Source: Granulosicoccus sp. (GTDB taxonomy: Bacteria > Pseudomonadota > Gammaproteobacteria > Granulosicoccales > Granulosicoccaceae). Taken from it: a stretch of 49,560 bases of DNA. Below the pieces are notes generated by a model. The model worked only from the letters and a program-made list of their open reading frames with translations, searched no databases and was not told the DNA's origin. The translations under genes were made by a program, and so were the position numbers. Shown here piece after piece: positions 1 through 49,560 of this stretch. Each line of letters opens with the position of its first letter. Within the stretch, counting starts at the first letter, position 1. The DNA lies in NCBI GenBank assembly GCA_013002205.1, contig JABDKN010000078.1, positions 1-49,560 of the forward strand. Reading direction: 5' to 3'.

Positions 1-234
1 TTCCATGACATGCTTCATTTTGACGGCCTCAGCGTAGAGCGACTCTCCTTCCATGGTCAGACGGTAGCCATGGTGAACATGCTCGAACAACCGGGAGCCC
101 AATTCCGACTCGAATGATTTGATTCTACGCAGGACAGTGGTGTGGCTCACATCCAACTGCCTGGCGGCAGAAACCAGTGTCTGAGCGTCGGCCAATGCCA
201 GAAAAAAGCGCATGTGATCCCAGTTCCAGCTCAT
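1..234 (-). CDS. LysR-family transcriptional regulator, N-terminal part
   Basis: The gene runs off the left edge of the window, so only the first 78 residues are visible, from an ATG at 234. They form a typical LysR winged helix-turn-helix: an opening MSWNWDHMRFFLALAD, then AARQLDVSHTTVLRRIKSFE as the recognition region, then the wing with GSRLFEH and YRLTMEGE. The effector-binding domain lies outside the window, so the ligand cannot be inferred. It is transcribed away from the window and is separated by about 130 bases from the GST gene on the same strand. LysR regulators often control a divergent neighbour, but here the next gene lies on the same strand. Confidence 0.9.
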   Translation of the reverse strand, partial: MSWNWDHMRFFLALADAQTLVSAARQLDVSHTTVLRRIKSFESELGSRLFEHVHHGYRLTMEGESLYAEAVKMKHVME

Positions 235-367
235 AGTCACCGAGTCATTCCCTGTTATCGATAGTGCCTGCATTGGTGCCCGGACGATGCCAACGGGCTG
301 AGAATCAGCCTTTGATTTCGCGGGTGCTTCACTCGTCCTGATACACCACGTCAGAATATGCCGCCAT

Positions 368-997
368 TCATGGCAGCGGTATCACCTGACCCGCTGTCGG
401 CTGCGAGTACCCTTTCTGAAAGCCCTGACGGTTTGCCAGTTGGACATACCAACGTCTGACGTGGGGAAAATCATCCAGGTCGATACGCTGGAAATCGAAG
501 CGTGAGGCCCAGGGCCAGATAGCGATATCCGCGATGGTCAGGGCCTCTCCTGCCACGTGTTCTGAACGCGCAAGTTGCGTGTCCAGCACCCGGTAGAGCC
601 GCATGGCTTCGGTATGGTAGCGTTGTTCGGCGTAGTCGGAGACACCAGAATTGAATTTCAGGAAATGGTGTGCCTGTCCAAGCATCGGCCCAAAGCCTCC
701 CATCTGCCACATCAGCCATTGCATGGTATTCCAGTACTCTGAAGTGCCTTCCGCTGCGAGGAACCGCCCCGACTTACGGGCCAGGTACATCAGTATCGCA
801 CCCGATTCGAACAGTGAGACCGAACCATCCCGAATGGCCGGTATCTTGTTATTGGGACTGATGGCCAGGAACTCCGGCGTAAACTGATCATCCTTTCCGA
901 TATCGATGGGATGTACCACATACTCCAGTCCCATTTCTTCCAGTGCAATGGACACTTTGCGCCCATTTGGCGTTCCCCAGGTGTAGAGCTGTATCAT
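368..997 (-). CDS. Glutathione S-transferase, YfcG/nu-class-like
   Basis: This 209-residue protein has the two-domain GST layout. The thioredoxin-like domain occupies about residues 1-80, with the nu-class-type TPNG motif at 9-12, the cis-proline at P53 in NNKIPAI, and the glutathione-contacting E64-S65 pair. An all-helical C-terminal domain follows, with the usual GEALTIADIAIWPW signature near residue 150. By family it would be a cytosolic glutathione-dependent disulfide-bond reductase or transferase. The TPNG motif with no catalytic Tyr, Ser or Cys at the start favours YfcG-type disulfide reductase chemistry, but the substrate is unknown. The ATG at 997 is the only plausible start. A second, longer relative with the same motif (YghU-like) lies at 36810-37685. 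Confidence 0.9.
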   Translation of the reverse strand: MIQLYTWGTPNGRKVSIALEEMGLEYVVHPIDIGKDDQFTPEFLAISPNNKIPAIRDGSVSLFESGAILMYLARKSGRFLAAEGTSEYWNTMQWLMWQMGGFGPMLGQAHHFLKFNSGVSDYAEQRYHTEAMRLYRVLDTQLARSEHVAGEALTIADIAIWPWASRFDFQRIDLDDFPHVRRWYVQLANRQGFQKGYSQPTAGQVIPLP

Positions 998-1279
998 GAC
1001 GGTGGCGGTGTTTCTGGCAGGCCGAAAACGTGGAGGTTATCACGATGACAGTCCCTGGCAGAATTCTGCCGGGGCATGTATCACCTGCAGGCGACTCGGG
1101 CTGTTGGCGCGAAGATGCGGCCTGGGCCAAGCAGGTGACCATCGCCACCGACAAAGTCCGGATGGTGAAACATTGTGCCAGTTTCGAGATAAAAGCGTCG
1201 AAACTACGGCGGTCACGGTACCATGGGGTGATTTGACGCTTATCGCAGTCATCAGATATTCACCTGAAATCGGAACGCC

Positions 1280-1654
1280 ATGCCTAGTAAGAACACAGCA
1301 AACTCTGTCTATCACTCCGTGCTGGACCCATGGGCACGTCTGGCTGTGAACGCACCGGTAGTCATGAGTCTGCGACTGGCCATACTGCCCTGGATGTGGA
1401 TGACCAATCCGCTCAAGGCCAGCCAGGAGATGCAGCGCATGGTGACCGAGAAACAGGACGCCATTCATGAAACACTGTTCGCCATCAGCCAGACCCCGGC
1501 GCAGATGTGGTTCGATACCTGGAACGCCTGTTGGAGTTCTACACCGCATATGGCACTGAACAAGGCGGTGATCAATTCCAGCCGGCGCGTCGCCCAGCCA
1601 TACACCCGGCGTGTCAAGGCCAATCACAAGCGACTGAGTTCCAGCGGCAGTTAA
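1280..1654 (+). CDS. Small phasin-like protein
   Basis: This is a 124-residue protein with no strong family signature. It is predicted mostly helical: a hydrophobic start (residues 15-45), then a long amphipathic stretch EMQRMVTEKQDAIHETLFAI, an aromatic segment with WFDTWNACW, and a basic tail rich in Arg and Lys. This resembles short phasins and the phasin-like helper proteins that coat polyhydroxyalkanoate granules. No PHA gene is nearby, so this is an inference from sequence character only. The ribosome site (GGAACG just upstream) is weak. A longer reading frame exists on the opposite strand over the same bases, but its product looks like an arbitrary translation. Confidence 0.55.
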   Translation: MPSKNTANSVYHSVLDPWARLAVNAPVVMSLRLAILPWMWMTNPLKASQEMQRMVTEKQDAIHETLFAISQTPAQMWFDTWNACWSSTPHMALNKAVINSSRRVAQPYTRRVKANHKRLSSSGS

Positions 1655-1781
1655 ACAATAACTGCATGCCAGGGCATCGTTGTTAAACGACCTCTCGGCG
1701 CCTGATCACATGCTGGGGTACCACTCTGGCGTTCAACGATTGCTATAGTTACTTCCGTCATCCATCAAACAGGGTAGCGGC

Positions 1782-4181
1782 ATGGCAGTGGAAACACCCG
1801 CAGGGCATTTCTATCTCGGTGCTCGAGAGGCAGACGATCAACCGCTGTTGCTGGAAGCGTCCGATCTGACTACACACGGCGTCATCGTTGGCATGACAGG
1901 CTCGGGAAAGACGGGTCTGGGTGTCGTCATGCTCGAAGAGGCCTTGCTGTCGGGCATACCTGCTCTGATCATCGATCCCAAGGGTGATATGGGAAACCTG
2001 ATGCTCAGCTTCCCCAATCTGCTTCCTACGGATTTCATGCCCTGGATCAGCGAATCCGAGGCGGCCGGTGATGTGGCGAATGCCGCCGTCCAGAAGGCGG
2101 AACTCTGGAAAGCCGGCTTGCAGCGTGCCGGCATAGAGCCATCGCGTATCAAGGCATTGCACGAGAAGGCAGACTTTTCAATCTATACCCCAGGTTCCAG
2201 CGCGGGAATTCCACTGAATGTCATCGGTTCACTCAGGGCGCCTGCACCTGGCACTGACCCGGAAACACTCCAGGACGAAATCGAGGGTTTCGCATCTTCC
2301 CTGTTAGGCCTGGTGGGAATCGATAGCGATCCGCTGAGCAGTCGCGAACACATTCTGTTGTCCAATATCATCCACTGGCACTGGTCCCAGTCCAAGGATC
2401 TTGACCTGGGCATGCTGATAGGTCTGGTACAGCAGCCGCCCATGCGCAAGCTCGGGGTCATCGATCTGGATACCTTCTTTCCGCCAGCGGACAGGGTCAA
2501 ACTTGCGATGAAACTCAACGGCCTGGCGGCATCACCCGCGTTCGCCAGCTGGTGCGAGGGACCGGAGCTGGATATTCAGCAGCTGCTGCATCCAACCAGT
2601 GGCAAGGCACAGGCGGCCATCGTATGCCTGTCCCATCTGTCCGAGGCAGAGCGCCAGTTCGTGGTGACATTGCTGCTGTCGAAAATGGTGACCTGGATGC
2701 GTGCCCAACCCGGTACCGGCGATCTGCGAGCTCTCATCTACATGGACGAGGTATTCGGTTTCGTTCCTCCCGTGGGTGCGCCGCCGTCCAAGAAACCCAT
2801 ACTGACCATACTCAAGCAGGCACGTGCGTTCGGTGTCGGGCTTGTGTTATCCACACAGAATCCGGTGGACATCGACTACAAGGCAATTTCCAATGCCGGC
2901 ACCTGGATGATCGGGCGCCTGCAAACCGACCGGGACAAACAACGGCTACTCGATGGTATGGGTTCATCGGATGGTTCGGTGGATGTCAATGCCATCGGCG
3001 ATCGGATATCCAGGCTGGACAAGCGGCAATTTGTTCTTCACTCCACCCGTTTTGTTCAAGCGACCACCTTCAGTACCCGGTGGGCCATGTCCTACCTGGC
3101 CGGACCGCTGACCCGGGACCAGATCAGTCAACTGACCAGCGATGAGCAAAGGCGACAAATCGCCGCCAGGGGGGATGCGGCGTCAGCTTCTGCAAGCAGC
3201 CCCGCCGATTCGTCGGCAGTACTTGCGGACAATGAAAGCACGATAATGCCGCGTATAGCCGACAATGTGAACGTCCGGTATCTTGATCCGTCAGTACCCT
3301 ATGCAGAGTTGCTGGGCGCCTCTGCGGATGGCAGGCGTTTGCAGGCCGGCATTGCCGTACGTGTGCACATGCTCTTCGACGACACCAGGTCGAAGCTTCG
3401 CCACGAGAGCGAGTGGGAGGCTATTATTACGCCTCTTGAAGCACGCATCGATGGTGACGATTCCATCACGGTAGATTATGACGACCGTGACCTGCGGCGC
3501 GATGCACCGGCAAATGCGATCTACCTGCTCCCGGACGCAAAGATTCAGAACAAGACCTATTTCAGATCGGCACAGCGCGCAATCAAGGATCATCTCTACC
3601 GCAATCAGGAACTGACGCTGTTCCACAACGCCTCGCTGGATGCGTTTTCACGTATAGGTGAGAGTCGATCCGAGTTTGAATTGCGATGCCAGACAATCGC
3701 TGACGAAAAAACAGATGCCGATGCCAACCGACTGCGAGAAGTTCTGGCCAGTAAAACAGATCGCCTGAATGACGCAATACAGAAATCCGAAGACAAGTTA
3801 CGTGAATTGCAATTCGATGCGGCAAGTCGCAAGCAGGACCAGCGAAGTAGCCAGGTATTGGACATCGCAGGTGGCATCCTGGGCAGCCTGCTGGGTGGGC
3901 GGCGCAGCACACGCTCCATCATCACCGGCGGTATACGGCGAAGCCAGAGCAAGGGTCGCATGGTGGCCCGCGCCGAGGAACGCCTGAAAACTGCGGAGAA
4001 TCGCTACAACGAACTCCTGGAGGATCGCGACGAGCTCGAGGATGCACTGAGTGAGGATCTGTTCGCAATCCAGTCGGAATGGTCAGATAAAGCCGGCGAC
4101 ATAACGCCAATGAACATTGGACTTGAAAAGACTGACATCTCCATCGACGATGTTTCCCTGGTGTGGATACCACGACATTGA
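1782..4181 (+). CDS. HerA/VirB4-like ATPase with C-terminal coiled coil
   Basis: This is a 799-residue P-loop ATPase of the HerA/FtsK-like (DUF87) type. Walker A is GMTGSGKTG at residues 38-46. IIDPKGDMGNL follows about 20 residues later, as in HerA and VirB4 proteins that guard a fixed DNA- or protein-translocating ring. Walker B is ALIYMDEVF near residue 318, followed by a sensor-like STQNP. From about residue 440 the protein leaves the ATPase core. A beta-rich domain is followed by a charged coiled coil (about 630-685), a short glycine-rich hydrophobic patch (GGILGSLLGG, near 693), and a second coiled coil to about 770. It stands alone, with no NurA-like nuclease or secretion genes beside it. 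The role is unknown; a DNA-end or membrane-associated motor is possible. Confidence 0.8.
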   Translation: MAVETPAGHFYLGAREADDQPLLLEASDLTTHGVIVGMTGSGKTGLGVVMLEEALLSGIPALIIDPKGDMGNLMLSFPNLLPTDFMPWISESEAAGDVANAAVQKAELWKAGLQRAGIEPSRIKALHEKADFSIYTPGSSAGIPLNVIGSLRAPAPGTDPETLQDEIEGFASSLLGLVGIDSDPLSSREHILLSNIIHWHWSQSKDLDLGMLIGLVQQPPMRKLGVIDLDTFFPPADRVKLAMKLNGLAASPAFASWCEGPELDIQQLLHPTSGKAQAAIVCLSHLSEAERQFVVTLLLSKMVTWMRAQPGTGDLRALIYMDEVFGFVPPVGAPPSKKPILTILKQARAFGVGLVLSTQNPVDIDYKAISNAGTWMIGRLQTDRDKQRLLDGMGSSDGSVDVNAIGDRISRLDKRQFVLHSTRFVQATTFSTRWAMSYLAGPLTRDQISQLTSDEQRRQIAARGDAASASASSPADSSAVLADNESTIMPRIADNVNVRYLDPSVPYAELLGASADGRRLQAGIAVRVHMLFDDTRSKLRHESEWEAIITPLEARIDGDDSITVDYDDRDLRRDAPANAIYLLPDAKIQNKTYFRSAQRAIKDHLYRNQELTLFHNASLDAFSRIGESRSEFELRCQTIADEKTDADANRLREVLASKTDRLNDAIQKSEDKLRELQFDAASRKQDQRSSQVLDIAGGILGSLLGGRRSTRSIITGGIRRSQSKGRMVARAEERLKTAENRYNELLEDRDELEDALSEDLFAIQSEWSDKAGDITPMNIGLEKTDISIDDVSLVWIPRH

Positions 4182-4399
4182 TGGCGACCTGTCAGCCGGT
4201 TGATGTTCATCGGTCTTGGGAGTCACCCGGTGAGCCTCAGGTAACAGGGATGACAGCGACGACCGGCACTACGCTCACTGCGACATCTGGCTGAGGAACG
4301 AGGCATTGCTGGAAGTCAAGTTTCACAATCTGCAATCCTTTCAAGCGCGGTCTACGTAAAAGTTTAGTCCGGTCGACAAATTTTTTCATCTCTCTGCAA

Positions 4400-4413
4400 T
4401 TGATCTGCATCAA
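4400..4413 (+). promoter_or_regulatory. FNR/ANR box upstream of the hybrid histidine kinase
   Basis: The 14-base sequence TTGAT-CTGC-ATCAA is a perfect match to the FNR half-sites. Its centre (4406.5) is 37 bases before the kinase ATG at 4444. Activation from -41.5 would place transcription start at about 4448, inside the coding region. The site may therefore repress by covering a promoter (a TAGAAA at 4429 is one candidate -10), or translation may start further down. An fnr gene lies in the same window at 42225. Confidence 0.7.
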
Positions 4414-4443
4414 CTCGGGTGCAGTCTTTAGAAACCGCTATTG

Positions 4444-6324
4444 ATGACAGAACCGCGGAATTTCCTGTTTGATGTACTTGGCCTGATTGGCGGTGGGCGG
4501 GGAGATGCGCTGAATTCCCTGACACCGCATCTGCTGGGCGCGCTCATGTGGGGAGCGTTTTGTGTCTACGTGGTAGTGAATCAGTGTCGCAGCAGGCAGC
4601 CCGGTGATGCCCTGTTGCTCTGGGCTGTGTCGTTCAGCTTCCTGGTTGAACTGGGCCAGCTGACTGTCGTCGCAATGACACTGCACGGCAGCGAGGTCGT
4701 GAGCCTGACGATGCCAGCCTGGCTGATGACGAAAGATGCTTTGATCATTGGCAGCAGAATACTGATGGCTGCAGTATTTCTGCGTCTCCTGCTACCCAAT
4801 CTTCAACTTGCCTCCAGCTATCTGGCCATGGCCACCGGACTCTGGCTGATAGCGTCTCTTTTCCAGATGCTGACTTCCACGACCTACTCGGCCGATCTCA
4901 TGTCTGTGCGCTTCGGGGAGCTGCCCGCGGGCTGGGTGATGCACCTGTCAGGCATACTGATCATCTCTTTCGCCATTGTCATGCTGGCACGCAGCTCCAG
5001 ACGAATCAGAAAACCTGTCATCGCGGGTCTTGTCATGCTGTGGCTGGATTCACTGCTTGCGCTTTCCTGGTGGGCAGGCGAATGGGCACCTGCCACCGTC
5101 ATAAACCCCCTGCGAGGCAACCTGGCTTTATGGGCCATACCTTTCTTTGCTTACGCCTTGCTGCGTGTGCGTCAAGTCAGTGAAAAAAGGCAGGAGCACA
5201 GTCTCCAGAACCTTGAAAGACTTAAAGCGCTGGGTCAGCTCTCCTCGGGCATTGCTCATGATTTCAACAATCACCTGCAGATCATACTGGGCTATGTCGA
5301 ACTGGCCAGAAATCAGGACAATCGACCCACTGTCGCTCTGGACCGTATCGAACAGGCTGCCGATGCCGCAGGTGCATTGGTCAATCAACTGCTGACATTC
5401 AGTCGAGGGCAAAAAACCGAATTCACTGTCCTCGACCTCAACGAGATCATCATGAAGACCAGCCCGATGATTGCCAGGTTGCTGGGACCGCACATCAGGC
5501 TGATGCACGACCTGGATTTCAATGCAGGGCCGATCTACGCGGATAGTCGCATGATAGAGCAAGTCCTGTTCAATCTCGTGGTCAATGCCCGGGATGCCAT
5601 GCCCGGCGGTGGCACCATATCGATCCTGACCAGGCGTATTGATGCGGTTCGGAAGAAAGCGACGAATAACGGTTCCACCAGTGGAGGTGGAGTAAGGATT
5701 AGCATTGCCGATACCGGCAGTGGCATGGACAAGGAAACGCTCCGAAGATCGTTCGAACCGTTCTATACGACGAAACCCGTCGGCCAGGGTACAGGACTGG
5801 GACTGGCCACCGTCTACGGTATCGTGCAAGAGCACGGGGCCAGTATTCGGATTGACAGCAAACCGGGTGACCATACCCACGTACACATTGACTTCCCTGC
5901 AGCATCGGGAACGGTAGACGAGCGTACGGATGAAATTGAGCCGACGCTGCGTGGCAAGGGTGAAACGATACTACTGGTCGAGGATGAAGCAGCAATCAGG
6001 GATCTGGCCTGTACGCTGCTGAACAATGCCGGCTACCAGGTACTGATTGCCAATGATGGCCAACATGCCATCAATATCGTCGGTACATACTACGGAGTCA
6101 TTGATTTATGCCTGTTCGATGTAATCATGCCGAGACTGAGCGGGTACCAGACATATGACAGGATTCAGGGATCCGGAAACTCAATTCCCGTCCTGTTCAT
6201 CACGGGCGGTACCAGTCGTGCGGGAACACTCCGTCGTCAATACCCTCATCTGCAAAAGCCATTTACAGGCAATGCTCTGCTCGACGCAATACACAAGGTG
6301 CTGCACGCGACAGTGAACCATTGA
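4444..6324 (+). CDS. Membrane hybrid sensor histidine kinase with C-terminal receiver
   Basis: This 626-residue protein has about seven hydrophobic segments (roughly 26-46, 57-80, 100-118, 122-141, 164-183, 192-213 and 226-241) and no obvious periplasmic domain. A HisKA domain follows with the phospho-acceptor H272 in GIAHDFNNHLQ. The ATPase domain shows the N box (N381 in NLVVNARDAM), G1 (D423 in IADTGSGM) and G2 (GTGLGLATV). From about 505 there is a receiver with acidic E513/D514, phospho-acceptor D559 in LFDVIMP and K605. It is an NtrB-like (AHDFNN) kinase with an attached receiver, and no DNA-binding output is visible. The codon before the ATG is TTG, so a start at 4441 is also possible. 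It is tightly linked to the following LacI-like gene. The signal is unknown. Confidence 0.9.
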   Translation: MTEPRNFLFDVLGLIGGGRGDALNSLTPHLLGALMWGAFCVYVVVNQCRSRQPGDALLLWAVSFSFLVELGQLTVVAMTLHGSEVVSLTMPAWLMTKDALIIGSRILMAAVFLRLLLPNLQLASSYLAMATGLWLIASLFQMLTSTTYSADLMSVRFGELPAGWVMHLSGILIISFAIVMLARSSRRIRKPVIAGLVMLWLDSLLALSWWAGEWAPATVINPLRGNLALWAIPFFAYALLRVRQVSEKRQEHSLQNLERLKALGQLSSGIAHDFNNHLQIILGYVELARNQDNRPTVALDRIEQAADAAGALVNQLLTFSRGQKTEFTVLDLNEIIMKTSPMIARLLGPHIRLMHDLDFNAGPIYADSRMIEQVLFNLVVNARDAMPGGGTISILTRRIDAVRKKATNNGSTSGGGVRISIADTGSGMDKETLRRSFEPFYTTKPVGQGTGLGLATVYGIVQEHGASIRIDSKPGDHTHVHIDFPAASGTVDERTDEIEPTLRGKGETILLVEDEAAIRDLACTLLNNAGYQVLIANDGQHAINIVGTYYGVIDLCLFDVIMPRLSGYQTYDRIQGSGNSIPVLFITGGTSRAGTLRRQYPHLQKPFTGNALLDAIHKVLHATVNH

Positions 6325-6331
6325 AAGGAGG
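6324..6331 (+). promoter_or_regulatory. Consensus Shine-Dalgarno site
   Basis: AAAGGAGG lies 6 bases before the ATG at 6338 and overlaps the kinase stop codon (6322-6324). It fixes the start of the downstream gene and implies that the two genes are read from one message with strong translation of the second. Confidence 0.85.
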
Positions 6332-6337
6332 TTCAAG

Positions 6338-8032
6338 ATGAACCGGCAAGTAAAAGCCAGACCGATCATTGCCATGATAGGGGATGAGTTATCGGCCTTC
6401 CAGAGGCCGATAGTGGCCTGCGTGAATCAGTGCCTTGGCAAAGCCGGATTCGGCCTGCTGTATGTATGCGGAGGCCCTCTGAAGCCAACCGCTGACTGGG
6501 ATGACAATGTGCCGGTAGCACGCAATGCCATCTATACCCTGACACGTGAGTATCCGGTCGACGGCTACATCGTCTTCACGGACTCCATCGGTAGCCACGC
6601 CACCATCGACTCGCTGGCGTGTTTCGTCAGGCATTATACTCACAGACCCGTGGTCTGCTATGGGCCGGGGCCGGACGAAGTGGCCTGCGTGCAGCTGGAT
6701 AACTACTCCTCCATGGTGAGCATGATGGAGCACATGACCAGTGATCCGCAACGCAGGCGATTCGTCTTTTTACGTGGCTATCCGGACTCACCCAGTTCCT
6801 CCGACAGGGAGCGCGCATTCCGGGACATACTCACTTCTCGTGGCATTCCGGTCGATGAGTCGCTTTTGCTGAATGGAAACTATCAACCGGTGGATGCGTT
6901 TGATGCAATGGATGCTCTGCTGGAGAGTACGCACGATATCGACGCTGTCGTTGCCGCCAATGATGACATGGCACAAAGCGCAATACATGCGCTGCTGAAA
7001 CACGGCTTGCAGATTCCGCAGCAAGTGATCGTGTCAGGATTTGATGACAGTGCTGCTGCTGATCGGTCGATTCCCTCGCTCACTACCGTACACTATTCTC
7101 AGGAAACCATGGCAAGGCAGGTTGTCGAGACCCTGCTGATGCAGATTGAGGCGACCGACGTCGACGTCCCCAGCAGGCGGGTGGTAACGGTTCCTGCAAA
7201 GATCGTGATTCGTGCATCGACCGAAAAACAGTTTCTGCCCTCCACCCTGGAAACTGAACATATCAGCGCTTTTGATGCTGCAAACTTCCGGGCAACCGTA
7301 TTGAAGAACCTGCAGGTGCTGAAAACTCCCCGGGGTTTGAAAGCCAGGGAGGTCGTCGACGATATCGTCTCCATGCTGGTCAACGGCACACGCTATAGCG
7401 GCTCCAGGCTGGAGTCCGCCCTGCGGCGACTGCATGACCGACCTGATGACGTGTACTGGTGGCGTCATCTTCACCAGCAGATAACGACGAATCTACAGCG
7501 ATGTAGCAGCGAGGGACAATCTCCAGACGCCCTGGCCCTCACAGCCTCCATCCTCGGACAGATTCACCAGACAACCTGGAAAGTGGAGAATGCGCTCAGC
7601 GTGGAGGATGCCCGCTATGTACAGGGCATACTGCAATTTCGCGCAAGGCTTGCACAGGTCAATTCCATTGCAGACCTATTGGCGCTGCTGAAAGTGATCA
7701 ATGAACAATTCCCCGTCAAGGCATCATTTCTCTGCCTCTATGAAACCGCGGGCGAATGTCCTGACAAGTCGACCAGGCTGCTGGCCCGGTGGCCTGAAGA
7801 CTGTGTCGATCACGACCTGCAGACATCTTTCCCGAGTACGGAAGTACTGCCGGACAACTACCTGCATTCGGAGTTCCCGGGGCCACTGGTGCTGCAACCC
7901 ATGTGTTCAGGTACGACCCAACTGGGTTATACCGTGCATGATCTCTCGGATGAACGGTATCCGGGCAAGTTGAATACCACGGCGCTTGCCGACAGTCTTG
8001 CCATCACTCTGTGGCGGCTGATGTCTGCCTGA
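6338..8032 (+). CDS. LacI-type periplasmic-binding-fold sensor protein lacking a helix-turn-helix
   Basis: The 564-residue protein starts directly with a type I periplasmic-binding fold of the LacI/GalR class. Residues 8-16 read RPIIAMIGD. Later comes DAVVAANDDMA, then GFDDSAAADRSIPSLTTVHY (from about residue 233), the signature of the LacI effector domain. There is no N-terminal helix-turn-helix and no signal peptide, so it should be cytosolic. Residues 300-564 form a second region of uncertain family: helical to about 430, then a GAF-like stretch (VNSIADLLALLKVINEQFPVK to the end). No GGDEF, kinase or DNA-binding output is visible. The perfect ribosome site and 13-base gap tie it to the kinase. 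It may present a small-molecule (perhaps sugar) signal to that kinase; this is inference. Confidence 0.75.
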   Translation: MNRQVKARPIIAMIGDELSAFQRPIVACVNQCLGKAGFGLLYVCGGPLKPTADWDDNVPVARNAIYTLTREYPVDGYIVFTDSIGSHATIDSLACFVRHYTHRPVVCYGPGPDEVACVQLDNYSSMVSMMEHMTSDPQRRRFVFLRGYPDSPSSSDRERAFRDILTSRGIPVDESLLLNGNYQPVDAFDAMDALLESTHDIDAVVAANDDMAQSAIHALLKHGLQIPQQVIVSGFDDSAAADRSIPSLTTVHYSQETMARQVVETLLMQIEATDVDVPSRRVVTVPAKIVIRASTEKQFLPSTLETEHISAFDAANFRATVLKNLQVLKTPRGLKAREVVDDIVSMLVNGTRYSGSRLESALRRLHDRPDDVYWWRHLHQQITTNLQRCSSEGQSPDALALTASILGQIHQTTWKVENALSVEDARYVQGILQFRARLAQVNSIADLLALLKVINEQFPVKASFLCLYETAGECPDKSTRLLARWPEDCVDHDLQTSFPSTEVLPDNYLHSEFPGPLVLQPMCSGTTQLGYTVHDLSDERYPGKLNTTALADSLAITLWRLMSA

Positions 8033-8099
8033 TGATCCGTGAGGACGATTGAACTTTCGTCGACGATCAAGCCGCGTCCCACGGGATATGGACAGTTTA

Positions 8100-8128
8100 C
8101 ATACTAGTATGGTAATTCTGGTATGGTA
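8100..8128 (+). promoter_or_regulatory. Operator-like palindrome and direct repeat upstream of the GntR gene
   Basis: CATACTAGTATG at 8100-8111 is a perfect 12-base palindrome. The octamer GTATGGTA occurs twice (8107-8114 and 8121-8128), 14 bases apart. GntR/FCD regulators often bind short TA-rich palindromes near their own start, so autoregulation is likely. The octamer ATACTAGT recurs before the ABC transporter at 9095-9102. Confidence 0.5.
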
Positions 8129-8146
8129 GTGTAGTGTAGTGTAGTG
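8126..8146 (+). repeat. Tandem GTAGT pentamers (four copies)
   Basis: Four perfect copies of GTAGT are followed by G, directly after the operator-like repeats and about 75 bases before the GntR start codon. It is a short tandem tract prone to copy-number change, located in the probable leader or promoter of the regulator. Confidence 0.85.
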
Positions 8147-8219
8147 AAAGGTTTTGAGAATTGGCACCCATTATCGTTCAACGACGCGCTGCATGCGCCA
8201 AACATGATCGGAATTCGAG

Positions 8220-8909
8220 ATGACGAGCCCTGGCCTGGATCTCAGCAACGTGCGACGAACCACCGCTGATGAGCTGTTCGATCAGCTGCGTACAGATATA
8301 GAGAAACTTCGTTTGCTTCCCGGCACCAAATTGTCCGAGGCGGAGGTGGCCCGTCAGTACAATGTCTCCCGCCAACCGGTCCGCGAAGCACTGATCAGGC
8401 TGGACAATCTGGAGCTTGTCGAGATACAGCCGCAAAAAGCCACGATCGTTCGGCGAATATCCCGATCAGGCATAGAGCAGGCCAGGTTCGTCCGCTCCTC
8501 CGTGGAGCTGGAAATAGCACGGAGGGCCTGTGCGCGCTATGGTGGTGAACTGGATCAAGAGTTCGAGGACAATTTGAACAGTCAGGTTGAAAGCCTCGAC
8601 AGTGAGAATTATTCTGATTTCAACCGGATCGACTGGGCGTTTCATGCGTTGCTGTGCCGTGCTGCCGACTGCAAATTTGCCATAGACATCATCGTTCAGT
8701 GCAAGGCCAAGGTTGACCGCCTTTGCCTGTTTTCCCTGTCTGATGTAGCCGGTGCGCAACAGGTCTATGACGATCACCTGCGAATTTACACCTACCTGCA
8801 GAACCGGGACATCACAGGCATGAGCAATGCCATCATCCAGCACCTGGCACGTCTGGACGACACGATTGAGCGGATACAGAAAGAGCATGAAGACTATTTC
8901 GATGACTGA
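8220..8909 (+). CDS. GntR-family transcriptional regulator, FCD subfamily
   Basis: This 229-residue protein has the GntR winged helix at about residues 15-80 (LSEAEVARQYNVSRQPVREALIRL). An FCD all-helical effector domain follows, with the metal/ligand-site pattern intact: a His in DWAFHALL, one in YDDHLRIY and one in AIIQHL. FCD regulators usually sense organic acids or amino-acid-derived compounds and control adjacent catabolic or transport genes. Here the next genes in the same direction encode a branched-chain-type ABC transporter, which shares an operator-like octamer, so that transporter is the probable target. The ATG at 8220 follows a GGAA sequence. Confidence 0.9.
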   Translation: MTSPGLDLSNVRRTTADELFDQLRTDIEKLRLLPGTKLSEAEVARQYNVSRQPVREALIRLDNLELVEIQPQKATIVRRISRSGIEQARFVRSSVELEIARRACARYGGELDQEFEDNLNSQVESLDSENYSDFNRIDWAFHALLCRAADCKFAIDIIVQCKAKVDRLCLFSLSDVAGAQQVYDDHLRIYTYLQNRDITGMSNAIIQHLARLDDTIERIQKEHEDYFDD

Positions 8910-9260
8910 CGGTCAACCCGGCTGATCGACCGGCATGACCGGCGGCTGAGCGACATCTGTATCAGCCAGCGCGTCACGTGCTGTTTCATTCAGACAGTAG
9001 AGTGAGTATTGGATCTCGTTTAAGCCGGGGCGAAAGCGCGTAAAGACTCTCGAAACGCTGCTGTGCAATGCCCCCCGAGGTAATACCTGCAGGTATACTA
9101 GTTCAGCCGTGGAAAGACATTCGTGATCATGCGTAACAGAACGCACGAGTGTGGCAAGCGGAATCTCAGCAAATGCAGGACAAATCAACAGGTGATCACC
9201 CTGTACTCTTGGACGGGATCATCAAGCTCCCGACAGTCGACTATGATGGAGACAACTTCA
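8910..9260. other. Intergenic regulatory stretch before the ABC transporter
   Basis: About 350 bases hold no convincing gene. A weak hairpin (GGCTGA...TCAGCC near 8942-8965) may end the GntR message. The operator-like palindrome at 9083-9102 lies in the middle. The remaining bases before 9261 are presumably promoter and leader. A reading frame continues upstream from the transporter gene to about 9123, but that part looks non-coding because the signal peptide begins at 9261. Confidence 0.6.
9083..9102 (+). promoter_or_regulatory. Operator-like palindrome upstream of the ABC transporter
   Basis: ATACCTGCAGGTAT at 9083-9096 is a perfect 14-base palindrome. It overlaps ATACTAGT (9095-9102), the same octamer that forms most of the palindrome before the GntR gene at 8101-8108. 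This is a plausible second binding site for the GntR/FCD regulator. Confidence 0.5.
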
Positions 9261-10448
9261 ATGAAAAAGCTGCTCGTAAGTGCTGCAGTGGCCGCTAGCC
9301 TGGCAAGTGCTGCCAGTACTGTTTCTGCCGAAGAAATCAAACTGGGTGTTTTCCTTGGATTCACCGGACCTCTGGAATCACTGATAGCCAACATGGCACC
9401 GGCCGCCGAGTTGGCAATCAAGGAAATCAGTGAATCGGGCAAGCTGCTCGATGGGACCACGGTCACACCGGTTCGCGCAGACACGACCTGCGTTGATGCT
9501 GCAGCAGCGACTGCCGCCATCGAACGCCTGATCACGGTAGAAAAAGTCTCAGGTGTCGTCGGTGGGGATTGCTCGGGGGTCACGACGGCTGCGCTGACCA
9601 ACGTAGCCGTTCCCAACGGCATGGTCATGGTGTCTCCATCTGCCACGTCACCGGCACTGTCAACGATTGAAGACAATGGCCTGTTCTTTCGTACCGCACC
9701 TTCGGATGCACGCCAGGGTGTGGTCATGAGCGATATCATCATGGACCGCGGCTTCAAGGAAGTGGCCATTACCTATACCAACAACGATTACGGAAAGGGT
9801 CTGGCTGATTCATTCCAGTCGGCATTTGAAGCTGCCGGAGGCAAGGTCACCATCAACACATCGCATGAGGATGGCAAGGCGGACTACTCGGCCGAAGTCG
9901 GCGCGCTGGCAGCTGCCGGTGGTGAGATACTCGTTGTCGCAGGCTATATAGACCAGGGCGGCAAGGGCATGATCCAGAGTTCGCTGGATACGGGTGCATT
10001 TGAGACGTTCGTGCTGCCAGATGGTATGGTCGGTACCTCGTTGCCCGAGGCGATTGGGGCAGATCTGAATGGCTCGTTCGGCCAGGCTCCCGGCACTGAC
10101 AGTGAAGGCGCAGGCATGTTCACCGAAATGAGCGAGGGCTTTGATCCCACATCTCCTTATGCAGCCGAGAGTTATGACGCGGCGTCGCTCATCCTGCTTG
10201 CCATGCAGCACGCAAAATCCAGCGATCCACAGAAATACAAGGACAGCTTCATGGAAGTTGCGAATGCACCTGGCGAGAAAATATTCCCAGGTGAGCTGGG
10301 CAAAGCATTGGAAATCCTTGCTGAAGGTGGCGATATCGATTTCGTGGGCGCCTCCAATGTCGAGTTGATCGGTAGCGGAGAGAGTGCCGGCAATTACCGT
10401 GAAATCGAAATAGCGGACGAGCAGCTCACGACTGTCGGTTATCGTTAA
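9261..10448 (+). CDS. ABC transporter substrate-binding protein, branched-chain amino acid type
   Basis: The protein is 395 residues with a Sec signal peptide MKKLLVSAAVAASLASAAS, likely cleaved after VSA at 23. The mature part is a type I periplasmic-binding fold (Peripla_BP_6/LivJ): IKLGVFLGFTGPLES at the start, GVVGGDCSGVTTAA and PSATSPALS around the ligand cleft, and YTNNDYGKGLADSF at the second lobe. I chose the ATG at 9261 because GGAG lies 9 bases upstream and the signal peptide starts there. It binds ligand in the periplasm for the permease encoded downstream. LivJ-type proteins carry amino acids, amides, urea or aromatic acids, and the ligand cannot be told from sequence alone. A terminator-like hairpin separates it from the rest of the operon. 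Confidence 0.92.
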   Translation: MKKLLVSAAVAASLASAASTVSAEEIKLGVFLGFTGPLESLIANMAPAAELAIKEISESGKLLDGTTVTPVRADTTCVDAAAATAAIERLITVEKVSGVVGGDCSGVTTAALTNVAVPNGMVMVSPSATSPALSTIEDNGLFFRTAPSDARQGVVMSDIIMDRGFKEVAITYTNNDYGKGLADSFQSAFEAAGGKVTINTSHEDGKADYSAEVGALAAAGGEILVVAGYIDQGGKGMIQSSLDTGAFETFVLPDGMVGTSLPEAIGADLNGSFGQAPGTDSEGAGMFTEMSEGFDPTSPYAAESYDAASLILLAMQHAKSSDPQKYKDSFMEVANAPGEKIFPGELGKALEILAEGGDIDFVGASNVELIGSGESAGNYREIEIADEQLTTVGYR

Positions 10449-10530
10449 TCCAGGCGAATCCGTCAACCAGGCGATTCCGGATATCCCGGTGTAAAACCCG
10501 CCTGTCGTGCAACAGGGATACACGCGACCG

Positions 10531-10569
10531 GGGCGGCCAATTCGTTGGCTGCCCTTACTTGTTTTCCTG
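10531..10569 (+). terminator. UUCG-loop hairpin with T-rich tail: partial terminator inside the transporter operon
   Basis: GGGCGGCCAA and TTGGCTGCCC (10531-10554) pair over 10 positions with one G-U, closed by a TTCG loop. A T-rich run (TTACTTGTTTT) follows. Placed between the binding-protein gene and the ATPase gene, it probably stops part of transcription or protects the 3' end of the first message, giving an excess of binding protein. Confidence 0.6.
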
Positions 10570-10629
10570 TACGGCATTAACCGCCATTGATCACACGGGA
10601 CCGTGACTCCGGCACCAACTGGCGAACTC

Positions 10630-11406
10630 ATGATCAAAGTAGACAAGCTGACAAAGCGATTCGGCGGCTTTACGGCCGTCAACAACGCATCCCTGGAGAT
10701 TGGCAAAGGCTCCATTACAGGATTGATTGGTCCGAACGGTGCCGGCAAGACCACCCTGTTCAATGTCATTGCCGGGGTGTACCAGCCGAATTCCGGCACC
10801 GTACTGCTCGATGGTGAGGACATCACCGGTCTGCCGCCGCACGAACTTTTCCACAAGGGAATGCTGCGTACCTTCCAGATTGCCCATGAATTTTCAACAC
10901 TCACCGTTCGTGAAAACCTCATGATGGTGCCAGCGGCACAGGCTGGCGAAACGCTCTGGGATGTCTGGTTTCACTCAGGCAGGGTTCGAGAACAGGAAAA
11001 ACGGGTGGCATCGAAGGCTGATGAGGTCATCGATTTTCTCGAAATTACGCACGTGGCCGATGAACTTGCAGGGAACCTGTCCGGTGGTCAGAAGAAACTA
11101 CTGGAGCTGGGTCGCACGATGATGGTGGATGCCAAGGTGGTTTTCCTGGACGAAGTAGGTGCCGGTGTGAACCGCACCCTGCTCAACACCATCGGCGATG
11201 CCATCATCCGGCTGAACCAGGAGCGCGGGTATACGTTCTGTGTGATTGAGCATGACATGGACTTCATCGACAAGCTCTGCGATCCGGTTATCGTCATGGC
11301 AGAAGGTTCAGTACTGGCCCGGGGTACTCTGGCCGAGATAAAGGCCAACGAACAAGTCATAGAAGCCTACCTGGGCACCGGGCTGAAAAACAAGGTGGCG
11401 TCATGA
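10630..11406 (+). CDS. ABC transporter ATP-binding protein, LivG-like
   Basis: This 258-residue ATPase has Walker A GPNGAGKTT (34-42), a signature motif LSGGQKKL, and Walker B VVFLDE followed by VGAGVN. The usual Pro after DE is Val here. The switch histidine is in VIEHDMD. The long insert between Walker A and the signature and the C-terminal extension ending in EAYLG are LivG features. It powers import together with LivF and the two permeases. I used the ATG at 10630; a GTG at 10603 is in frame but its ribosome site is too close. Its stop overlaps the livF start by 4 bases. Confidence 0.9.
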   Translation: MIKVDKLTKRFGGFTAVNNASLEIGKGSITGLIGPNGAGKTTLFNVIAGVYQPNSGTVLLDGEDITGLPPHELFHKGMLRTFQIAHEFSTLTVRENLMMVPAAQAGETLWDVWFHSGRVREQEKRVASKADEVIDFLEITHVADELAGNLSGGQKKLLELGRTMMVDAKVVFLDEVGAGVNRTLLNTIGDAIIRLNQERGYTFCVIEHDMDFIDKLCDPVIVMAEGSVLARGTLAEIKANEQVIEAYLGTGLKNKVAS

Positions 11407-12107
11407 GTTTTCTGATGGCACAGGGTATGACTGGTGGCTACGGCAGTGTCGATATACTGCACGACTGTACCGTCTCTGTGGAACGAGGTGAAATCGCTGT
11501 CATAGTCGGACCCAATGGCGCCGGTAAATCCACCGCCATGAAGGCAGTGTTCGGTATGTTGAATCTTCGTTCCGGACGCGTCGTACTGGACGGCCAGGAC
11601 ATCACGCGCCTCAGCCCCCAGAATCGCGTGGCCAGAGGTATGGCCTTTGTTCCCCAGACCAACAATGTTTTTCCATCCATGTCCGTGGAGGAGAATCTGG
11701 AGATGGGCGCTTTCCTTCGTCGCGATGATATCCAATCCACCATGGAGCAGGTTTACGCACTGTTTCCTATCCTGCGTGAAAAACGCCAGCAGAATGCAGG
11801 TGAACTCTCTGGCGGCCAACGCCAGCAGGTGGCTGTCGGACGTGCGCTGATGACAAAGCCCAGTTTACTCATGCTCGACGAACCGACTGCCGGAGTCTCG
11901 CCGATCGTCATGGATGAACTGTTCGACCTGATCATCGACGTGGCACGAACCGGGCTGTCTATCCTGATGGTGGAACAGAATGCCAGACAGGCTCTGAATA
12001 TCGCTGATAAAGGCTATGTACTGGTACAGGGGCGAAACCGCTATACCGATACCGGCCAGGTACTGATGAACGATCCGGAAGTCCGCAAGAGCTTTCTGGG
12101 AGGCTGA
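11403..12107 (+). CDS. ABC transporter ATP-binding protein, LivF-like
   Basis: This 234-residue ATPase carries GPNGAGKST, then VPQTNNVFPSMSVEENL (Q-loop), LSGGQRQQVAVGRAL, the Walker B LMLDEPTAGVSP and VEQNARQAL. This is the short LivF type without the LivG insert. The ATGA overlap with the previous gene indicates translational coupling, and a GGGAGG inside its last codons serves the next gene. It pairs with LivG as the second ATPase of the importer. Confidence 0.92.
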   Translation: MSFLMAQGMTGGYGSVDILHDCTVSVERGEIAVIVGPNGAGKSTAMKAVFGMLNLRSGRVVLDGQDITRLSPQNRVARGMAFVPQTNNVFPSMSVEENLEMGAFLRRDDIQSTMEQVYALFPILREKRQQNAGELSGGQRQQVAVGRALMTKPSLLMLDEPTAGVSPIVMDELFDLIIDVARTGLSILMVEQNARQALNIADKGYVLVQGRNRYTDTGQVLMNDPEVRKSFLGG

Positions 12108-12109
12108 TC

Positions 12110-13120
12110 ATGGACTTGCTCAACGCCCTGGCCCTGTTGTCGAATTACGTTCTGGTACCAGCCCTCGCCTATGGCAGTCAGCTTGCGCTCGGAGCACTGG
12201 GCGTCACCCTGATATTCGGAATCCTGCGATTCTCCAATTTTGCGCACGGCGATACCATGGCATTCGGCACCATGGTTACCATTTTGTTTACCTGGTGGTT
12301 CCAGTCCATGGGTTTGCACCTTGGCCCCCTGCCCACGGCATTACTGGCGCTTCCTTTTGGTATTGCCTTCTGCGCAATCTTCGTACTGGTGAGTGACCGT
12401 CTGGTCTATCGCTTCTTTCGAACTCAGCGAGCAGATCCGGTTATCTATCTGATCGCCTCGGTTGGCATCATGTTCATAACAAACGGCCTCGTACGGTTCA
12501 TCATCGGGCCGGATGACCAGAATTTTTCCGACGGTGAACGCTTCATCATCAAAGCAGGTGATTTCAAGAAGTTGACAGGGCTCTCTGAAGGGGTGTCCAT
12601 CAAGCTGACCCAGGGCATCACTGTCATCACCATGATAGTGGTGATATTTCTGCTTTTCTGGTTTTTGAACCGTACACGAGCAGGCAAGTCCATGCGCGCT
12701 TATTCAGACAACGAGGATCTCGCGCTGCTCTCGGGTATCAATCCGGACCGGGTTGTGGCCATTACCTGGATCATTGCCGCAGCACTGGCCACCATCGCCG
12801 GCACCCTGTACGGACTGGACAAGTCATTCAAGCCCTTCACCTATTTTCAGTTACTGCTACCGATATTTGCAGCAGCCATCGTCGGTGGGCTCGGTAATCC
12901 GCTGGGTGCCATTGCCGGTGGATTCGTCATCGCATTCTCAGAGATCATGGTTACCTACGCCTACAAGCGTTTCATCGGCTACATCGGCCCGAACGACTGG
13001 ACGCCTGATGGTCTCGTGCAGCTCCTGTCCACCGACTACAAGTTTGCCGTCAGTTTCGTGATACTGCTGCTGGTGCTGCTGGTCCGGCCGAATGGCATAT
13101 TCAGGGGGACAGGAACATGA
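12110..13120 (+). CDS. ABC transporter permease, LivH-like
   Basis: The 336-residue inner-membrane protein has about eight hydrophobic segments. It shows the LivH signature in the N-terminal third (GVTLIFGILRFSNFAHGD) and the ATPase-contacting loop AITWIIAAALATIAGTLYG followed by AAIVGGLGNPLGAIAGG. It forms the transport channel with LivM. The ATG at 12110 is 2 bases after the livF stop and is preceded by GGGAGG. The last bases overlap the livM start (ATGA). Confidence 0.92.
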   Translation: MDLLNALALLSNYVLVPALAYGSQLALGALGVTLIFGILRFSNFAHGDTMAFGTMVTILFTWWFQSMGLHLGPLPTALLALPFGIAFCAIFVLVSDRLVYRFFRTQRADPVIYLIASVGIMFITNGLVRFIIGPDDQNFSDGERFIIKAGDFKKLTGLSEGVSIKLTQGITVITMIVVIFLLFWFLNRTRAGKSMRAYSDNEDLALLSGINPDRVVAITWIIAAALATIAGTLYGLDKSFKPFTYFQLLLPIFAAAIVGGLGNPLGAIAGGFVIAFSEIMVTYAYKRFIGYIGPNDWTPDGLVQLLSTDYKFAVSFVILLLVLLVRPNGIFRGTGT

Positions 13121-14430
13121 GCTCGATGCGCAATGTCATCTATTTCCTGATCATGGCAGGACTTCTGGTACTGGTCGGCGAGTTCCAGAGCTGGAACCTG
13201 TCCCTGTCCATCCTCAATCTTTGTCTGATTTCCGCTGTCATGGCACTGGGTGTCAACATCCAGTGGGGCTATGCCGGACTGTTCAACGTCGGTATCATGG
13301 GCTTCGCCGCGCTGGGCGGACTGGCCGCCACTTTGGTATCGGTACCACCGGTTTACGAAGCCTGGTCCGCAGGTGGCACAGGTGTGCTTCTGGGTACACT
13401 GGCCCTGATTCTGACGGTGTTGGCCGCCGTGTTCAGCTATCGGAGGATGCAAGGCCGATCTTTCAGAATGCTGGTCGTCGTGCTCATCAGTATCAGCGGT
13501 TACGCCATCATGCGCAGTCTGTTCGATCCCGCTGCGGATGCCATCGAAAAGGTCAATCCGTCATCGACCGGTTTCCTGGGAGGCTTGGGCCTGCCCATTC
13601 TCATAGCCTGGCCGGTGGGCGGCGTGCTGGCGGGAGCGGCGGCGTGGGTGGTCGGCAAGATCACGCTGGGACTACGTGCAGACTATCTGGCAATAGCGAC
13701 ACTCGGCATCTCCGAGATCATCGTCGCGATGCTCAAGAATGAGGACTGGATGACTCGGGGGGTCAGAAACGTCGTGGGGCTGCCCCGACCTGTTCCCTAT
13801 GAAATCGACCTGCAGCAAAGCGATTGGTTCATTCAACTGTCCAACCGCCTGCACACAGACCCCGTCACTTTCTCCAGCATCTTCGTCAAGCTCTGTTACG
13901 CAGGCCTGTTTGCCACCGTGCTGCTCATCGTCCTGTACCTGTCGGAAAAAGCGCTGCGCTCGCCCTGGGGTCGAATGATGCGGGCCATCAGGGACAATGA
14001 AGTATCGGCCAATGCCATGGGCAAGCATGTCACCGCCCGTCACCTCCAGGTGTTCGTTCTCGGATCCGCCGTGGTAGGCATTGCCGGAGCCATGCTGACC
14101 ACGCTGGATGGCCAGTTGACACCATCAAGCTATCAACCCTTGCGCTTCACATTTCTTATCTGGGTCATGGTCATCGTGGGGGGCTCCGGAAACAACTGGG
14201 GTGCGGTGCTGGGCGGCTTCGTCATCTGGTTCTTCTGGATACAATCCGAACCCATGGGCATCTGGTTGATGGACGTTGCAACCTCCCACATGGGCAGCGA
14301 CAATGCGCTGCGTGAGCACCTGGTGGACTCAGCCCAACATATGCGACTGATGACGATGGGCGTCATCCTGTTGCTGACTCTCAGGTTCAGCCCACGCGGC
14401 CTGTTGCCGGAGAAGACTGGCAGGAATTGA
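13117..14430 (+). CDS. ABC transporter permease, LivM-like
   Basis: The 437-residue inner-membrane protein has the LivM/LivH permease fold. GVNIQWGYAGLFNVGIMGFAA is near residue 45, GLRADYLAIATLGISEI is in the middle, and VIVGGSGNNWGAVLGGF is near the end. It is longer than many LivM proteins because of an insertion around residues 100-160. It overlaps livH by 4 bases and ends the operon. No clear U-tracted terminator is visible in the 68 bases before the convergent ACT-domain gene. Confidence 0.92.
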   Translation: MSSMRNVIYFLIMAGLLVLVGEFQSWNLSLSILNLCLISAVMALGVNIQWGYAGLFNVGIMGFAALGGLAATLVSVPPVYEAWSAGGTGVLLGTLALILTVLAAVFSYRRMQGRSFRMLVVVLISISGYAIMRSLFDPAADAIEKVNPSSTGFLGGLGLPILIAWPVGGVLAGAAAWVVGKITLGLRADYLAIATLGISEIIVAMLKNEDWMTRGVRNVVGLPRPVPYEIDLQQSDWFIQLSNRLHTDPVTFSSIFVKLCYAGLFATVLLIVLYLSEKALRSPWGRMMRAIRDNEVSANAMGKHVTARHLQVFVLGSAVVGIAGAMLTTLDGQLTPSSYQPLRFTFLIWVMVIVGGSGNNWGAVLGGFVIWFFWIQSEPMGIWLMDVATSHMGSDNALREHLVDSAQHMRLMTMGVILLLTLRFSPRGLLPEKTGRN

Positions 14431-14498
14431 TCAGCATCCTTGTTGACAAGATCCGGCGTTTTTCACGAAAAGTCCGGATAAGCTGCGTGAGTGGCGTC

Positions 14499-15035
14499 TC
14501 ATCCGGCCTGTTCGCGATCGGCGAGCTGGATGTCCACCATCAGGCTGTCTGATAATCCGTGTAGCTGCCCGTGTAATTCTTCAGTACTCATGTGCTCAGG
14601 CACTCGCAGCAGTGCATGCGCGTGGAACAAAACACCCCCCGCCATGGATGCATCCTCCAGGTGGGAGTCGAAAGCCTGGACACTGACACCGCTTTGTGCC
14701 AGGAGCCGGGTGATGTCGCGCACGATCCCGGGGTGATCCTGCCCCAGCAGAGTGAGCTCGACATCATGCCCTGCAGGTACCCCGTCACTCTCGTCCACAG
14801 GCAGCAGAGTGACATGATATGAGGAGGATTCCATTGCCTGCAGTGCCTCTAGCAAGGCTGGCTGGCGGGTCTCATCCACCTCTACCCGCAGGATTCCGGC
14901 GAACTGCCCCGACAGGTTTGCCATCCTGCTCTCAAGCCAATTGCCACCGTGAGCCGAAACGACACCGGCAAGTGCACTGACCATTCCAGGCCTGTCGGTA
15001 CCGGCTACGGTGATGAGAATCGCCTGCTTTTTCAT
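14499..15035 (-). CDS. Tandem ACT-domain protein, GcvR-like
   Basis: The 178-residue protein consists of two ACT domains: ILITVAGTDRPGMVSALAGVVSAHGGNWLES at the start, and VELTLLGQDHPGIVRDITRLLAQSGVSV near residue 93. This is the architecture of GcvR, the glycine-responsive partner of GcvA in the glycine-cleavage operon, and of related amino-acid sensors. ACT domains bind amino acids at the domain interface. No gcv genes are nearby, so the regulatory target is not visible. The cell location is cytosolic. Confidence 0.8.
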   Translation of the reverse strand: MKKQAILITVAGTDRPGMVSALAGVVSAHGGNWLESRMANLSGQFAGILRVEVDETRQPALLEALQAMESSSYHVTLLPVDESDGVPAGHDVELTLLGQDHPGIVRDITRLLAQSGVSVQAFDSHLEDASMAGGVLFHAHALLRVPEHMSTEELHGQLHGLSDSLMVDIQLADREQAG

Positions 15036-15078
15036 GATCTGCAGTTCCTGCCCTGTTGGGGCGTAAAATTACCCGGTG

Positions 15079-17109
15079 TCACGACAGCCATAGACGGGCA
15101 TAAGGTGGCAGCTCGATGGCATCATCGGTGACATTGATTTCCTGCGCGGTCAATCTGTCGAACAGCTCGACGACACCACTGTCGTAGAGGGGTTGGACAT
15201 TGAGCCACTGCGTATGCTCGCTGAAATTGTAAACGCAGGCCAGCGTTCCCAGTGGATGCCGATTGGCAATGGTAAAGAGATGCGGATGTCCCGTGTTCAG
15301 GATATCCGTGTCGTACCGGGCATTCAGTTGTGCGGTTTTCCTGCGCGTCTGTACGATGCGCATGAACCCACCATACAATCGACCTTCTATGGTGGTCGCA
15401 TCGTGCCGATTTGCCACTCGATCCCAATCCATCGGCGGGCGGTGCATCCAGCGACTGTCATTCGCGTGATCCGCCACCCGGTCGTAGGCACGATCGTTCA
15501 ATAACCCCAGCTCGTCGCCCATATAGATCAATGGCAGCCCCCCGAAACCGCAAATCAGTGCATGAGCCAGGAGAATGCGTTCGATGGCCAGATCTATCAG
15601 TTCCGTGTTGCCCCATTCGATGGCCTGCTCCAGGCCGGCAAGACTCGCCAGTGTACCGTTTATCCTGCGATCGCCCGTGGCCTCATTGAACTGAAAAATA
15701 CCTCCGCGCGCAAAACTGCCAGTGAATTCCCCTGCATAAAAACTTGACAGAAACTGCCGGTGGGCCGGCCCGTTGAGACCTACCGAGTCAGCATCATCAT
15801 CTGCCACCGCCCAGCCTATGTCATCGTGACAGCGTATATAGGTCCCCCAGGCTATCGAATTCGGCGTTCTGGGGAACTCGCTCAGAGCCCTGGTCATCAG
15901 ACGCGTATCGCGGCTGGCCAGCGAACTCCAGAACTGCACCATCAACGAGTTGTGGTAGGCAATGTTTGACACCTTGCCATGATGACGACCAACACCAAAA
16001 TACCGTATCAGGTCGTCCGGGGCGACAATTGCCTCAGCCTTGTGCGCTACCGCTGGCGTGGCGATTCGCGAACAGGTGCGCAGCGCCTGCATCAGATCGA
16101 ACACCTCTTCCTGATTCTGCGAATCGGTACCCAGCCGCTTCCACATGAAGGCCACGGCATCGAGCCTGAATACCTCGATACCCAGGTTGGCAAGATCGAG
16201 CATGATCTCGACGATCTCAAGAAAAATCTCCGGATTGGACCAGTTGAGATCCCACTGGAAGTGATTGAAGGTCGTCCAGACCCAGCGCCTGCAGTTCTCA
16301 TCATAGGTGAAATTGCCGGGCGCGAATTCCGGAAAAACCTCAGGCAGAGTGCGCTCGTAGGCATCGGGTAAAGTCCGGTCTTCGAACAGGTAGAAGTACT
16401 GCTGATAGTGCTCGTCTCCGGCCTGTGCGGCCAGCGCCCAGGGGTGTTCCCGCGCACAGTGATTCAGGACCAGATCGATACAGACCGATACTCCTCGCTC
16501 GCGTAGATCAGAACACAGCGTCTGCAGTTCGGCGTTCGTACCCAGCGCCGAATCCACTTGCCTGTAGTCGGTAACCGCGTAGCCGCCATCGTTTTCACCA
16601 TCGCGACTCTGCATGACTTTCATCAGGTGAAGATAATTGACGCCCATTTCCTGCAGATAGTCCAGATGATCCTGCACCTTGTCCAGCCGACCGGCAAACT
16701 GCTCGACATAGAACACATAACCAAGCATGCTCTCGTGCTGAAACCAGTCCGGCTCCAGGTCTCGCTCCAGATCCAGCGTCTTCAACTCATCAGGACGCTT
16801 GACGTAGTAGGTGGCCATCAACTGGACCAGACGCCCGATGAACGCATTGAAATCTGCCCGTTGACCATACACCGGCCACAAGCCGTCATACAGATTCTGG
16901 AACCACCGTGCCAGTCGCAGGCGGAACAACTGCTGATCACGGGGTTGAAGCGAGGCTAGTGTCTGTTCGAGACTGACGCTGGCGGACTCCAGGCAGGTTT
17001 GCGCCGAGGCGGTCAACAAATGTGAGTTACGCTGGCGAAACGCCGCGCCCTTTATCGTATCGCTTGCCGATTGTCTGGATACCAGGCGTGGAGATTGTTC
17101 TGTATTCAA
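15079..17109 (-). CDS. Amylosucrase (GH13 family)
   Basis: The 676-residue protein matches amylosucrase in length and motifs. There is an N-terminal helical domain (to about 110), then the (beta/alpha)8 barrel with nucleophile D317 in FRLDAVAFMWK, acid/base E359 in HKAEAIV, and transition-state D429 in RCHDDIGW. Earlier signatures GGYAVTDYRQVD and IDLVLNHCAREHPWA are also present. Amylosucrase turns sucrose into an alpha-1,4-glucan plus fructose. It has no signal peptide, so it is cytosolic. Translation starts at a TTG (17109): AGGAGA lies 8 bases upstream and no nearby ATG is in frame. It stands alone, with no sucrose importer, fructokinase or glycogen gene beside it. Confidence 0.88.
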   Translation of the reverse strand: MNTEQSPRLVSRQSASDTIKGAAFRQRNSHLLTASAQTCLESASVSLEQTLASLQPRDQQLFRLRLARWFQNLYDGLWPVYGQRADFNAFIGRLVQLMATYYVKRPDELKTLDLERDLEPDWFQHESMLGYVFYVEQFAGRLDKVQDHLDYLQEMGVNYLHLMKVMQSRDGENDGGYAVTDYRQVDSALGTNAELQTLCSDLRERGVSVCIDLVLNHCAREHPWALAAQAGDEHYQQYFYLFEDRTLPDAYERTLPEVFPEFAPGNFTYDENCRRWVWTTFNHFQWDLNWSNPEIFLEIVEIMLDLANLGIEVFRLDAVAFMWKRLGTDSQNQEEVFDLMQALRTCSRIATPAVAHKAEAIVAPDDLIRYFGVGRHHGKVSNIAYHNSLMVQFWSSLASRDTRLMTRALSEFPRTPNSIAWGTYIRCHDDIGWAVADDDADSVGLNGPAHRQFLSSFYAGEFTGSFARGGIFQFNEATGDRRINGTLASLAGLEQAIEWGNTELIDLAIERILLAHALICGFGGLPLIYMGDELGLLNDRAYDRVADHANDSRWMHRPPMDWDRVANRHDATTIEGRLYGGFMRIVQTRRKTAQLNARYDTDILNTGHPHLFTIANRHPLGTLACVYNFSEHTQWLNVQPLYDSGVVELFDRLTAQEINVTDDAIELPPYARLWLS

Positions 17110-17457
17110 GCTGTCTGTCTCCTGATTCGGTGGATGCTAAAGGTAGGTAACGGCAGATTTTCCTCAGCGAACAGGTCTGGACGGGATGCCCCGTGCGGGC
17201 GGTTGACAAAACGATCTGGCTCCTGACTCGATAATCGATGCGTTGAAAGGTATCATTCTACGTGACAGTGGACTCACCGAAAGTATTGCCGGAGCGCCCG
17301 ATGACGGGTTTTTGACCCCGGAAGTTACCGACTGCACATATTATTGTCGTGACATGGCTTATGGATTGCAGGTTGCTTGTCAGGCTATCGGATCAATATG
17401 ATCACCGTGCGCAGAATCGGATTCCGGAACCTACCTTGTCAGGCTGAAGAGGATGGA
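17110..17457. other. Divergent intergenic region, amylosucrase / diguanylate cyclase
   Basis: About 350 bases separate two divergent genes and must hold both promoters. The amylosucrase ribosome site (AGGAGA on the minus strand) lies near 17120. A TTGACA at 17203 and a GATAAT at 17230 are 21 bases apart, which is too far for a standard sigma-70 promoter. No operator or RNA structure stands out. Confidence 0.6.
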
Positions 17458-18498
17458 ATGATTACGCAGGCAATCAGGAAAATCGGGTGGGACCCGCGAG
17501 CAGATTTCAGGGCCAAGGCCACCTTCGGGGTTGCCACGGCTGCGGTAATCCTGCTATTTCCGGTTGCCATCATCGATATCCTGTTCGGCGATGTGTTCAT
17601 CGGCATTGGTTCATTGGGCATCGTGTTCATTCTCGCTGCCAATGCCTGGATGGTCGCACAGGGACGGTGTCACCAGAACCTGACGCTCTTCGGCTTGATT
17701 CCGGCCGGGATGGTGTTCATGATCGGAGTGTTCCAGTCTGACGGATTCATTGGCAGTCTCTGGTGTTACCCGTCCCTGGTTGCCTGTTACTGCCTGCTGT
17801 CCGAACGTAAGGCATGGATTGGAAACCTGATCATTCTGAGTATTGCTCTGCCCATGGCCTGGCTGACGCTCGATGCCGTCTATGCAATACGTGTCAGCGC
17901 AACACTTTGTGCACTGAGCCTGTTCTGCGCAATCATGGTCAGCGTGATCGACGAACAGCGCAAACTGCTGCAGAAGCAACTGGTGCTTGATCCATTGACC
18001 GGACTGCTCAACCGCTTCACCTTCAATGATCGTATGGAGCAGGCTGTCACCATTCACGCAGATACGCGTGAGCCAGTGAGTCTTCTCGCCATCGATATCG
18101 ACCATTTCAAGCAGCTCAATGACCGGTATGGCCATGCAGCAGGGGATCAGGTATTGCGCAGGGTGGGAAGCATACTGCGTGAACTCCTGCGTCGTGACGA
18201 CGTCACGTTTCGTATGGGGGGTGAGGAATTCACGGTGTTGCTGGATAACACCGATCACCTGGAAGCTACTGACATTGCGAACAGAATTCGCCGTCGCATC
18301 GCTGATTCGGTTTTCCCCGTTGCCGCTAGAGTGACCGTCAGTATCGGGGTGTCCACATACCGCCAGGGTGAGCACTGGGAGAAATGGGCCAAGCGTGGGG
18401 ACGACAGGCTGTACACAGCCAAGAACATGGGTCGTAATGTCGTGGAGGCGCGTAAGCGGCGGGACATAAACGAAGGTCAGGCGATCAGCTTGCCCTGA
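17458..18498 (+). CDS. Membrane-bound diguanylate cyclase (GGDEF)
   Basis: This 346-residue protein has about five to six membrane segments (residues 22-165), then a linker and a GGDEF domain. The active-site motif is GGEEF at 254-258. The inhibitory I-site RRDD (R245 to D248) lies the normal distance upstream, so the enzyme should both make cyclic di-GMP and be inhibited by it. DPLTGLLNR and DIDHFKQLNDRYGH are also intact. There is no EAL domain. I chose the ATG at 17458 because GAGGA lies just before it; in-frame starts at 17398 (ATG) and 17377 (TTG) are possible. The stop codon sits inside a strong hairpin. Confidence 0.9.
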   Translation: MITQAIRKIGWDPRADFRAKATFGVATAAVILLFPVAIIDILFGDVFIGIGSLGIVFILAANAWMVAQGRCHQNLTLFGLIPAGMVFMIGVFQSDGFIGSLWCYPSLVACYCLLSERKAWIGNLIILSIALPMAWLTLDAVYAIRVSATLCALSLFCAIMVSVIDEQRKLLQKQLVLDPLTGLLNRFTFNDRMEQAVTIHADTREPVSLLAIDIDHFKQLNDRYGHAAGDQVLRRVGSILRELLRRDDVTFRMGGEEFTVLLDNTDHLEATDIANRIRRRIADSVFPVAARVTVSIGVSTYRQGEHWEKWAKRGDDRLYTAKNMGRNVVEARKRRDINEGQAISLP

Positions 18499-18518
18499 AC
18501 GCTGCTTCAGGGCAAGCT
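18487..18518 (+). terminator. Strong hairpin overlapping the diguanylate cyclase stop codon
   Basis: AGCTTGCCCTGAA and TTCAGGGCAAGCT form a perfect 13-base stem with a 6-base loop. The TGA stop (18496-18498) lies in the left arm. Only a short T-run (GTTTACTG) follows, so it may work as a weak terminator or as a block to read-through into the next gene 30 bases on. Confidence 0.55.
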
Positions 18519-18547
18519 TGCAGTTTACTGCAGCATCGGACACCCGG

Positions 18548-20149
18548 ATGAAGGCGGGAGAGTACCTGACACGATTGCTGGCCTGTTATGGCGTGGACTG
18601 TGTCTTCGGCATACCCGGCGTTCATACCCTGGAACTGTATCGAGCACTGGATTCGGTACCCATCAGGCATGTCAGTCCCCGTCATGAACAGGCAGCAGGC
18701 TTCATGGCCGACGGCTACGCACGACGATCCGGCAAGCCGGGGGTCTGCTTCATCATCAGTGGACCCGGCATGACCAACTGCATCACGGCCATGGGACAGG
18801 CGTACGCTGACTCTGTTCCCATGCTGGTGGTTTCCACGGTCAATTCTCACGGTCGCATGGGTTCAGGCGATGGCTGGCTGCATGAACTGCCGGACCAGAG
18901 CTCGCTGGTCAGCGGTGTCTGCGCATTCAGCCATACCGTGCATGATGCCCGGGAAATTACCCAGGTAGTCGCACGTGCGTTTGCCGTATTCGATGCGGCA
19001 CGTCCACGACCTGTGCATATCGAAATTCCGATCAATGTACTGAACCAGGATATCCAGGCATCACCTCCGAGTGCGGTCACACGTATTGCTTGCCCGGTAC
19101 CCGGGTGCGAGGCGATTCAACTGGCTGCACAATGGCTGGCTGGTGCCGAGCTGCCTGTCCTGCTGGCAGGGGGCGGTGCCCGGCACGCGCATTCACTGGT
19201 CACCCGCCTTGCGGAGCTTATCGACGCGCCAACGGTGATGACGGTCAACGGCCGGGGAATAGTGCCGGCCGGGCATCCGCTGGCCGTGGGGGCTTCGGCC
19301 AGCCTGCCAGCCGTTCGGCATCTGCTTCAGGAAGCCGATGTGGTGCTGGCAATAGGTACTGAACTGGGCGCGACCGACTACGACTTCAATGAGGACGGTG
19401 GTTTTCATCTGCCTGGCAGATTAATCCGTATCGATGTGGACGTGCAGCAAATGGTGCGTACCCGAATTCCGGAGCTGCCACTTGCAGGCGATGCGCAGGC
19501 AGGATCACAAGCATTGCTTGACGCACTGTTACGCCATTTGCCACGCAGCAATCGCAGAAGTGGAATGCAACGAGTGGAGGATTGCCGGCAGCAGGTATCA
19601 CAGAACCTGGCAACTCGCGATACACACTACCTGCGACTTCTCGAGGCGATACGCGACACCCTCCCGGGGGTGTGTATCGTCGGCGACTCGACCCAGATAA
19701 TCTACGCGGGTAATTCAGCGTTCGCCAGTAAAACGCCTTCCAGCTATTTCAATTCGGCCACTGGATTCGGTACGCTGGGGTATGCATTGCCAGCTGCCAT
19801 CGGTGCCGTGATCGCAGATTCCGACTCTCCAGTGGTAGCCATCATCGGCGATGGAGGACTGCAATTCAGTCTTGCCGAGCTGTCAACCGCGATAGATGCG
19901 GGTACCAGCCTCTTGCTGATCGTGCACCGGAATGGCGGCTACGCGGAGATCCGGAAATGCATGCGTTCGGCGGATATCCAGCCAGTTGGCGTCGACCTGA
20001 TGGTACCTGAGCTCTCGGCCATCGCATCGGCCTGCCACTGGCAATACCGTAAACCGCTCTCCATCGAATCGCTGGTGGAGGATCTGCACGGTGCGCAGGA
20101 TTCTGCCCTGCCCACGCTTGTCCTGCTCGATGACGAATTGTTCAACTGA
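18548..20149 (+). CDS. ThDP-dependent decarboxylase, 5-guanidino-2-oxopentanoate decarboxylase-like
   Basis: The 533-residue protein has the three-domain acetolactate-synthase/pyruvate-oxidase fold. The catalytic Glu is E47 in RHEQAAGFMADGYAR. A central domain spans about 190-330. The ThDP motif GDGG at 434-437 is followed by N462 in HRNGGY. The pattern SGPGMTNCITAMGQAYADS with the short CH-rich following segment resembles AruI, which decarboxylates 2-ketoarginine in the arginine transaminase pathway. Acetolactate synthase, which would need a partner small subunit, is less likely because no ilvN is present. No arginine aminotransferase is adjacent. The ATG at 18548 has a poor ribosome site; an in-frame TTG at 18518 falls in the hairpin. 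Confidence 0.7.
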   Translation: MKAGEYLTRLLACYGVDCVFGIPGVHTLELYRALDSVPIRHVSPRHEQAAGFMADGYARRSGKPGVCFIISGPGMTNCITAMGQAYADSVPMLVVSTVNSHGRMGSGDGWLHELPDQSSLVSGVCAFSHTVHDAREITQVVARAFAVFDAARPRPVHIEIPINVLNQDIQASPPSAVTRIACPVPGCEAIQLAAQWLAGAELPVLLAGGGARHAHSLVTRLAELIDAPTVMTVNGRGIVPAGHPLAVGASASLPAVRHLLQEADVVLAIGTELGATDYDFNEDGGFHLPGRLIRIDVDVQQMVRTRIPELPLAGDAQAGSQALLDALLRHLPRSNRRSGMQRVEDCRQQVSQNLATRDTHYLRLLEAIRDTLPGVCIVGDSTQIIYAGNSAFASKTPSSYFNSATGFGTLGYALPAAIGAVIADSDSPVVAIIGDGGLQFSLAELSTAIDAGTSLLLIVHRNGGYAEIRKCMRSADIQPVGVDLMVPELSAIASACHWQYRKPLSIESLVEDLHGAQDSALPTLVLLDDELFN

Positions 20150-20160
20150 GGCGATGATCC

Positions 20161-20976
20161 TCAGTGCCTGCCAAGCTGGCAGCGGCAATGCGTCCCTGCG
20201 GGAACAGCCAGTTGACAGTGATCACACAACCCTGCCCCAGTGGGTTTGAGATCGGGTGTCAGTTCGACTCGATCATCGAACACAAAACAGTCACCCTGCC
20301 AGAAACCGGGACTGCGCGTAGCCAGGTAATTGAGCAACCCACCCTCAAGCTGATACACCTCCCGAAACCCGAACTCGAGTAGCCAGGGCGCGGCTTTCTC
20401 GCAGCGTATGCCACCGGTACAGTAGGTCACCAGCGGCTTCTCCGGATCCAGCTCACCGCGATCCACCGCCGTGCCTACGGCAGCCTTAAAGTGACGAAAG
20501 TGCTTGATGTCCAGATGAGTTGCACCAGGGAACGTCCCCGACACGATCTCGTAGTCATTTCTGGCATCGAGCAGGGTCATGTCTCTTCCCTCGGCCAACC
20601 ATTGATCCAGCACCTGTGGTGGGATTGCGGGTGCCGGGGGGCGCGCTGCCTGCAATCGCTCGGAATCCTGCCCCTCGAAGGCGATTATTTCCGCACGCAC
20701 GCGGATTCGCAGTCGCCTGAACGGCACCTCCGGTGACCAGCTTTCCTTCAGCCACAGCCCGGCAAACCGGGTATCCTGCTCCAGCCAGGATCGTGTTCGC
20801 CTCACCTGTCCGGCGGTTCCGGCCAGCGCTACATTGATGCCTTCGCTGGCCAGCATGACAGAGCCGAGCATGCCGATCTCACCCAGCGCCTGTTTCATGG
20901 ATATCTGCAACTCGGCAAGCTGGTGCAGGTGCACGAAGCGATACCCGGAAAGATTGACTATTGGCGAGTGAGACAT
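20161..20976 (-). CDS. trhO: tRNA uridine(34) hydroxylase / rhodanese-type protein TrhO
   Basis: The 271-residue protein has an N-terminal acylphosphatase-like domain (MSHSPIVNLSGYRFVHL, EGINVALAGT) and a rhodanese domain with the loop YCTGGIRCEKA, whose catalytic cysteine is C186. The C-terminal segment is Cys-rich (GLCDHCQ, HCRCQ). This is the TrhO (YceA) architecture. TrhO makes 5-hydroxyuridine at position 34 of several tRNAs using molecular oxygen. It is convergent with the preceding decarboxylase gene, 11 bases apart. At 271 residues it is at the short end for the family. Confidence 0.9.
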   Translation of the reverse strand: MSHSPIVNLSGYRFVHLHQLAELQISMKQALGEIGMLGSVMLASEGINVALAGTAGQVRRTRSWLEQDTRFAGLWLKESWSPEVPFRRLRIRVRAEIIAFEGQDSERLQAARPPAPAIPPQVLDQWLAEGRDMTLLDARNDYEIVSGTFPGATHLDIKHFRHFKAAVGTAVDRGELDPEKPLVTYCTGGIRCEKAAPWLLEFGFREVYQLEGGLLNYLATRSPGFWQGDCFVFDDRVELTPDLKPTGAGLCDHCQLAVPAGTHCRCQLGRH

Positions 20977-21154
20977 CGCTTGACGCTACCACTGTGTACA
21001 GGTTGACGGGATGCCGCAAGTTTACCAGTGCCCACGGACACGCGGTTTTCCATTAACATGCAAGCCGATTGGCACCTGCTGCGGAGTGGCCACGACACTG
21101 GCTGGAGTCCGGTAATGCCTTTGCAGCAGAATCTAGCACCCCATGGAGACCAAC

Positions 21155-22147
21155 ATGAGCTTTCAGGCATTGGTAGTGACGCGCGATGACGCGGGAGAGA
21201 CGCACGCCGCCGTTCAGCAACTGGATGAATCACAGCTGCCCGAAGGTGATGTGCTGGTCGCCGTCGACTATTCGACCATCAACTACAAGGACGGCCTGTG
21301 CATCGGTCCGGGTGGGGGTCTGGTTCGGCAGTATCCGCATGTGCCGGGTATCGACTTCGCGGGTACCGTCAAGTCGTCCGATGATGCGCGCTACCAGGTC
21401 GGTGACAAGGTCGTCCTGACCGGCTGGCGCGTCGGGGAGTCCCGCTGGGGCGGTTATACCCAGGTAGCGTCGGTCATGGCGGACTGGCTGGTTCCTCTGC
21501 CGGCAGGCCTGACGAGCCGCCAGGCCATGGCGGTAGGTACTGCAGGGCTCACCGCGATGCTGGCGATCATGGCCCTGGAAGATCATGGATTGACACCGGG
21601 CACAGGACCGGTACTGGTCACCGGCGCGGCAGGCGGGGTGGGTTCTGTGGCTTGCGCAATCCTGCACAACCTGGGCTATGAGGTGGCCGCGGTCACCGGA
21701 AGACCCGAAACCACAAGCTATCTGGAAAAACTTGGCGCGAGCACCATCGTGCCCCGGGAAACGTTGAATGAAACCGTCAAGCGGCCACTCGAGAGCGAAC
21801 AATGGGCTGGATGTGTGGATGCCGTGGGAGGCGCCATGCTGGCCCGTGTCCTGGGCCAGATGAACTATGGAGCCAGTATAGCTGCCGTCGGTCTGGCAGG
21901 TGGCACCAATCTGCCAGCCACGGTCATTCCGTTTCTGCTGCGCGGGATCAATCTCCTGGGTATTGATTCGGTCCAGCAGCCTTATGAGAATCGCTTGAAG
22001 GCGTGGAATCGTCTCGCTGAATCATTGCCCCTGGATATTCTTGAAGAGATGATCCAACCGGCCACCCTGTCTGACTTACCGTTGCTGGGAAAGCAGATTC
22101 TGCAGGGCCAGATCAAGGGCCGTGTGGTCGTGGACGTCAATGCCTGA
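21155..22147 (+). CDS. acuI: Acrylyl-CoA reductase / YhdH-type MDR oxidoreductase
   Basis: The 330-residue zinc-free medium-chain dehydrogenase matches the AcuI/YhdH subfamily: NYKDGLCI near the start, PGIDFAGTV, the NADPH fold GAAGGVGSVA and LPATVIPFLLRGINLLGIDSV near the end. AcuI reduces acryloyl-CoA to propionyl-CoA with NADPH. In marine bacteria it handles acrylate from dimethylsulfoniopropionate and detoxifies acryloyl-CoA. No dmd or ddd gene is nearby, so a general detoxifying role is likely. GGAG at 21145-21148 places the start at 21155 rather than at the ATG 21143. Confidence 0.88.
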   Translation: MSFQALVVTRDDAGETHAAVQQLDESQLPEGDVLVAVDYSTINYKDGLCIGPGGGLVRQYPHVPGIDFAGTVKSSDDARYQVGDKVVLTGWRVGESRWGGYTQVASVMADWLVPLPAGLTSRQAMAVGTAGLTAMLAIMALEDHGLTPGTGPVLVTGAAGGVGSVACAILHNLGYEVAAVTGRPETTSYLEKLGASTIVPRETLNETVKRPLESEQWAGCVDAVGGAMLARVLGQMNYGASIAAVGLAGGTNLPATVIPFLLRGINLLGIDSVQQPYENRLKAWNRLAESLPLDILEEMIQPATLSDLPLLGKQILQGQIKGRVVVDVNA

Positions 22148-22224
22148 TTGCAGGATTGCCAGAGGCTAACCGGCGCAATACCAGAGGCAATAACGCTGCC
22201 TCGAGAAGGCGATCCCCGAATACT

Positions 22225-23637
22225 TCAGGCACGATACCCGAACAAGCTGTTCTGCATGATGAGGCTGGCCGTTGCTTCGGGTACTGCAGATTCCCATTGT
22301 CCTCGACCATCAGGCAACTGGGCCAGGATCTCTCGTGAATAGATATGCAACAACTCCGGATCACTGCACTCGATCCCGGATATGCAGCGGTTTTCCAGTA
22401 AATGCCGGTACAGGTAACGCAAATGTGAATCCACGGTAATGGAGGTAAAATCGGCAAGCTCCCCGTGATCGTTCAGTTCCGGATAAACGAACAGGTGAGT
22501 ATTGTCGGGAAACAGTTTGCCGAAACCCTCCAGTATCCCGCCCTCGACGCCTACGTAGTTCTTCTCGTCGAATATCTCTTTCATGTTGATCATACCCAGA
22601 ACGATACCGATCTGCATCGCCGTGAACTGTCGAAAATAGGCACGCAGGGAAAAGTATCGGGTGTAATCTGACACCATGACGCTGTAGCCCAGTGCATTGA
22701 GCAGTTCTACACGGGCAAGCAGATCCGCCTCGGGCACCATCAGGTCTTTGCCGCGGGAGTCGTTCATCGATATTTCAGCCAGTACGATCGAATTGTCATC
22801 CTCGACCCCTTCATGCGTCCTGAAAGCCTCGAATCCCTGTTCGATCATATCCACGTTCAGACGTGTAACCGGTTTGAAAGATCCGCGAATCGTCATCACG
22901 TTTTTCTTGTACAGCATTTCAGCCGGCACGGCGATCTGTCCATCGGCCTTGAACATGATGGCCCGGGTTTTCCAGCTGCGTATCAGATGCAGATTCTTGG
23001 CACGGTTATCCAGGTCTTCGAAGTACGGGCCGGAAAATTCGATGGAATCGATCTCGACGGCACCGGAGTCCAGTCCATCGGTCATTGAATCGATGATCTT
23101 GCGCGGCTCCTCAAAATAATAGAAGGCCGCGTAGATCAGATTGACCCCCAGCACGCCCAATGTGTCCTGCTGAAGCTCCGCAGTTTTCTCCAGCATGCGT
23201 ACGTGCAGGATGATGTCGCTTGGATCAGCACCCGGGTACATTTGAATGCGTATGCCACACCAGGCATGGCACTCATTGTCCTTGTTGAAACTCTTTGCAG
23301 ACACCGTGGCAGCATAGGAAAAGTAACGGGACGTTCGTGACCGGGACGTACCAACACGTGCCACGACCAGGGAAAACTCCTTGTCCAGCATGGCCTGCAC
23401 GCGAGCCTTGCTGACATAGCGTCCACCCTCCTGAGTGCCGTAGATTGCATCGGAGAACTGCATGTCATAGGCCGAGATGGTCTTGGCAATCGTGCCCGCC
23501 GCAGCACCCGCCAGGAAGAATTGCCTGGCAACTTCCTGGCCTGCACCGATCTCGGCGATGGTGCCGTATTTCCTGTCGTCAAGATTCAAGCGCAGTGCCT
23601 TGTTGATCGTAGAGCGCTCACTCACCGGCTTGTTCAC
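22225..23637 (-). CDS. Conserved protein of unknown function, often mislabelled nicotinate-nucleotide adenylyltransferase
   Basis: The 470-residue protein starts at a GTG (23637) with GGAGG 9 bases upstream. I recognise the opening (NLDDRKYGTIAEIGAGQEVARQFF) and ISAYDMQFSDAIYG as a widespread bacterial family annotated variously as TonB receptor or NaMN adenylyltransferase, with no firm function. It has no signal peptide, membrane segment or nucleotidyltransferase HxGH motif. Other conserved-looking blocks are DNECHAWCGIRIQ, HVRMLEKTAELQQDTLGVLGVNLIYAAFY and EGFGKLF. It follows the carnitine operon on the same strand after 122 bases, so co-transcription is possible but not shown. Confidence 0.7.
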   Translation of the reverse strand: MNKPVSERSTINKALRLNLDDRKYGTIAEIGAGQEVARQFFLAGAAAGTIAKTISAYDMQFSDAIYGTQEGGRYVSKARVQAMLDKEFSLVVARVGTSRSRTSRYFSYAATVSAKSFNKDNECHAWCGIRIQMYPGADPSDIILHVRMLEKTAELQQDTLGVLGVNLIYAAFYYFEEPRKIIDSMTDGLDSGAVEIDSIEFSGPYFEDLDNRAKNLHLIRSWKTRAIMFKADGQIAVPAEMLYKKNVMTIRGSFKPVTRLNVDMIEQGFEAFRTHEGVEDDNSIVLAEISMNDSRGKDLMVPEADLLARVELLNALGYSVMVSDYTRYFSLRAYFRQFTAMQIGIVLGMINMKEIFDEKNYVGVEGGILEGFGKLFPDNTHLFVYPELNDHGELADFTSITVDSHLRYLYRHLLENRCISGIECSDPELLHIYSREILAQLPDGRGQWESAVPEATASLIMQNSLFGYRA

Positions 23638-23759
23638 GTTTTATCGCCTCCATCATTACTGTGGTACCACCGTGTTAGCTCTCACTGCCCGATCCAAAAA
23701 ATGCAGGACAGCCCGTTGCTCACGGTGAAATTCCAGAAACCATTGCCGCAGCACATGGA

Positions 23760-24548
23760 TCAGCAACCTTTCCAGACAGGATCACGTTTTTCGGCAAACG
23801 CCCTGGCACCTTCTGCAGCGTCTTCCGAACCATACAGGGTATCGACCGTTTTCAGCTGGCGCTGAGTTACCCGGTTAAGCGCGTCCTGGAATTTACTGTC
23901 TTCTGCATCACGCACGATCTCCTTGATGGCGGCAAAGACCAGTGGAGGCCCTGCCGCTAACTGTTCTGCCAGTTTCCAGGCCTGGTCCATGAGTGTGCCA
24001 GCTTCATGCACCTGATTGACCAGGCCCCAGCGATGCGCCTCATTCACATCCAGCCAGCGTCCGGTGAGCAGCATTTCCATTGCAACATGATAGGGAATCC
24101 GTTTTGGCAATTTGATGGATGCCGCATCGGCCACGGTACCTGACCTGATTTCCGGCAGTGCAAAGCTGGCATGTGTTGCCGCCAGGATAATGTCACAGGA
24201 GAGCGCGAGTTCCAGCCCTCCACCACAACAGATGCCATTCACCGCAGCGATAACCGGCTTGTTCAGGTGCGGTAGTTCCTGCAGGCCACCGAAGCCGCCG
24301 ACGCCGTAGTCACCATCGACGGCATCGCCCTCATTGGCAGCCTTCAGATCCCACCCCGGGCAGAAGAACCTGCTGCCAGCGGCTGTCAGTATGGCAACAC
24401 GTAATTGCGGGTCGTCACGAAAATCAAGAAATACCTCACCCATGATGCGACTGGTCGCAAGATCGATTGCATTAGCCTTTGGACGGTCGATAATGACTTC
24501 CAGTATCGAGCCTTTCCTACAAGTCCTGACAGGTTCTTCTGTACTCAT
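23760..24548 (-). CDS. caiD: Enoyl-CoA hydratase family, CaiD-like carnitinyl-CoA dehydratase
   Basis: The 262-residue crotonase-fold protein has both hydratase glutamates: E113 in GGGLELALSCD and E133 in ALPEIRSG, exactly 20 residues apart as in enoyl-CoA hydratase. The oxyanion hole residues lie in AGSRFFCPGWDLKAAN and GICCGGGLE. CaiD interconverts crotonobetainyl-CoA and carnitinyl-CoA. The assignment to carnitine rests on the neighbouring carnitine dehydrogenase and cleavage enzyme, and on a CaiD-like look. A generic hydratase remains possible. It is 56 bases downstream of the acyl-CoA dehydrogenase gene. Confidence 0.75.
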   Translation of the reverse strand: MSTEEPVRTCRKGSILEVIIDRPKANAIDLATSRIMGEVFLDFRDDPQLRVAILTAAGSRFFCPGWDLKAANEGDAVDGDYGVGGFGGLQELPHLNKPVIAAVNGICCGGGLELALSCDIILAATHASFALPEIRSGTVADAASIKLPKRIPYHVAMEMLLTGRWLDVNEAHRWGLVNQVHEAGTLMDQAWKLAEQLAAGPPLVFAAIKEIVRDAEDSKFQDALNRVTQRQLKTVDTLYGSEDAAEGARAFAEKRDPVWKGC

Positions 24549-24604
24549 TGTGGCTTACCTTCGCGTTGGTGTGAGTCCGATATGAGGAACGCTGTGACAG
24601 CAAC

Positions 24605-25768
24605 TCATCCACCGGACTTGCGCAGCAGGTTGCGCGATATGATGTGTCGCTGGATTTCCGAAGTGCCTTCCCATATCCGCTCGATACGCGCATCGCGCCA
24701 GATTCGCTCCAGCGGCAGCTCATCCATCAATCCCATGCCGCCATGAACCTGGATCGCTTCATCGGCCACCATCGCCAGCATTTCGGTCGCCTTGAGCTTG
24801 GCCATGGCCATGTCTGCATCAGTCACGGAGCCGTTGTCGTATTTCCATCCAGCTTCCAGAATCATCAGTTCAGCCGCCTTCATCTCGGTTGCCATATCTG
24901 CCAGCTTGAATGACACTCCCTGGAATTTACCAATACTCTGGCCGAACTGTTTCCTCTGCGCAGCGTATTCCACGGCGTGCCCGAATGCACGTTCTGCGCG
25001 GCCCAGACAGGTTGCACCGACCTGGAGACGTGTGGCGCCGAGCCAGCTGTTGGCCATGTCAAAACCCTTGTGCACGTCGCCCAGCCGCTGGCGGTCCGGT
25101 ATCCGACAATCGTCGAATTCGAGAATGGCATTGGTGTAGCCGCGATGTGAGACATTTCGATATCCGTTACGAACGTGGAAACCTGAGGTGCCCTTGTCGA
25201 CGAAAAACGCCGTGATCAGCTTCTTTCGACCACGATGTGTTTCCTCCTCGCCGGTAGCCATGAAGCAGATAGCGAAATCGGCAATGTCAGCATGCGATAT
25301 GAAGTGTTTGGTGCCGTTGAGTATCCAGTCGTCCCCATCACGTCGCGCACTGGCCTGCATGCCGCGAAGGTCGGAGCCTGCCCCGGGTTCGGACATCGCC
25401 AGGCAGTCCCAGGTCTCACCGGCCACACACGGTGCCAGGTACTTTTCGCGTTGTTCAGGCGTACCGGCACACAGGATATTGGAGGGCCGCGCCACGCAGG
25501 TCCAGTGCAGTGCATAGTTACTTCGACCCAGTTCCTTTTCGTAGAGAAGCCAGGTCAGCGTGTCCAGCCCCCCACCTCCATGTTCCGCCGGAATGTTGGC
25601 CGCATAGAGGCCGGCCTCGATGGCCTTGCGCTGCACATGGCGAACCAGGTCCATATCCAGTTGACCCGTACGCTCCACAGCGGACTCGTGCGGGTAGAGC
25701 TCTCGCTCTACAAAGGCGCGGGTAGTGTCGATGATCAGCGATTGCTCATGAGTCAATTCGAAGTTCAT
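24605..25768 (-). CDS. Acyl-CoA dehydrogenase, probable butyrobetainyl-CoA dehydrogenase
   Basis: The 387-residue FAD flavoenzyme has the acyl-CoA dehydrogenase signatures CLAMSEPGAGSDLRGM, the DWILNGTKHFISHA flavin loop, IQVHGGMGLMDELPLERIWRDARIERIWEGTSEIQ, and the catalytic base position E367. It resembles CaiA, which acts on crotonobetainyl/gamma-butyrobetainyl-CoA. In this aerobic-style operon it would oxidise gamma-butyrobetainyl-CoA to crotonobetainyl-CoA, feeding the CaiD-like hydratase. An electron-transferring flavoprotein must come from elsewhere. Its ATG overlaps the stop of the fusion gene upstream by 4 bases (ATGA), so translation is coupled. Confidence 0.8.
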   Translation of the reverse strand: MNFELTHEQSLIIDTTRAFVERELYPHESAVERTGQLDMDLVRHVQRKAIEAGLYAANIPAEHGGGGLDTLTWLLYEKELGRSNYALHWTCVARPSNILCAGTPEQREKYLAPCVAGETWDCLAMSEPGAGSDLRGMQASARRDGDDWILNGTKHFISHADIADFAICFMATGEEETHRGRKKLITAFFVDKGTSGFHVRNGYRNVSHRGYTNAILEFDDCRIPDRQRLGDVHKGFDMANSWLGATRLQVGATCLGRAERAFGHAVEYAAQRKQFGQSIGKFQGVSFKLADMATEMKAAELMILEAGWKYDNGSVTDADMAMAKLKATEMLAMVADEAIQVHGGMGLMDELPLERIWRDARIERIWEGTSEIQRHIISRNLLRKSGG

Positions 25769-27291
25769 GCGCGTGGTTGGCCTACGGCGCGCCCGGTGCC
25801 TTCGGGTGCAGGTAGAGCGGAATGCAGTTTGGCGATACTGGCCAGCTTGCTGGAGATCAGCGGAGAGGGCTCACAGGCGGCGCGGGTTTTCAGGGAGACA
25901 TGAATCAACATGTGTTCTCCAGTTGCCAGCAATCTTCCATCACCGTGATGCAAGCGGTGAAACAGGTGCATCTTCTTCCCCTCCCCCATCAATACCTGTG
26001 TCAGCGTATACACAGGCTCATTGACTGCAACCTCGTCCAGATGCCTGATGTGGGTCTCCGCCGTGAAATACGAACCACCTGATGCCATGTACTCGGCATC
26101 ACAACCGATCAGGCGCATGAACGCATCAGTAGCATCGCCAAAGCATTGCAGGTAACGTGCTTCATTCATGTGATTGTTGTAGTCCGTCCAGTCGGGAGGA
26201 ATACGACGCTCCATGGTCCGGATGGGCCGAGACAGATCGGGCTCGTTGCCTTCTGCACCGCTTGCTGCGTTTTGTCTGGCCCCTGCATCGAACAGTTTCT
26301 TCTCGTAATCGGCAAGCAGCAGGCCCGCCCCCCAGTTGTTGGCTTTCAGAGCCTGCAGTATGGCGACGAGATTGTCATCGCGAATACGTTCCAGTTCCCG
26401 GATATCAATATGGCCTGATTGCCGATCTGACTGTTCAGAGATCAATTCGACCAGATCCTCATCGAACTCGGGGACATCCATCAGCCGGCTCCAGGGCCAC
26501 TTCAGGCACGGCCCGAACTGTGCGAGAAAATGTCGCATGCCGGATTCACCACCAGCTATACGATAGGTTTCGAAGACGCCCATCTGGGCATAGCGCAAGC
26601 CGAACCCGAACCTGACGATATCATCCAGCTCTTCAGTCGTGGTAATACCATCCTTGATCAGCCACAGGGACTCGCGCCAGATGGCCTCCAGCAGACGATC
26701 GGCTACAAACGCCTCGATTTCGCGCCGAATATGAATCGGTTTCATTCCCAGAAAGGTATAGAATTCCAGCGCCCTGTCGATACTCTCGGCAGCGGTTCGC
26801 TGGCCACCAACGATTTCCACCACGGGCAACAGGTAAACCGGGTTGAAGGGATGCGCAACGATAAGCCTCTCCGGGCGCTGCATTCCTGCCTGAAGATCGG
26901 TGGGCATGATGCCGGACGTGGATGAGGCGAGAATGCTGTCAGCGGGTGCGAACCGTTCGATCTCCGCGTAGACCGACTGCTTGACATCCAGTCTCTCCGG
27001 CACGCTTTCGATGATCCACCGTGCCAGGCTGACTGCCTCTTTGATCGACGTGCAGAATTGCACTCTGCCCTTGTTCGGACGCTGGGCCATGGTGAGCTTT
27101 GCGTAGGCTCGTTCGGCATTCTCCAGTACGGCCTGAATGGCATCTCTGGCACCTGGCGCAGGATCGTAGAGCTTCACGGAGAGCCCGTTTTCTATTGCCC
27201 TGGCAATCCAGCCGGCACCGATGACGCCTCCGCCAATGCAGGCAATGTGATCGGACTTCAGGGTGGGATCCTGCGTGCCTGCCTTGCTCAC
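25765..27291 (-). CDS. cdhA: L-carnitine dehydrogenase fused to betainyl-CoA thioesterase
   Basis: The 508-residue protein has two parts. Residues 1-330 are a 3-hydroxyacyl-CoA-dehydrogenase-fold L-carnitine dehydrogenase, with the NAD motif IACIGGGVIGAGW at 16-28 and later MPTDLQAGMQRPERLIVAHPFNPVYLLP. From about 350 a hotdog thioesterase follows (DWTDYNNHMNEARYLQ, HIRHLDEV, GEHMLIHVSL). Carnitine dehydrogenase makes 3-dehydrocarnitine with NAD; the thioesterase releases glycine betaine from betainyl-CoA. In Pseudomonas these are separate CdhA and CdhB; the fused form is known in some proteobacteria. The start is a GTG (27291) whose GTGA overlaps the cdhC stop. Confidence 0.88.
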   Translation of the reverse strand: MSKAGTQDPTLKSDHIACIGGGVIGAGWIARAIENGLSVKLYDPAPGARDAIQAVLENAERAYAKLTMAQRPNKGRVQFCTSIKEAVSLARWIIESVPERLDVKQSVYAEIERFAPADSILASSTSGIMPTDLQAGMQRPERLIVAHPFNPVYLLPVVEIVGGQRTAAESIDRALEFYTFLGMKPIHIRREIEAFVADRLLEAIWRESLWLIKDGITTTEELDDIVRFGFGLRYAQMGVFETYRIAGGESGMRHFLAQFGPCLKWPWSRLMDVPEFDEDLVELISEQSDRQSGHIDIRELERIRDDNLVAILQALKANNWGAGLLLADYEKKLFDAGARQNAASGAEGNEPDLSRPIRTMERRIPPDWTDYNNHMNEARYLQCFGDATDAFMRLIGCDAEYMASGGSYFTAETHIRHLDEVAVNEPVYTLTQVLMGEGKKMHLFHRLHHGDGRLLATGEHMLIHVSLKTRAACEPSPLISSKLASIAKLHSALPAPEGTGRAVGQPRA

Positions 27292-28196
27292 TGCGGATCA
27301 CGCCTGACCAGATTCAGCTTCCTGCGCACCGCGGCTGGTCCCATCACCGTTGCGCCCATGGCCTCGATGATCGTCACTGCACGCTCGACCAACTCGGCAT
27401 TGGTGGCCAAGCGTCCCTTGCGCAGCATCAGGTTGTCTTCCAGACCGACTCTGACATTGCCACCGGCAAGCACCGATGCCGCCACGTAGGGCATTTCATT
27501 ACGTCCGAGCGAGAAGGCGGACCAGGTCCAGTCTCCAGGGACATTATTGACCATGGCCATGAAGGTATTCAAGTCATCCGGTGCACCCCACGGAACGCCC
27601 ATGCACAGTTGCACCAGAGCGTCGGGCCGCAGAACGCCTTCACTGACCAGTTGCCTGGCGAACCACAGGTGACCCGTATCAAACGCCTCGATTTCCGGCT
27701 TCACACCCAGTTCAGTCATGAGTCTGCCCATGGCGCGCAGCATGCCCGGAGTGTTCGTCATGACATAATCACTCTCGGCAAAATTCATCGTGCCGCAGTC
27801 CAGCGTACAGATTTCAGGAAGACAGGCCGCCACGTGTGCCAGTCGTTCACTTGCACCTGCCATATCCGTACCCGCCGCGAGTGGCAACGGCGCCTCGACA
27901 CCACCGAACACCAGGTCACCACCCATACCGGCTGTCAGGTTCAGCACCACATCAACTTCACTTTCCCTGATTCGTCGGGTAACCTCACGATAGAGTTCGA
28001 TATCGCGACGTGGAGCCCCGGTGTCCGGGTCACGGACATGGCAGTGAACGATGGCGGCGCCAGCCCTGGCAGCTGCAATGGCACTGCCAGCTATCTGTTC
28101 CGGTGAGCGAGGTACCTGCGGACTTTTATCCTCAGTGGCGCCCGAACCGGTGACCGCACAGGTGATAAACACATCGCGGTTCATTGACAGGGGCAT
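27288..28196 (-). CDS. cdhC: Beta-keto acid cleavage enzyme (BKACE), dehydrocarnitine-cleaving
   Basis: The 302-residue protein is a DUF849/BKACE TIM-barrel enzyme. Zinc ligands are visible as H51 and H53 in IVHCHVRDP and E253 in VGLEDNLML. GTMNF and NTPGMLRAMG are family blocks. The carnitine-type member (CdhC) condenses dehydrocarnitine with acetyl-CoA to give betainyl-CoA plus acetoacetate; the carnitine dehydrogenase immediately downstream supports that choice over 3-keto-5-aminohexanoate cleavage. I used the ATG at 28196, 8 bases after AGAGGA, rather than the TTG at 28199 or the ATG at 28184. It is the first gene of the carnitine operon. Confidence 0.88.
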   Translation of the reverse strand: MPLSMNRDVFITCAVTGSGATEDKSPQVPRSPEQIAGSAIAAARAGAAIVHCHVRDPDTGAPRRDIELYREVTRRIRESEVDVVLNLTAGMGGDLVFGGVEAPLPLAAGTDMAGASERLAHVAACLPEICTLDCGTMNFAESDYVMTNTPGMLRAMGRLMTELGVKPEIEAFDTGHLWFARQLVSEGVLRPDALVQLCMGVPWGAPDDLNTFMAMVNNVPGDWTWSAFSLGRNEMPYVAASVLAGGNVRVGLEDNLMLRKGRLATNAELVERAVTIIEAMGATVMGPAAVRRKLNLVRRDPQ

Positions 28197-28229
28197 CAAT
28201 CCAGTCCTCTTGTTGTTTATACTGCAGCC
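28197..28229. promoter_or_regulatory. 33-base divergent promoter region, carnitine operon / AGE isomerase
   Basis: The start codons of two divergent genes are only 33 bases apart. A TTATACT core reads TATACT (28218-28223) rightward, 6 bases before the plus-strand ATG, which would make that message nearly leaderless. Leftward it reads TATAAA, about 7 bases before the cdhC ribosome site. No good -35 element is visible in either direction. Confidence 0.35.
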
Positions 28230-29417
28230 ATGAACATACCCACCTTGCCCCAGTTTAGTTCAGCGAATTTCCTGCGTCAGCATATTCAGTCCATCCTTGA
28301 GTTCTACGAACCGCGCGTGCGTGCCGCCGACGGCGGATTCCATCAGTGTTTCCTCGACGATGGCACCGTTTACAACTCTGAATTACGCCATCTGGTCAGT
28401 TCAGCGCGGTTTGTCTTCAATTATGCCAGTGCCTACCGATTTCATGGCGCCGAACATCACCGCGAGTGGGCAGCCAGTGGATTCGAGTACCTGAAAAGGC
28501 TGCACCGGCAACCGCAAGGCCACTATGCCTGGGTCATCGAAGATGGCAACGTGACTGACGGTCGAGCCATGGCCTATGGACATGCTTTCGTGATGCTGGC
28601 TGCCTCCAGTTGCGTGCAGGCCGGCATCACGGACGCAGCGGGAACGATCGCCGACGTCTGGGACTTGATGGAAGAGTTGTTCTGGGACGCTGACGGCAAG
28701 GCCTATGCGGATGAGCGAGACAGCACATTGCAGGTATTGGATTCCTACCGCGGACAAAATGCCAACATGCACAGTTGCGAGGCGTTACTGGCTGCCTTTC
28801 AGGCGACTGAAGATGTCCGTTACCTGGAGCGAGCAGAGATGCTGGCGGAGCGTTTTGCAGTGGAACTGGCCGGCCTCAATGACGGCTTGATCTGGGAGCA
28901 CTATGACCGGCACTGGCAGTGTGACATGCAATACAACATCGACAAGCCGGATGACTTGTTCAAGCCCTGGGGATTCCAGCCAGGCCATCAACTCGAATGG
29001 TGCAAGTTGCTGCTTGCATTGAACCAGGAACGCGCCAATCCAACATGGGTGCAGCGTGCCACCGAACTCTACGATGTCGCGATGACTCGTGGGTGGGATC
29101 CGGAATTCGGCGGCCTGGTCTATGGGTTCGCCCCGGACGGTACATTCAGTGATGCATACAAATATTTCTGGGTGCATGCAGAAGCCTTTGCTGCCGCCTG
29201 GCGCCTGTACCGACAACACGGTGACGAGCGTTACCTTCAGGATTACAACCGCCTGTGGGAATACAGCTGGCGACACCTCATCGACCATGAACACGGTGCG
29301 TGGTTCCGTATTCGCACTCGTGAGGGTGCCCCAGTGGATAAACTGAAATCGCCTCCCGGAAAGACCGATTACCATACGATGGGAGCTTGCTGGGATGTAT
29401 TGTCTCAGCCAGTGTGA
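28230..29417 (+). CDS. AGE-family sugar isomerase, mannose isomerase/YihS-like
   Basis: The 395-residue (alpha/alpha)6-barrel protein belongs to the N-acylglucosamine 2-epimerase superfamily. The three histidines that matter in YihS and mannose isomerases are in place: H181 in ANMHSCEALL, H253 in FQPGHQLEW, and H382 in DYHTMGACWDV. The ATP-binding insert of renal-type epimerase is not visible, which favours aldose-ketose isomerisation (mannose/fructose) over N-acylglucosamine epimerisation. It is cytosolic. The ATG at 28230 has no clear ribosome site; a leaderless message is possible. It points away from the carnitine operon and has no obvious sugar partner next to it. Confidence 0.82.
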   Translation: MNIPTLPQFSSANFLRQHIQSILEFYEPRVRAADGGFHQCFLDDGTVYNSELRHLVSSARFVFNYASAYRFHGAEHHREWAASGFEYLKRLHRQPQGHYAWVIEDGNVTDGRAMAYGHAFVMLAASSCVQAGITDAAGTIADVWDLMEELFWDADGKAYADERDSTLQVLDSYRGQNANMHSCEALLAAFQATEDVRYLERAEMLAERFAVELAGLNDGLIWEHYDRHWQCDMQYNIDKPDDLFKPWGFQPGHQLEWCKLLLALNQERANPTWVQRATELYDVAMTRGWDPEFGGLVYGFAPDGTFSDAYKYFWVHAEAFAAAWRLYRQHGDERYLQDYNRLWEYSWRHLIDHEHGAWFRIRTREGAPVDKLKSPPGKTDYHTMGACWDVLSQPV

Positions 29418-29523
29418 ATCGGCCTGGACTGCTCAGCCGGGGTTGACTGTGCCCTGGTCACCAGGGAGGCGGCCAGGATGTCCGCAGATCCTGCTGGTAC
29501 TTCCCTGCCCGTGACTTACGGCG

Positions 29524-30234
29524 TCACTGCCACCGTGCCCACGCCTCGACTGCTCCCCGCTGGTCGCGCAGCCCCCCGTCCACGACCGTGACCTCATCTT
29601 CCAGCACGGGTGCCAGAAAAACTGATCCGAGCAGCGCCTGGTGCCGCGAAATATTGAGATAATCGAAAATTACCTCATCACCCAGGATGCCGCCACTGGA
29701 CCAGTAGCTGTACCAACCCCGCGCAGCAGAGGCCAGAAGTAGATTCTGGACGGCAGCTGCGCTCGCGGCCACGTGCTCGATATTGTTTCTGGTGAATTGC
29801 GGTGTGTCACCCTCGTCGGGGGGATCAGGGAGCCAGGTAACCTGTACCAGAGCTCCACACGCTGCCAGCATGTTCTTGATCTTCGACTGCCATGCCCTGG
29901 CCCACTTCGGATCCGGATCGTCTTCTGACAGGATTTTCAGGTGATTCAACAAAGAGTGGCACGCGCTCTGTTCGAGAATATAGAAGCGCCACGGCACCAC
30001 TGAATTCAGTTTGCCGCTTCTATGTGTCTTCTCATCCGCGCGACGATGAAATGGAGCCCAGGCAGCGCCTTCGATCATGGTTCGCAATTGCGCAGCGTGC
30101 TCCTGAGTCCATGATCCCGACGCTGCCTCCAGGTGATTCTGGGACTTCATCAACTTGCTGGTCCGGCGATGGCGAATGATACGATCTATCGTGTCACTAT
30201 CGTCAGGATTTGGACGTTTCCCGGTTGGTAACAT
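29524..30234 (-). CDS. Nitroreductase-family protein
   Basis: The 236-residue protein has a nitroreductase-like layout: IDRIIRHRRTSK near the N-terminus, WAPFHRRADEKTHRSGKLNSVVPWRFYIL with the FMN-contacting Arg and Ser region, and NIEHVAASAAAVQNLLLASAARGWYSYWSSGGIL in the second half. Family members are FMN-dependent NAD(P)H oxidoreductases acting on nitro or enone substrates. I start at the ATG 30234 (GGAAAG 6 bases upstream); the frame continues upstream to about 30420 but would then overlap the oxidoreductase gene and read as low-quality sequence. It follows that gene closely, so the two may form an operon. Confidence 0.75.
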   Translation of the reverse strand: MLPTGKRPNPDDSDTIDRIIRHRRTSKLMKSQNHLEAASGSWTQEHAAQLRTMIEGAAWAPFHRRADEKTHRSGKLNSVVPWRFYILEQSACHSLLNHLKILSEDDPDPKWARAWQSKIKNMLAACGALVQVTWLPDPPDEGDTPQFTRNNIEHVAASAAAVQNLLLASAARGWYSYWSSGGILGDEVIFDYLNISRHQALLGSVFLAPVLEDEVTVVDGGLRDQRGAVEAWARWQ

Positions 30235-30278
30235 GTAGCTTTCCGTTGGATTGTTCGACTGTTGCCACGCAACGACAC

Positions 30279-31262
30279 TCAGACCTTTACCCGTTTTCCA
30301 CTGCTTCCGGATTTGTAGATTGCATCGATGACTCTCTGATTGAGAACTGATTCCTCCAGCGTGAACAACGCCTGCTTCCTGCCTGCCGCCGCCCGGCAGA
30401 ATGCTTCCACTTCCAGGCAATACTGGTTCACCCCGGTATACCGGAATACCCGGGTTTCAGTGTGTCCGGCGTTGTGGATCCGAATCTCGTCTCCCTCGTA
30501 CAGGTTTGAATTGAAAGGCGCACTGACTTCGATGAATCCCTTGTCGCCATGAAAGACCATGGTTTGCCGATTGGCCATCTGTGTTGAAACATAGAAACTC
30601 ATGTCAACTTCGGCAAATTGCAGTTCCACGCTGGCATAGCGGTCTGTCTTGAATACCGGGTCGAACTCCACTTTCGCAGTGACAGACACAGGTTCAAGTC
30701 CAGTGGCAAAACGCGCACAAACCGTTGGGTAGACGCCGATGTCCGGCAATGCGCCGCCGCCGAGTGCCAGTTGATTGCGCATATTACCCGCATCCACGTT
30801 GAAGTAAGTGAAGGATGCGTCAATGCGGCGCAATGTGCCGATTGCATTCTGCTTCAACAATGACTGGACTTTCAACCATTGAGGATGATAGGTCACCATG
30901 AATGCTTCCGAGACTGTCACTCCAGCCTTGTCGCGTGCCCTGATCAACTTGCCGATTTCACGCGCGTTGAGCGCCAGCGGCTTTTCGACCAGGACATGTT
31001 TGCCGGCCTGAATGGACTTGTATGCCCACTCGACGTGTTGCGAGGTAGGCAACGGAATATAGACCGCCTCGATCTCCGGCGATTCCAGCATCGACTCATA
31101 GCTGTCGAAGGCCAGTGGCGCATTGAAGTGATCGGCCAGTTTTCGCGCACGCTTTCCGTCGCGCGATGCGATCCCTGCCAGTTGCGCACCATCAGCCTGT
31201 TGAATGGCCGGTATCAGGAATTGCCTGCCAATACGGGCGGTGGACATGATTCCAAATTTCAA
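30279..31262 (-). CDS. Gfo/Idh/MocA-family oxidoreductase
   Basis: The 327-residue protein has an N-terminal Rossmann fold (KFGIMSTARIGRQFLIPA), the family EKP motif with K94 in VLVEKPLAL, and the active-site segment GGGALPDIGVYP (D174, Y178). The C-terminal alpha/beta domain completes the glucose-fructose-oxidoreductase fold. Substrates of this family are sugars, sugar acids or inositols, with NAD(P). The chosen start is a TTG (31262), because AGGAG lies 9 bases upstream and alignment of the Rossmann motif begins there; an ATG further inside would cut the fold. It is followed 44 bases later by the nitroreductase gene. Confidence 0.82.
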   Translation of the reverse strand: MKFGIMSTARIGRQFLIPAIQQADGAQLAGIASRDGKRARKLADHFNAPLAFDSYESMLESPEIEAVYIPLPTSQHVEWAYKSIQAGKHVLVEKPLALNAREIGKLIRARDKAGVTVSEAFMVTYHPQWLKVQSLLKQNAIGTLRRIDASFTYFNVDAGNMRNQLALGGGALPDIGVYPTVCARFATGLEPVSVTAKVEFDPVFKTDRYASVELQFAEVDMSFYVSTQMANRQTMVFHGDKGFIEVSAPFNSNLYEGDEIRIHNAGHTETRVFRYTGVNQYCLEVEAFCRAAAGRKQALFTLEESVLNQRVIDAIYKSGSSGKRVKV

Positions 31263-31338
31263 CTTGACGTACTCCTGAAGTGTGAGAGCGCCCCGCTGCG
31301 GGCACTGGTTGAGTAAAGCCTGTCGGTTTGCAGCTCTT

Positions 31339-32586
31339 TCACGACGCCAAATCATCAGCGTTACGGCTCTGCGCGGAAGTGGCGGCGCGTAGTCTGTCTT
31401 TCCTGCTCATACGTCGCCCTTTTATGCCACCGTTTCCATCATGGCCTGGCAACACGGGACGCAGTTGATTGTGCGGCTCAAATCCGGCGATCCGTTCCCT
31501 GCATACAGTGATGCCCAGGCGCTTCTCGATCACGCACAGGTGCGCTTCGGCATTGATGTCGACCAGGCTGATTGCCGTTCCGGGTAGTCCTGCTCGCGCA
31601 GTACGTCCGATACGATGTGTATACATGTCGACGGATCGAGGCAGGTCATAGTTGACGACATGGGGCAGCATCGGGATATCGATTCCACGGGCTGCCAGAT
31701 CGGTTGCCACCAGAGCCTGTAGTTCACCCTGCGCGAGACGTTCCAGTACCGATGCGCGCTGCAGCATTGACAACTTACTGTGCAACGCACCCGCATTGAT
31801 GGAGGCTTTGGCCAGTGTCCTGGCGAGGCGATCTGCACCCCGCCGATCCGCGGTGAAAATCAACAATGGCAAGGGCAACTGCCTGGAAACAAGCTCGATG
31901 AGCAATTCGGCCCGACTCTGCTCGTCGACCAGAATGGCTCTATGGCTGATCTGCCCGTGCGCGGCGGCCATGTCCAGACAAACTGGCTCGGTGAGCAGCC
32001 TGCCCGCCCTCGCCCGGACCTTGCGCGTGTACGTGGCCGATATCATCAATCGCTGGCAGGATTGCAGTCGCGACGTCAGATCGGCAATCAACTCGTGGAA
32101 ACCATCACCGAGCAGACTATCTGCTTCATCCAGTACCAACACATCGATACCGGATGTGTCGATCCCATTGTGCTCGATCACATCCAGCAGGCGTCCCGGA
32201 GTGGCCAGGAGGATATCCGCACCACCTCGCAGGGCCAGCAGCTGCGGGTTGATGGATGAACCCCCGGCAAGCTGGACGAGCTTGCACGCGTTCAACGCGG
32301 GCATCAGACTCTCGATGACCCGCGCCACCTGGCGTACCAGTTCACGAGTTGGCATGATGACCAGTACGCGACACCGAGAGCGGGTTGCCTCATGTGCAAT
32401 TCGATCGAGCAGCGGTAGCAGATAGGCCAGAGTCTTGCCCGACCCGGTACCGGCTGTTACCAGCACATCCTGGCCTGTTTTGACCAGTGCGTAGAGTTCA
32501 CGCTGAACCGGGGTAGGCTCACAGAAGCCCAGCTCATCGAGTATCCGCAGCAACCCGGGAGATGAAACAAGAGCGTTGAAGGACAT
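31339..32586 (-). CDS. DEAD-box RNA helicase
   Basis: The 415-residue helicase has all core motifs: a Q motif GFCEPTPVQ (20-28), Walker A AGTGSGKT (45-52), PTREL (79-83), TPGR, DEAD (153-156), SAT (183-185), ARGIDIP and HRIGRTARAG. A short, basic C-terminal tail (GRRMSRKDRLRAATS) is RNA-binding in character. It is of the RhlE/SrmB-like size class, acting in ribosome assembly or mRNA turnover. The ATG at 32586 gives the normal MSFNALVSSPGLLRILDELGF start; the frame extends upstream but that part is not conserved-looking. Confidence 0.9.
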   Translation of the reverse strand: MSFNALVSSPGLLRILDELGFCEPTPVQRELYALVKTGQDVLVTAGTGSGKTLAYLLPLLDRIAHEATRSRCRVLVIMPTRELVRQVARVIESLMPALNACKLVQLAGGSSINPQLLALRGGADILLATPGRLLDVIEHNGIDTSGIDVLVLDEADSLLGDGFHELIADLTSRLQSCQRLMISATYTRKVRARAGRLLTEPVCLDMAAAHGQISHRAILVDEQSRAELLIELVSRQLPLPLLIFTADRRGADRLARTLAKASINAGALHSKLSMLQRASVLERLAQGELQALVATDLAARGIDIPMLPHVVNYDLPRSVDMYTHRIGRTARAGLPGTAISLVDINAEAHLCVIEKRLGITVCRERIAGFEPHNQLRPVLPGHDGNGGIKGRRMSRKDRLRAATSAQSRNADDLAS

Positions 32587-32739
32587 GGAGTACGTCTGGA
32601 CGATAGTATCGGCTAGTGTACCTTGTAGCCGTGGTCGATAGAAGCACTCAAGTCCGGTCAGAGAGATCCAATGCAAGCATTGACACTGTCCCATGCAACA
32701 CGGCAGTGTCCGACCGTCTCAGTCGCCAGGGGGAGTCGT

Positions 32740-33828
32740 ATGAGTAAACCGTCAAATTACACCAAAGAGTCAGTCAAGGCATTTGCCTCTGCCGTCCTGC
32801 AAGGTTTTGGCTGCAGCAAGTTAGAAACGGACGTGGTGGCCAGCCATCTGCTGGACGCCAACCTCACCGGGCATGATTCGCACGGAATCGGCATGTTACC
32901 GATGTACGGAGAACAAGTGCTGGATGGCAATCTGGTTCCTGACCAGGCTCCCCGCTTCCTCGACACGACGGGCGCTATCAGTATTGTGGATGCACAACGT
33001 GGTTTCGGCCATCGCATGGCGCTGCTTGCACTGGATCATGCCATGCGAAACGTGCCTGAACACAGAGTGGCCATCCTGGCCCTGCGCAACTCCGGTCACG
33101 TTTCCCGAGTTGGCGCGTATTCAGAATACTGTGCCGCTCAAGGATATGTGTCGATGCACATGGTCAATGTGGTCGGTCACGCACCCATCGTTGCACCATT
33201 CGGCGCACGCGAAAGTGGAATCTCGACCAACCCCATCAGCATGGCCATGCCCGTGGATGGTCGAGCAGAACCACTGCTGGACATGGCCACCAGCACGGTG
33301 GCCTTCGGCAAGGTACGTGTGGCCAGCAACAAGGGTGAAAAGATGCCACCGGGATGCCTGCTGGATGAACAAGGCCTGGAAACGCTTGATCCTGACCCGA
33401 TGGCGCTGTCCCGCCTTGGAAGCCTGTCGGCATTCGGCGCCCATAAAGGTTCGGGCCTTGGACTGTTCGTCGAGCTGATGGCCGGGGCCCTGGGCAGCAC
33501 AGACACCGTGGCAACCATGGAGCACCTGCCACACGGAGTAATCAACAACATGTTTTCAATCATCATCGATCCAACCGCGTTCGATAGCCGAGAGGCGGTT
33601 GCTGGCCGGACACATGACTTCTGCCAGTTCATCAAGTCTCGTGCACCGGCAGCGGGCACCCAAAGTGTGCTGTTACCCGGAGAACCTGAAAACCTTAGTC
33701 GTGATCAGCGCACGACTTCAGGTATTCCGCTGGATGTTCAAACCATCAACCAGATCGTGGACATTGCCGTGCGCTTTGAACTGCAGGCAGACACCGTGCG
33801 CGGACTGCTGGAGTCAAAGCGTGCGTGA
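32740..33828 (+). CDS. Malate/lactate-type dehydrogenase (Ldh family 2)
   Basis: The 362-residue protein belongs to the Ldh_2 family (YbdC/ComC/AllD type), which has its own NAD(P) fold unlike classical lactate dehydrogenase. Visible blocks are LTGHDSHGIGMLPMY, with the catalytic His in DSHG, RNSGHVSRVGAYSEYCA, GISTNPISMAMP and FGAHKGSGLGLFVELMAGALGS. Members oxidise 2-hydroxyacids such as malate, ureidoglycolate, sulfolactate or hydroxyproline-derived acids. The substrate is not predictable here. The start at 32740 follows GGGGGAG. It is divergent from the helicase. Confidence 0.88.
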   Translation: MSKPSNYTKESVKAFASAVLQGFGCSKLETDVVASHLLDANLTGHDSHGIGMLPMYGEQVLDGNLVPDQAPRFLDTTGAISIVDAQRGFGHRMALLALDHAMRNVPEHRVAILALRNSGHVSRVGAYSEYCAAQGYVSMHMVNVVGHAPIVAPFGARESGISTNPISMAMPVDGRAEPLLDMATSTVAFGKVRVASNKGEKMPPGCLLDEQGLETLDPDPMALSRLGSLSAFGAHKGSGLGLFVELMAGALGSTDTVATMEHLPHGVINNMFSIIIDPTAFDSREAVAGRTHDFCQFIKSRAPAAGTQSVLLPGEPENLSRDQRTTSGIPLDVQTINQIVDIAVRFELQADTVRGLLESKRA

Positions 33829-34004
33829 GTGACTCGATCGCATGCGCTGGACAACACCCTCGAGCGTGTCGCCGGACGATGAATGCGATGTCCTTCGGCC
33901 TGTGAAGTCGTGACGGGTGGCGTGGTTCTTCGCGCATTATGAATGCGTGATGCGGACGGCGTAGGATGCGGCTGTTTCGTCCGGATCCTGCAAGAGCCAC
34001 TGCG

Positions 34005-34445
34005 TCAAATGACCGATCGCAAGCCAGTCGGATACAACTCGATCTTGCCTTCGCGCAGGGCATCCACTTCGAACCAGCGAGCCGTGCTGGCATCTCCGCT
34101 GTCTTCAGAGAACACAATCACCTCACGCGAGTACAGGGATCTGTCTGCCAACTGGACACCGATGGCAAAGACATATTCATGACCTCGAACCCCTTCGTGA
34201 ATGAACAGATTTTCGAAAGTGCGCCAGCCACCAATCATTTTAATCGTCGTACCCAGCTCCTCCAGATATTCACGGCCAAGTGCTGTTTCGCGTGTCTCGC
34301 CAAACTCGATTACACCACCCAGAGGCCGCACTCCCTTTACCTCACCGGAATCACCGTAGACTTCCATGGCCAGCAACCTGCCTTTGTTGATACACAATCC
34401 AATGACTTTCGTCTGGATACTCTTTACCGGACGCCATTTTTTCAT
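34005..34445 (-). CDS. Nudix hydrolase
   Basis: The 146-residue protein carries a complete Nudix box beginning GGVIEFGETRETALGREYLE (G-x5-E-x7-REUxEExGU, all key residues present). Nudix enzymes hydrolyse nucleoside diphosphates linked to other groups with Mg2+ held by the box glutamates. The specificity is unknown. The start ATG (34445) has a poor ribosome site. It is convergent with the dehydrogenase gene, and divergent from the aldolase-like gene across 238 bases that contain nothing else I can identify. Confidence 0.9.
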   Translation of the reverse strand: MKKWRPVKSIQTKVIGLCINKGRLLAMEVYGDSGEVKGVRPLGGVIEFGETRETALGREYLEELGTTIKMIGGWRTFENLFIHEGVRGHEYVFAIGVQLADRSLYSREVIVFSEDSGDASTARWFEVDALREGKIELYPTGLRSVI

Positions 34446-34683
34446 AAACGGATCTAAGCCTGATGTTCTCCTGTCTACCGAAGCTGCCTTTCACAGGCAT
34501 GAGATTACCACTACGGTTGTGATTTCCCGATGCAGTAAACTAATCTCATGGATTCATTATAGTCTGACCACGAATCATGCAAGCTGACCGCCAGGGCTCA
34601 TCGCTGGTTTCGCAAACTCACTATCTGCCACGTAGCTGTTGTATGGTTGCAACAATGCCTGTCTATCATATTCGAGCACCACA

Positions 34684-35655
34684 GTGAAATCACTCGACAA
34701 GAAGCTGAAACATATCAAGGGGGGAAAATACAAACCTTCCGAGTTTATCATTGCCGATGCCAAGGACGGTGATATGGCATTTGGTGTCACTTCTCCGGGT
34801 CCTGCTGGCAAAGGCAGGTGGAAGTCGCGGGAAGACTACCTCGACGCCATGCAGCAGATGAGCGATTCCGGGCTGGTGGATATCATGTTGATGTCCGCCT
34901 CATCGGCGGAGATTCTCAAACAACGAGGAACCTTCAGCAAATCGCCGGTGACACCTGCTGTACGCATGAATGACACCACCGATATCTGGAATGCACGAGG
35001 CAGCTGCTATCGCCAGTATCCATCGGAGCCATTTGCCACCGCTGACCTGCAGGCGGTCACGCCACTGTGTAAGCTCGGCCTGTATTCGATGACGTTCTCA
35101 AATGACTTGCAGGCGGACAAGGCCAGCCTCCAGGCCTATGGTGAATTCCGACTGGCCTGCCGCGAAACCGGATTTCGTCATTTCCTGGAAATATTCAATC
35201 CCGCCTTCGACATCGGTGTGGCTGATGCTGAACTGGGACACTATATAAACGACATGATCATCAAGGCATTGGCGGGCGTGACCCATGCCGATTACCCCCT
35301 GTTCCTGAAAATCCAGTTCAATGGAAGAGATGCCATGCAGGAGTTGACACACTACGACCCGTCGCGACTGGTTGCCGGTATTCTCGGCGGTGCGGCCGGT
35401 ACCACTCGAGACACCTTCGAGCTGGCCTTGCAGGCTGAGCAATCTGGTGCCAGAGTTGCGCTATTTGGAAGAAAGATAAATCGATCCGAATCACCAGTCA
35501 AGCTCGTGGAACTGATACGCAGGACTATAGAAAAGGATGTGAGCCCTGCGGAGGCAGTTCAGCAGTTTCATGCTCATCTGAAACAGGAAGGCATAAAGCC
35601 TCAGCGCAGTCTCAAGGATGATCTGAAGATCACCGAACCAATACTCAAACTGTAA
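34684..35655 (+). CDS. Aldolase-like TIM-barrel protein, uncharacterised
   Basis: I do not recognise a named family with certainty. The 323-residue protein looks like a class I (DhnA/FbaB-type) aldolase. Predicted strands end in motifs typical of that fold: FLKIQFNG with a candidate Schiff-base lysine K209, and a phosphate-site-like pair ILGGAAGTT (233-241) and GARVALFGRKI (256-265). Segments ADAKDGDMAFGVTSPGP and MLMSASSAEIL could be earlier barrel strands. The gene is read with a PfkB kinase 12 bases downstream, which fits a phosphorylated-sugar aldolase. The start is a GTG at 34684; the ribosome site is weak and the frame is open to 34639. Confidence 0.5.
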   Translation: MKSLDKKLKHIKGGKYKPSEFIIADAKDGDMAFGVTSPGPAGKGRWKSREDYLDAMQQMSDSGLVDIMLMSASSAEILKQRGTFSKSPVTPAVRMNDTTDIWNARGSCYRQYPSEPFATADLQAVTPLCKLGLYSMTFSNDLQADKASLQAYGEFRLACRETGFRHFLEIFNPAFDIGVADAELGHYINDMIIKALAGVTHADYPLFLKIQFNGRDAMQELTHYDPSRLVAGILGGAAGTTRDTFELALQAEQSGARVALFGRKINRSESPVKLVELIRRTIEKDVSPAEAVQQFHAHLKQEGIKPQRSLKDDLKITEPILKL

Positions 35656-35667
35656 TGCCATGTGCAA

Positions 35668-36675
35668 ATGAACAGACGTGGAATAATTTGCGCAGGTTGC
35701 TGGACCGTCGATCGCATCAAGCTGGTTGACAAATGGCCCGCCGAGGAAGAGCTGGCTCGAATCTTGGCCGTAGAACGGCAAGGTGGTGGATCTTCCCATA
35801 ACGTGGGTATAGACCTGTGTAAGCTCGACCCGACGCTCCCGGTTGCAACCATCGGATTACTTGGCCAGGACATCGATGGAGACTTCCTGTTTGACCAGGC
35901 AACCACGTGCGAAATGGATACCAGTCAATTGTGGCGAACTGCGGCAAGTGCCACTTCCTATACTGATGTGATCAGTGTAACTGACACCGGGAAGCGCACT
36001 TTTTTTCACTATCCTGGAGCCAATGACCTTCTCGAACCGCGACACTTCAGCTTTACCGGACGTCGCGAACGCATACTTCATCTTGGTTTGCTGAGCGTGC
36101 ACGCACTGATGGATGCAGACCACGACGAGGGCCACAATGGCTGGTCGAAGGTTCTGGAAGCGGCTCGATCAGCCGGCTTGAAAACCAGCATCGAGATGGT
36201 CTCCACAGATCGGCACAGAAACCGCCTGCTGGCAACGCCATGCCTGCCGCACCTGGACTACCTGATCGTCAATGATCAGGAAATAGGCGCCATTGCAGAC
36301 CTTCCTACACTGATCGATGGCAAGACGGATATCGACATCTGCCTGCAGGCAGCAGACCGGGTTCTCGCCAGCGGAAACATGAAGCTGGTGGCAGTACATT
36401 ACCCGACGGGTGCCGTTTGTATAACGAGATCCGGCGAGCGTCACGTGACCAGGTCACTGAAGGTGCCGAAATCCCGGATCAAGGGTACGGTGGGAGCAGG
36501 AGATGCGTTTGCTGCCGGGTTCCTCTACGCAATCCATGAGCAATGGAGTGTCGAGCAGGCGCTGGAGCTGGCACATGTGGTGGCTGCAGCAAGTTTACGA
36601 TCGCTGACCACGGTCGGTGCAGTCGGTTCGCTTGCACAATGTCGCCAATTTGCAGACGAACTCCGATCGGCTTGA
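35668..36675 (+). CDS. PfkB-family carbohydrate kinase
   Basis: The 335-residue ribokinase-fold protein has the N-terminal gly-rich entry QGGGSSHNVGIDL and the C-terminal ATP/anion-hole motif GTVGAGDAFAAGF with the catalytic Asp. The first signature GCWTVDRIKLVDKWP is of the PfkB type. Likely substrates are a sugar, sugar acid or sugar phosphate. A coupled aldolase-like gene 12 bases upstream suggests that the kinase makes the phosphorylated substrate that the aldolase splits, as in other KDG or tagatose-type routes. The GTG at 35662 is an alternative start. Confidence 0.85.
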   Translation: MNRRGIICAGCWTVDRIKLVDKWPAEEELARILAVERQGGGSSHNVGIDLCKLDPTLPVATIGLLGQDIDGDFLFDQATTCEMDTSQLWRTAASATSYTDVISVTDTGKRTFFHYPGANDLLEPRHFSFTGRRERILHLGLLSVHALMDADHDEGHNGWSKVLEAARSAGLKTSIEMVSTDRHRNRLLATPCLPHLDYLIVNDQEIGAIADLPTLIDGKTDIDICLQAADRVLASGNMKLVAVHYPTGAVCITRSGERHVTRSLKVPKSRIKGTVGAGDAFAAGFLYAIHEQWSVEQALELAHVVAAASLRSLTTVGAVGSLAQCRQFADELRSA

Positions 36676-36755
36676 CATGCAGGGTAATCATGCACACCTT
36701 TCACACCAGCATTTTCATCAGGTGACTCCGGCCTGCGAAATACCGGACAACGCCT

Positions 36756-36801
36756 TTTCCATTCATCGAAGTACTACCTTTCCATTCATCGAGGAACTAC
36801 A
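36756..36801 (+). repeat. 23-base tandem duplication before the YghU-like gene
   Basis: TTTCCATTCATCGA occurs at 36756-36769 and 36779-36792 with a 23-base period; the rest of each unit (AGTACTACC, GGAACTACA) is partly alike. The second unit supplies GAGGAA, part of the ribosome-binding region of the gene starting at 36810. Confidence 0.8.
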
Positions 36802-36809
36802 GGACAGCA

Positions 36810-37685
36810 ATGAGCCATACACCAGATTACACGACACCTGACGTCTGGAGCTGGAATGCGCAAAGCGGCGGTACCTGGACCAGTATCAACCGGCCGGTTG
36901 CCGGAGCGACGCATGAAAAAGAGCTACCGGTCGGCAAACACCCGCTACAACTTTATTCACTGGCAACTCCCAATGGAGTGAAGGTAACCATCATGCTGGA
37001 GGAACTGCTGGCAAGAGGTGTGCGCGAGGCCGAATACGATGCCCACCTGATCAGGATTGTTGAGGGTGAACAGTTTGGCAGTGGCTTTGTCGAGATCAAT
37101 CCCAACTCGAAAATCCCTGCCCTGGTGGATTACAGCACCGAGCCACCGACCCCGGTGTTCGAGTCCGGATCGATTCTGCTCTATCTGGCTGAAAAGTTTG
37201 GTGAATTCCTGCCCCGAGAACCAGCGATGCGCACCAGGACTCTGAACTGGCTGTTCTGGCAAATGGGTAGTGCGCCCTATCTGGGAGGTGGTTTCGGGCA
37301 TTTCTATGTCTATGCGCCGTTCAAGATCGAATACTGTATCGACCGTTTCACCATGGAAACGAAACGACAGCTGGATGTGCTGGATCGGCACCTGGCCACC
37401 AACGAATTCATGGCTGGGGATGAGTATACGATTGCCGATATTGCCATCTGGCCGTGGTACGGCTGTCTCGTACTGGGCACCGTGTATGAAGCGGCGGAAT
37501 TTCTCGATGCTGGCTCGTACACGCACCTGAAGGCATGGGCTGAGAGAATCCGTGGTCGAGATGCGGTGCAGCGCGGCCGCATGGTCAATCGCACCTATGG
37601 CAGTCCGGACTCCCAACTGCATGAACGACACGCTGCGAGCGATTTCGACACTCGCACACAGGACAAACTGCTTCCGGAAGCCTGA
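36810..37685 (+). CDS. yghU: Glutathione S-transferase-family disulfide reductase, YghU-like
   Basis: The 291-residue protein has the extended YghU layout: a 45-residue N-terminal arm (VWSWNAQSGGTWTSINRPVAG), a thioredoxin-like domain with LATPNGVKVTIMLEEL, NSKIPALVD with the cis-proline, ESGSILLYLAEKFG, and a helical domain with GDEYTIADIAIWPWYG. YghU binds two glutathiones and reduces disulfides in the cytosol. It shares the TPNG signature with the GST at 368-997. The ATG at 36810 follows AGGA. Confidence 0.9.
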   Translation: MSHTPDYTTPDVWSWNAQSGGTWTSINRPVAGATHEKELPVGKHPLQLYSLATPNGVKVTIMLEELLARGVREAEYDAHLIRIVEGEQFGSGFVEINPNSKIPALVDYSTEPPTPVFESGSILLYLAEKFGEFLPREPAMRTRTLNWLFWQMGSAPYLGGGFGHFYVYAPFKIEYCIDRFTMETKRQLDVLDRHLATNEFMAGDEYTIADIAIWPWYGCLVLGTVYEAAEFLDAGSYTHLKAWAERIRGRDAVQRGRMVNRTYGSPDSQLHERHAASDFDTRTQDKLLPEA

Positions 37686-37734
37686 TTTACCTGGCGAGTC
37701 AAAACTCACAGATATTCCACAGAACAACTTTGAA

Positions 37735-38847
37735 ATGCACACAGGAATCACCCGACAAATTCATCGGTATCCGTCAGCATGTCCGACATCGCTCGACACT
37801 GGACATGAACAACTGGCAATTGGACCATCCAAGGAAATCTGCAGAGTCACCAGGTTCAAGTCGGTACTTCTGCTGTGCTGCCTGAGTGCATTGGCGGGGT
37901 GCAGTGGGTCAAGTGAGTCAACGAGCCCTATCAATGACGACGTGGATTCTTTCGTCACGCCTGACCCGGACGCCACGACGGTCGTAGCGCGACTCGGTTA
38001 CCCGGTAGTCGCTGAGATAGCCGATGACCTGGTGTCGACGAGCTATCTGAAGCACTATTACGACATCGACACGAGCATTGCGAATCTACTGAGTGGAGGA
38101 CTGTCCAGCAGGGAGTTTGCCATCGCCTGCCCTGAGGGCGGAAGTGCAATTGGCACCAGCACATTCACTTCATTCGAAGTCGGATTCGAACGCTGTGAAA
38201 TCGACGGTAAAGTGCTGACAGGCGGACTTTCGCGAACGGCCGACTTCACGGTGTTCGGTCTGGGCAGCAGCCAGGTTGTCACAGTGGAATTCAATGAATT
38301 GCGGATCGAGCTTGAAGAGTTCAATTCAATGACACTGTCAGGTCAATCCACACGTGAAGATCTGAGCTCTGCGAATATCGAATGCTCCGGAATCCCGACA
38401 ACAGTACGGAGTATCAGCAACACCCTCAATTCGGTACAGCTCGTGCGCTTGACGCACGAAACGACGATTACATCAGCGTCGTGGCAACAGAACTATGAAA
38501 CTTCCACGAAACGGACGAATCCGGATATCACGATTCCTTGTCAGAACATCGAACGATTGTCTTTCAGCGGCGCTGCCAATGCAGTCTCGACTCGCTACGG
38601 TACCGACAATGTGGCGTTGCTGAGCAAACAAGGTGACATAGTGAGGGACGATTCAGGAGAAGAATCCATGGCGCAGGCTCACATGAGAAATGACTTTTCA
38701 GATGGTTCGATGATCGCCATCACCCTAACCTCGGACGACGACAGCCTGGCACAAGTCGACATTACTGCTGAAGGTGTATCGGTGTCCTACAGTGTCACCT
38801 ACCGCTTCGACGCACATCAGGACATCCCGCCCATACTGGACAACTGA
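37735..38847 (+). CDS. Predicted lipoprotein, unknown function
   Basis: This is up to 370 residues. The lipobox LAGC (C56) follows the hydrophobic stretch SVLLLCCLSA, so the mature part should be a lipid-anchored protein beginning CSGSSESTSPINDD. The odd point is the 40-residue region before the hydrophobic core, much longer than a normal signal peptide. No in-frame ATG, GTG or TTG lies closer, so the true start may be the ATG at 37735, a rarer codon (a CTG at about 37813), or the gene may be altered here. The mature domain is rich in beta-strand-like Thr, Ser and Val. I see no known domain. Confidence 0.65.
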   Translation: MHTGITRQIHRYPSACPTSLDTGHEQLAIGPSKEICRVTRFKSVLLLCCLSALAGCSGSSESTSPINDDVDSFVTPDPDATTVVARLGYPVVAEIADDLVSTSYLKHYYDIDTSIANLLSGGLSSREFAIACPEGGSAIGTSTFTSFEVGFERCEIDGKVLTGGLSRTADFTVFGLGSSQVVTVEFNELRIELEEFNSMTLSGQSTREDLSSANIECSGIPTTVRSISNTLNSVQLVRLTHETTITSASWQQNYETSTKRTNPDITIPCQNIERLSFSGAANAVSTRYGTDNVALLSKQGDIVRDDSGEESMAQAHMRNDFSDGSMIAITLTSDDDSLAQVDITAEGVSVSYSVTYRFDAHQDIPPILDN

Positions 38848-38991
38848 CCCGCCGACTCCACCCAATCTAACAGTACGGAAAGGTGTGTCAAATATTCGCC
38901 ACTTTTATTTTTCAGCCGCTAGTATGTTGACGCTCGTGCGGCGAAGCAGTACGCCAGCCTGCCCCTTCATGCAATTGGATCGATTCACTCT

Positions 38992-40632
38992 ATGCTCGCC
39001 AGGCTGATAGTTGCGGTTTTTTTTCCCTTGTGTTGGTCTGCAGTCGTCGCCAACGATGTGTTCGTGGAGACCGGCGGAAAGTTGATCGTCGAAGCCGAAT
39101 CCGTTGCCGCATCAGGCGACTGGTCGCTGGAGCAAGCCATTCCCAATTACAAGGGCAGAGGCTACTACGTGTGGACAGGCCCGGACAACCTGGCTACCCA
39201 GGCTGCCCCGAGAGGAAATCCCATCACCTACCGCTTTCGCATCAATACGGCCGGAAACTATCAGTTCAGATGGCGCTCGCGCATTACTAAAGGTAGTAAT
39301 TCCACCGAACACAACGACAACTGGGTGCGATTTCCTACTGGACAGAACATTTCTGGACAACACGGTTTGAATGGCTGGACCAAGGTCTACATGAATCAGC
39401 TCAATAAGTGGTCCTGGGTCTCCAGCACAGTGGACAATGTCGGCAAACCCGTACGTCAGTATTTCAGTGCTGGAGAACACACGCTGCAGATATCCGGTCG
39501 CTCCAACGGACACGCCATCGATCGCTTCGCATTGTACCTTTACCAGAACGTGCCGTTTTCCGACGGTGCATTCGACACACTGCCGGAATCTTCGCGCAAT
39601 ACCAGCGTGCCGCTCACGCCGGAGCCCACGCCGGAGCCCGCGCCGGAGCCCACGGATGTTCCGCAGATCGGCCACACACATCCGGCCGATGCCTGTCTTG
39701 GCAATACGGTGTCACTGGCCGCCATCCGGGACGTTAACGTACTGAACGGATCAATCAGGGACACTGACAAACTGACCGTGGCCACCTATCAGCAGTACGC
39801 CTACATCACTTTCAACCTGGTGGATATACCGGCGCAGGCAAGTGATGTTGCGTTACAGATATACGCAGAACAGACCGGCCAATCAGTCACTTTCTCAGTT
39901 TTTCAGGGCAGTAGCTCAGCCTGGAGTGCTGATGGAGTCGTCGAACAGTTGCCTTACCCGTCTGTCAGGCTGGGGTCGAGTGAGCTGGCCCTGTTCACTG
40001 AGGGCTTTCGAGTGGTAAATCTGGACGCGGAGCTGTTTGTTCGCAATGAAGTGACTCTGGTGCTCGCGCTCCAGGATGGCAGCAGCAATGTACTGTTACG
40101 CTCATCCGAAACGGCATTTGACCCCCGTTTGAAAATCACTGGAACCAGCGACTTCTGCCGCCAATACGATGCGAACAGGCGTGCAAGAGTGGCGACAGAG
40201 GAAGTGCAAGAGTCCGATGACGCCAACACAGCCATCGCGGCCGACCCACCAGGTCCTGAGTCTTCGGACGAAACCGCCACAGCTTACGATGACCTTCCCG
40301 GCACGGACACCTCAGCAACAGGCACGACTGAATCCGGCACCACTGAATCCGGCAACACCGATGTCCAGACTGTCCTCCAGAGTGGTGGCAATGACCCTCA
40401 GCCCGGCTCAACCCTGGGACAGGACTCGCCGTTCGATCCCGTGCAGACAGTCGATGAAGCGGCCGTTGATGTGATGACCCCGGAATCTGCACCGATGATG
40501 TCTCGCGGGAGTCTCAGCCGCGAGATATTCCTGTTCCTGCTTGTGGCGTGGGCAGGCAGAGCACATCGTCAGTTCGTCCGAGGAAAGTCTCGCCTTCAAC
40601 GCTCCGGAAGCATTGGACTAAAGCACGCGTGA
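38992..40632 (+). CDS. Secreted modular protein with carbohydrate-binding-like domains and C-terminal anchor
   Basis: The 546-residue protein has a signal peptide (MLARLIVAVFFPLCWSAVVA, cleaved after A20). A beta-rich domain at about 21-195 resembles a carbohydrate-binding module (EAESVAASGDW, YVWTGPDN, GEHTLQISGRSNGHAIDRFALY). A linker TPEPTPEPAPEPTD follows (about 208-222), then a second beta domain at about 226-375 of DNRLRE/CBM96-like type (NTVSLAAIRDVNVLNGSIRDTDKLTV). An acidic, Thr/Ser/Gly-rich stalk contains TESGTTESGNT repeats. The end is GSLS, a hydrophobic patch (EIFLFLLVAWAG) and a basic tail. That ending resembles C-terminal sorting signals of the GlyGly-CTERM type, though shorter. 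It overlaps the convergent hemN stop by 15 bases. It may be an extracellular glycan-binding surface protein. Confidence 0.65.
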   Translation: MLARLIVAVFFPLCWSAVVANDVFVETGGKLIVEAESVAASGDWSLEQAIPNYKGRGYYVWTGPDNLATQAAPRGNPITYRFRINTAGNYQFRWRSRITKGSNSTEHNDNWVRFPTGQNISGQHGLNGWTKVYMNQLNKWSWVSSTVDNVGKPVRQYFSAGEHTLQISGRSNGHAIDRFALYLYQNVPFSDGAFDTLPESSRNTSVPLTPEPTPEPAPEPTDVPQIGHTHPADACLGNTVSLAAIRDVNVLNGSIRDTDKLTVATYQQYAYITFNLVDIPAQASDVALQIYAEQTGQSVTFSVFQGSSSAWSADGVVEQLPYPSVRLGSSELALFTEGFRVVNLDAELFVRNEVTLVLALQDGSSNVLLRSSETAFDPRLKITGTSDFCRQYDANRRARVATEEVQESDDANTAIAADPPGPESSDETATAYDDLPGTDTSATGTTESGTTESGNTDVQTVLQSGGNDPQPGSTLGQDSPFDPVQTVDEAAVDVMTPESAPMMSRGSLSREIFLFLLVAWAGRAHRQFVRGKSRLQRSGSIGLKHA

Positions 40633-42042
40633 AAAATGCGCGCGGGACTGGTGCTCGGCCAGGTACCGGTCGAAGTGACTGCTGATGACTCGCAAGGCCT
40701 TGCGCCTGCCGGTTGGAGTTACTACCAGTCGTCGATCCTCTACGCTCAGGAAGCCCATATTCCTCAATGGCTCCAGAGCTTGTAACTCACTTGCAAAGTA
40801 GCTGTCGAAATCGATCAGGTGAGTTATTTCGAACGAATCCTTGTCCACTTCGCCTTGACACATGATGGACATGATGAGCGCGCGACGAAGGATGTCGTCT
40901 CGCGTCAGGTGGATGCCTCGCTGCGTTGGCAAAATACCTTGCGAAACGCGATCATTGTAATCGCCTACGCCCTTGAAATTCTGACTGTAACAATTGCCAA
41001 TCCTGCTGATGGAACTCGCACCCAGCGCAACCAGATCACAATTGGGCTGCGTTGAATAGCCTTGAAAATTCCGATGCAGTCGGCCAGTCCGGTGCGCGTT
41101 GGCCAGACTATCCTCTGGCAGTGCGAAGTGATCCATACCGATGTAGTCATAACCGGCAGCATCCAGCATTTCGTTAGCCAGATGGAAGATTTCCTGCTTG
41201 GTATCCGCTGAAGGCATTTCATCCATGTCGATTAATCGCTGTGCCTTGAAGCGTGAGGGCAAGTGAGCGTAGTTGTACAGGGCTATACGGTCTGGTTTCA
41301 TGGCAATGACTGCCTGTATCGTGCGTACAAAACCAGCCGGATTCTGCCGCGGCAGACCGTAAATGAGATCGAAATTCGTCGACTGAAAACCCAGTGCGCG
41401 AGCGGTGTTCAGTACTGATTGAACCATCTCGGCAGGCTGGATGCGATTAATTGCAGCCTGCACGTCCGGATCAAAATCCTGCACTCCAAGGCTGATCCGG
41501 TTGAACCCGCACTCGCGCAGAAGGCCCATCTTCGCAGTGTCCACCGTTCGTGGATCTATCTCGATGGAGTACTCGCCGTTGGATGAGAAGCAAAATCTCT
41601 CCCGGACGGCTCCCATCAAGCGCCGGATTTCCTGCTCCCTGAGGTAGGTTGGTGTGCCGCCACCCCAGTGCATCTGCAGTAGCCGCCGGTCTCCCCCCAG
41701 TTGCGCGTCCACCATTGACAACTCACGCAGAAGGCTCTGGACATAGCGCTCAGCCTTGCTGTAGTTTCGTGTGATGGACTTGTTGCACGCGCAGTAGTAA
41801 CAGAGACTTTCGCAAAACGGAATATGAACGTACACTGAAAGAGGAATGGAAAGACTCATTTCCCGTGCGGCCAGATTGTGAGCGTAGTCGTCAGGACCAA
41901 AAGCTTCTACAAAGCGATCTGCAGTGGGGTAGCTGGTGTAGCGTGGGGCCCGCAAATCGAGCGTCTCCACCTCCTCGGGGCTGTGTGGTTTGGCTGTGTC
42001 ATCGGCCTCATCACCCGGTCCGCTATCAGGCAACCTGATCAT
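40618..42042 (-). CDS. hemN: Oxygen-independent coproporphyrinogen III oxidase HemN
   Basis: The 474-residue radical SAM enzyme carries the cluster motif CESLCYYCAC (C77, C81, C84 for the 4Fe-4S, plus C86 as in HemN) and PRYTSYPTADRF near the start. HWGGGTPTYL and IEIDPRTV follow. HemN decarboxylates coproporphyrinogen III without oxygen, using two SAM. The frame is open to 42198, but a perfect FNR box at 42158-42171 and a -10-like element at 42130-42135 show that translation must start downstream. I chose the ATG at 42042; an ATG at 42123 coincides with the predicted transcription start and would be leaderless. Confidence 0.9.
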   Translation of the reverse strand: MIRLPDSGPGDEADDTAKPHSPEEVETLDLRAPRYTSYPTADRFVEAFGPDDYAHNLAAREMSLSIPLSVYVHIPFCESLCYYCACNKSITRNYSKAERYVQSLLRELSMVDAQLGGDRRLLQMHWGGGTPTYLREQEIRRLMGAVRERFCFSSNGEYSIEIDPRTVDTAKMGLLRECGFNRISLGVQDFDPDVQAAINRIQPAEMVQSVLNTARALGFQSTNFDLIYGLPRQNPAGFVRTIQAVIAMKPDRIALYNYAHLPSRFKAQRLIDMDEMPSADTKQEIFHLANEMLDAAGYDYIGMDHFALPEDSLANAHRTGRLHRNFQGYSTQPNCDLVALGASSISRIGNCYSQNFKGVGDYNDRVSQGILPTQRGIHLTRDDILRRALIMSIMCQGEVDKDSFEITHLIDFDSYFASELQALEPLRNMGFLSVEDRRLVVTPTGRRKALRVISSHFDRYLAEHQSRAHFSRVL

Positions 42043-42129
42043 GGGTAATATCGATCCTGACTGACAGGCAGACTCGCTACGCAGGGAGTTTTTACGCGCA
42101 AGTCCAATATCCACGATTTTCATGACGCT

Positions 42130-42135
42130 ACTATC
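42130..42135 (-). promoter_or_regulatory. Predicted -10 element of the hemN promoter
   Basis: GATAGT on the minus strand (4 of 6 matches to TATAAT) sits where a class II FNR promoter needs it, given the FNR box centred 41.5 bases before a start at about 42123. Confidence 0.5.
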
Positions 42136-42157
42136 GGGCATGTCTTGAATCGCGGTT

Positions 42158-42171
42158 TTGATTTTCATCAA
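42158..42171 (-). promoter_or_regulatory. FNR box in the hemN-fnr divergent region
   Basis: TTGAT-TTTC-ATCAA is a perfect FNR site. Toward hemN it is at -41.5 from a predicted start at 42123 with GATAGT as -10, the class II arrangement. Toward fnr the equivalent -10 position (42194-42199, CTCACC) has no promoter-like sequence, so the site mainly serves hemN. It may also influence fnr. Confidence 0.85.
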
Positions 42172-42224
42172 CAAGTCATTAGTCAACCAGCCACTCACCC
42201 AAGAGAAGAGCGCGTAACAACACT

Positions 42225-42983
42225 ATGGAAGACCGAGAGGCAGCCAGTGTCAGCACACAGAAATTACACTCCATGGACAGCCTCAAGGCGGCATGTGCCA
42301 ACTGCAACCTGAGGGAATTGTGCGTTCCAGGCGGCATACCAATTGAAGAACTGGTCAAGCTCGATGCCATCGTAGCCATGCGACGCCGGGTCAAACGCGG
42401 AGAGTCCCTGTTCAACGTCGGCGAGAAATTCCGCTCCTTGTATGCGGTTCGAACCGGATTCTTCAAGACGCGCATAACGTCGAATGACGGCAGGGACCAG
42501 ATAACCGGTTTCCAGGTACCTGGCGAATTACTTGGTTTTGACGGTGTGGCAACAGAGCATCATGGCGTTGACGCCATAGCGCTGGAAGACAGTGAAGTCT
42601 GCATCCTGCCTTATAACGAGCTGGAAAGGATTGCCCGGGATTTCCAGCCACTGCAGCATCAGCTGCATCGTGTCATGAGCCGCGAGATCGTTCGCGAGCA
42701 AAACGTCATGTTGCTGTTGGGCACCATGAAAGCTGAAGAGAGAGTCGCCGCCTTTCTGCTCAACCTTTCCGAGCGATATCGGCATCTCGGATATGCCGCC
42801 AACGAGTACGTGCTGCGCATGACCCGGCAGGAAATCGGCAGCTATCTGGGGCTGAAGCTGGAAACAGTCTCACGCTCTTTCTCGAAATTCCAGGAACAGG
42901 GCATCATCGAGGCGCGGGGCAAGAACATAAAATTGCTGAAAATGGAGGCACTGCGGAAATTGATCAGCGCCACAAAATCCTGA
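42225..42983 (+). CDS. fnr: Fnr-type oxygen-sensing transcriptional regulator
   Basis: The 252-residue Crp/Fnr protein has the cysteines that hold the oxygen-labile 4Fe-4S cluster: C24, C27 and C33 in CANCNLRELC, and C126 in EVCILPY. A cyclic-nucleotide-fold domain and a winged helix with the recognition sequence LETVSRSF follow; its E-x-x-S-R pattern matches the FNR helix that reads TTGAT. It should dimerise and bind DNA in low oxygen, activating hemN and the universal stress gene, both of which have matching boxes here. The start at 42225 has a weak ribosome site. Confidence 0.95.
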   Translation: MEDREAASVSTQKLHSMDSLKAACANCNLRELCVPGGIPIEELVKLDAIVAMRRRVKRGESLFNVGEKFRSLYAVRTGFFKTRITSNDGRDQITGFQVPGELLGFDGVATEHHGVDAIALEDSEVCILPYNELERIARDFQPLQHQLHRVMSREIVREQNVMLLLGTMKAEERVAAFLLNLSERYRHLGYAANEYVLRMTRQEIGSYLGLKLETVSRSFSKFQEQGIIEARGKNIKLLKMEALRKLISATKS

Positions 42984-43092
42984 GCGCTTCGTCAGGCGAA
43001 AGATCACGCTGCAGGAGTAGCGCAAGGGTAGCCTGAAGCCTGCGGGCGGCGCTGGCCTGGACTGCCGTCAACAGCATGCCGTGTTCGCTCCA

Positions 43093-43106
43093 TTGACCTG
43101 GGTCAA
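43093..43106 (+). promoter_or_regulatory. FNR box upstream of the universal stress gene
   Basis: TTGAC-CTGG-GTCAA is a perfect inverted FNR-type site. Its centre (43099.5) is exactly 41.5 bases before a start at 43141, which follows a -10-like TAAACT at 43129-43134. This is the class II FNR-dependent promoter geometry. Confidence 0.75.
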
Positions 43107-43199
43107 TCACACGCTGAACGAGTGGCTGTAAACTGTGGTCTCGAAGAGGAGTGGTCAAAGTCGCGCTCCGCACAGGGTACATTACATGAGGAAACGGTG

Positions 43200-44045
43200 A
43201 TGAGCTACAAGACACTGCTGGTCTGCCTGGCCAACGAAGCTGAAGCGCAGAGATTGATTCCAGTCTCCATCATGCTGGCGCGACGGTTTGATGCTCATCT
43301 GATTGGTCTGTACTCTCTGCAGAACATGGAAATATACGCCAGTGTTTCCATGCAGCTGTCGGGGCTGGCCCTGACTCAGCTAAAGGAATCCCAACAGGCT
43401 CAGGCTGCACGGGTCAAGGCAATCTTCGATGAACAGACCAGGGCGGAAGAATTCGTTGCTGAATGGCGACAGATCGAGACCTCAGTAGCCTCTACTGGCG
43501 AAAGGCTCTGCGAGCACGCACGCTGTGCGGATCTTGTCATCATGTCACAACAGGATGCCGAGCTTGAGCACCCGGGGCCGGAAGTCATCCTGCGACGTGT
43601 CATCGAGCACTCCGGAAGACCCGTCCTGGTCATACCCCGTTTCGGGGAATTTCCTACTATCGGGAAGCGTTCGCTGATCGGCTGGAGCGGGACCGGAGAA
43701 TCGGCTCGTGCGGCGCACGATGGCATACCGTTCATGCAGCAAGGTGAAGAGACACGGGTATTCTGGGTTTCAGGCTCAGATTCCGAGGCAGACAGCAAAC
43801 TGGAATTTTCGGCACACGAGATCGCCAGATCTCTGGATCGACACGGTATCAAGGCTACCGTAGCTCACCGCACGAAGTCACAGATTCCGATCGGAGACGA
43901 ATTACTGAACGAAGCGGCTGATACCGGCTCGGACCTGATAATAACCGGCGCATATGGCCACTCCAGACTATATGACTTCGTCATAGGAGCCACTACCACG
44001 CACCTGCTCGCCTACATGACCTCCCCGGTGTTATTTTCCAGCTGA
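43200..44045 (+). CDS. Tandem universal stress protein
   Basis: The 281-residue protein is made of two UspA-fold domains. The first (about 1-145) has the nucleotide-site segment ADLVIMSQQDAELEHPGPEVILRRVIEHSGRPVLVIP, which lacks the classic GxxG run. The second ends with GAYGHSRLYDFVIGATTTHLL, a complete ATP-binding signature. Proteins of this kind are induced by FNR/ANR in low oxygen and help survival when energy is short. The upstream FNR box and its place after fnr support that. The ATG at 43200 follows GAGGAAA. Confidence 0.9.
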   Translation: MSYKTLLVCLANEAEAQRLIPVSIMLARRFDAHLIGLYSLQNMEIYASVSMQLSGLALTQLKESQQAQAARVKAIFDEQTRAEEFVAEWRQIETSVASTGERLCEHARCADLVIMSQQDAELEHPGPEVILRRVIEHSGRPVLVIPRFGEFPTIGKRSLIGWSGTGESARAAHDGIPFMQQGEETRVFWVSGSDSEADSKLEFSAHEIARSLDRHGIKATVAHRTKSQIPIGDELLNEAADTGSDLIITGAYGHSRLYDFVIGATTTHLLAYMTSPVLFSS

Positions 44046-44054
44046 GTTATGAAC

Positions 44055-44082
44055 GAGCCCTCCTGCACCTGCAGGAGGGCTC
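44055..44082. terminator. Perfect 13-base hairpin without U-tract
   Basis: GAGCCCTCCTGCA and TGCAGGAGGGCTC are exact reverse complements separated by CC. The hairpin sits 10 bases after the universal stress stop codon, between convergent genes. Neither side is followed by a T-run, so it may act with Rho or as a 3'-end stabiliser. Confidence 0.5.
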
Positions 44083-44211
44083 GGTGCAATGTGCAGTCAG
44101 CCACCGGCCATGATCCTGTCCTCCTGGAATTTTCGCTGATTACGCTGTCAGCCTGTCGCTGGCGGACAGCCAGGCCGCCGCGTTGAAGCCGAACACCAGG
44201 CCACTGCCACG

Positions 44212-45240
44212 TCAGGATTCCGAGGACCTGGCCCACAGGTTGATATCCTCTTCACTGGCAGCGGCATCTATTCGGTCAAGTTCGGATTGAGTGAATTCCA
44301 GATTGTCGACAGCTCTTGCACACTGTACGACCTGTTCAGGCTTCGATGCACCGATCAGCGCAGTGGTGATGCCCTCGTTGCGCAATACCCAGGCAATTGC
44401 CATCTGCGCCAGGCTCTGTCCCCGCGAAGCGGCAATGTCGTTCAATGCCCTGATACTCTGGATGGCGCGCTCGCTGACGAAGGATGGACTGAGCGACTTG
44501 CCCTGTGTGGCCCGACTCCCCTCCGGGATACCGTTCAGATACTTGTCAGTCAACATGCCCTGAGCCAGTGGCGTGAAGGCGATGGAACCGATACCCAGTT
44601 CCTGCAGAGTCTCTTTCAGGCCGTCACGCTCTACCCAGCGATTGAGGATGTTGTAACTGGGCTGGTGAATCAGACAGGGAGTTCCCAGACTCTTCAGGAT
44701 TGCTGCAGCCTTCCGGGTACATTCGGAGTTGTAGGAAGAAATGCCGGCATACAACGCCTTGCCGGATCGCACAATATGATCCAGTGCACCCATGGTCTCC
44801 TCCAGCGGAGTGTCCGGGTCGAAGCGATGCGAATAAAACACATCCACATAGTCCAGTCCCATGCGCTTGAGGCTTTGATCACACGAGGCAATCAGGTATT
44901 TGCGACTGCCCATCTCGCCGTAGGGTCCCGGCCACATGAGATAACCTGCCTTGGAGGATATTATCAGCTCATCGCGATAGCCTTTCAGCTCATCGCGGAG
45001 AATCTGCCCGAACACCTCTTCAGCCGAGCCTGGAGGCGGGCCATAATTATTGGCCAGATCGAAGTGGGTAATACCCGCATCGAAGGCGGCATGACAGATC
45101 GCGCGCTGAGTCTTGAAGGCGACATCATGACCGAAGTTGTGCCACAACCCCAGTGAAATCGCCGGCAGCAACAGCCCTGACTGCCCACAGCGGCGGTATT
45201 GCATATTGTCATAACGATTTTCGGCTGCCTGATAACTCAT
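44212..45240 (-). CDS. gpr: Aldo/keto reductase, L-glyceraldehyde-3-phosphate reductase-like
   Basis: The 342-residue protein has the aldo/keto reductase barrel with the catalytic tetrad visible: Asp and Tyr in FDLANNYGPPPG, Lys in SSKAGYLMWPG and His in FYSHRFD. The segment PGPYGEMGSRKYLIASCDQSLKRMGLDYVDVFYSHR is characteristic of YghZ/Gpr enzymes, which reduce methylglyoxal and L-glyceraldehyde-3-phosphate with NADPH. It is in the cytosol and detoxifies. Its stop is separated from the preceding convergent gene by the hairpin at 44055. Confidence 0.9.
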   Translation of the reverse strand: MSYQAAENRYDNMQYRRCGQSGLLLPAISLGLWHNFGHDVAFKTQRAICHAAFDAGITHFDLANNYGPPPGSAEEVFGQILRDELKGYRDELIISSKAGYLMWPGPYGEMGSRKYLIASCDQSLKRMGLDYVDVFYSHRFDPDTPLEETMGALDHIVRSGKALYAGISSYNSECTRKAAAILKSLGTPCLIHQPSYNILNRWVERDGLKETLQELGIGSIAFTPLAQGMLTDKYLNGIPEGSRATQGKSLSPSFVSERAIQSIRALNDIAASRGQSLAQMAIAWVLRNEGITTALIGASKPEQVVQCARAVDNLEFTQSELDRIDAAASEEDINLWARSSES

Positions 45241-45425
45241 GATGACGGACCTCCCCCTGATTGCACCTGAAGGTTACACTACACTGGCTCGGTATCCGGA
45301 AAACTGCCCACTGCCATCTGGCCGATTTTTTTACCGAGCGCCATAAAAAGCCGTGTTTCTGGCGGGTATGACCTTCTCGCGCACTGACACCCCTGCAGCC
45401 ACCGGATCACGGCGTTCTTCATCTC

Positions 45426-45483
45426 GGACTGGCCCGGACCAATCGTGAAAGGAGTCCGCGATCTGTATAGTCCGGGCCAGTCC
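45426..45483. promoter_or_regulatory. Long perfect inverted repeat around a promoter-like element
   Basis: GGACTGGCCCGGAC (45426-45439) and GTCCGGGCCAGTCC (45470-45483) are exact reverse complements 30 bases apart. A -10-like TATAGT (45466-45471) touches the right arm, 30 bases before the next gene's ATG. The pair could be two operator half-sites or an RNA stem in a leader. Confidence 0.5.
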
Positions 45484-45502
45484 CCTGCGGGTTAGCATTC
45501 TG

Positions 45503-48400
45503 ATGCCAAATGACAACATACATCACATCACCCTGAAAGAGTTCCGCGATGAACTGGCACCATTACTGGACGGCTACTGCGACTTTTCCCCGGCAGGCGT
45601 TGCCCTTTATACCAGCGACGCATCGAACTACCGGCAGGTACCACTTGGGGTGGTCTACCCACGGACGACAGAGGACATTCGCAAAACGGTGCTGCTGAGT
45701 CGCCAGCACGACCTGCCAGTACTCATGCGGGGTGGTGGGACCTCACAGAACGGACAATGTGTGAATGAGGCGATAGTCGTTGACTGCTCTCGCTACATGA
45801 CCCGGGTTCTGTCAATCGATACCCGGGCGCGCTCTGCGCTGGTGGAACCGGGTGTCATCTGCGATGAACTCAAATCTGCAGCCGAAAAACACGGACTGAC
45901 CTTCGGCCCGGATCCGGCCACTCATAGCCGCTGCACACTGGGCGGCATGATGGGCAACAATTCCTGCGGGCCGCATTCCATGCTTGCTGGAAAAACCGTC
46001 GAAAACGTACTCGAGCTTGAAGTACTCACCAGTGACGGCGATCAGTTCCGGGTAGGACCAACCAGCGAGCAGGAACTGGAGCACATCATCAGTGGCAATG
46101 ATGCAAAAGCCCGGATCTTTCGCGAATTGAAAGACCTGCGTGATCAGTATGCCGACGAGATTCGCCACCGCTACCCGGACATCAAGCGTCGTGTATCAGG
46201 TTATAACCTGGACATGCTACTGCCGGAGAACGGATTCAATGTTGCCCGTGCACTGGTCGGTACCGAAGGCACTTGCGTGAGCATCCTGGAAGCCAGGGTG
46301 AAGCTCATTGTGAATCCTGCCTGTAAGCGGCTGATAGTTCTCGGTTTCGATGACATCTTTACCGCCGGTGACAGCGTGCCCGAACTACTGCCATTCCGGC
46401 CTATTGCCATGGAAGGACTGGACTGGAGCATTATCGGTGGACTTCTGTCCCGCAATCTCAAGCAACGTGAAGTCGGCCTTTTACCGGAGGGCCGGGCGTG
46501 GATGCTGGTGGAAATTTCCGCAGACACAGCAGAGGCACTGGAAATCCGCTGTGCGGAGTTCGTCACAGCCATGGATGCTTCGCGCCGTGTACGTTCGGTA
46601 TTACAGGTGCTGGACGATAGGGACACGGCTGCATTATGGAGCATTCGTGAACAGGGAGCGTCCGCCACATCGATGAGTCTGGATCCGCTGGTGCCGGACC
46701 CCGCGGTCGGATGGGAAGATACTGCCGTGGATCCGCTCCAGTTGGGAAATTACCTGCGCGAGTTTCAGGCGCTAGTAGATCGTTACGGGTATACCACCAG
46801 CCTCTATGGGCACTTCGGTGACGGCTGCATCCACGCCCGCATAAGCTTTGATACCAGAACGGCTCACGGGGTCGAGCAGTGGCGGGCGTTCAGTGTCGAG
46901 ATTGCGCACCTGGTAGTGAAGTTCGGCGGATCCCTGTCCGGTGAACACGGTGATGGGCAGGCCAAGGCGGAATTTCTCCCTATCATGTTCGGTAAACCTC
47001 TGATGGACGCTTTCCGCCGCTTCAAGCGTGCCTGGGATCCGCACCGGCGCATGAACCCGGGAAAAGTCATCGATGCCTTCCGGATGGACGAGAACCTGCG
47101 TTTCGGCCCCGGGTATGCACGACCGAAAATCGACACCACACTGAACTTCATCGAGGATCATGGTGGTTTTGCGCGCTCCTCGGAACGCTGCATCGGAATG
47201 GGCAAATGCCGTGCGCGATCAGGTGCCATGTGCCCCAGCTACCAGGTCAGTGGCGATGAACGATACTCCCCCCGCGGTCGAGCTCACCTGCTGCACGAAC
47301 TGGTGCGCGGCGAAGTCATCACAGATGGCTGGCGAAACCGCGACATCGCCGACTCGCTTGAACATTGCCTGTCGTGCAAGGCCTGCAAGTACGAATGCCC
47401 CACGCAGGTGGACATTGCCGCCTACAAAGCTGAATTCATGTCTGCACATTTCACGCACAGGAGACGCCCGCTGCACCATCATGTGTTTGGACACATCGGT
47501 ATCGCCTTACCCTGGCTGGCCCGGGCGCCGGTCATTGTCAATCGACTGCAACGGGGGGCCCTCGGGCGGATTGCAGCTCGCATGCTGGGTATCAGCCCGG
47601 AAAAATCATTACCGGAGCTGAGCAGGGAGCCGTTCAAACGGTGGGCCTGCCGTCACGCAGATCGGCATGATGAGTATTTCAGCTGGTTTGGCGATCCCTC
47701 CAAGCCTGCTGTCGTGCTATGGGCTGATTCACTGAACGCACACTACCGACCTGCGGTGCTGATCAGTGCCATCAATGTGTTGAAAGGATCAGGCGTTCAG
47801 GTAGCGGTGGCAGTGAATAGATTCTGCTGCGGCCGCCCGCTCTACGAATACGGTTTTCTCGACCAGGCCAGGAAACAGCTGGCGCAGATACTTGAACACT
47901 TCCACCCGCATTTGCCCGTTGATACGGCGCTCATCGTCATTGAACCATCCTGCCTGTCTGTATTTACCGACGAATTGATGCGCCTGTTTGCCCATGACGA
48001 ACGCGCCATTGAACTGACCGGCAGAGCCACGACGCTCACGGCCTGGCTTTCCCGGCACGGTGTGAATTTACGGCGCACCCTGCCCGCCGGCATCATGCAC
48101 CTGCACTGCCATACCAAAGCATCTGCTGATGATCATGAACGCGAGTGGATGCACCGGTGCTTCGACGAGCTGGCCGAACCTGAAAGCAGCTGCTGTGGAA
48201 TGGCCGGAAGTTTTGGCATGCTCCGCAAGAGCCGTCCAATGGCACAGGCACTGTTCTCGAGATCACTGAAACCCAGTCTGGATGCACGCTCTGGTGACAC
48301 CGTGATCGTTGCCAACGGATTCAGTTGTCACGAACAGATTGGCGATCATGTCCAGGCGCCGATCCTGCACCCGGTGCAGGTACTGGAGAAATGCCTTTGA
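45503..48400 (+). CDS. FAD and Fe-S D-2-hydroxyacid dehydrogenase (YdiJ/D-2-hydroxyglutarate dehydrogenase-like)
   Basis: The 965-residue protein fuses an FAD-binding oxidase part (PCMH-type: RGGGTSQNGQCVN, GPDPATHSRCTLGGMMGNNSCG) with an FAD-linked C-terminal domain. An iron-sulfur module follows (CIGMGKCRARSGAMCP near 565, CLSCKACKYECP near 630). The last part is a CCG domain with FCCGRPLYEYGF and ESSCCGMAGSFGML. This matches the YdiJ type of about 1000 residues, which oxidises D-2-hydroxyglutarate or D-lactate and passes electrons to the respiratory chain. No glcE or glcF partners are needed because all parts are in one chain. It starts with ATG at 45503 and ends 98 bases before a hypothetical gene. 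Confidence 0.9.
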   Translation: MPNDNIHHITLKEFRDELAPLLDGYCDFSPAGVALYTSDASNYRQVPLGVVYPRTTEDIRKTVLLSRQHDLPVLMRGGGTSQNGQCVNEAIVVDCSRYMTRVLSIDTRARSALVEPGVICDELKSAAEKHGLTFGPDPATHSRCTLGGMMGNNSCGPHSMLAGKTVENVLELEVLTSDGDQFRVGPTSEQELEHIISGNDAKARIFRELKDLRDQYADEIRHRYPDIKRRVSGYNLDMLLPENGFNVARALVGTEGTCVSILEARVKLIVNPACKRLIVLGFDDIFTAGDSVPELLPFRPIAMEGLDWSIIGGLLSRNLKQREVGLLPEGRAWMLVEISADTAEALEIRCAEFVTAMDASRRVRSVLQVLDDRDTAALWSIREQGASATSMSLDPLVPDPAVGWEDTAVDPLQLGNYLREFQALVDRYGYTTSLYGHFGDGCIHARISFDTRTAHGVEQWRAFSVEIAHLVVKFGGSLSGEHGDGQAKAEFLPIMFGKPLMDAFRRFKRAWDPHRRMNPGKVIDAFRMDENLRFGPGYARPKIDTTLNFIEDHGGFARSSERCIGMGKCRARSGAMCPSYQVSGDERYSPRGRAHLLHELVRGEVITDGWRNRDIADSLEHCLSCKACKYECPTQVDIAAYKAEFMSAHFTHRRRPLHHHVFGHIGIALPWLARAPVIVNRLQRGALGRIAARMLGISPEKSLPELSREPFKRWACRHADRHDEYFSWFGDPSKPAVVLWADSLNAHYRPAVLISAINVLKGSGVQVAVAVNRFCCGRPLYEYGFLDQARKQLAQILEHFHPHLPVDTALIVIEPSCLSVFTDELMRLFAHDERAIELTGRATTLTAWLSRHGVNLRRTLPAGIMHLHCHTKASADDHEREWMHRCFDELAEPESSCCGMAGSFGMLRKSRPMAQALFSRSLKPSLDARSGDTVIVANGFSCHEQIGDHVQAPILHPVQVLEKCL

Positions 48401-48498
48401 TTCAGTATTGATTCGCCGGGCTCAAGCTGCGCGACTGGCGTGCCGATAGGCTGATTGCATCCTTTTGGATGGTTGACCATACAACCCGCAGGCAGTCG

Positions 48499-48969
48499 AT
48501 GGCTTCAGACCCTCTTGACACTGTCAGGAAAATCGTCTCCAGGCAAGTATTCCGCTCGGACTACCTGGTTATCGATGAGCAGACTCCCCTGCGTACTCGA
48601 TTGACGTATGAACTGAAACTCGAACGTCTGCACCGGCTTTGTCTCAGCGGTGGATACAGGAGTGCGGCAGAGTGCGAGCTGATCCGCCAGCAACTGTTTT
48701 CAGGCGAGGACAGATCAGATCGACCGGTCATCCTGACCCTGGCCGAGGCCTACCTGCCCTCTCGTATTGAAAGGCTATCGCTCGATCTGGCCTGTCAACT
48801 CGCCCGATCAGATCAGCTGCACGCGCACGCACTGCAGCAGTTCGGCGAGAAGATGGCGGGCAGCAGGATCAGCTGGCTGGACTGGAATGCGGCACGCTAC
48901 CTGATGTGCCTCCCCGATGACATTCATTCGCTGCTGATCGATAAGGACGGGGCGCTGCTGGCGGCCTGA
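48499..48969 (+). CDS. Hypothetical protein
   Basis: I do not recognise this 156-residue protein. It is highly helical and charged: DPLDTVRKIVSRQVFRSDYLVI, LTYELKLERLHRLCLSGGYRSAAECELIRQQL and RIERLSLDLACQLARSDQ. There is no signal peptide or membrane segment. The ATG at 48499 has a weak CAGG ribosome site; an ATG at 48469 would add 10 residues. It lies between the D-2-hydroxyacid dehydrogenase and an Lrp-type regulator, in the same direction, so an operon is possible. Confidence 0.55.
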   Translation: MASDPLDTVRKIVSRQVFRSDYLVIDEQTPLRTRLTYELKLERLHRLCLSGGYRSAAECELIRQQLFSGEDRSDRPVILTLAEAYLPSRIERLSLDLACQLARSDQLHAHALQQFGEKMAGSRISWLDWNAARYLMCLPDDIHSLLIDKDGALLAA

Positions 48970-49057
48970 ACCTGCACAACGTCAGACCTGGTTCGCATCG
49001 ACTCTCCAATTTTCGCGGAATCAGATGCCTGCGTCGCTTTGCAGGCATAATTCGTTG

Positions 49058-49513
49058 ATGGACAGATTTGACCGGGAGATTCTTCTGCATCTGCAGGCTG
49101 ATGCCTCAGTCAGCAATGCAGTCATTGGCGACAGGATTGGCTTGTCTGCCTCTCAGGTGTCACGTCGACGCGCACGTCTGGAGTCCCAGGGTGTTATCAC
49201 CCGATACCGTGCGCAGGTCGATCCTGCCGCTGTCGGGCTTGGCCTCGATGCATTCGTCAAGGTCCGGCTGCACTCACACAGCAAGGCATCTTCGGTCAAT
49301 TTCAGGAATCTGGTGACATCGCTGACCGCCGTTCGCCTGGCGTGCGCCATAAGCGGTGATGCAGACTACCTGCTGCACATTCGCTTGAAAGACCTGCAAG
49401 CCCTGTCCAATTTCATCAATGAACAACTCCTTTCACATCCCGACGTCCACGAAGTGCGATCGGATATCGTACTGGAGCTGATCAAGGACGATACCAGCGT
49501 TTCGCTGGAATGA
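49058..49513 (+). CDS. Lrp/AsnC-family transcriptional regulator
   Basis: The 151-residue protein has the AsnC-type winged helix (MDRFDREILLHLQADASVSN, IGLSASQVSRRRARLESQGVI) and a RAM/ACT ligand-binding domain (FVKVRLHSHS, VRLACAISGDADYLLHIRLKDL). Lrp-type proteins sense amino acids and often control the gene beside them. No ribosome site is visible; a CATAAT at 49046-49051 lies where a -10 would be for a leaderless message beginning at the ATG. The last 47 bases of the window after it show no gene. Confidence 0.9.
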   Translation: MDRFDREILLHLQADASVSNAVIGDRIGLSASQVSRRRARLESQGVITRYRAQVDPAAVGLGLDAFVKVRLHSHSKASSVNFRNLVTSLTAVRLACAISGDADYLLHIRLKDLQALSNFINEQLLSHPDVHEVRSDIVLELIKDDTSVSLE

Positions 49514-49560
49514 CCTCACAGGCAGAACGCCTGCACCGGCAATCTCGCAGGGTCTCTCAT

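Follow-up and report, generated by a model that had tools for sequence, protein, structure and literature searches.

A predicted class I ketose-1-phosphate aldolase of a new family and its partner kinase of the LmuK clade in Granulosicoccus and other bacteria

Human ketohexokinase and aldolase B turn a ketose into its 1-phosphate and the latter into dihydroxyacetone phosphate (DHAP) and an aldehyde. By annotation, YihT (6-deoxy-6-sulfofructose-1-phosphate aldolase) splits a ketose-1-phosphate made by the PfkB kinase YihV. In EHEC the genes lmuKAIZYX serve lyxose and mannose use and LmuK has fructose kinase activity, as stated in the accessible part of the original report (PMC10128022); its authors model a path of isomerase, kinase and aldolase, and both lmuK and lmuA are dispensable for growth on lyxose. 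The three-gene clusters of DrdA contain a class II aldolase and carry out chemistry of a similar kind, as far as the accessible portion of their description goes (PMC6079011). Here we describe a gene pair for which we propose chemistry of this known kind, i.e., that of LmuK and LmuA as modelled, of YihV and YihT, of the liver enzymes and of the DrdA clusters. The aldolase family itself is new to the Pfam and NCBIfam copies that we searched, in which no model matches it.

The window, that is the whole stretch of 49,560 nucleotides that was analyzed, is part of a Granulosicoccus genome of 4.46 Mb that is 98.7% complete. On its forward strand lie the gene of an orphan class I aldolase-fold protein of 323 amino acids (34684–35655) and, just downstream, that of a PfkB-family kinase (35662–36675 with a GTG start, or 35668–36675 with an ATG). 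The open frame of the first gene begins upstream, at a TTG (34639), and the GTG at 34684 was taken as its start because family members begin at this position. For the kinase, ATG 35668 is the likely start since it agrees with the N-terminus of LmuK in sequence comparison; the gap after the aldolase stop is then 12 bases, and 6 with GTG 35662. With the ATG, the first-pass annotation, made from the letters alone, was right in describing an aldolase-like frame with a PfkB kinase 12 bases downstream, and K209 and the motifs GGAAGTT (235–241) and FGRK (261–264) lie in the aldolase where it had placed them. The GAGD motif of the kinase is found at residues 278–281 of the GTG-started frame. A scan for promoters and terminators gave no more than chance would, and neither a transporter nor a PF07385 isomerase adjoins the pair within the window.

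The aldolase was detected in 218 matching stretches of genome contigs. We used the best 80 of the 218 for context, so the locus contexts are biased to close relatives. These best 80 span Granulosicoccaceae, Alphaproteobacteria, Acidimicrobiia, Dormibacterota MAGs, Desulfopila and others, the closest named relatives among them being Granulosicoccus MAGs with 77% identity. Some redundancy is present, as loci L002–L014 and some of L015–L094 are the same contigs drawn from two collections. Besides, gene calls in the GC-rich loci, produced by a simple script, are rough and neighbour counts therefore rest on tblastn. The distribution is patchy, with the aldolase present in 4 of 398 genomes in a phylum sample, 12 of 199 of one family and, by genome search, 14 of 57 relatives. 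It also occurs in 47 of 72,556 plasmid records, mostly from Rhizobiaceae; in the 40 plasmid records listed it is annotated as "hypothetical protein" (22) or has no annotation there (18).

Pfam gave no credible match for any of 68 members of the family, and PF01791 (DeoC/LacD) matched none of the 68 even at E ≤ 1. NCBIfam returned only C-terminal matches to LsrF and ADH synthase, all far under the cut-offs of these equivalog models (23 of 297, 20.8 of 241 and 12.6 of 299 bits). The early impression was likewise of a protein that fits no recognised named aldolase. PHROGs yielded nothing usable, and phmmer searches of the PDB gave chance matches only with the single sequence and a C-terminal match to LsrF with the family profile. 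Literature searches found no paper on this aldolase family, which is weak evidence given their partial coverage.

For structure prediction, AlphaFold2 was run on an alignment (A1) of 68 of the 81 aldolase sequences, from which near-copies had been removed by hand. The result was a confident barrel (pLDDT 93.2, pTM 0.92), with eight strands by hand count (22–26, 67–70, 90–94, 131–137, 165–171, 208–210, 231–235 and 258–261). When compared to solved structures with Foldseek and VIA-align, class I DHAP aldolases and their relatives ranked first: ADH synthase of M. jannaschii (Z 24.1), LsrF (23.3), an archaeal FBP aldolase (22.7), a sulfohexulose-1-phosphate aldolase (8tnf, 21.5), YihT and LacD (20.7 each) and animal FBP aldolases (around 19). 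The barrel-like strands read from the sequence at first pass thus correspond to a predicted TIM barrel. K209, the residue put forward there as a candidate Schiff-base lysine, falls on predicted strand 6 (208–210) and is invariant, both over the 81 loci (81 of 81) and over a set of distinct sequences (109 of 109). K27, E169, G235, G236, G262, R263 and K264 do not vary in the latter set either, although the sequences are related and the counts are not independent. Neither of the two checks that the first-pass annotation had set for itself, on the fold and on the conservation of K209, went against its reading. Only identical sequences had been merged to reach these 109, and two of them contain a stop.

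Comparison of A1 with LsrF by hhalign (probability 83%, 87 columns) pairs K209 with LsrF K203, G235-G236 with G226-G227 and G262-R263 with G253-R254. In the LsrF structure Lys203 is beside the ligand, and G226-G227 and G253-R254, together with His58, contact the phosphate, according to the section of the structural report that was available (PMC2728841). By alignment, then, the predicted site formed by the phosphate-site-like GGAAGTT and FGRK agrees with the phosphate residues of LsrF, and K209 is predicted to be the Schiff-base lysine, with G235-G236 and G262-R263 as the predicted phosphate site. A second alignment (A2) of five DeoC/LacD-type aldolases plus LsrF gave the same register over 209 columns, which is not independent of the former because A2 includes LsrF. 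For YihT (probability 0.1) and FbaB (0.7), hhalign found no sequence relation to A1. LsrF and ADH synthase, both of PF01791, resemble the window aldolase in fold (Z 23–24), in the strand-6 lysine and in the phosphate-site residues, but they share no more than 13% identity with it and differ after strand 1. Specifically, D-H-G is invariant here in A2, as in LsrF and its relatives, and is absent from the A1 family, where D25-A26-K27-D28-G29-D30 is invariant instead. Since fold and site agree with LsrF while the comparisons with Pfam, YihT and FbaB fail, the family appears to work on a class I scaffold and yet to lie outside PF01791 in its modelled form.

In 65 of 81 loci the kinase gene follows that of the aldolase in the same orientation and at less than 400 bp, with a median spacing of 10 bases from the aldolase stop to the first aligned kinase residue. 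In another 9 loci, all from marine alphaproteobacterial genomes, the related kinase is convergent with the aldolase and adjoins a D-lyxose isomerase. One of the remaining loci stops at a contig edge and six have no related kinase nearby; in L027 (genome G028), which was counted among the last, the kinase was found on another contig. This conserved-neighbour analysis confirms that the 323-residue protein and the PfkB kinase are a real and recurrent pair. Across the 57 relatives, all 14 genomes with the aldolase carry the kinase and just one other does (G033). Restricted to the 36 family genomes, the kinase is present in 14/14 with the aldolase vs. 1/22 without (Fisher p = 4e-9, uncorrected for relatedness). 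Adjacency and co-occurrence together strongly support that both proteins act jointly.

All 98 aligned kinases contain the PfkB motif GAGD. BLASTP of the window kinase against LmuK of Citrobacter gave 35% identity over 328 amino acids. Its best NCBIfam match was TIGR04382 (IolC), at 64.3 bits against a cut-off of 300 and with ribokinase models scoring similarly, and the model for prokaryotic ketohexokinases matched at E 0.06 only. We built an unrooted tree of 51 rows, with long outgroup branches, that included 25 aldolase-linked kinases hand-picked to span the groups and eight other PfkB kinases (E. coli FruK, PfkB, RbsK, KdgK, YihV and YegV plus two locus kinases). The aldolase-linked, LmuK and LyxI-linked kinases came together, separated from these eight by a branch with support 100/99. 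The 25 aldolase-linked kinases form one side of a branch (100/99), and the Persicobacter kinase is next to them. Judged by this tree, the window kinase belongs to the LmuK clade.

The lmuKAI genes of E. coli O157:H7 are like the window pair in that the same kinase clade sits next to an aldolase, and some loci, such as L042 of Desulfopila, share comparable genes for a transporter and an isomerase. However, LmuA is a class II enzyme unrelated to the class I family of the window, and the window has neither LmuI nor an adjoining transporter. All seven enterobacterial loci examined contain LmuX, LmuY, LmuZ, LmuI, the class II LmuA and LmuK, and two other loci, from Citrobacter (L101) and Persicobacter (L100), combine an isomerase, a class II aldolase and the kinase. 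In Desulfopila (L042), homologues of LmuX, LmuY, LmuZ and LmuI (51–61% identity) are found with a window-type aldolase and no LmuA, while L144 combines a window-type pair with LmuX/Y/Z-like genes and with AraB and AraD, both over their cut-offs. LmuI homologues are present in 12 of the 81 related loci and LmuA homologues in none of the 81. The genome to which the window belongs has no PF07385 isomerase, and its one PF01116 gene, a class II aldolase over the cut-off, is on another contig. A third situation was found in seven loci (L165–L171), in which an LmuK-like kinase has a PF07385-type isomerase beside it (6/7) and a class I aldolase of the DeoC/LacD type in its vicinity (5/7); the four of these aldolases that were scanned all belong to PF01791. 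As one kinase clade is paired with three aldolase families, the product of the kinase is very probably an aldolase substrate. YihT and LacD are class I barrel aldolases like the window protein, but no sequence relation to YihT was found and the window kinase is outside the YihV branch. The human enzymes share the proposed chemistry and differ in aldolase family.

Two observations on this group of kinases can be added. The operon type of L165–L171, which we did not find described, consists of a PF07385-type isomerase, an LmuK-like kinase, a DeoC/LacD-type aldolase and a Gfo/Idh/MocA oxidoreductase, with RbsABC-like transport genes additionally in L165 and L169. A Klebsiella plasmid (L102, 4439–9008) carries the transporter and LmuK without isomerase or aldolase, and AbiEi/AbiEii-type genes are annotated just downstream.

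A different gene context appeared when 23 further aldolase loci from plasmids and genomes were inspected: 10 have an adjoining PfkB kinase, 8 a GlpD-like context and 5 neither. These eight loci (L095, L097, L105, L106, L152, L154, L155 and L156) have a GlpD-like FAD dehydrogenase instead of the adjoining PfkB kinase, accompanied by sugar ABC genes, and an FGGY kinase in the gene group of seven of them; in L155 the only FGGY-like match is about 8 kb away. In L095, the FGGY kinase falls short of the xylulokinase cut-off and the GlpD-like protein of that for GlpD. Enzymes of the GlpD type oxidise the carbon next to the one that bears the phosphate, and for this reason the FGGY kinase and the GlpD-like dehydrogenase together would make a ketose-1-phosphate out of a polyol, for which EryA and EryB of erythritol use provide a parallel. 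It is mainly because the PfkB and GlpD-like routes converge that we propose a ketose-1-phosphate as the substrate common to both, which narrows the class of likely substrates to these compounds. In L049, L145 and L149 the pair is also flanked by a polyol dehydrogenase of the sorbitol-dehydrogenase family, and an aldehyde dehydrogenase was found directly downstream of the aldolase in L157, with another one in L155.

From the computed fold, the conserved site, the gene coupling and the kinase clade, we propose with a probability of about 0.68 that the pair is a new module of class I ketose-1-phosphate aldolase and kinase that gives DHAP and an aldehyde. The kinase would transfer the gamma-phosphate of ATP to a ketose, most likely D-fructose, at what we infer to be the C1 hydroxyl. 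The aldolase would hold the phosphate with G235-G236 and G262-R263, a Schiff base would form between K209 and the C2 carbonyl of the ketose-1-phosphate, and cleavage between C3 and C4 would release DHAP and an aldehyde, expected to be D-glyceraldehyde from a hexulose and glycolaldehyde from a pentulose. DHAP would enter glycolysis and the aldehyde would be oxidised or reduced by other enzymes. More tentatively, and as something that we would rather doubt, this could amount to a liver-type bacterial pathway spread by plasmids, in which ketoses and polyols become 1-phosphates through two unrelated kinase routes and are split by one class I aldolase family, with natural use of D-xylulose-1-phosphate included.

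Two genes of the window might contribute to this pathway. An AGE-superfamily sugar isomerase, D-mannose-isomerase-like (28230–29417, forward strand; 212 bits vs. a cut-off of 600), sits 5.3 kb upstream of the pair, also matches two solved AGE proteins at about 410 bits and is a possible source of fructose. Of the 121 loci searched, only two others have a homologue: L015, and L070, where it immediately follows the kinase. An aldo/keto reductase (44212–45240, reverse strand), over the cut-off of PRK09912 in the L-glyceraldehyde 3-phosphate reductase subfamily, could possibly handle the released aldehyde; a further 12 of these 121 loci have strong homologues (at least 58% identity), and in L017, L018 and L020 the gene is divergent from the aldolase at 71–94 bp.

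As for the substrate, D-fructose is the most likely, favoured by the D-mannose-isomerase-like AGE protein in the window and the fructose activity of LmuK, and D-xylulose is next, owing to contexts with XylA, XylB, D-lyxose isomerase and AraBD. In an alternative reading the natural substrate is a pentulose, D-xylulose (or D-ribulose), which would be converted to its 1-phosphate and then to DHAP and glycolaldehyde. Xylose isomerase is encoded immediately upstream in three of the 81 loci (L029, L030 and L068) and close by in a fourth (L064), xylulokinase exceeds the cut-off in L042 and L057, AraB and AraD accompany the pair in L144, D-lyxose isomerase can produce D-xylulose, and the own genome of the window carries XylA and XylB over their cut-offs. 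However, XylA, tried as a substrate marker in the 57 relatives, does not track the aldolase: it is present in 11/14 family genomes with the aldolase and 16/22 without (p = 1), and being common in both cases it does not decide the substrate. XylB would already deal with D-xylulose, the AGE isomerase of the window is D-mannose-isomerase-like, and LmuK is reported to be active on fructose in the accessible text on the lmu genes (PMC10128022). The xylulose-1-phosphate route is known as a synthetic or engineered pathway that also uses human ketohexokinase and aldolase B, judging from an excerpt of the relevant paper (PMC6995148), and our literature searches met the engineered form only. We consider a pentulose as the natural substrate possible but doubtful. 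The aldolase may also be broad in substrate or vary between subgroups. A sulfosugar was considered because of the Z of 21.5 with 8tnf; there were no sulfo-genes among the named neighbours and a literature search found nothing on it.

Other readings depart from a ketose-1-phosphate aldolase altogether. The nearest structures by Z, and the sole sequence-level matches (at the C-terminus), are LsrF and ADH synthase, which would suit an acyl-transfer, transaldol or synthase enzyme on a Schiff-base scaffold. But the Z values of FBP aldolases, YihT and LacD are only slightly lower, so the shared fold does not choose, and the window-type protein takes the place of LmuA, a class II aldolase, in lmu-like loci; such a role in vivo is unlikely. 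The first-pass annotation had the two proteins phosphorylate and split an unknown sugar or sugar acid, of which the joint action stands on adjacency and co-occurrence and the sugar acid is unlikely. The model would be IolC and IolJ, where 5-dehydro-2-deoxy-gluconate is converted to its 6-phosphate and cleaved, and IolC is indeed the best NCBIfam match of the kinase. Its 64 bits are, however, far under the cut-off of 300 and close to those of ribokinase models, the tree places the kinase with LmuK and away from the PfkB paralogues of E. coli, KdgK among them, and the named neighbour families hold ketose and polyol genes with no recurrent inositol or sugar-acid genes near the pair, making a sugar acid distinctly improbable. 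Finally, the similarity in fold would also be expected of an additional glycolytic fructose-1,6-bisphosphate aldolase, which the class II aldolase elsewhere in the same genome and the patchy distribution (4/398 and 14/57, see above) render extremely improbable.

A class I aldolase acting on ketose-1-phosphates thus remains our preferred reading, and it offers a predicted function for a protein family whose members, in the plasmid records listed, are annotated as hypothetical or left without annotation. The pairing of one kinase clade with three aldolase families suggests that what the kinase makes is what the aldolase takes. If true, this would add a DHAP-dependent class I aldolase, an enzyme type useful for carbon-carbon bond formation, and would help to explain the use of ketoses and polyols by marine and rhizobial bacteria.

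Several other genes were noted along the way. In the window, a carnitine catabolism block occupies 24605–28199 on the reverse strand, with a carnitine 3-dehydrogenase over the cut-off (749 vs. 592 bits) and, both below their cut-offs, a 3-keto-5-aminohexanoate-cleavage-like enzyme and an acyl-CoA dehydrogenase. On the forward strand, a 564-residue protein (6338–8029) has a LacI-type sugar-binding domain at about residues 107–295, the rest being free of Pfam matches at E ≤ 1e-5, and a 546-residue protein (38992–40632) has no Pfam match at this threshold; in L016, the DNA downstream of the pair includes a frame whose N-terminus looks similar to the latter by eye. The marine alphaproteobacterial loci L046–L057 have a large sugar island adjoining the aldolase, in which we found two apparent transketolase halves (by eye), a xylulokinase and a ribokinase over their cut-offs, a FucU-like mutarotase below its cut-off, a D-lyxose isomerase and, beside the aldolase, a P-loop kinase that we take to be FrcK-like.
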